Of a stretch of 36,335 nt of DNA, positions 1 to 36,335 are shown piece after piece. Made by a program: the position numbers and the translations under genes. Position 1 is the stretch's first letter. Each line of letters begins with the position of its first letter. Location of the stretch: assembly GCA_026419705.1 (NCBI GenBank), contig JANZYY010000002.1, forward strand, positions 1-36,335. Reading direction: 5' to 3'. Below the pieces are notes generated by a model that had not been told where the DNA came from, ran no database searches, and saw only the letters and a list, made by a program, of their open reading frames with translations. The DNA is from Fischerella sp. (GTDB lineage Bacteria; Cyanobacteriota; Cyanobacteriia; Cyanobacteriales; Nostocaceae).

Positions 1-131
1 AGTTAGTTGTTAGTAGTTGGTAGTTGGTAGGTAGTAGGTAGAGAGGCGGTTGATCGCGTCTGTACGTTAGTAGTTGTTTTTTTTGACCATTAACCACTAT
101 CCACTATCCACCAACTAATGACTATTGACTC

Positions 132-908
132 TTATACTCTAAACTGTTTTTCCAACATATCTAGCAGGGTTTTGCGCGGAACAAGACTAGCTACTTTTGT
201 GATTACGTGAGTGCTAAAGCTACCAATGACAACTGTAGAATCTCCTCTTTCCAAAGCTTTGAGTGTCTCGCGCACTACTTCTTCTACTGTAGATACTTCA
301 TTAGTTCTACTTGCAAGCTCTGGAGGGAATTTAGCTTCTGTAAAAAAGTTTGTTTCTGTTGGACCTGGGCAAGAGACTAGAACGCGGATACCATAGTGAC
401 GATTTTCTGCCCACAATGCTTCACTAAAACTGCGAACAAAAGCTTTGCTGGCAGCATACACAGAAAGATAAGGTATGGGTTGAAATGCAGCTACGGAAGA
501 TATATTAATTATACTTCCTGAACGGCGTTGTCGCATCAAGTACAGAAATTTATGAGTTAAATCTACCAATGCCAAAACATTCAATTGCACCATCTTAATT
601 TGCCGTTCTTCATCTGCTTCAGCAAAGTCTCCGTAATCACCAAAACCAGCATTGTTGATTAATAAGTCAATTGTTAATTCCTGTTCTTTGGTGAAATCAA
701 ATATAGCACTGGTAGCACCTGGTTCTGTAAGGTCTTTGACTATAACATCAACTCGAATATGATATTTTTCTCGTAGTTGCTTTGCCAGTTCGTTCAATTT
801 CTCTTCTGAACGAGCGACCAGAACAAGATTTGTATTGCGCGCAGCTAGTTCCTCTGCAAAGGCTTTACCAATACCAGCAGAAGCTCCTGTAATTAAAGCG
901 GTTGGCAT
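132..908 (-). CDS. SDR family NAD(P)-dependent oxidoreductase
   Basis: 258-aa ORF with Rossmann N-terminus TALITGASAGIGKAFAEEL, NNAG motif and YAASKAF (YxxxK) catalytic motif. Confidence 0.95.
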   Translation of the reverse strand: MPTALITGASAGIGKAFAEELAARNTNLVLVARSEEKLNELAKQLREKYHIRVDVIVKDLTEPGATSAIFDFTKEQELTIDLLINNAGFGDYGDFAEADEERQIKMVQLNVLALVDLTHKFLYLMRQRRSGSIINISSVAAFQPIPYLSVYAASKAFVRSFSEALWAENRHYGIRVLVSCPGPTETNFFTEAKFPPELASRTNEVSTVEEVVRETLKALERGDSTVVIGSFSTHVITKVASLVPRKTLLDMLEKQFRV

Positions 909-1076
909 TTTAAATATTATGAGATTTCGCTAATCTTTTTACATATATTAACAATACCAGCAGCAAGTTTGACTCGCCCATAGTTATATACCTAAAGACA
1001 AAAGTCACACTGAGTAAACTATATAATTTTATGTTACTGACGGGAATACTAAAATCATCAAATACTGAGTATTTTT

Positions 1077-2404
1077 ATGTACCGTCTCAACACACGAGCT
1101 TTTGAAATCTTACGTGCTGAAGTTCAAAAATGCAGCAGTGATGACAAGATTGGCAAAACCGAGCGCCAAATCGTTACGAAACGTTTAGAAAAACTGCGGC
1201 GAGAAAAAGGTCATCCCGTCAATGTAGATGAACTGCGCGACACAGTTGTAGACATATTTCCACGATTCAGCGAAAAGGCAATCGAGCAAGCTGCAAGAGC
1301 TAATCAGCCACCAGGTATCTTTAGCAAAATAAAATGCGTGGCAATAATAGTAACAAATGTAACTGGAATTGTCTTGGTGGTAAATTTACCCTATCCGATG
1401 ATTCGCTTATCCGTTGCCTATCCGTTGCCAAAACAGCACCAATCTTGCTGTTACCCAGTTTTATTCAGTATGGATCGTAACTATCAGGGAGCAATAAACT
1501 ACGTTGAACAAGCAGATCGGTTAGTAAACGAAGCTACGAGCCAAGCTGATATTGAGCTTGGTGCAGAGAAAGTCAAACAAGCACACAAGCATCTAGACAA
1601 CCTACCAGTTTGGTTTTTGGGGCATTTTCCTCTAGCTTACTGTAGCTTATTAGATTGCACTTGGAAGTTTACCTTAGATGAGTTTGAAGATGCTCGTCGC
1701 CGGGTAGCGCGGATGGATGCGAAAGTTTTTCAAGAAAAAATGCTTTGACGCTATTAACAGAAGCAGAAACAGCTCTTCAGACTGCAAAACAACAATACGA
1801 ACAAGCCAAGAATGCACAAGAGCAACAAAAAGCGATCGCCTCCATGCAAGCGGCGCTGGATACTCTAGAGCAAATACCTAAAGAAACACTAGCAGGAAAA
1901 ACGGCACAGACAAAGCTAGCAGCTTACGAGCGCGATTTTGGTAAAGTAGTTAATACTCTTACAGGTGATCGCCAGACAAGCTCATTAATTGAGGCTGCGA
2001 AGGTATTTGCCTTGCAAGCTGCACAAGTTTCACAACATCCACCCCATCCAGCAGAAAAATGGGAGCAAATAGAAAAACTATGGTTGGAACCAATTGAGCG
2101 GCTACAAAAAGTTAAAGTTGGAGAACCAAATTATTTGGAAGCACAAAAGTTACTGGCCACATATCAGAGCAACTTAGGGATTGTGCAAACTCGTAAACAA
2201 GCTGAAAGCAAATCAACACAAGCTCTCAAACAAGCTAACGAACAAATTCAAAGACTAATTGCTTTCCCTCCCACCGATCGCAACCAATTTAAAGGTGAGT
2301 TAATGGGAATTATCAATCACCTGAAAACTATTAAACCAGGAACAATTGCTTATGCAGAAGCACAACAACTGCTAATCTCAGCACAGCAAAGGTTGCAACA
2401 GTAG
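1077..2404 (+). pseudogene. Conserved hypothetical protein split by frameshift (ORFs 1077-1748 and 1745-2404 read as one gene)
   Basis: ORF1 ends ...DAKVFQEKML*. A -1 shift at the A6 run (1735-1740) gives ...QEKNALTLLTEAETALQ..., continuous with ORF2. An 11-bp tandem duplication lies at 1408-1429. Confidence 0.7.
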
Positions 2405-2468
2405 CTGTTTGTGTGATGTGGAGAGCAACAAATAATTTGTGGTATTTGTCTTTTCGGTAAATCTGTGT

Positions 2469-2474
2469 TATGAT
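2469..2474 (+). promoter_or_regulatory. Putative -10 box (TATGAT) of the tRNA-Val gene
   Basis: TATGAT ends 15 nt upstream of the tRNA 5' end. Confidence 0.4.
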
Positions 2475-2489
2475 AGCGAAAGTGCAAAC

Positions 2490-2563
<74 letters not shown>

Positions 2564-2745
2564 TAGATGTTGTTGGAAAGTAAGTAGATTGTTCGTTGTC
2601 GGAGACTACTTATTAGAGCGATCGCATTCATTAACGTTTGAGATTAGAGGCCGGAAATTTCGCGTCTCTAGATTATTTTTCATCTGCATCTAGAGCAGTC
2701 TACAATAGTAGCCTAAATGAGAATTAGCCATTAATTTGTGTTTTT

Positions 2746-4221
2746 ATGACTTCTGCTACTACCGTAAAAACTGAGTACGAAGCGATAATTGGTTTAGAAA
2801 CCCATTGTCAGCTCAGTACCAAAACCAAAATTTTTTCTTGTAGCTCCACAGAATTCGGAGCTGAACCCAATACTAACATCGATCCGGTGTGCATGGGTTT
2901 GCCGGGTGTGTTGCCCGTGCTCAACGAAAAGGTACTAGAATATGCCGTGAAAGCAGGTTTGGCACTCAACTGTCAAATCGCCAAATATAGTAAATTCGAT
3001 CGCAAGCAATATTTTTACCCTGACCTTCCCAAAAATTATCAAATTTCTCAGTACGACTTGCCCATTGCCGAACACGGCTGGTTAGAAATTGAGTTGGTAG
3101 ATCGGGATGGAGATCCCATCCGCAAAAGAATTGGCATCACTCGCTTGCACATGGAGGAAGATGCAGGCAAACTAGTACACGCAGGTAGCGATCGCCTTTC
3201 TGGTTCAGCCTATTCTTTAGTAGACTACAACCGTGCTGGTGTACCATTGATAGAAATTGTCTCAGAACCCGATCTGCGTTCCGGACAAGAAGCTGCTGAA
3301 TACGCCCAAGAATTACGCCGGATTATGCGTTATCTCGGTGTTAGCGATGGCAACATGCAAGAAGGTTCGCTGCGCTGTGATGTGAATGTTTCCGTGCGTC
3401 CTGTCGGTCAAAAGCAGTTTGGCACGAAGGTAGAAATTAAAAATATGAACTCGTTCAACGCCATCCAAAAGGCGATTGAATACGAAATTGAGCGCCAAAT
3501 CGCAGCGCTCGAAGCTGGCGAAAAAATCGTGCAAGAAACCCGCTTGTGGGAAGAAGGTGCTCAGCGCACAGTCAGCATGCGGAGCAAGGAAGGTTCTAGC
3601 GATTATCGGTACTTCCCCGAACCCGATCTAGCACCAATTGAAGTCTCAGACGAACAATTGCAAGAGTGGCGAAGTCAACTCCCGGAACTTCCAGCCGCAA
3701 AACGCCGTCGCTACGAAGATGAGTTGGGTCTTTCAACCTACGATGCGCGAGTCCTCACAGAGGAACGCGTTACTGCTGAGTATTTTGAAGCGGCGATCGC
3801 CGCAGGTGCCAACCCCAAAGCCGCTGCTAACTGGATTACTCAAGATATCGCTGCTTACCTGAACAAAAATAAACTCAGCATCACCGATATCGCTCTCACC
3901 CCTGCCAATCTCGCTGATGTCATCAGTCGGATCGAAAAGGGCAAAATTAGCAACGCCCAAGCTAAACAAAAATTGGCCGATTTGCTGAGTGGTGTTTCTC
4001 CAGAGAAAGCTTTTGCAGGTCAAGAGTTAATAACAGATCCCAGCGTGCTAGAACCCATTATTGATGAAGTGATAGCTGCGAATCCCAAAGAAGTAGAAAA
4101 ATATCGTAACGGTAACGTCAATCTCAAAGGTTTCTTTGTAGGGCAAGTTCTGAAAAAAACCAACAAACGCGCCGATCCCAAGCTGACTAACGAATTGGTG
4201 GATAAAAAGCTAAATGTCTAA
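2746..4221 (+). CDS. gatB: Asp-tRNA(Asn)/Glu-tRNA(Gln) amidotransferase subunit B
   Basis: 491-aa ORF with GLETHCQL, GLPGVLPVLN and YFYPDLPKNYQISQYD motifs; typical GatB C-terminus. Confidence 0.97.
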   Translation: MTSATTVKTEYEAIIGLETHCQLSTKTKIFSCSSTEFGAEPNTNIDPVCMGLPGVLPVLNEKVLEYAVKAGLALNCQIAKYSKFDRKQYFYPDLPKNYQISQYDLPIAEHGWLEIELVDRDGDPIRKRIGITRLHMEEDAGKLVHAGSDRLSGSAYSLVDYNRAGVPLIEIVSEPDLRSGQEAAEYAQELRRIMRYLGVSDGNMQEGSLRCDVNVSVRPVGQKQFGTKVEIKNMNSFNAIQKAIEYEIERQIAALEAGEKIVQETRLWEEGAQRTVSMRSKEGSSDYRYFPEPDLAPIEVSDEQLQEWRSQLPELPAAKRRRYEDELGLSTYDARVLTEERVTAEYFEAAIAAGANPKAAANWITQDIAAYLNKNKLSITDIALTPANLADVISRIEKGKISNAQAKQKLADLLSGVSPEKAFAGQELITDPSVLEPIIDEVIAANPKEVEKYRNGNVNLKGFFVGQVLKKTNKRADPKLTNELVDKKLNV

Positions 4222-4289
4222 TAGTCCATAGTTAGTGCGAAAAAGGTTGTCCTGTCAAAACACTTAGAAAACAAACCCAAATCTGAGTG

Positions 4290-4351
4290 TCTCAGTGTCT
4301 TGGTGGTTCAAAAATTATTTTTCACCACAAAGGCACCAAGATACAAAGAAC
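4290..4351. repeat. Dispersed inverted repeat downstream of gatB (GTGTCTTGGTG ... CACCAAGATAC)
   Basis: Imperfect arms around an A/T-rich loop; a similar element lies at about 20464-20522. Confidence 0.55.
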
Positions 4352-4415
4352 AGTTTGACGAGGATAGGGGAAAATTAGTCATCAGCCTTGTCCTGAAGGT
4401 AGCACAAAAGGGGTA

Positions 4416-4501
4416 TTGCCCCTCATAGCTCTAATGCTATACTGTGCTATCTACATGCACCCTGATGATCTGCAGAGCTACCCCAGTGGCTCTCTTTTTT
4501 T
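4416..4501 (+). ncRNA. Candidate sRNA unit, copy 1 of 3 (promoter plus transcript; predicted RNA about 4450-4501)
   Basis: TTGCCC (4416-4421), 16-nt spacer, TATACT (4438-4443), ATGCACCCTGATGATCTG from 4455, then AGAGC-TACCCCAGTG-GCTCT plus T-run. Confidence 0.75.
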
Positions 4502-4677
4502 GTAGGAGTACCTAGCATGACAAATGAATGCCACCGAAAATGGTATGGCTTATAACTCAGGTTGTTGATTAGAGATGTTTGAGGAATTAAAATTAACAAG
4601 AAAAATCGCCCTCTTGCCGATCGTGCTTGTACGGAGATTCTTAGAGAAAATTTTAATCAAAAACTCAGTAAGGGGTC

Positions 4678-4763
4678 TTGCCCCACACCGTCAAAATGAT
4701 ATACTGTGATAAGTAGATGCACCCTGATGATCTGGAGAGCTGCCCAAAAGCTCTCTTTTTTTT
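4678..4763 (+). ncRNA. Candidate sRNA unit, copy 2 of 3 (predicted RNA about 4712-4763)
   Basis: TTGCCC (4678-4683), 16-nt spacer, TATACT (4700-4705), ATGCACCCTGATGATCTG from 4717, then GAGAGCT-GCCCAAA-AGCTCTC plus T-run. Confidence 0.78.
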
Positions 4764-4945
4764 GAAATTTTTGCTATTACGCTAAAATTTAACAATCATT
4801 CCCAAAAATCTAGCCCCGATTTTGCTCTTAATATCCCTGCTGCATGCATTCATGTAGTCATGGTTTGGTCACGATTTTGTATTCGCAGGTAGTTTAGAAA
4901 CTATCCCTGAGAACTTTCAGCACAAAAAAAGTTAATTAAGGTGTA

Positions 4946-5032
4946 TTGCCCCACATCCCTAACCCGGTATAATATGTTAAATAGATGCACCCTGATGATC
5001 TGGAGAGCTGCCCAAGTGGCTCTCTTTTTTTT
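4946..5032 (+). ncRNA. Candidate sRNA unit, copy 3 of 3 (predicted RNA about 4980-5032)
   Basis: TTGCCC (4946-4951), 16-nt spacer, TATAAT (4968-4973), ATGCACCCTGATGATCTG from 4985, then GAGAGC-TGCCCAAGTG-GCTCTC plus T-run. Confidence 0.8.
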
Positions 5033-5153
5033 GTTGGTAGTTAGTAGTTGGTGGTTGTTAGGAACAAACAACAAGCAACAAACAACAGAGAACAAATGGC
5101 AAAAGCTTGATATAATCGCCAGTCAGCCGAATAATAGTCGTGGGGGAAAAATC

Positions 5154-6467
5154 ATGGCAGACTGGCAGGAGATTACTGGTGGTGTGACAGCACCAAGAGG
5201 GTATCGTGCGGCTGGAATTGCGGCTGGGTTGAAACCTTCGGGATTGCCAGATTTAGCATTGATATTATCAGATGTGGAAGCGATCGCCGCAGGAGTATTC
5301 ACAACTAGCTATGTGAGGGCGGCGTGTGTGGATTATTGCCGCCAACGCTTACAAGCCAAGCATAGTGCCCGTGCGATTTTCTGCAACGCCGGACAGGCAA
5401 ACGCTGCTACGGGTGAGCAAGGCTGGTTAGATGCTCTAGAATCTGCTATGGCAGTAGCCCACGCACTCAACATTCCCTCAGAATCAGTGCTACTCGCTTC
5501 GACTGGGGTAATTGGGCAGCGCATACCAATGGATAAGCTGAAAGCAGGAATTCCCCAGCTAGTAGCAGCACTATCAGAAACTGGCTCTGATGCCGCCGCA
5601 AGTGCAATTATTACCACAGATTTAGTGACAAAATCTATCGCGCTAGAAACAACAATCGGCGATCGCCCGGTACGAATCGGCGGAATTGCCAAAGGCTCTG
5701 GGATGATTCATCCCAACATGGCAACGATGTTAGCATTTGTCACCTGTGATGCAGCAGTGTCGCCTCACCTTTGGCAACAGATGTTAAGCAGAGCAGCTGA
5801 TAGAAGCTTTAATTCCATTACCGTTGATGGCGATACCAGTACCAACGATAGTTTGATTGGCCTTGCTAACGGTGAATCCCGCACCCCTGCGATTGTGGAA
5901 ACGGGAAACGAAGCAGAAAAAGTAGAGGCGATGCTAACAGCAGTTTGTCAGCATTTGGCAAAAGCGATCGCTCGTGATGGCGAAGGTGCAACTTGTTTAA
6001 TTGAAGTGCAAGTAACTGGCGCACACGATGAACAAGCAGCTCGCCAAGTTGCCAAAACCATAGCAGGTTCTTCTCTGGTCAAATCTGCAATTTTTGGACG
6101 CGATCCCAACTGGGGACGCATCGCCGCCGCCGCCGGACGTGCAGGTGTACCGTTTGAACAAGAAAATTTGAGAATTCAGTTGGGGGATTTCTTGATGATG
6201 GAGGATGGTCAACCCTTAGCTTTTGATCGCAAAGCCGCAAGTGAATATTTGAAAAAAACAGCAGCGGATTCTTGTTTGCCAAATGATGCGAGCGGCACGA
6301 ATATAAGTAAAGATTTATCGGTGGATCGCAGCACTGTTCGGAAACAGCGGGTAGACAATCCGGTAATAATTTCGGTTAATATTGGCAATGGTCATGGTTC
6401 CGGCAAAGCTTGGGGTTGTGATTTGAGCTATGACTACGTCAAGATTAATGCTGAGTATACGACTTAA
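5154..6467 (+). CDS. argJ: Bifunctional glutamate N-acetyltransferase / amino-acid acetyltransferase
   Basis: Start set at ATG 5154 (MADWQEITGGVTAPRGYRAAGI). The track start at 4941 overlaps sRNA copy 3. FGRDPNWGRIAAAAGRAG and GNGHGSGKAWGCDLSYDYVKINAEYTT are typical ArgJ. Confidence 0.95.
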   Translation: MADWQEITGGVTAPRGYRAAGIAAGLKPSGLPDLALILSDVEAIAAGVFTTSYVRAACVDYCRQRLQAKHSARAIFCNAGQANAATGEQGWLDALESAMAVAHALNIPSESVLLASTGVIGQRIPMDKLKAGIPQLVAALSETGSDAAASAIITTDLVTKSIALETTIGDRPVRIGGIAKGSGMIHPNMATMLAFVTCDAAVSPHLWQQMLSRAADRSFNSITVDGDTSTNDSLIGLANGESRTPAIVETGNEAEKVEAMLTAVCQHLAKAIARDGEGATCLIEVQVTGAHDEQAARQVAKTIAGSSLVKSAIFGRDPNWGRIAAAAGRAGVPFEQENLRIQLGDFLMMEDGQPLAFDRKAASEYLKKTAADSCLPNDASGTNISKDLSVDRSTVRKQRVDNPVIISVNIGNGHGSGKAWGCDLSYDYVKINAEYTT

Positions 6468-6494
6468 ATTTTGGCATCGCACAATATAGGGATA

Positions 6495-6592
6495 AAGTAA
6501 TGAACCACAAAGACGCAAAGTAGGCGTAGACGCGTAGCGGCTTCTCGTAGACTAGCGGCTTCCGTAGGTAGAAGAAAGAATTTTCTGATAGA
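6495..6592. repeat. Dispersed palindromic element (GTAGACGCGTAGCGGCTTC type)
   Basis: GCGTAGACGCGTAGCGGCTTCTCGTAGACTAGCGGCTTCCGTAGG; related sequence near 10708-10790. Confidence 0.6.
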
Positions 6593-6701
6593 TAGAGACC
6601 AGTGGTGCAAGATGTGAATGACTGAATATTGAATGGGTTTATATGGAAAAGCACCGCGATATACTTCACGGTGCGTATTATGATAGCCTGGTTTGTCTAA
6701 T

Positions 6702-7241
6702 TTACTTGGATGCAAGCAGCTCTGTCACCTGTGCGTGTGCTAACACAACGTTAGGTTCACGCTGGAGAGCAGCGTAGTATTTTCTTGCAAACCCATTCCC
6801 TGCTTCTTGTGGTGTGAGCAGCGTGCGGACATTGGCAATCACATTTTGGATATCATCCAGCGATATGGGTTTATCTGCTTGCAGCATTTCATCAATTTGG
6901 ACAACAAGCTCAGAAATGCGATGCAACCAAGCAAATTGTTCATGCTCAATCACCAGTTTAAGAAGTTCTCCACTTGATACTCGCCCCCGCACCTGTTCGT
7001 AGGTGATGCGTTCTGTATCAAGTAGCATCTTGTGAAGGTGCAGCAATTTGTTTCTCAAATCACGCAGGTATTGATGTTGATGTATTCTTTGTAGAAGTGT
7101 GTTAGAAGTCAATGGAACCCATCCTCCCGTTTCGATCGTCTTCAATGGCTTAAATAGTTTCTGCTTCGGTATTCGCAGGAATGAAGCGTAGCAAACAACT
7201 GGTTCGTTGAGTGGTACGCCGGCGATGAGTAACACGTCCAA
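6702..7241 (-). CDS. Conserved hypothetical helical protein; N-terminal about 20 residues derive from a pirin remnant
   Basis: 179-aa ORF. The residues from about SNTLLQRIHQHQYLRDLRNKLLHLHK onward look like a stand-alone helical protein. The TTG start lies inside pirin-like sequence. Confidence 0.65.
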   Translation of the reverse strand: MDVLLIAGVPLNEPVVCYASFLRIPKQKLFKPLKTIETGGWVPLTSNTLLQRIHQHQYLRDLRNKLLHLHKMLLDTERITYEQVRGRVSSGELLKLVIEHEQFAWLHRISELVVQIDEMLQADKPISLDDIQNVIANVRTLLTPQEAGNGFARKYYAALQREPNVVLAHAQVTELLASK

Positions 7242-7546
7242 GGGTGATTTTGCATCTCATGAATTGGCGATCGCTACTTCCTTACCGTCTTGTGCAAATA
7301 GTACCATCTGCCCATCTCCTACACGCTCATTATCTACACAAACTAGCCTTCCCCATCAAGCACACATGTAAAGGCGTTATATTCTGTTGGTACAGGTTGA
7401 ACTATGCTAGCACCTGGTTGCAGCCGGAAGTGCAGGTACATAATCGGAGTTTGTGGTTGAATTACAGTTTTTGCTCCTAGGGCGTGTTTGCAAACTACTG
7501 TAACACCTCCAGGGTTTGCACATTCCCCATTATCCCCCGTGTGCAT
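7179..7546 (-). pseudogene. Pirin family C-terminal domain remnant
   Basis: LHFRLQPGASIVQPVPTEYNAFTCVLDGEG (one frame), LVCVDNERVGDGQMVLFAQDGKEVAIANS* (next frame), then DAKSPLDVLLIAGVPLNEPVV after the TGA. Order and motifs match the pirin C-terminal domain; the N-terminal half was not found. Confidence 0.75.
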
Positions 7547-7767
7547 AAGTGGAATCATTCACGCCAAAAACCACAGCAGTTTGCGACACCGTGGTTGCTC
7601 GACTACGCCACAGAAGATGTGATTTTAACAAAAGTCGTATAACCACACCTAAAGGGACGGACACCACTACAGTTAACAAGATTAAATTTGCTTAACATTT
7701 CGTTACGATATAGGCATTAAGAGAGGTGAAAAAACTTCTCAAGGCTGAAAAATCGAAGGTAAACGAC

Positions 7768-8892
7768 ATGAATGGTACAATTCGCGTTGGCAACCTGTTT
7801 GGGATTCCTTTTTATATCCATCCGTCCTGGTTCTTGGTCTTAGGTTTGGTGACCTGGAGTTATAGCAATGGACTAGCGGCGCAATTTCCCCAATTAGGCG
7901 GGGGATTGGCTTTGCTACTAGGATTGATGACAGCGCTATTGTTATTTAGCTCTGTCGTCGCTCATGAATTAGGACACAGCTTTGTTGCCATTCGCCAGAA
8001 AATTGATGTCAAATCCATTACATTGTTCATATTTGGCGGGCTGGCAAGCTTAGAAAAAGAATCGGAAACCCCAGCAGAGGCTTTCTGGGTAGCGATCGCT
8101 GGTCCTCTAGTTAGTTTGGTGCTATTTGGTATATTTACAGCAATTGGTTTCGCCACTGCCGCATCTGGTCCGTTAGCAGCGATTCTTGGTTTGCTAGCTT
8201 ATATTAACTTGGCATTGGCGCTGTTTAACCTCATTCCAGGCTTACCTTTAGATGGCGGAAATATACTGAAAGCAGCGGTATGGAAAATTACGGGCAATCC
8301 TTATAAGGGTGTGGTTTTTGCCAGCCGAGTTGGACAAATCTTTGGTTGGGTGGCGATCGCCTCTGGTTTACTTCCGCTACTATTGTTTGGCAGCTTTGCT
8401 AACTTCTGGAACTTATTAATCGGTTTCTTCTTACTGCAAAATGCTGGTAATGCAGCTCAGTTTGCTAGAGTGCAAGAGCAACTGCAAGGATTGACAGCAG
8501 CAGACGCAGTCACAGTTAATAGTCCGGTAGTATCTGCCAATCTTACCCTCAGAGAGTTTGCTGATGAGCAAATCTTAAATGGACAAAACTGGCGTCGGTT
8601 CTTAGTAACGGATGATAGCAGGCAATTACTGGGAGCAGTAAATGTTAATGACATCCGTTCCATCCCTACTGCACTGTGGTCAGAAACTCTAGTCAGAGAA
8701 ATCATGCGACCAATCGAGGTGTCTAGCACTGTAAAATCCGGTCAACCCTTGTTGGAAGTAGTACAGTTACTCGAAGGACAAAAATTATCTGCACTACCTG
8801 TGATTCGCGACAATGGAGTATTACTGGGAATCTTAGAAAAAGCTACAATTATTAACTTACTCCAAAAAAGAGTGCAAACAAACCCTGCATAA
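7768..8892 (+). CDS. Site-2 protease family protein (M50) with C-terminal CBS domains
   Basis: ATG 7768 (MNGTIRVGNLFGIPFYIHPSW), HELGHS zinc motif, NLIPGLPLDGG motif, CBS-like C-terminus. Confidence 0.93.
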   Translation: MNGTIRVGNLFGIPFYIHPSWFLVLGLVTWSYSNGLAAQFPQLGGGLALLLGLMTALLLFSSVVAHELGHSFVAIRQKIDVKSITLFIFGGLASLEKESETPAEAFWVAIAGPLVSLVLFGIFTAIGFATAASGPLAAILGLLAYINLALALFNLIPGLPLDGGNILKAAVWKITGNPYKGVVFASRVGQIFGWVAIASGLLPLLLFGSFANFWNLLIGFFLLQNAGNAAQFARVQEQLQGLTAADAVTVNSPVVSANLTLREFADEQILNGQNWRRFLVTDDSRQLLGAVNVNDIRSIPTALWSETLVREIMRPIEVSSTVKSGQPLLEVVQLLEGQKLSALPVIRDNGVLLGILEKATIINLLQKRVQTNPA

Positions 8893-8960
8893 TGTCTCTC
8901 AATCCCAAAACAAGAAGAATGAGGCAATGCTCATCAGAAAACTAAATATTAATCTACAAT

Positions 8961-8984
8961 GCCCCCAATAGGGGGCTATTTTTT
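8961..8984 (+). terminator. Intrinsic terminator after the M50 protease
   Basis: GCCCCC-AATA-GGGGGC followed by TATTTTTT. Confidence 0.8.
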
Positions 8985-9164
8985 GGCTTGGTATCACAAT
9001 CATGCATGTGGTAGGGTGCGATCGGCGCTCAACAGCAGCGATAAGTAGATTTTATTGGATATCGGGATTGCAAACCTCGAAACTGCGTCTACCTAGTAGG
9101 TACGTTCTAAAACTTTATATCTCTCATCCACAGAGTTGTTGTGAGGAAATGTGGCGAGGTCTCT

Positions 9165-9590
9165 ATGAATTGGATTAGAGAGTGCTTGTTACCAAAGATG
9201 GAATACTTTTGTTATTTCACAATATTTCTGCCAGGAATTTTGATATCTACAGGAGCACTAACCAGTTACAGTTTGCTCACAACTGAGGAATTTCTTCAAC
9301 CTCACAAACAACTCATAGAAAAGTCTTTGAAAGTTGGTGCGATTGCTAGTAGTATTGGTCTAATCGGATTGACTGGTTCGGCTTTCTTAGCAGCGATGTA
9401 CGATCAGGCAGTCGGTAACTCACAGCTAGAGTTTGAGGAACAACAGAGCTACAAAATCAAGAGTTCTTCTCCATATTCAAAACACTCAAAATGCCGCAAC
9501 TGTAAATTCTACAGTGGCAAATATTTGTTGCCTTGTGCAGTGCATCCAGAATTAAAAGTAGATTGTCCAGACTGGGAACCACGCTCATAA
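9165..9590 (+). CDS. Hypothetical membrane protein with C-terminal Cys cluster
   Basis: ATG 9165 (MNWIRECLLPKMEYF); two hydrophobic segments, then KCRNCKFYSGKYLLPCAVHPELKVDCPDWEP. Confidence 0.7.
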   Translation: MNWIRECLLPKMEYFCYFTIFLPGILISTGALTSYSLLTTEEFLQPHKQLIEKSLKVGAIASSIGLIGLTGSAFLAAMYDQAVGNSQLEFEEQQSYKIKSSSPYSKHSKCRNCKFYSGKYLLPCAVHPELKVDCPDWEPRS

Positions 9591-9971
9591 CTCGCCACTA
9601 ATATTGTCTGAGTTTGAATAGTTATACTGTTGCTGAGAATGTCGATTCCTGATTCAGGGATCGTCTTTATGGATGAGATAAAGCAAAGGCTTATCTTGTC
9701 TATCTTGTAATTATCATCGTGGCTTTATACCATCATCCATATCAAAGATATTACTTCTGTTGAATTCAAATTTTTAACCTTTTATTGAAATCTTAGCTAG
9801 CTGCATATTCCCTAGAAAAATTCTTTTGGTTTGCCGAATGCGTTCACCCAAACAGGTGAAAAAAAGATCATCAATTCGGGTCATCCAAGTGGATGATATC
9901 TAAACTTTTAAAAAAGGTGAACATAAAACTGGAGAGTATTAATTGCACTTCGCTGTGGCAAGGAGAAAGCT

Positions 9972-10496
9972 ATGAAGATTGCTAGTTTAACAACTGCTGT
10001 ACTGGTTGCTAGTTCTATTATCTTCTCAGCTGGTTTTGCCTCGGCTCAACAACCAGTTCAACCACGCGGTATGAACGGTAGCTACATTGGTGCTGGTATT
10101 GCTGCTGGTGTCACCAATGGAGGACAACAAAATGACGCTGCTTTATTAGGTGGAAACCTTCAAGGACGAGCCGCTATTCCGAATGCAGCTGTTTCACTTC
10201 GCGGTTCAGTTCTGTTTGGTGGTGATGCAACTGCACTAATGCCAATGCTAACTTACGATGCACCCATTGCCAAAAACACCAATGTTTATCTGGGCGGTGG
10301 TTACTCGTTTATTACCGAGGAAGGTAAGAGTACTCAATTGGGAAATAGAAATGCTCCTGTGGTGACTCTTGGTGCTGAATCAGAAGTTACCAAAAATACT
10401 GTTATTTATGGTGATGCCAAGTGGGGTATTGATGCTTATAAAGATAGTAATGCTGATGCCCTTAGTTTCCAAACAGGTATAGGTTTGCGTTTCTAA
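9972..10496 (+). CDS. Secreted / outer-membrane beta-barrel-like protein
   Basis: Signal peptide MKIASLTTAVLVASSIIFSAGFASAQ, alternating beta-type segments, C-terminal Phe (FQTGIGLRF). Confidence 0.75.
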   Translation: MKIASLTTAVLVASSIIFSAGFASAQQPVQPRGMNGSYIGAGIAAGVTNGGQQNDAALLGGNLQGRAAIPNAAVSLRGSVLFGGDATALMPMLTYDAPIAKNTNVYLGGGYSFITEEGKSTQLGNRNAPVVTLGAESEVTKNTVIYGDAKWGIDAYKDSNADALSFQTGIGLRF

Positions 10497-10707
10497 TAGT
10501 AGTTGCATGAGGCGATTGCGGTTATTAAAAAAAAAGTCCCCCCAGGAGTCGCAAGGGCAAAACCATGAATGCCAACAGGCATTTATATTTAAAACATGTC
10601 CGATCAGATCTATACCCTAGCTAGTAATGCTGACTAGTTAGGGTTTTTGCTCTGAAGGAGAACCAAAGGCGATCGCTTATATACGATATAAGGTGTTGCA
10701 TTCCATG

Positions 10708-10790
10708 GGAATGTAGGCGCGTAGCGGCTGACCGCAGGGTATAATGAACCGCCATAGACACGTAGTGGCTTCCCGAAGGGTAGACGCCAA
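10708..10790. repeat. Dispersed palindromic element (GTAGACGC / GTAGxGGCTTCxCG type)
   Basis: TAGGCGCGTAGCGGCTGACCGCAGGGTATAATGAACCGCCATAGACACGTAGTGGCTTCCCGAAGGGTAGACGCC, related to 6495-6592. Confidence 0.6.
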
Positions 10791-11101
10791 GAACACCAAG
10801 AATTGAGTTTTTCAATGAAAAGAGAAAATAAAATCATCCCGCTGTCTGTGCAACGCCCGATATAAAAATCAGATTTAACAAATGTTTACAACACATCTTC
10901 ATGACCAGACGCGCTGTTTGAAGTGTCTGGTCAATGTCTTGATTATGAATAATGTATGGCGGTTTTTCCTAGTTTTTACCCAGCCTATCGCTGGAGGAAG
11001 GCTCAAAAACAGTAGAAATATCAAGTTGAAACAGCCAGTTATAAAGTGTTATTCACTAGACGCAATAGAAAGATTGACGCTAAGATCCTTCCTTTCATAA
11101 C

Positions 11102-11221
11102 AAAAGCCCCAATGTGATTGGGGCAGGATTGAACATTTCCTAAGTCACTATAGTCACATAGCGACCATTAGGGAACAGGGAATCTCGCCCAAGAAATTGG
11201 GTAAAAATTAACCCCGGTCGC
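11102..11221 (-). ncRNA. Possible structured minus-strand RNA with terminator-like 3' hairpin
   Basis: Minus strand: GCGACC/GGTCGC stem (11216-11221 with 11161-11166) enclosing CCCAA-TTTC-TTGGG, then GCCCCAAT-CAC-ATTGGGGC-TTTT (11102-11124). Confidence 0.35.
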
Positions 11222-11781
11222 ACTAGGGCTAATTGTCAAAATCACTTGATATAGTTAAACGCACAGGAATTTAACGGTAAAAATTTATTATTTTCCTATG
11301 TATTCTACGGTATTTATGCTGTACTTTTGATAACTTAGAACCGTTGTCTTTTTTTTTTTGAAAGTAAAGAATTATTTGACTGTATTGACAAATTCCAAAT
11401 TAAGTTATTTCTGCTTGTAACCTCTTTTGAGTAAACAGTAAATCAGGAAATTTAAGTTATTAATTAAATTCCCGAACTTCACTGGCTAAAACCTTCCTAA
11501 ATTGATAAAAGGTAGAACTAAGTATTTTTCATCAAAATATTCTCGAATGTAACGAAATGATAATCGACCTCAAGAACGTTTTTGCCTAAGAGTAAATTTT
11601 AGGGATGCTCAAAGCTATTTCGGAAAGCAGTTTTACTGATAAATACAAGTTCAATAAAATTTGTATATTTATATTTCTGTCATATTAATTCGATTTGGGG
11701 TGGCGGAATAAGTAGTTGACACTCTACTAATTTCCTTGATTTCCTCGCCTGATATCGAACTGGCTAAAATAGGTGAGCGTT

Positions 11782-12000
11782 ATGTTTGAAGACTTGGTTC
11801 ACAAAGCTAAGCTTGATGCCAAACTATTTGTGGAATTGCTAGTGAATTTTTACTTGGATGCGAACGTTGTTGAGCGTCAGCAGATTGAGGCAATAATTCT
11901 TAACTTTGCGGCTAAAAAACATGTAGAAGAGCAAGGACACGAATTAGTATCAACACTGCGAGATCTGGCGACAAGCAAAGGTTTGCACTCTAGTAAATAG
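11782..12000 (+). CDS. Hypothetical small protein
   Basis: ATG 11782 (MFEDLVHKAKLDAKLFVELL), 72 aa, followed closely by the next ORF. Confidence 0.55.
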   Translation: MFEDLVHKAKLDAKLFVELLVNFYLDANVVERQQIEAIILNFAAKKHVEEQGHELVSTLRDLATSKGLHSSK

Positions 12001-12016
12001 TACAAAAGGAACAGAG

Positions 12017-12307
12017 ATGTTTTCACAAGGTGATTTTGACTACCATGTAGGCAAGTCAGACTTTGAATTAGAGGCGCAAAAAACCGCAAAAGTTTTTATT
12101 AGTGGAGTAAACCGTTTTTATATGAAAATTATTGGCGAATTTCCCCTGTTTTGCGAGTTTTTTTGCTTAGATCCTGCAGACCCTGCTGCTTTTGAAAAGT
12201 TTTATCAGTTTGTGCAATTGGCACGAGCAATAAACAATATTGATTTAGAAGAATTAACCCAAATTATAGATGCAGGATGGAGGTTGGGAAAGAACAGGAA
12301 AATATGA
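12017..12307 (+). CDS. Hypothetical protein, probably co-transcribed with the preceding ORF
   Basis: 96-aa ORF with ATG start 17 bp after the previous stop; AGGAACAGAG upstream as RBS. Confidence 0.55.
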   Translation: MFSQGDFDYHVGKSDFELEAQKTAKVFISGVNRFYMKIIGEFPLFCEFFCLDPADPAAFEKFYQFVQLARAINNIDLEELTQIIDAGWRLGKNRKI

Positions 12308-12388
12308 ATAGATGTGAGAAAAATCAATTTTAAGCACTTGTCAATAAATTAATGATTCCTATAAATAACAAATACTAAATAACCATGC

Positions 12389-12425
12389 AAAACAGCAGCC
12401 CTTTTGGATTACTGGACTGCTGTTT
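12389..12425. terminator. Candidate terminator / hairpin after the 12017-12307 ORF
   Basis: AAAACAGCAG ... CTGCTGTTTA arms; weak T-tract. Confidence 0.35.
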
Positions 12426-12463
12426 ATAAAATATTTGACAATTTCAAAGTGTTTTAATCCTAG

Positions 12464-12586
12464 TTAAAAAAGACCCAACAAAAAAATGAGAGTCAGTCCA
12501 CATAAGGCAAGGAGAGATATAATGATGATATTGCCTATACTGTGGTCTTCAGTAGTGGTATGGTGTGCATGTTCAGTCATAAGCAT
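12464..12586 (-). CDS. Unannotated 40-aa small membrane protein (smORF)
   Basis: MLMTEHAHHTTTEDHSIGNIIIISLLALCGLTLIFLLGLF*; His/Thr-rich N-terminus and one predicted TM helix. Below the track size cutoff. The inner ATG at 12580 is an alternative start. Confidence 0.5.
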   Translation of the reverse strand: MLMTEHAHHTTTEDHSIGNIIIISLLALCGLTLIFLLGLF

Positions 12587-13094
12587 CGACCTGCTTTTTC
12601 AAGACTTATGCTGTAATTATAAATAGTTGGGCTAGGCAGAAATTATGTATCACAATAAACTTGATTTAAATTAATTTATTTTCAAATTTTTAGTATTTGA
12701 AATCTAAAATAAATGAATTTTTGTTGCAATTAGTGTTACTTGAAAATAAATTCAAGTAATTGCAAATAGATAGTTGCTTGATTCACATCTTTTTGTCGGG
12801 GAGGTAGTGCTACAACTCGGTTCTTCCCATGCTGTCTATATTTCCACAAAGATCAACAATTCCAATTAATCGAATCAATGAATAATGTACGTCTTTAGTT
12901 AGAGTACAAGCTCAGAGCAATTAGGATATTCCTAAAAATGTGAATAAAACGATGGGAATTGAGTAAATAACTGAATTTTGTAATTTGAGTGGGAATTTTA
13001 AGCTTTTTCCACTTCAAACCATTATTCATCACTCTTTTCCACTTCAAAGCTGAATTCAAAATCAAGATGCAAATATTATCCTTTGGTAGATTTT

Positions 13095-15515
13095 ATGTCT
13101 GATTTAATTCAAGCAGTCCTCGATAGTGAAGAAAAAAATGATTTGCGTTCCTTTTTAAGTGAATTAAGCCAACAGGAAAAAAGATACTGGCTGCGTAATG
13201 ACATACTGAATGTATATAACGAATATTGTGCCAAGTACCAGACATCCGGGCAATTTAGCACTTCATCATCTTTGTATAAACTAATTTACTACACTCAGGA
13301 AATCATTCAAGACGGTTCCAGCTTTTGTTTCATTGTCCGTCCCAAAATTGCCAGTCAAGAAGTTTATCGGCTGACAGCAGATTTAAGTGTTGAGCGGATG
13401 ACAGTGCAAGAGCTTTTAGATTTGCGCGATCGCTTGGTAAATCGTTTTCATCCCAACGAAGGCGATCTGTTAGAAATAGATTTTGGTCCATTTTACGATT
13501 ACTCTCCCATCATCCGCGACCCAAAAAATATTGGCAAGGGAGTGCAGTTTCTCAACCGTTACCTGTCTAGCAAACTTTTTCAAGATCCCAAGCAATGGCT
13601 GGAAAGTTTGTTTGTTTTCTTGAGCCTGCATCAATATAACGGCGTTCAGCTACTTATCAACAATCGCATTCAATCCCAGCAGCAACTTTCCGAACAAGTC
13701 AAAAAAGCGATCGCCTTTGTGAGCGCTCGTCCTAACAAAGAACCCTATGAAGAGTTGCGGTTCCAATTGCAAACAATGGGCTTTGAACCAGGTTGGGGTA
13801 ACACTGCTGCACGTATCCAAGAAACCTTGGAAATGCTGGATCAATTGATTGACTCTCCCGATCCTCAGACTTTAGAAGCCTTCATTTCTCGAATTCCAAT
13901 GATTTTTAGAATCGTCTTGGTATCTCCCCACGGTTGGTTTGGGCAAGAGGGAGTTTTGGGGCGTCCTGATACTGGTGGTCAAGTGGTCTACATTCTCGAT
14001 CAAGCCAGGAATTTGGAAAAGCAGCTGCAAGAAGACGCCATACTGGCTGGTTTAGAGGGATTAAATGTCCAGCCGAAGGTGATTATTCTCACTCGCCTGA
14101 TTCCCAATAGTAATGGCACTCTTTGCAACCAACGTTTAGAAAAAGTCTACGGTACGGAAAATGCCTGGATTTTGCGCGTGCCATTTCGGGAATTCAATCC
14201 CAACATGACACAAAATTGGATTTCCCGGTTTGAAATTTGGCCGTATTTAGAAACCTATGCGATCGATGCTGAAAAAGAACTGCTGGCGGAATTTCAAGGT
14301 AGACCCGACTTAATAGTTGGTAACTATTCCGATGGGAATTTAGTCGCATTTTTGCTATCACGTCGCTTGGGCGTTACCCAGTGTACCATCGCCCATGCTT
14401 TAGAAAAGTCCAAATATTTGTTTAGTAACCTCTACTGGCAAGATTTGGAAGATAAATATCATTTTTCGCTGCAATTCACCGCTGATTTATTGGCAATGAA
14501 TGCAGCCAATTTTATCATCAGCAGCACTTACCAAGAAATTGTCGGAACTCCGGATAGTATCGGGCAATATGAATCTTATAAGTGCTTTACTATGCCGGAT
14601 CTTTATCATGTAGTCAATGGCATTGAACTATTTAGTCCCAAATTTAATGTTGTACCGCCAGGCGTGAACGAGAATTACTTCTTTCCTTACACTCGGACTC
14701 AAGACCGGATTGAGAGCGATCGCCAACGCATTGAGGAAATGGTCTTTACTTTGCAGGACTCCGCTCATATTTTTGGCAAACTCGACGATTCCAGCAAACG
14801 CCCTCTCTTCTCAATGGCACGTCTTGACCGGATCAAGAACCTCACAGGTTTAGCAGAATGTTTTGGTCAAAGCAAGGAATTGCAGGAGCGTTGCAACTTA
14901 ATATTAGTAGCAGGTAAGTTGCGCGTTGAAGAATCAGGTGATGACGAAGAACGAGCAGAAATTATCAAACTCTACCGGATTATTGAGCAGTACAATCTCC
15001 AAGGTAAAATTCGCTGGCTGGGTGTACGTTTATCTAAAACAGATTCTGGAGAACTATACCGCGTAATTGCCGACCATCAAGGAATATTTGTGCAACCCGC
15101 TTTATTTGAAGCGTTTGGTTTGACGATTTTGGAGGCGATGATCTCCGGATTACCAACTTTTGCCACCCAATTTGGTGGACCGTTGGAAATTATTCAAGAT
15201 CAAATCAATGGCTTTTACATCAACCCAACTAATTTAGAGGAGACAGCCACAAAAATTTTGAATTTTGTGAATAAATGCGACCAAAATCCCAATTACTGGT
15301 ACGAAATTTCTCAAAGGTCTATAGACCGAGTTTACAGTACCTATACTTGGAAAATTCATACTAACAAGTTGCTATCATTAGCGCGAATTTATGGCTTCTG
15401 GAATTTTATCTCAAAGGAAAATCGAGAAGATTTGTTGCGTTATATTGAGGCTTTGTTCTATTTAATTTACAAACCGAGAGCGCAACAATTATTAGCCCAA
15501 CATCAGTATAGATAA
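13095..15515 (+). CDS. susA: Sucrose synthase
   Basis: About 806 aa; SPHGWFGQEGVLGRPDTGGQVVYILDQ, NYSDGNLVAFLLSRRLGVTQCTIAHALEKSKY, and FEAFGLTILEAMISGLPTFATQFGGPLEII are typical of sucrose synthases. Confidence 0.97.
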   Translation: MSDLIQAVLDSEEKNDLRSFLSELSQQEKRYWLRNDILNVYNEYCAKYQTSGQFSTSSSLYKLIYYTQEIIQDGSSFCFIVRPKIASQEVYRLTADLSVERMTVQELLDLRDRLVNRFHPNEGDLLEIDFGPFYDYSPIIRDPKNIGKGVQFLNRYLSSKLFQDPKQWLESLFVFLSLHQYNGVQLLINNRIQSQQQLSEQVKKAIAFVSARPNKEPYEELRFQLQTMGFEPGWGNTAARIQETLEMLDQLIDSPDPQTLEAFISRIPMIFRIVLVSPHGWFGQEGVLGRPDTGGQVVYILDQARNLEKQLQEDAILAGLEGLNVQPKVIILTRLIPNSNGTLCNQRLEKVYGTENAWILRVPFREFNPNMTQNWISRFEIWPYLETYAIDAEKELLAEFQGRPDLIVGNYSDGNLVAFLLSRRLGVTQCTIAHALEKSKYLFSNLYWQDLEDKYHFSLQFTADLLAMNAANFIISSTYQEIVGTPDSIGQYESYKCFTMPDLYHVVNGIELFSPKFNVVPPGVNENYFFPYTRTQDRIESDRQRIEEMVFTLQDSAHIFGKLDDSSKRPLFSMARLDRIKNLTGLAECFGQSKELQERCNLILVAGKLRVEESGDDEERAEIIKLYRIIEQYNLQGKIRWLGVRLSKTDSGELYRVIADHQGIFVQPALFEAFGLTILEAMISGLPTFATQFGGPLEIIQDQINGFYINPTNLEETATKILNFVNKCDQNPNYWYEISQRSIDRVYSTYTWKIHTNKLLSLARIYGFWNFISKENREDLLRYIEALFYLIYKPRAQQLLAQHQYR

Positions 15516-15523
15516 TTAGTCCT

Positions 15524-15580
15524 TTGTCATTGGTGGTCATTTGTCATTTGTCATTTATTAAGGACAAAGACAAATGACTA
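15524..15580. repeat. Heptamer-type inverted repeat (TTGTCAT units)
   Basis: TTTGTCATTGGTGGTCATTTGTCATTTGTCATTTATTAAGGACAAAGACAAATGAC. Confidence 0.6.
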
Positions 15581-16345
15581 TTTTGTTAACTCATACCAGG
15601 TTTTTTGACCGACTATTCCGTCTGGAGCTAAATTGCGTCGGTTTTGAAAGGCTTTGACAGCAGCTTCAGTCAAAGCTCCAAAAGCTCCATCTACTTGAAT
15701 AGCATAGCCATTAGATAAAAGCAGCCGTTGTAAAACCCTAACAGCGTTGCCTCTATGACCAAAACGCAGGATTGGTAAATCTAAACCAGTATACCTAGGA
15801 AGTTTTGCGATCTGTCTGTAGCTTCTGGTTTGCTTACGCCTGAAACGGCGCTGCGGTAACTCTCCCCCTGCTAGGTATATTGGTTGGTTGTAGCGAGAAT
15901 GGCGAGAATTTTGAACAACGGTTTTGTATTGAGCAACAAAATTAGAAGTCAACGTCACCTGCTGAGTTTCTGAAATGGGGGTAAATTCTGGTTGTACATT
16001 TAAGTTGTCTAAGTTGTCCAGACTATCTACAATAGCGTCTTCTAATTCAACTTGAGAATTTTGAGACTCAGATAAATTCGCAGAGTCTAAAGTGTTTTTA
16101 AATTTAGGATCTTTATTTGGTCTGTTTTTTGATGCGATCGCTGACACCATCACGGGTACATTAGCATTTGACGACATGAATTCAGGTGGTGTGATTTGAT
16201 CTATCGGAACAACCTCAGACAAGTGATTTTGGTTTGACTGTTTTACATCGTTGTCGAACTGAACAGATGAATTTTCTGGAACATAGGGCTGAGATGGTTG
16301 TCCTGTTTTTAACACGCCGGACATCAGTAGGCTTATGTCACTCAT
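15578..16345 (-). CDS. Peptidoglycan-binding domain protein
   Basis: C-terminal LPILRFGHRGNAVRVLQRLLLSNGYAIQVDGAFGALTEAAVKAFQNRRNLAPDGIVGQKTWYELTK matches PG_binding_1. Confidence 0.9.
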   Translation of the reverse strand: MSDISLLMSGVLKTGQPSQPYVPENSSVQFDNDVKQSNQNHLSEVVPIDQITPPEFMSSNANVPVMVSAIASKNRPNKDPKFKNTLDSANLSESQNSQVELEDAIVDSLDNLDNLNVQPEFTPISETQQVTLTSNFVAQYKTVVQNSRHSRYNQPIYLAGGELPQRRFRRKQTRSYRQIAKLPRYTGLDLPILRFGHRGNAVRVLQRLLLSNGYAIQVDGAFGALTEAAVKAFQNRRNLAPDGIVGQKTWYELTK

Positions 16346-16394
16346 TGTATTTCATTTTACTAACACCCATATTTTCTTTCACATATCAAAAGGT

Positions 16395-16412
16395 TACTAT
16401 TCCGGAATAGTA
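16395..16412. promoter_or_regulatory. Perfect 18-bp palindrome TACTATTCCGGAATAGTA, candidate operator
   Basis: Exact self-complement about 50 bp upstream of the start of 15578-16345(-). Confidence 0.5.
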
Positions 16413-16874
16413 GATATTAACAGCTAAAAAAAGTGATACTTATCTCAACAAATCCTGATGATAGTATCTGTCTTCCCTTGGAAATGACTAATAAAAAATT
16501 AAGTATATTTAGGTATGGCTAATATGTGTTAGATATCAAGCTGTATTGAACAAAAAAGGGCAACAAAAGCATGGGGATAATATTTTTGTTTTCCCCACGC
16601 TGACCCAATTTTGCACTGTGACTATAATACTAGGCTTTGGACAATTTTAATGTGTTACAAAGCCAGAAAATTGTAATATATCTTACCCATATATAGTCAA
16701 GGTAAAGGGTCAAGGGCTTGGGGCAGAGGGCATAGACGATAGAATCAGGGGTATATAAATAATTAGGAATAGATCTATAGACCAATCCCCAATTCCCAAT
16801 TTTGGTGTATGTAATTTACGTCTACTTCCCCGCTAACAGTTCCCTTTTCCCTGATGAGATTTAGTTTGTGAAGT

Positions 16875-17135
16875 TTACTTTGTCAACTCACGCCAAGTTC
16901 GAGAACCTACTATTCCATCCGCCACTAAATTTCGCTGGTTCTGAAAGGACTTGACCGCAGTCTCTGTCAGCGCGCCGAAATTTCCATCAACACGGACAGA
17001 GTAGCGATTGCACAATAATAACTTTTGCAATACACGAACAGCATCACCTGAATCGCCAAAACGCAGTGTTGGTAGGCTGGGGTTGGAGACAGCTTGCGCA
17101 GTCTTAGATTGTGGTTGATTTGGAGTTTCTTGCAT
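16875..17135 (-). CDS. Small peptidoglycan-binding domain protein
   Basis: 86 aa; domain closely resembles the C-terminus of 15578-16345 (LRFGDSGDAVRVLQKLLLCNRYSVRVDGNFGALTETAVKSFQNQRNLVADGIVGSRTWRELTK). Confidence 0.9.
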   Translation of the reverse strand: MQETPNQPQSKTAQAVSNPSLPTLRFGDSGDAVRVLQKLLLCNRYSVRVDGNFGALTETAVKSFQNQRNLVADGIVGSRTWRELTK

Positions 17136-17699
17136 AGGTGCTCTCTATAAAAATTGTTTTCTTGTTTTTTGTCACTCTCATTAGCCTTGTGCTTTCGCTG
17201 GTGAATATGGGCTAAATGAAGTCAAAATCTCATACATCAAACCAATTGATGCATGATTATGTAACCATGCTCCAGAATAATCGTTACCATATGGTTTAGC
17301 GCTTCCGAGTTTTTACTGTTTCCCTCCGGTCAGCAATATTTGTAAAATAAATTTTAGTTTTACGGAGATTTTGCAACCTTTCTTTGCAATTTTTTTGGAA
17401 AATTCCGTACATTCTACATCAAAAATCATGTTTAATATATTAAAAGACAATTAAATTTATTCGCACTGCCAATGAGAAAACCTCTCACAGAGGCTTTTTC
17501 AGTGGCTGTTTTATTCCTGAATTCGGGGATAGGGCTGCTTGATAACGCAGATTACCCGCAATATTCGGATAGCTATTTTGAATTTGCACCTCTGTGATTA
17601 CTTTTGTTTACGCTAACATTTGTAGGAATGCCGCTGTAAAGGTTAGACGGATATATTAAACAGCGCAACTGCAAGTATTTTGATTTTGGATAACACTAC

Positions 17700-20444
17700 A
17701 TGACTTCTGCAGCTGAACGGCCAGCCATGTCTGGCTCAAATTTGACATCGCTAGAAAATTCCACAAACGCCAAAATCCACGATCCCTCGATCGCGGCTAC
17801 GGGTATTTACGTCACTGTACACGGTCATTTTTACCAACCACCAAGGGAAAATCCGTATTTAGACGCGATTGAACGCCAACCAGGCGCAGCACCGTTTCAC
17901 GATTGGAATGAGCGAATTCACCATGAATGCTATCGTCCGAATGCGTTCGCCAGGGTATTAAATGACCGAGGCGAGGTGGTGGGGATCGTCAATAATTACG
18001 AGTATTTGAGCTTTAATATTGGTCCAACGTTAATGTCATGGCTGGAACGCCACGATGTAGAGGTTTATCAGCGAATTTTGGAGGCAGATCGCAAATCTTG
18101 TCAACGTTTGCATGGTCATGGCAACGCGATCGCGCAAGTATACAACCATATCATCATGCCTCTTGCCAATGAACGCGATCGATATACGCAGATTCGCTGG
18201 GGCAAAGCAGACTTCCGATCCCGCTTTCAACGCGATCCCGAAGGTATGTGGCTGGCAGAAACTGCGGTTGATTACCCGACTCTGGAAGCATTGGTAAAAG
18301 AAGGCATTCGCTTTATTGTTTTGGCACCTTCGCAAGCACAGCGTTGTCGTCCCCTACCAACCAAAGATAATCCCCATCCAGAATGGCATGAGGTTGGTGG
18401 TGGTCAAATCGATCCTACACGTCCCTATCGCTGTTACCTCAAACCTACACTCAGCACTGCTTCTTCTCCTCTGAGTACGGTTTCTCTGTCTCCCAGGAAT
18501 GGAGAATCAGAAAAAGAAAATACCGATGACCAATCTCTTCCCTACATTGATATCTTTTTCTACGATGGTCCGATCTCGCGAGACATGGGCTTTAGTGATG
18601 TTCTCTACAGTTCCAGTCACTTAGCGGGACGCATTGGTTCAGCGGTGCGTGGAGATCGTCGTCCCGCCCAGTTAATTTCTGTGGCGACAGATGGAGAAAC
18701 GTTTGGACACCACAAGAGGGGAACTGAGAAAACTCTTGCATACGCTTTCACAGAAGAATTTGTTCATCGGGGTTGGCAAGTCACTAACTTTGCCCATTAC
18801 CTCAGCATCAATCCTCCCACTTGGGAAGTGGAATTAAAACCAGTGACTGCGTGGAGTTGTGCCCATGGTGTTGACAGATGGCAAGATGATTGCGGTTGCG
18901 GTGGTGGCAGTGAGTGGCATCAACAATGGCGTCGTCCGTTGCGAAATGCCCTGAATTGGTTGCGAGATCGGCTGGTGGAAGTGTATGAAGAACATGGCAG
19001 ACAGTTTTTCCGGGATCCTTGGTTAGCACGAGATGAATATATCCAGGTGATTTTAGATCGTTCTCCTGCGAACGTTCACCGTTTCCTCTCACGCCATCAA
19101 ACCCACAAACTCACAGATGCAGAACAAGTAGACGCTTTGCGTTTATTGGAAATGCAACGTCACGCTTTGCTGATGTTTACTAGTTGTGGTTGGTTTTTTG
19201 AAGAAATATCTCGCCCAGAGGGAACACAGATTCTGCGCTACGCCGCCCGGGCTTTGGAACTGGCTGGAGATGTCGCGGGCGTGCAGCTAGAAAAAGGCTT
19301 TCTCAAACGCTTGGCTGTCGCTCCCAGTAATGTTGATATCTTTAAACACGGTGCGGAAGTTTATCGGCAACTGGTGGCGACTTCGCAGATCACTTTTAAG
19401 CAAGTTGCAGCACATCACGCGATCGCTTCACTATTTAACAATCACAAATGTGAAACGCGCAATGGTGGGTCTACCAATAACTGTACAGTCAAACATTCCC
19501 ATCCTTATCAAAAACGCGTTTATTGCTACGACGTTCACGAGTTAGATTACCACCTGCAACGCTTGGGATCTTTAACACTAGCAGTGGGACACTTAAAACT
19601 GCTCTCACAAATCACTTGGGAAAGTGAACATTTAGTGTTTGCAGTTCTGCATTTGGGAGGTTGGGATTTCCACTGTTGCATTCAACCTTTCGAGGGAAGG
19701 CGCACTTACAGCCAACAGAAAGAAAAACTATTAGCGTCGCTGCAAACAGCCAGTGCAGCTAACATTATCTTGACAATGACGCAATTGTTTGGAGATCAAA
19801 CGTTTAACTTGGAGAATCTCTTTGCTGAGGAGCGTCACCGCTTGATGCGATTGCTAAGTCAGGAAACACTGACACGCTTAGACCAGCTGTATACTCAAAC
19901 CTATAGAGATAATTATGGCGTGTTGATGGCATTCCACCGGAATGGAATAGCAGCACCGCAAGAGTTGCAAGTAGCAGCGGAGATGGCTTTGGGTTATAGG
20001 TGTATGACGACATTGCGTGCCTTAGAGCAAGATATCAGCGAGCCGCAACTGGCTGTCAGTCACATCCTCGAATTAAAGGCGATCGCTAGCGAAGCCAAAC
20101 ACCTGCGCTGTCGGTTAAATATTCCCGAAGGCAAGCAGATGTTAGAACAGTTGATTTTGCGATCGCTGTGGCAATTATTACACGATACCAATGGTACATT
20201 CTCTGCGGAGATGCAACGCTTGGAAAGTTTGCTTGATGTTGCAGCTCAGCTAGATATTGGCATTTCCTTAGATCGCTGCCAAGAACTATACTTTAGTTGT
20301 TTACACAGTAAGATTTTACCCCAAATTCAGATCGCGATCGCTAATGGAGAAGATACAACGAGACATCGTCAACTGTTGAAGTTAGGACAAAGGTTAGCTG
20401 TTGATGTTAGTTATTGGTTGAGTCAAATCGGGCAAGCTTGTTGA
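17700..20444 (+). CDS. Glycoside hydrolase family 57 / DUF3536 protein
   Basis: 914 aa; VTVHGHFYQPPRENPYLDAIERQPGAAPFHDWNERIHHECYRPNA, DGETFGHHKRGTEK, and WSCAHGVDRWQDDCGC. Confidence 0.92.
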   Translation: MTSAAERPAMSGSNLTSLENSTNAKIHDPSIAATGIYVTVHGHFYQPPRENPYLDAIERQPGAAPFHDWNERIHHECYRPNAFARVLNDRGEVVGIVNNYEYLSFNIGPTLMSWLERHDVEVYQRILEADRKSCQRLHGHGNAIAQVYNHIIMPLANERDRYTQIRWGKADFRSRFQRDPEGMWLAETAVDYPTLEALVKEGIRFIVLAPSQAQRCRPLPTKDNPHPEWHEVGGGQIDPTRPYRCYLKPTLSTASSPLSTVSLSPRNGESEKENTDDQSLPYIDIFFYDGPISRDMGFSDVLYSSSHLAGRIGSAVRGDRRPAQLISVATDGETFGHHKRGTEKTLAYAFTEEFVHRGWQVTNFAHYLSINPPTWEVELKPVTAWSCAHGVDRWQDDCGCGGGSEWHQQWRRPLRNALNWLRDRLVEVYEEHGRQFFRDPWLARDEYIQVILDRSPANVHRFLSRHQTHKLTDAEQVDALRLLEMQRHALLMFTSCGWFFEEISRPEGTQILRYAARALELAGDVAGVQLEKGFLKRLAVAPSNVDIFKHGAEVYRQLVATSQITFKQVAAHHAIASLFNNHKCETRNGGSTNNCTVKHSHPYQKRVYCYDVHELDYHLQRLGSLTLAVGHLKLLSQITWESEHLVFAVLHLGGWDFHCCIQPFEGRRTYSQQKEKLLASLQTASAANIILTMTQLFGDQTFNLENLFAEERHRLMRLLSQETLTRLDQLYTQTYRDNYGVLMAFHRNGIAAPQELQVAAEMALGYRCMTTLRALEQDISEPQLAVSHILELKAIASEAKHLRCRLNIPEGKQMLEQLILRSLWQLLHDTNGTFSAEMQRLESLLDVAAQLDIGISLDRCQELYFSCLHSKILPQIQIAIANGEDTTRHRQLLKLGQRLAVDVSYWLSQIGQAC

Positions 20445-20463
20445 GGTACAAATTAAGATTTTG

Positions 20464-20522
20464 CTTGGTGTCTTAGTGCCTTTGTGGTTTAATTTTTTCA
20501 CCACCAAGACACAAAGACACAA
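20464..20522. repeat. Dispersed inverted repeat (CTTTGTGG ... CCACCAAGACACAAAG)
   Basis: Same family as the element at 4290-4351. Confidence 0.55.
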
Positions 20523-20538
20523 ACAATAAATATTGGTA

Positions 20539-20958
20539 TTAAACTTCAACTACTTCTGGGTAAAAGTCAAGTGAAACTTTTATATCAAAATTTTTATAAT
20601 TTGTGTGATTTTGATTTGCTAATGAATTAGGTAATGATAAAAAACGCAAACTCACTTTAATTTGAAGTTTGCCTTTTTGCCTGGTATTGTTAATCGTTTG
20701 AAGCTCACATTTAATTCCTGGTTTGAGTAAAAATTTCCATTCTACCCGATTAAATATTCCTTGGGTATTGACTTCTTTGAAATATTTTTTTATCAATGAA
20801 TTTTGACTGCCAAACTTTAAATCATTAGCTTTTGGTATGAAATCTTGAATGATTTTTTCTTTGATTTGAGCAACCTTAAATTTAGTATTATCTAATAAAA
20901 GCACATCATTTTCACCATTCAGTTGTTGAAATTTGTTTGGTAGAAACATATAATGCAC
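20539..20958 (-). CDS. KGK domain-like protein
   Basis: LNGENDVLLLDNTKFKVAQIKEKI near the N-terminus and RQKGKLQIKVSLRF later, consistent with the cyanobacterial KGK family. Confidence 0.6.
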   Translation of the reverse strand: MHYMFLPNKFQQLNGENDVLLLDNTKFKVAQIKEKIIQDFIPKANDLKFGSQNSLIKKYFKEVNTQGIFNRVEWKFLLKPGIKCELQTINNTRQKGKLQIKVSLRFLSLPNSLANQNHTNYKNFDIKVSLDFYPEVVEV

Positions 20959-21545
20959 CTTTGAAAAATGTCGCTGTTAAAACTATTACGCATATTTTAT
21001 AACTATTAATTAAGTTATATCTTCAGTAATATTACCAATAAAGTTCGGCAAAGATGATATGCTTGTAATTAAAAAATACACTAGATGTGATATTTTGATA
21101 AGTAAAATTTCTATGAGAAATCAAAAGATTTGTAAAGAACCTATGAATGTTGTTGCTAGGAGCTACACAACAGCTGAAATATTCATTGGCATTGTAGAAG
21201 AATTTACTTTTATCGGAACAAGAAAGAACAAAGGCATTGCACAAAAGTGGGATAAACTTATTTGATTTTACAAAAATAAAATTCAATTCTTAGTGTCTTA
21301 GTGACTTAGTGGTTCATTTTGTCCTTTTGTCAAGGATGAATGAAATATCGCGACAGTTAGTGAAGATGTTTAATTCTTGACATTGCTGACTTGATGATTG
21401 CCTAATCCAAGCAATTGTTCTGGATATAATTCTATCTATGGGATACAGCATGAACATCTTAAGGAAGATGTAGAGCGTTCCAGAAATTTATTATCAATCA
21501 AATCGGGAGGTCAAAGCAAGCATCCTGTTAAAGGAGACTTAATCA

Positions 21546-22559
21546 ATGAATTTAAAAACGGTTTGGGAGCTATTTCAAGAAACATTTAGTGAATGGCAAA
21601 AAGATAAAGCGTCGCGGTTGGCGGCTGCATTAGCTTATTACACTATTTTTTCTATTGCTCCATTGCTGATTATTGTAATTGCGATCGCTGGTGCGGTATT
21701 TGGAGAAGCAGCAGCAACTGACGCAATTTTCAATCAACTTCAAGGTTTAATTGGGTCTGAGGGTGCAAAAGTTATTCAAAATGCAATTGAAAATGCCAGC
21801 CAACCGCGAGCAGGAACTATCGCTTCACTTATTAGTATTTTTGTTTTGATTTTTGGTGCTACTGGTTTATTTACAGAGTTACAAGATTCCCTCAATACCA
21901 TTTGGGAAGTACAACCAAAGCCAGGAAAATTGGTAAAAAACATGGTTCGCCAACGCTTTTTGTCGTTTGCGATGATTTTAGCAATTGGTTTTCTGCTCCT
22001 AGTTTCACTAGTAATTAGTGCAGTTTTGCAAGGTGTAATTAACTATTTTAGCCACTTACTACCAGGTGTTGATGCGCTCTGGCAACTTGCTAACTTTATC
22101 CTTGGCTTTGCGATCGCCACATTGCTGTTTGGACTGATTTTTAAGGTTTTACCAGATGCGAAAATTACTTGGAAAGATGTTTTAATTGGAGCTGCGATCA
22201 CCTCGTTGTTGTTCTCCTTAGGCAGGTATGCACTAGGGCATTATCTGGGTAATGCCACTTTTGGTTCTACCTACGGAGCTGCTGGTTCAATAGTGGTTAT
22301 TCTGGTTTGGGTTTATTATGCTGCTCAGATATTATTTTTCGGGGCGGAATTTACCCAAGTTTATGCTCGCAGATACGGTTCTCGCATTGTGCCAGCTGAT
22401 TATGCCATATCTTTGAGTCAGAGCGATCGCCTGCAACAACAAATAAAAACAAGTAGCACCACCAATACTCAAACGTCTTTCTCCAAATCGATTGCTAAAT
22501 CTCTGCGGCGCTTGGCTGGGGCTAAACGCTTAACAAGGAAACCAAAAAATCGCCACTAG
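21546..22559 (+). CDS. YihY/virulence factor BrkB family protein
   Basis: ASRLAAALAYYTIFSIAPLLIIVIAIAG, LFTELQDSLNTIWEV, and YGAAGSIVVILVWVYYAAQILFFGAEFTQVYA. Confidence 0.93.
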   Translation: MNLKTVWELFQETFSEWQKDKASRLAAALAYYTIFSIAPLLIIVIAIAGAVFGEAAATDAIFNQLQGLIGSEGAKVIQNAIENASQPRAGTIASLISIFVLIFGATGLFTELQDSLNTIWEVQPKPGKLVKNMVRQRFLSFAMILAIGFLLLVSLVISAVLQGVINYFSHLLPGVDALWQLANFILGFAIATLLFGLIFKVLPDAKITWKDVLIGAAITSLLFSLGRYALGHYLGNATFGSTYGAAGSIVVILVWVYYAAQILFFGAEFTQVYARRYGSRIVPADYAISLSQSDRLQQQIKTSSTTNTQTSFSKSIAKSLRRLAGAKRLTRKPKNRH

Positions 22560-22596
22560 AATCAACCGAATTATTCCTTCTGCCTTTCTTGTCGCT

Positions 22597-22635
22597 CCAC
22601 AGGCTACAGTACAATATGACGGTTGTACTCTGTGG
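22597..22635 (+). promoter_or_regulatory. Nested hairpin immediately upstream of purB
   Basis: CCACAG ... GTACAA-tatgacgg-TTGTAC ... CTGTGG ends 6 nt before the GTG start. Confidence 0.45.
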
Positions 22636-22641
22636 CGGACT

Positions 22642-23937
22642 GTGATTGAGCGTTATACCTTGCCCGAGATGGGCAATTTGTGGACACAAGCATATAAATT
22701 TAAAACCTGGTTACAAGTGGAAATCGCTGTTTGTGAAGCGCAGGCGGAATTAGGTTACATTCCAGCTGAGGCGGTTGAGGAAATTAAGGCAAAGGCGAAT
22801 TTCGATCCCCAAAGGATATTGGAAATTGAGGCTGAAGTCCGCCACGACGTCATCGCATTCTTGACAAACGTCAATGAATATGTAGGTGATGCCGGACGCT
22901 ATATTCATCTGGGTTTAACTAGTTCTGATGTACTAGATACAGCTTTAGCATTGCAACTTGTTACCAGTCTGGATCTGTTGTTGCAACACTTGCAAAAATT
23001 AATTGATGCGATCCGTCAAAAAGCAAAAGAACATCGTTATACGGTGATGATTGGACGCTCCCATGGTATTCACGCCGAACCCATCACCTTTGGTTTTAAA
23101 CTAGCAGGGTGGTTAGCAGAAGTGTTACGCCACCAAGAACGCCTGCAAATTCTCCGCAAAACCATTGCCGTTGGCAAGATTTCCGGTGCAGTGGGAACTT
23201 ATGCTAATATCGAACCACGCGTGGAAGCGATCGCTTGCCAAAAACTCGGACTCCAAGCAGATGTGGCATCGACACAGGTAATATCGCGCGATCGCCATGC
23301 TGATTTCGTGCAACAATTAGCTTTAGTTGCAGCCTCCATAGAACGTTTTGCTGTTGAGATTCGCAACCTCCAGAAAACCGATGTTTTGGAAGTCGAAGAA
23401 TTCTTCGCCCAGGGGCAAAAAGGCTCTTCAGCAATGCCCCACAAGCGCAACCCCATCCGTTCTGAAAGACTGACAGGCATGGCCAGAATCATGAGAAGTT
23501 ATGCCATCGCGGCTTTGGAAAATGTTGCCCTCTGGCATGAGCGGGACATCTCTCACAGTTCTGTAGAACGGGTGATTTTACCAGATGCTTGCATTTTGAT
23601 GCATTTTATGCTGGTAGAAATAACTGACCTGGTGCAGAATCTACTGGTTTATCCAGAGAACATGGCACGGAACATGAATGTCTATGGCGGCGTTGTGTTT
23701 AGCCAAAGAGTCCTACTCGCGTTGGTAGAAAAAGGAACTAGCCGTGAGGAAGCGTATAAAATTGTGCAAGAAAACGCACACAAAGTTTGGAATAAACCAG
23801 AAGGCAATTTTCGTGACTTGATTAGCAAAGATCCGCGCGTCACCGAAAAATTGTCAGCAGCTGAAATTGAAGCATGTTTTGATCCGCAAAACCATCTGCG
23901 ACATTTAGAACAGATTTACCAAAGGCTGGGAATCTAA
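22642..23937 (+). CDS. purB: Adenylosuccinate lyase
   Basis: 431 aa with GTG start; MIERYTLPEMGNLW, IHLGLTSSDVLDTALALQL, and GSSAMPHKRNPIRSE signature. Confidence 0.97.
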   Translation: MIERYTLPEMGNLWTQAYKFKTWLQVEIAVCEAQAELGYIPAEAVEEIKAKANFDPQRILEIEAEVRHDVIAFLTNVNEYVGDAGRYIHLGLTSSDVLDTALALQLVTSLDLLLQHLQKLIDAIRQKAKEHRYTVMIGRSHGIHAEPITFGFKLAGWLAEVLRHQERLQILRKTIAVGKISGAVGTYANIEPRVEAIACQKLGLQADVASTQVISRDRHADFVQQLALVAASIERFAVEIRNLQKTDVLEVEEFFAQGQKGSSAMPHKRNPIRSERLTGMARIMRSYAIAALENVALWHERDISHSSVERVILPDACILMHFMLVEITDLVQNLLVYPENMARNMNVYGGVVFSQRVLLALVEKGTSREEAYKIVQENAHKVWNKPEGNFRDLISKDPRVTEKLSAAEIEACFDPQNHLRHLEQIYQRLGI

Positions 23938-24191
23938 CAAAGAGGGATGGAGTGATGGGGTTTCGAGGGTGATTTCTGCGATCGGGAGATCCCGATCCCG
24001 TATTCTCCCCAACTCCCTACCTCTGGTTCTCTCTTGCTTCACCCATACAGACAAATTCTGACTACTGAAAAAAATACGGGTTTAAATGTAAAATTTGGTA
24101 TAAAAAATGATTTTTTGACTGAAAATTTAGCGCCAGAGGGTAAGTTTAAATAACAACTCCTAAGTTATGTACTAACCCCGTAGGTGACTTT

Positions 24192-24752
24192 ATGATCGAA
24201 CTCCTAGCCGCACTTTCAGCTTCTGCGGCAGCAGGAATTAGAATCGCCTTACCCCTGCTATTTATCGGACTGTTGCAAGGTAGCAATCTTTGGTCACAAG
24301 TACCAATTTTATCTCACATTTCCTCAAATTTTTTACTGGGCATTCTCAGCACTTGGTCATTTGTAGAGATATTTGCTTCCAAAAAGTTAATGGGGCAAAG
24401 GTTACTACAAATAATACAGTTGTTATTGTCTCCACTTGTAGGGGCAATTATGGGATTAGCAGTAGCTTCAACAACAGCAACTCCCAGCTGGCTGATTGCT
24501 TTCATTGGAGGTTCCGTCGCTTTAGTACTCCAGCTAGTTCAAATCGGCTGGTTTTTTCGTTTGCGAGGTCTACCCCTGTGGGCGACTTTTATTCAAGATG
24601 GGTTGTGTATTGCTTTAGTATTTTTTGCCTTTGATGCACCCAAGCAAGGAGGATTAATTGCTTTAATTTTGCTGTGGTTTGCAGTGCGTAGTGGTAAATA
24701 TTGGTATCGTTGGTATTGGGAAAAGCGTAGGCAGTACGGTCGAGCTTATTAA
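24192..24752 (+). CDS. DUF4126-like integral membrane protein
   Basis: 186 aa, multiple TM segments, MIELLAALSASAAAGIRIALPLL. Confidence 0.75.
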   Translation: MIELLAALSASAAAGIRIALPLLFIGLLQGSNLWSQVPILSHISSNFLLGILSTWSFVEIFASKKLMGQRLLQIIQLLLSPLVGAIMGLAVASTTATPSWLIAFIGGSVALVLQLVQIGWFFRLRGLPLWATFIQDGLCIALVFFAFDAPKQGGLIALILLWFAVRSGKYWYRWYWEKRRQYGRAY

Positions 24753-25188
24753 GAGATTTATCTGATGATTGTGCAACAAGTCAAACTAAGCGATACGCTA
24801 GCGATCGCTCACAAAGCCACAGACCAAACAGAATAGCGTTTTTAAACGCACGCCTGTAACACAGTCTTGGTGCAAAAATTTTGCGTGCGAACTAAAGTAT
24901 GTGAATTATTTTTGAGAATGGGTAACGCAGTTGGCGATCGCATAATATACTTAATTTTACAAATCAAGCACAAGGCGATCGCACTTTACAATCGCAGTTC
25001 TGAATTCAGCCGATCCGTAATTAACTCTCAAGGACTTGTAAGTATTTGTGGGACAAACGTAGATGCACGAGCGTAACACTCACAATTACCCTCCAGATTT
25101 AGCTGCTACTGCTCATGCAATCTCCTACCACTTCAGATTTCGGTTGTTATTTCTATGAGTGCTTAATGAAAGAAATACAACTGATGCT

Positions 25189-25216
25189 GGCGCTCCTCAA
25201 AGGGGCGTTTTTTCTT
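25189..25216 (+). terminator. Intrinsic terminator candidate
   Basis: GGCGCTCC-TCAAA-GGGGCG followed by TTTTTT. Confidence 0.6.
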
Positions 25217-25274
25217 TATTAACAGTCATTAGTCATTCTTACAAGACAAATGACCAATGACTAATAACTCTTGA

Positions 25275-26438
25275 CTATAAAATTCCGACCATGTGCAACA
25301 AACCATGTCCGGTGATCAATTCAATTACCAGAGCAATAAAACCAAGCATAGCAATACGACCATTCCATACTTCTGCACTCGTTGTAATACCCCATTCCCA
25401 ACCTTCTGGCGGATAGATTTTGACTTTTTTCTTCATCTGGTAGACTTGCGAGAGCTTAACACTAGGAGCTTTGAGTGCATCAACTACCAAGTCTGCTAGC
25501 GCTCTAATAAATACTGGATGGATGTTGAGAGCAGGTACGCGACGGAAATTATGAATTCCAGCTTCTTGTGCGATCTCGCGATATTCGAGGTCAATTTCTT
25601 CGAGTGTTTCAATGTGTTCAGAAACAAAACTAATCGGTACGACCACCAAATCTTTTACACCCTTGGCTGCAAGTTCTGGGATAGCATCTTCGGTATAAGG
25701 TTGCAGCCATTCTACCGGACCAACACGACTTTGGTAAGCTAATGTATAGGCATTGGGTCGATTGAGTGTCTGCATGATTAAGTAGGTGCATTCCTCAATC
25801 TCTTGTTGGTAAGGATCGCCCGCTTCTTCTACATAGCTTTTAGGAACGCCATGAGCGCTGAAGAAGATGTGAGCATCATCTGCATTGGGTAATTGGTCAA
25901 GTTCCTGGGCTATCAGTTCCGCCATTGCTTGAAGATAGCCTGGTTGTTTGTACCAAGAAGGGATCACCGTGTATTCAATACGTTGGAGTCTTGAGTCTTG
26001 TTGCCAGAGTTTTTCTAACAGTCTAAAGCTGGAGCCACTGGTACTAATAGAAAATTGAGGATACAGGGGTAATATTACCAGTTTTTCGATACCATCTTGG
26101 ATGATACGAGCGATCGCTTCTTCCGTGTAAGGATGCCAATAGCGCATTCCTATGTAGATTTTTGCATCTTGCCCTAATGCTTGCAGCTGTTCTTTCAGGG
26201 CTTCTCCTTGAGCTTCGGTGATGCGCCGCAGCGGGGAACCACCTCCAATTTTGCGATAGTTTTCTTGAGATTTTTTTGTGCGGCGTGAAGCAATAAACCA
26301 GGCTAGGGGTTTTTGCAACCAGGGAAAGGGTAGGCGAATAATTTCTGGATCGGAAAACAAGTTAAATAGAAACGGTCCAACATCTTCTAATTTCTCTGGA
26401 CCACCGAGATTGAGTAGTAATACGCCTACGCGACCCAT
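25275..26438 (-). CDS. hemH: Ferrochelatase with C-terminal CAB-like helix
   Basis: 387 aa; [48 protein letters not shown], and C-terminal [26 protein letters not shown]. Confidence 0.97.
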
Positions 26439-26479
26439 AGCAGTGAAAGTCCCCCAATCTTTTCAGCTTTTTTACTAAT

Positions 26480-26515
26480 GTTAACAATATATCTTTATTA
26501 AAGATATAAGTTAAC
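26480..26515. promoter_or_regulatory. Dyad element in the hemH / methyltransferase divergent promoter
   Basis: GTTAAC-AA-TATATCTTTA-T-TAAAGATATA-A-GTTAAC; the 10-bp arms are perfect complements. Confidence 0.45.
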
Positions 26516-26540
26516 AACAAGGAATAAAGGAATAAAGGCA

Positions 26541-27164
26541 GTGGCTACAATTTTACGAGATTGGAGTTATCGTTACCAGTGGCTTTATAATGCTATATCC
26601 CGTTTGGCGGCTATCAGCGTAGGTGGCGAAGAACGTTTTCGACAACTAGCTTTACAAGGCTTAACAATTAACTCAGATACGAAAGTTCTGGATTTGTGTT
26701 GTGGAAGCGGACAAGCAACGCAATTGTTAGTAAAGTTATCACAAAATGTAACAGGATTGGATGCCTCACCCTTATCTGTGCAACGTGCAAAGCAAAATGT
26801 CCCACAAGCAGAATACGTGCAAGCTTTTGCTGAGGAGATGCCGTTTGCAGATAATGAATTTGATTTGGTGCATACGAGTGTCGCGTTACACGAAATGCAA
26901 CCCGAGCAATTACGAAAAATTATTAAGGAAGTATATCGTGTGCTAAAACCTGATGGAGTATTTGCTCTAGTAGATTTTCATCATCCAACTAATCCTCTGT
27001 TTGTACCATCTGTGTGGCTGTTTTTATGGCTGTTTGAGACAGAGACTGCTTGGCAGTTGTTAAACACTGATTTGCCTGCGTTGTTAGTTGAGACAGGATT
27101 TAGCATTGATAAGCAAAGTTTGTATGCAGGTGGAAGTTTGCAGGTGATACAAGCGAGGAAGTGA
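26541..27164 (+). CDS. Class I SAM-dependent methyltransferase
   Basis: VLDLCCGSGQATQLL motif I; GTG start. Confidence 0.92.
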   Translation: MATILRDWSYRYQWLYNAISRLAAISVGGEERFRQLALQGLTINSDTKVLDLCCGSGQATQLLVKLSQNVTGLDASPLSVQRAKQNVPQAEYVQAFAEEMPFADNEFDLVHTSVALHEMQPEQLRKIIKEVYRVLKPDGVFALVDFHHPTNPLFVPSVWLFLWLFETETAWQLLNTDLPALLVETGFSIDKQSLYAGGSLQVIQARK

Positions 27165-27194
27165 ACCGCAGAGTCAGCAAAGTTTCCCAAGGTT

Positions 27195-28334
27195 TTATGC
27201 AGCTTGTAATACCTGCGTTTGAATCCAGATGAGTAATTCCCGATTAACTCGTTCGGGATGCTCATCATGGGCGCAGTGTCCAGCATCTTCCACTTCTATC
27301 AATTGCATTGTTGGGTTGTAATTTAAGAAACGACTGTACAAATTTGGGGGAATCATGCGATCGCACTTACCCCATAACAACAACGAGGGAATCTGCAGAT
27401 TACTCAAAATAGACTTAATACATGGAAAAAATTGCGGATTGAGCATAGCTTGGATAATCGCACAAAATGCTCTAGCAGAATGGCGATCGCGAGCAGGTGT
27501 TGTGAGAATTTCCATCAACTCTTCGGTGATTGCTTCTTTACGAGCATAGGCCATTCCTACCCAATATCTGAGGACACAGGGATGACGCAAACAATAAAAC
27601 AGCGATCGCAACAACACAGGTGAGGCGCAAATATTCTGAAAACAACGCAGTAACGGACGTATCACTGCTGGGATTGATTCTTCAGCACTTGATGTATCCG
27701 GTAGACTAATCATAACAACGCCTCGCACCATTTCTGGATGAGCTGCTGCTACAGCTAAACAAGTTACAGAACCAATAGAATTACCTACTAGCACGACGGG
27801 TTCTTTCACAAATGTCCGCCAAAACTCGTAGACTTGCTCTACCCAAAGTTCGACAGAATAAGAAACATGAGGCTTGGCAGATGCTCCAAAACCCAATAAA
27901 TCCAATGCGTAAACATTGTAGTACTTTGCTAGTTCTGGTATATTCTGTCGCCAGTGACCAATGGATGCGCCAAAACCATGCAGTAAAATCACTGATAACT
28001 TACTTTTTGTGTTAGGCACGCAAGTGTAACGAATCTTCCAACCCTGCCACATCCAATCTTGATGGTTACAATAATGCTGGGTAGTTGGGAGATGGTAGTA
28101 CAAAATAGATTTACTCACAGATTGTAACGCCTCATTTTCTCTGTTTAGCGTCGCCATAAAAGGCAGACCAACTATCAAACAGGCGGTAGAAACCCAGACA
28201 TAGAAACTAATGACATCTGATTGATTAATAGCAAAAGTAATCAGAAATATTGAGAATGGTAACGCGGACAATAATACTATTAGATAACTGGGTATCTCAA
28301 TTTGAGGATAATAGAAATCACTACAAGTATTCAT
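27195..28334 (-). CDS. Alpha/beta hydrolase
   Basis: LLHGFGASIGHWRQNIPELA, GNSIGS nucleophile elbow, DAGHCAHDEHPERVN. Confidence 0.93.
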   Translation of the reverse strand: MNTCSDFYYPQIEIPSYLIVLLSALPFSIFLITFAINQSDVISFYVWVSTACLIVGLPFMATLNRENEALQSVSKSILYYHLPTTQHYCNHQDWMWQGWKIRYTCVPNTKSKLSVILLHGFGASIGHWRQNIPELAKYYNVYALDLLGFGASAKPHVSYSVELWVEQVYEFWRTFVKEPVVLVGNSIGSVTCLAVAAAHPEMVRGVVMISLPDTSSAEESIPAVIRPLLRCFQNICASPVLLRSLFYCLRHPCVLRYWVGMAYARKEAITEELMEILTTPARDRHSARAFCAIIQAMLNPQFFPCIKSILSNLQIPSLLLWGKCDRMIPPNLYSRFLNYNPTMQLIEVEDAGHCAHDEHPERVNRELLIWIQTQVLQAA

Positions 28335-28543
28335 TAATTCCTTACACCTTGAATTTCTGTTTCATGTAGTATAATCATTGTTTCAGCACCTAGTCTACCT
28401 ATTTCTGGTGCTTCTGCCATTTCCATTTCAATCGCATCAGTCCATGTACCAGAATCTGGCTGTAAACTTAAAATTTTGCCCATACCACCAAGAAAGGAAA
28501 CTGCTTGATTGGCACTATATCTTGGTACTGTTCTAGTAGGCAT
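28334..28543 (-). CDS. Hypothetical small protein, apparently co-transcribed with the alpha/beta hydrolase
   Basis: 69 aa; its stop abuts/overlaps the hydrolase start. Confidence 0.6.
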   Translation of the reverse strand: MPTRTVPRYSANQAVSFLGGMGKILSLQPDSGTWTDAIEMEMAEAPEIGRLGAETMIILHETEIQGVRN

Positions 28544-28992
28544 TTTTATCCTCCTGGTAATCTGTGACGTTGACTGCTGGCTGCTAAGAGGTAGTTACTA
28601 TTTGTCAACAATAAACTAGTCAAAACCAGTAACTAAAGACTTTTAACTAATAACCAAAAATAAACAACTTTCTTTGTTCTCTTTTTTGGTTAACAACGAG
28701 TTTTTAATAAACCTCGCGTTCGTATTTCGATAATATTTCCCTTCAATACTGAAAATCCCTATCAATAGAGTTAAAATATGTATAATCTAAAGGATGATTT
28801 TTTGTATAATTTTGTCGTTAAAAACGGTCGAAAAGCTTTTTTTGGCTATCCTTAGAACTACTCGCCTCTTAGTTGTACTTGCATTCTCCAAGCCTAAAGG
28901 TTGAATAACCAAATTACGTGTAACTCAACTGTAAAGACATCGCTCAGTGGAGGATGCGATCGCAAGCCTGGAAAGAAAAAAATAAGAAAGAC

Positions 28993-29026
28993 AAATCCCC
29001 GACTTTTCACCAGAAGTCAGGGATTT
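28993..29026. repeat. Hairpin repeat AAATCCCCGACTT...AAGTCAGGGATTT
   Basis: Nearly perfect arms around TTCACCAG. Confidence 0.6.
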
Positions 29027-29079
29027 TACAGAATGCAAGATATGCCTAATTAGCCCTACGTAAGCAGGCTTTATTACCC

Positions 29080-29095
29080 ACAGGCTAAAGCCTGT
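29080..29095. repeat. Hairpin ACAGGCT-AA-AGCCTGT
   Basis: 7-bp perfect arms. Confidence 0.55.
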
Positions 29096-29118
29096 AGGGG
29101 AACGCAACCCGACATAGA

Positions 29119-29167
29119 TAGGACTTACGCAAAAACTCTCTTTTCCGTGACTCCTGCGTAAGTCCTA
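29119..29167. repeat. 49-bp MITE-like element with 13-bp perfect terminal inverted repeats
   Basis: TAGGACTTACGCA ... TGCGTAAGTCCTA. Confidence 0.6.
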
Positions 29168-29376
29168 ATAGAATTGGTATCAAGCGAGTGAACCCAAATG
29201 CGGCAGAAATCGCTATTGGGGTAACAAGTCATTAGATGAGTGTGCCATCACAGCCAACTTCTCTGAATAATTCTCTTTATCAGCTTGAACCTGGGGCGCA
29301 CAGCAAAAAAATGAAAATCTCTCTTCTAATGCCCAATACCCCATGCCCTATGCCCAACCTTCAAGACAGATATGAG

Positions 29377-29916
29377 TTAAAATATGTGATTTTCCAGTAG
29401 AGACACGATCGCTTCTGGATGTACCTTTTTAAATTCCTTTTGACCCAATTGTAAAATACAGTTAGGTGCGCTATCGCAACATTTTAAACAGCCAGTAGTC
29501 TCAATCACAACTCGGTCTTGTAAACCGCGATCGCACAATGTCCTTTGTAATTCTGATAATAATGCCTGACCACCCCGTTTGCGGCAGCTGGACCTTTGAC
29601 ATACCAAAATTCTCGCTTTTGGTTGCAGGGGCATTTTTTGCATCGGACAAATACCAAGTGGTTTCACTCCATAAACTTTGAATTTGATTTTGCCGGTGCG
29701 GGAGTTTAACTTGCTCAGACCAAATACACGGATGAGTTCACCAGATTGTAAGTTTAAGCTGAGAGAGCAACGCAATTGTTTAGGAAGTTTTAGCCGCACT
29801 TCCCCCGATGCGATCGCCAAGCGCAAGTATTTGAACTCCCCTGGTGGATCGCCTACAAAACCAAGAAACTGTCCCTCCAGGTGAAATTCCGATAAGGTCA
29901 GGTACTTGTCACTCAT
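29377..29916 (-). CDS. (2Fe-2S) ferredoxin domain-containing protein
   Basis: RILVCQRSSCRKRGG ... TTGCLKCCDSAPNCILQLG, thioredoxin-like [2Fe-2S] cysteine pattern. Confidence 0.85.
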   Translation of the reverse strand: MSDKYLTLSEFHLEGQFLGFVGDPPGEFKYLRLAIASGEVRLKLPKQLRCSLSLNLQSGELIRVFGLSKLNSRTGKIKFKVYGVKPLGICPMQKMPLQPKARILVCQRSSCRKRGGQALLSELQRTLCDRGLQDRVVIETTGCLKCCDSAPNCILQLGQKEFKKVHPEAIVSLLENHIF

Positions 29917-29924
29917 TTTTTATT

Positions 29925-30021
29925 TTAGATTTTAGATTTTAGATTTTATATTGTTAGTCGTTAGTTATTAGTTGTTTTCACAAAAAAACTACTATCTACT
30001 AACTACTAACTACTAACTAAT
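29925..30021. repeat. Short tandem repeats between the ferredoxin-domain gene and nifT
   Basis: ATTTTAGATTTTAGATTTTAGATTTTA followed downstream by CTACTAACTACTAACTACTAACTAA. Confidence 0.65.
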
Positions 30022-30225
30022 TTATGCCAGACGCTTGGCTTCAAAAGTTTGAGGTAGTTCTAGTGGTTCTGGTAAGTTAGGAAAGGCTAATTCCCAGCCA
30101 TTTGCCAAGGTAAAAATCTTACCTTCTGCTGCTTCTGTTTGTTTGACTACTTCTTCTTCAAGGTCTTTTTTAGCAACATAAACAACCAAATTACCAGCGC
30201 TATTTTTACGCAGCATTACTTTCAT
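30022..30225 (-). CDS. nifT: NifT/FixU family protein
   Basis: MKVMLRKNSAGNLVVYVAKKDLEEEV; downstream of nifZ. Confidence 0.93.
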   Translation of the reverse strand: MKVMLRKNSAGNLVVYVAKKDLEEEVVKQTEAAEGKIFTLANGWELAFPNLPEPLELPQTFEAKRLA

Positions 30226-30243
30226 GATTATGATTCCTTATTC

Positions 30244-30516
30244 TCAATCTTTTGATTTTTCAACCAATTCCAGTTCTTTTTTGCGACAACCAACGATAAA
30301 TCCCGTATTTAGGAAATGTACTGCATAGATATAGGATCTTTGTAAAAAAGAGCCTATGCTAACGACATAACCAATATCTCCCTTTTTACCGAGAACTGCG
30401 CCAATTTCTTGACCTGGAAAAGTGCCATCATTCTTGATCTGTTTGCGGAGTCGAACTTTATCACCTATGTCAAAAGCAGGTGGTTCGTATAGCTCGATTT
30501 CATCATCTGATTGCAT
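30244..30516 (-). CDS. nifZ: Nitrogen fixation protein NifZ
   Basis: FDIGDKVRLRKQIKNDGTFPGQEIGAVLGKKGDIGYVVSIG; overlaps the end of nifV. Confidence 0.92.
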   Translation of the reverse strand: MQSDDEIELYEPPAFDIGDKVRLRKQIKNDGTFPGQEIGAVLGKKGDIGYVVSIGSFLQRSYIYAVHFLNTGFIVGCRKKELELVEKSKD

Positions 30517-31636
30517 GAGAAACCTTTTGTTTGTAAACTAAATTCAAAAGTTCTTGAGTAGTGAGGCTGCGTTTTTTCTGGATTGATTGTTGCCGTACTG
30601 CGTCTAATACAGATTGGGTTTCTTCTGTGTTTAGGATGATGCCATGTTGTTGCAGCAAATTAGATAGTAAATGCCTACCAGAATGCTTACCTAAAACCAA
30701 CCGCCGCTCCCAACCAACTTCTTCGGGTGCAAATGGTTCGTAGGTGATAGGGTTTTGCAACACGCCGTGAGCATGAATTCCAGATTCGTGAGCGAAGGTA
30801 TTTTCACCAACAATTGCTTTCCAAGGTGGTACACTGCAACCAGATGCGGTTGCTACCAGTCGGGACAATTCTAACAAACGTCGAGTATCGATGCCAACAT
30901 CAATACCGTGAATGTGTTTGAGAGCTACGATCACTTCTTCTAAAGCCGCATTTCCTGCTCTTTCACCCAACCCATTGACTGTGGTATTTACTGATGATGC
31001 TCCCGCTTTTATACCAGCAAGGGCATTGGCAGTTGCCAGACCAAAATCATTGTGGGTGTGGATCTCCACAGGAATTGTCAGAGCCGAAACCAGTCGATTG
31101 ACTTTTGTGTAAGTAGTAAAAGGGTCAAGAACGCCGACAGTATCGCAGAAACGAAACCGCGATGCACCCCACTCTTGGGCGTAGTGGGCTACATCAAAGA
31201 GGAAGTTTTCATCTGCACGAGAAGAATCTTCTCCTCCGACTGCTACCCAAAGACCTTGATCGAGGGCAAAGCTGATACTATCTTTGAGTTGTTGTAAAGT
31301 TATCCGTAGCTGACCGTGAAATTTTGCAGCAATTTGAATTCCAGAGACGGGAATGGAAATGTGCATTCTCTTCAAACCACAGGCCATGGAAGCGCGAATA
31401 TCTGAGATGACAGCGCGATTCCAGCCTAGCAAGTTAGCAGACAAACCCAAATCAGAAATTGCGGCGATCGCTCTTGTTTCTTCCTCACCCATTGCTGGAA
31501 TACCGACTTCTATCTCGTGAACGCCGATAGCATCCAGAAATTTGGCGATCGCTACTTTTTCTTCTTTGTTGAAAGCAACACCAGCCGCTTGTTCGCCATC
31601 ACGCAGAGTTGTGTCATTAATAAGAACTTGATTCAT
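30503..31636 (-). CDS. nifV: Homocitrate synthase
   Basis: NDTTLRDGEQAAGVAF, HTHNDFGLATANALAG, GENTFAHESGIHAHGVL. Confidence 0.96.
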   Translation of the reverse strand: MNQVLINDTTLRDGEQAAGVAFNKEEKVAIAKFLDAIGVHEIEVGIPAMGEEETRAIAAISDLGLSANLLGWNRAVISDIRASMACGLKRMHISIPVSGIQIAAKFHGQLRITLQQLKDSISFALDQGLWVAVGGEDSSRADENFLFDVAHYAQEWGASRFRFCDTVGVLDPFTTYTKVNRLVSALTIPVEIHTHNDFGLATANALAGIKAGASSVNTTVNGLGERAGNAALEEVIVALKHIHGIDVGIDTRRLLELSRLVATASGCSVPPWKAIVGENTFAHESGIHAHGVLQNPITYEPFAPEEVGWERRLVLGKHSGRHLLSNLLQQHGIILNTEETQSVLDAVRQQSIQKKRSLTTQELLNLVYKQKVSHAIR

Positions 31637-31851
31637 TGCAATAATACCTCTTAGGCAATATTTTCCATGCCATTTCTGGTTTGATGTCCCGAAAAATTAC
31701 TGGTAGTGAGCAATGACTTCATCAAGGATAAAAGATGAAGGATGAATGATGAACGTTGAAAATTTCATAATTCATAATTTTTCCTTCTTTCTAATTATCA
31801 CCTGATGATTCTTTGCATTCTGTATGACATCAAACCAGTAATTGGTATAAA

Positions 31852-31971
31852 TTAATGATTATTTTCTCCAGGAGGATTAGGGATTTCCTCGAATAACATG
31901 TAGCTAATGTAAGTCTTAACAATTCCGGAAATAAGTAATAAGCTCAATCCAGCAATTAAAGTGGAAATCAT
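31852..31971 (-). CDS. Unannotated 39-aa small membrane protein upstream of nifV (smORF)
   Basis: MISTLIAGLSLLLISGIVKTYISYMLFEEIPNPPGENNH*; GAGG lies 8 nt upstream of ATG; one predicted TM helix. Confidence 0.6.
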   Translation of the reverse strand: MISTLIAGLSLLLISGIVKTYISYMLFEEIPNPPGENNH

Positions 31972-32095
31972 TGTATTTACCTCAAAGTCATGCAATTTTC
32001 TATGTTTAGAATAGTCAGAGCAGTGTACTTCAAAATAAAATTGAAAACTATTTCAGTCAGCTATTATATTAGCCAGGTATGATTTGAACTTTGAC

Positions 32096-32311
32096 TTATT
32101 CGTCACAGTATAAGACTTGCTCTTCTAACCAGTCAAAAATTCGTTCAAGCTGCTCTATATCAACCAAACCGTATTGCCAAAGAAGCATGGGTAACGGATC
32201 GTTATCTAACTCTCTTTTTCGCAGAGCCACAGCGATATCCCCTCTTGAAAGTGCGAGTTCCTCCTGCAAAAAATCAATGAATTTTATATCACTGTGAGAG
32301 TTAAATTTCAT
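32096..32311 (-). CDS. DUF2949-like protein
   Basis: FLQEELALSRGDIAVALRKRELDNDPLPMLLWQYGLVDIEQLERIFDWLEE. Confidence 0.75.
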   Translation of the reverse strand: MKFNSHSDIKFIDFLQEELALSRGDIAVALRKRELDNDPLPMLLWQYGLVDIEQLERIFDWLEEQVLYCDE

Positions 32312-32483
32312 AGAAAATTTGACAAAAATGGTAACTTCTTAAGTATGAATTATTGCTAACTTTCACAGACGCGAGCTAGCAAATATTTTTCATTTTTCTG
32401 TTTCTGACAATTTTTCTCATTCCCCAGAATGCTAGTCGCAAAAATAAACTTCTGAAATGAGAGAAATTGTTTTGAACAAACTA

Positions 32484-32723
32484 TTAAATCTGCCAGCATT
32501 TCTCTAGCCAATCAATTAATTCTTGGCGAGAAGCCATAAATTGCCTAACAGTACTGTGAACGAGAATTGCAGCAAGACCACTATTTATTTGTACACGCAA
32601 TGAACCATCGGGGAGACACGAACAAGGAATCATTAATTCTTGTAAGCGGTGATATACTTGCCAGCGATCGCTTAACGGAATTTGAACAATATAGCGATCG
32701 CCTAAATTGTTTGCACTGTTCAT
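32484..32723 (-). CDS. Asr1405/Asl0597-like small protein
   Basis: 79 aa; directly downstream of the nifP-like gene with ATGA overlap; ends [11 protein letters not shown]. Confidence 0.65.
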
Positions 32724-33496
32724 TTGTCAGCCGTTGGTTGTTGGTTGTTGGTTGTTCTACCAACAATTAACTCTTGGTTATTTAATTTTTGTTCTAATTG
32801 CTGGATACGTTCTAGCAAAGAGCGGAGCGCAGTCGCTTCTATATCGGGAAGCTTGCTATGTTCAAGAGGAAACAGAGGCTCATCTTGTTTGCAAGAAATA
32901 TTTCGTCCGGGAACTCCTACCACAGTGCAATCTGAGGGAACATCCCGCAGCACCACCGAACCTGCACCAATGCGGACGCGATCGCCAATGGAAATATTAC
33001 CCAAGACTTTCGCACCTGCTCCTACGACAACATTTTTGCCCAAGGTGGGATGACGTTTACCAGTTTCTTTTCCAGTTCCGCCAAGGGTGACACCTTGGTA
33101 AATCAAGCTGTAGTCTCCGACTACAGCAGTTTCACCAATCACAACGCCCATACCGTGGTCGATAAATACCCCTTTACCGATTTCTGCACCTGGGTGAATT
33201 TCAATCCCCGTCAAAAACCGCCCTAAGTGAGAAATTAAACGGGGGATAAAAAACACCTTGTGATGGTACAACCAGTGAGCGAGACGATGCAAACAAAGTG
33301 CGTGGAATCCAGGATAGCAAAACAATACCTCTAACCAACTTCTTGCTGCTGGATCGCGCTCAAAAATGATGCGAAAATCACTTAACAGAGGTTCCAAAAA
33401 AACTTCAGAAGCCAGAGTTCTATTTTGGTCTGTCTTGGCACTATTATGCTTTTTTGCTGTCTTGGAATTTTGGATCAAGTCTAAGGTTTGTTGCAT
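32720..33496 (-). CDS. nifP: Serine O-acetyltransferase, nif-associated (NifP/CysE)
   Basis: [58 protein letters not shown]; upstream of nifV in a nif block. Confidence 0.85.
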
Positions 33497-33654
33497 CAGT
33501 TATGCCCTGATTAAAAAAGCAGTTCCCTATTTTTCTGCTTATATCAGGTTGCTTGCAAAGGAACTGTGCATTCGATGCTGATTGGATTTATTGGATTGAT
33601 TAAGGTTGTACTCAATCCCTCAAACCCTGATTTAGTGGCAATTTAAAATTCTTT

Positions 33655-33735
33655 TGGGGTTAGGGGTGCTAGTATTTTCGGACTGGGGGTTCTGGTATTT
33701 TTGGGTGCAGGGCTAGGTGTTTTTGTACTCAATGC
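33655..33735. repeat. Imperfect G-rich repeats of about 24 bp upstream of nifP
   Basis: GGGGTGCTAGTATTTTCGGACT / GGGGGTTCTGGTATTTTTGGGTGCA / GGGCTAGGTGTTTTTGTAC. Confidence 0.45.
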
Positions 33736-33977
33736 AGGCTCTTTGCCGATAGGACTTTGCAGCGATTTAGGCAAGAGATCTTTGCATAACTTAACGTGTA
33801 CTCATCTGCACAAAAAGATGCTGTTAATGATATGAAGAGTAAAATTTCTGTATATGCAATCACTATTAATATTTTATTATTTTGTTGGGTAAAAAACAAG
33901 TCGCTTAGAAATATGTTGTTAGTTGCTTGTTGGTTGTTGGTTGGAACGACCAACAAACAACAACCAGCAAATAACAA

Positions 33978-34925
33978 TCAACTAGTAACAGCGATTGCAA
34001 TTTTGCCTACAGCATGACCATCTTCGCTGTAGGCGTGAGCGACGGCTAATTCTTGTAGGGGATATGTGCGGTCAATAACAGTGCGAATTTTGCCTGCTTC
34101 AATCAACTCTTTCAGATAAACCAAATCTTGGGCATTAGGCAATTCAAATACGAATTTCGCTTTTTTACCAGGAATAAAAGTTGTCAAAATTCGCTGTAGA
34201 AGATTTTCCGGGGTAGGTAGTGTAGTAACGTAAACTCCATTTGGTTTGAGAACTTTTTTGCAATCAGAAAAAGAACGCTTACCAACTGCATCAAAAATAA
34301 TGTCGTACTGCACGGTATCCTGGGTAAAATCTTGTTGCGTGTAATCGATCGCGCGATCGGCTCCTAAAGATTTTACTAAGTCCAGGTTCTTTGTACTGCA
34401 AACTCCTGTTACTTCTGCACCTAACACCTTGGCAATTTGTACCGCAAAAATTCCCACACCACCGGAAGCCCCATTGATTAAAACGGCTTTTCCTGGCTGA
34501 ATTTGACCTTGGTCTCGCAGTGCTTGCAAAGCAGTCAGTCCTGCTAGGGGTACGCAAGCAGCTTCTGTGTAGCTCATATTTGTTGGTTTGAGAGCAGCAA
34601 GCTTTTCCGGAACAGCAGCAAATTCTGCGTAAGCACCTCCACTCAGCGGACTGAGAGTAGCGTAAACTTGGTCTCCGATCTTGAAACGCGTAACATTAGC
34701 ACCAACTTCTACTACCTCACCTGCCAAATCATACCCAAGAATCATTGGGAATTTATTGCCTGTGAGAATTTTCAACATACCCTTGCGGATTTTCCAATCA
34801 ATCGGGTTAACGCAAGTAGCATGAACTTTCACAAGTAACTGATCGGGTTTTATTTTTGGTGGTGCTACATCTTCATATTGCAACACATCTGCGGAACCAT
34901 ACTGATGGATGACAACTGCTTTCAT
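33978..34925 (-). CDS. NADP-dependent MDR / quinone oxidoreductase family protein
   Basis: MKAVVIHQYGSADVLQYEDVAPPKIKPDQLLVKVHATCVNPIDWKIRKG; NGASGGVGIFAVQIAKVLGAEV. Confidence 0.94.
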   Translation of the reverse strand: MKAVVIHQYGSADVLQYEDVAPPKIKPDQLLVKVHATCVNPIDWKIRKGMLKILTGNKFPMILGYDLAGEVVEVGANVTRFKIGDQVYATLSPLSGGAYAEFAAVPEKLAALKPTNMSYTEAACVPLAGLTALQALRDQGQIQPGKAVLINGASGGVGIFAVQIAKVLGAEVTGVCSTKNLDLVKSLGADRAIDYTQQDFTQDTVQYDIIFDAVGKRSFSDCKKVLKPNGVYVTTLPTPENLLQRILTTFIPGKKAKFVFELPNAQDLVYLKELIEAGKIRTVIDRTYPLQELAVAHAYSEDGHAVGKIAIAVTS

Positions 34926-35108
34926 AGTTTCCCTCCTAGTGTCTTAATTTTTCGACTGAACTAAGAAAGCATCTTTTGTGCGGATAAATTCAGTTTAGTT
35001 AGTAATTTTGCAGCCAAACAACTAGCTTTTGAAAGGGAGTTAGAATTGCGATCGCGATCGCCCAAAAAACAACGTTGCTAATCTAGAAACTACTGCTTCC
35101 ATGAAAAG

Positions 35109-35125
35109 CCCCCTTTGTAAGGGGG
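35109..35125. repeat. Hairpin CCCCCTT-TGT-AAGGGGG
   Basis: 7-bp perfect stem in a GGGGGATTGGGGGGATC context. Confidence 0.6.
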
Positions 35126-35394
35126 ATTGGGGGGATCTACATACGTTTCACAGTTAAAGGGAATTGATATAAGTCAGCAAAAATCACTCAAACGACGTTA
35201 AGTAACGTAACATTATTAAAATCAGTTCGCAGTCACTGGCTTTGGGGGGTGTTTTCTATCCTCTGAGATCCTCCCTAACTGAACTGTACCAGATGCGTAA
35301 GCCGCAGGCGTTCGGGCAGGGTAATTTTACCTCTCTACTTTCTAAGGTGGATAAGGGGGGATTCCAAAATCTGGAAGATTGTCAGAACCTGTAA

Positions 35395-36335
35395 TTAGTT
35401 TTTATTTGCTCCTGCTAAGGGAAAAATAATTTCTTCTAGTGTTCGCAGTAATTCTTGTTCATTATAAGGTTTAGAAAAGTAGGCTCTTGCGCCTAATTGC
35501 ATCGCTAATTGGCGATGTTTGTCACTGCTGCGAGAGGTGAGCATGGCAACTGGTATATTTTTAAAGTCGTTGTTTGATTTTATCCGCCCTAAAAAACCAT
35601 ATCCATCGATGCGCGGCATTTCAATATCACAGATTACAGCCTGGACCTTCAAGCCACTTTGCAGTTTCTCCAAAGCATCTTGACCGTCTTTGGCTTGTTC
35701 TACTTGATACCCTCCTTTCTCCAAAGTTAGGGCTAAGAAACGCCGGACATTTATTGAATCATCAACAATTAAGATTGTTCCTTTTTGGTCTGTTGACGTA
35801 TCTATAGGTTTCTCTTCAGATGGGGTGAGGAATACTGTCTTTAACTTTGCTGATGGTAGTTGATTGCTCCTGGGCGATCGCTCGTGAGCAGAAATCCAAT
35901 ACAATAATTCATTAACGTTTACCAACGCCACGACTCGACCATCACCCAAAATCGTACAGTTATTAAAGCCGGCAGGCAGAGGAATATTTCCTTCGACGCG
36001 GCGAATGGCAACTTCCTGTTCACCCCAACAACGGTCTATTTGTACAGCTACTGGTTGATTGTTTCCTTTAACAACTAAGACGCTAGCAGCGTTAATGGCA
36101 GGGGGAGTTTCTAGGTTAGGGTTGTCGTAACGGGGACAATTAAACTCTAAATAGCGACCAAGGCGAATCAACGGTATCATGGTTCCCTGCCAATTGATGA
36201 CTTCACTATTTAGCATCGGGAATACATGCTCGCTTTGCAGTAGGAAGATTTCCGACACTGTATCCGTGGGGAAAGCCAAAAGCATGCGATTGGTTTCTAC
36301 GAGCAGCACTCTTGCCACGGAGAGGGTAAATGGCA
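35395..36335 (-). CDS. CheA-type hybrid histidine kinase, 3' part (end of HATPase, CheW-like domain, REC); 5' end outside window
   Basis: The frame stays open past the track start to the window edge (FTLSVARVLLVE). CheW-like region, then ILIVDDSINVRRFLALTLEKGGYQVEQAKDGQDALE ... ICDIEMPRIDGYGFL. Confidence 0.88.
   Translation of the reverse strand, partial: PFTLSVARVLLVETNRMLLAFPTDTVSEIFLLQSEHVFPMLNSEVINWQGTMIPLIRLGRYLEFNCPRYDNPNLETPPAINAASVLVVKGNNQPVAVQIDRCWGEQEVAIRRVEGNIPLPAGFNNCTILGDGRVVALVNVNELLYWISAHERSPRSNQLPSAKLKTVFLTPSEEKPIDTSTDQKGTILIVDDSINVRRFLALTLEKGGYQVEQAKDGQDALEKLQSGLKVQAVICDIEMPRIDGYGFLGRIKSNNDFKNIPVAMLTSRSSDKHRQLAMQLGARAYFSKPYNEQELLRTLEEIIFPLAGANKN

What the first reader, a model, noticed from the sequence alone, without database searches (positions are those of the whole stretch)
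4416..5032. Three tandem promoter-sRNA-terminator units between gatB and argJ
Seen directly: three units at 262- and 268-bp spacing. Each has TTGCCC, exactly 16 nt, TATA(C/A)T, 11 nt, the identical ATGCACCCTGATGATCTG, then a hairpin and T-run. The loop and stem closure vary (TACCCCAGTG, GCCCAAA, TGCCCAAGTG) and the sequence between units is unrelated, so selection appears to act on the units. Inference: a multicopy family of about 52-nt sRNAs whose 5' single-stranded segment is the target-recognition site. The tandem layout recalls NsiR1 upstream of hetF in Nostoc, but the genes and the -35 box here differ.
Basis: partly seen in the sequence, partly recalled or inferred. Interest (0 to 1): 0.87.

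Follow-up and report, generated by a model that had tools for sequence, protein, structure and literature searches.

The report
HetR-box tandem siblings of sRNA NsiR1
Three short repeated genes between gatB and argJ look like small regulatory RNAs that share the 5' end of the known heterocyst RNA NsiR1, but each sits behind a predicted binding site for the cell-differentiation master regulator HetR, and the same arrangement recurs across many filamentous cyanobacteria, including ones that do not make heterocysts.

Summary
Confirmed: three promoter-RNA-terminator units lie between gatB and argJ, with an identical 18-nt 5' segment, unrelated spacers and U-run hairpins. Corrections: (1) 'TTGCCC' is not a -35 box. 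It is the right half of GGGN5CCC, the published HetR recognition site, followed by an (extended) -10. (2) The resemblance to NsiR1 is not only layout: the 5' segment GUAGAUGCACCCUGAU is NsiR1's own. Rfam NsiR1 scores copies 2 and 3 below its cut-off and misses copy 1, and the same genome also carries DIF1-promoter NsiR1 copies. (3) The unit is a widespread family: 156 of 191 loci sit beside gatB or argJ, 1-5 copies per slot, in heterocystous, non-heterocystous and even unicellular cyanobacteria. Of 341 distinct units, 285 have the HetR box, 28 DIF1 and none both. The box is missing in all 11 units from the HetR-less lineage. Stem covariation, an invariant segment with no coding signature, and conservation of units over spacers support a functional RNA. 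Most likely: HetR-controlled NsiR1 siblings acting on mRNAs through the shared 5' segment. Transcription, HetR binding and targets are inferred, not shown. Verdict: new variant of a known kind.

The parts
2746..4221 (+). gatB, upstream flank of the conserved slot
   Evidence: TIGR00133 621 bits, PF02934/PF02637; flanks homologous units in most loci
4411..4421 (+). HetR-recognition-like palindrome of unit 1, GGGTATTGCCC (GGGN5CCC), followed by CTCA
   Evidence: sequence; consensus from PMC4192349 and PMC7377430
4438..4443 (+). -10 element of unit 1 TATACT with upstream TG (extended -10)
4448..4501 (+). sRNA unit 1 (start inferred at about 4448-4450): 5' segment 4455-4472, hairpin 4474-4493, T-run to 4501
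   Evidence: start not measured
4673..4683 (+). HetR-recognition-like palindrome of unit 2, GGGTCTTGCCC, followed by CACA
4700..4705 (+). -10 element of unit 2 TATACT with upstream TG
4710..4763 (+). sRNA unit 2: 5' segment 4717-4734, hairpin 4734-4756, T-run to 4763; best RF02399 NsiR1 match in the slot, 33.1 bits
4941..4951 (+). HetR-recognition-like palindrome of unit 3, GTGTATTGCCC (one mismatch in the left half, conserved in relatives)
4968..4973 (+). -10 element of unit 3 TATAAT
4978..5032 (+). sRNA unit 3: 5' segment 4985-5002, hairpin 5002-5025, T-run; RF02399 25.2 bits
5154..6467 (+). argJ, downstream flank of the conserved slot; the spacer before it (with a possible own -10, TTGATATAATC near 5107) is fairly conserved among relatives
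   Evidence: TIGR00120 528 bits; spacer alignment

Best explanation
Each unit is an independent gene for a roughly 50-nt trans-acting small RNA, a sibling of NsiR1. HetR binds the GGGN5CCC palindrome at about -35 and, with the (extended) -10 and no -35 hexamer, switches transcription on (inferred). The RNA ends at a rho-independent terminator (predicted, with covariation). Its invariant unpaired 5' segment GUAGAUGCACCCUGAUGAU pairs with translation-start regions of mRNAs and blocks their translation (inferred from published NsiR1 action on hetF and alr3234). Several tandem copies with slightly different loops raise the dose and allow functional divergence. The HetR-box class thus gives a direct HetR-to-sRNA arm parallel to the DIF1 (HetZ-dependent) NsiR1 arm, and it also exists in filamentous cyanobacteria without heterocysts.
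For: Shared 5' segment with Rfam NsiR1, and true DIF1-type NsiR1 copies elsewhere in the same genome (C198 55 bits, C627). HetR box at a fixed position (-44 from the ATG of the segment) in 227 of 239 units of hosts other than the HetR-less lineage, with at most 1 mismatch, against 2.4% in shuffles and 0 of 11 units in hosts of the HetR-less lineage (HetR absence of the sampled G genomes, of the two named hosts by lineage). Bases after CCC also match the published consensus CCCanca (logo TCA at -32 to -30; consensus). Of 341 distinct units, 285 HetR box, 28 DIF1, 0 both; a -10 is present in 89% of the first and 0% of the second class. In 391 genomes of the class the exact segment occurs in 51 of 202 HetR-positive and 2 of 189 HetR-negative genomes (Fisher p 5e-14, not corrected for phylogeny). 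Terminator stem covaries: 8 of 10 pairs with changes on both sides, score 0.391 against 0.267 in shuffles and at most 0.197 when slid. Units conserved, spacers not. NsiR1 precedent.
Against: No transcript, HetR binding or target was measured. GGGN5CCC was not tested against other regulators. HetR could repress rather than activate. The HetR-less contrast is essentially one lineage (f18). No extended complement of the segment outside the sRNA genes themselves was evident in the relatives' hit list, and the best duplex found, upstream of gatB, is not conserved. The hetP-family gene of this genome showed no site. One mismatch in the box of copy 3.
Confidence: 0.66

Rival explanations
1. These are simply NsiR1 itself, already known, in another place of the genome.
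For: Same 5' segment, similar length, tandem layout, NsiR1 model matches at E 1e-4 and 0.01; NsiR1 proper is widespread, above cut-off in 126 of 196 genomes of the order.
Against: Below the Rfam cut-off here, and no match above cut-off in 18 loci carrying homologous units; promoter element (HetR box plus -10, not DIF1), bases after the segment (GATC instead of AACA/TAAT), terminator stem and genomic place all differ and sort together.
Confidence: 0.15
2. The units are cis-acting leader or terminator elements that control argJ (or insulate argJ from gatB), not trans-acting RNAs.
For: Strong synteny: 156 of 191 loci beside gatB or argJ; same strand as argJ in nearly all.
Against: Each unit has its own promoter and strong terminator; in three loci (L031-L033) the unit is inverted within the slot; boxed units also occur far from gatB/argJ with other hairpins (L167-L179); the conserved part is the 5' segment, not a switch-like structure.
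Confidence: 0.1
3. The segment is a protein-binding or sponge RNA: it titrates an RNA-binding protein or another RNA instead of pairing with mRNAs.
For: Near absolute conservation of 15-16 nt across orders is more than most seed regions need; many copies; no extended complementary target recognised.
Against: NsiR1 with the same segment represses mRNAs by pairing; seed regions such as that of Yfr1 are equally invariant.
Confidence: 0.2
4. HetR represses these promoters in vegetative cells rather than activating them in differentiating cells.
For: The palindrome overlaps the -35 region; a HetR-repressed target (alr2242) is reported in Anabaena.
Against: The promoters lack a -35 hexamer and keep an extended -10, typical of activator-dependent promoters; DIF1 occupies the same position in the heterocyst-activated NsiR1 class.
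Confidence: 0.2
5. The segment is the start of a micropeptide (MHPDD...).
For: ATG start, open frame in many copies.
Against: In 233 boxed units codons 2-4 show no synonymous change, some units stop at codon 6, and length to the T-run is not kept modulo 3; the inferred RNA start leaves about 5 nt upstream of the ATG.
Confidence: 0.02

Closest known systems
NsiR1 (Rfam RF02399), tandem sRNA upstream of hetF in Nostoc sp. PCC 7120
   Same: 5' segment GGUAGAUGCACCCUGAU, about 55-60 nt, own promoter and terminator per copy, tandem array with identical and divergent copies, link to HetR
   Different: HetR box plus (extended) -10 instead of DIF1 (TCCGGA) without -10; gatB-argJ slot instead of hetF; other terminator stem; copies below the Rfam cut-off
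HetR-recognition-site promoters (hetP, hetZ)
   Same: GGGN5CCC with CA at the same distance after CCC (hetZ GGGTCTAgCCCagCA; copy 2 GGGTCTTGCCCCACA)
   Different: drives sRNAs; box centred near -34, whereas the hetZ site lies at about 56-17 nt upstream of its start
NsiR8, NsiR9 and the 51-nt sRNA 4547237r of Nostoc PCC 7120 (PMC4734099)
   Same: HetR-dependent (NsiR8, NsiR9) or about 51 nt and found in heterocystous strains (4547237r)
   Different: not shown to share the segment; whether 4547237r is a member could not be tested because its sequence is not in the text
Yfr1
   Same: short cyanobacterial sRNA with an invariant unpaired motif
   Different: unrelated motif (CACUCCUCACACC), not linked to HetR

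Membership tests
NsiR1 (RF02399) | covariance-model score at or above the gathering cut-off of 39 bits | tested here: not met
   33.1 and 25.2 bits for copies 2 and 3, copy 1 no match; 0 hits above cut-off in 18 homologous loci
NsiR1 (RF02399) | 5' segment GGUAGAUGCACCCUGAU | tested here: met
   alignment; identical ATGCACCCTGAT core in all copies
NsiR1 (RF02399) | DIF1 promoter motif TCCGGA near -35 | tested here: not met
   HetR box instead; 0 of 341 units have both
NsiR1 (RF02399) | array upstream of hetF | tested here: not met
   array lies between gatB and argJ
NsiR1 (RF02399) | heterocyst-specific, HetR-dependent transcription | not testable with these tools
   no expression data; HetR box is only a prediction
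HetR-recognition-site promoter | GGGN5CCC with conserved flanks | tested here: met
   copies 1 and 2 exact, copy 3 one mismatch; logo of 220 promoters agrees with the published consensus
HetR-recognition-site promoter | HetR present in the genome | tested here: met
   HetR_C 158.8 bits at C127:4623-4859
HetR-recognition-site promoter | HetR binding (ChIP or gel shift) | not testable with these tools
   needs experiment
trans-acting base-pairing sRNA | conserved unpaired seed plus rho-independent terminator | tested here: met
trans-acting base-pairing sRNA | identified mRNA target | tested here: inconclusive
   limited duplex tests only; no conserved target found

The most novel reading that the evidence does not exclude
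HetR directly drives a conserved gatB-argJ class of NsiR1-type sRNAs throughout multicellular cyanobacteria, so that the sRNA arm of the HetR network is older than heterocysts, with DIF1/NsiR1 and HetR-box siblings as two separately wired branches of one seed family.
Probability: 0.5. Interest if true: 0.78.

Novelty: new variant of a known kind. Interest (0 to 1): 0.62.

Why it matters
NsiR1 is known as a heterocyst sRNA behind DIF1 promoters, which are thought to answer to HetZ. A sibling class with textbook HetR sites in a fixed genomic slot, also in strains without heterocysts, offers a direct handle on the open question of what HetR regulates in non-heterocystous filamentous cyanobacteria, and on how multicopy sibling sRNAs diverge. 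Its promoter logo (285 boxed units) is also a large comparative data set for the HetR recognition sequence. It would extend Rfam, whose cut-off misses these copies.

Tried and rejected
Rfam at gathering cut-off: only a tRNA in the window. Micropeptide reading rejected. -35 box reading rejected. argJ/gatB leader reading rejected as main explanation because of inverted copies and off-slot copies. Target search: hetP-family gene no site; a -29.6 kcal duplex upstream of gatB in this window (about 2648-2693) is not kept in relatives, and a different one at about -113 recurs only in some Nostoc loci; genomic complements of the segment are mostly the sRNA genes themselves. Literature: no paper found with the segment as text that concerns cyanobacteria or on an sRNA between gatB and argJ; the primary NsiR1 and TSS-mapping papers of 2010, 2011, 2014 and 2020 were not available to read here (the 2014 one was looked up and is not held), so prior mention there or in supplements cannot be excluded.

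Full report
OBSERVATION. The three units exist as described. The 18-mer is exact in all three and absent elsewhere in the genome at up to three mismatches. Compared with five three-copy relatives (Fischerella, Pelatocladus and kin), boxes and transcribed units are 87-96% identical while the spacers between units are 39-53%. Another genome of the same genus has the same three copies with the same copy-specific features, but with a spacing of 573 and 267. Units, not spacers, are therefore kept. Three of the five terminator-like sites in the slot are the unit hairpins (shuffles give 0.9 sites).

PROMOTER. The published requirement for HetR binding is GGGN5CCC, with consensus tnantngnGGGtcaanCCCanca and hetZ site GGGTCTAgCCCagCA (PMC4192349; PMC7377430). 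In 220 distinct promoters the logo is A-rich, then GGGGT-N4-CCCC-TCA, then TG-N-TATA-N-T and TAAGTAG before the segment. So this is a palindrome plus an extended -10, without a -35 hexamer. The palindrome is present with at most one mismatch in 227 of 239 units of hosts outside the HetR-less lineage (shuffles 2.4%) and in 0 of 11 units of hosts of the HetR-less lineage (HetR presence; two of the eleven hosts, L100 and L110, are placed in that lineage by name and sequence, not by a HetR search). The HetR-less hosts are essentially one family, so this is one evolutionary contrast, not eleven.

RNA. RF02399 NsiR1 matches copy 2 (33.1 bits) and copy 3 (25.2), below the cut-off of 39, through the shared 5' segment. 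The same genome carries NsiR1 copies above the cut-off with TCCGGA promoters. The 34-sequence alignment across orders has 15 invariant columns, all in the 5' segment. The terminator stem covaries: 8 of 10 pairs with changes on both sides, 0 of 500 shuffles reach the score, and slid controls are at most 0.197 against 0.391. A peptide is made very unlikely by the absence of synonymous changes in codons 2-4 and by the lost frame downstream.

DISTRIBUTION. The segment with at most two mismatches occurs in 99 of 196 genomes of the order (a few of these are chance hits). The exact 18-mer AGATGCACCCTGATGATY occurs in 53 of 391 genomes of the class, 51 of them with HetR, against 151 HetR-positive genomes without it and 187 HetR-negative ones without it (one of the two HetR-negative hosts is only 62% complete). 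Named hosts include Fischerella, Nostoc, Calothrix, Rivularia and Scytonema, but also Symplocastrum, Coleofasciculus, Microseira, Argonema and the unicellular Gloeocapsopsis (life style of these genera from general knowledge). Of 191 loci with a unit, 156 have gatB or argJ within 2.5 kb; complete slots hold 1 to 5 units. Synteny to gatB, and in one family also argJ, extends to other orders. In three loci of one lineage the unit is inverted within the slot. Further boxed units with other hairpins lie elsewhere in some genomes.

TWO WIRINGS. Of 341 distinct units, 285 have the HetR box, 28 have DIF1, 28 have neither at the strict position, and none has both. A -10 is present in 89% of HetR-box units and 0% of DIF1 units. 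'Neither' includes the HetR-less hosts, shifted boxes and decayed extra copies. The DIF1-class loci fetched do not sit in the gatB-argJ slot. Rfam NsiR1 proper is itself widespread in the order, above cut-off in 126 of 196 genomes.

MECHANISM. Shown by sequence: promoter architecture, terminator, segment conservation, synteny, co-occurrence with HetR. Inferred: transcription, direct HetR control, activation rather than repression, and mRNA pairing. The last rests on NsiR1, whose copies repress hetF and alr3234 in Nostoc PCC 7120 and commit cells earlier when overproduced (PMC9045159). Targets of this class were not found; the limited tests are.

NOVELTY. Known: NsiR1, DIF1 promoters, HetR sites, NsiR1-like RNA in Limnospira (PMC8400943). 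Not found in the held literature or at Rfam cut-off: the gatB-argJ class with HetR boxes. Prior mention in papers or supplements not held cannot be excluded. It is filed as a new variant of a known kind, not as NsiR1 itself, because the Rfam cut-off, DIF1 promoter and hetF location were tested and not met.

Noticed in passing
L167-L169 (G161, G186, G084): A second slot with 4 to 7 tandem HetR-box units at about 220-240 nt spacing, near-identical units, between two long unidentified ORFs, not gatB/argJ.
   Followed up: partly
L170-L174, L179: Units with the same 5' segment and HetR box but a completely different terminator (GACGCCC...GGGCG), so terminator swapping within the family.
   Followed up: partly
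L275 (G124, family f32) 1493: A DIF1-like NsiR1 unit above the Rfam cut-off in a complete genome without a detectable HetR, so the DIF1 class does not strictly follow HetR.
   Followed up: no
L044, L087, L099, L144 (Nostoc and kin): Second copies beside intact ones with decayed palindrome (AGTATTAACCC) and in some an altered segment (ATGCACCGTGATG), perhaps pseudogene copies or copies under another regulator.
   Followed up: no
L031-L033: In one lineage the unit lies in the gatB-argJ slot on the opposite strand.
   Followed up: partly
window 2648-2693: Strong but unconserved predicted duplex (-29.6 kcal/mol) between unit 3 RNA and the region upstream of gatB.
   Followed up: partly
window 13083-15515 and 30503-31636: Sucrose synthase and a homocitrate-synthase-like (nifV-type) gene, in keeping with a diazotrophic host.
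   Followed up: no
window 1077-1748 and 1745-2404: Two ORFs before the tRNA and gatB without any Pfam or NCBIfam match.
   Followed up: no
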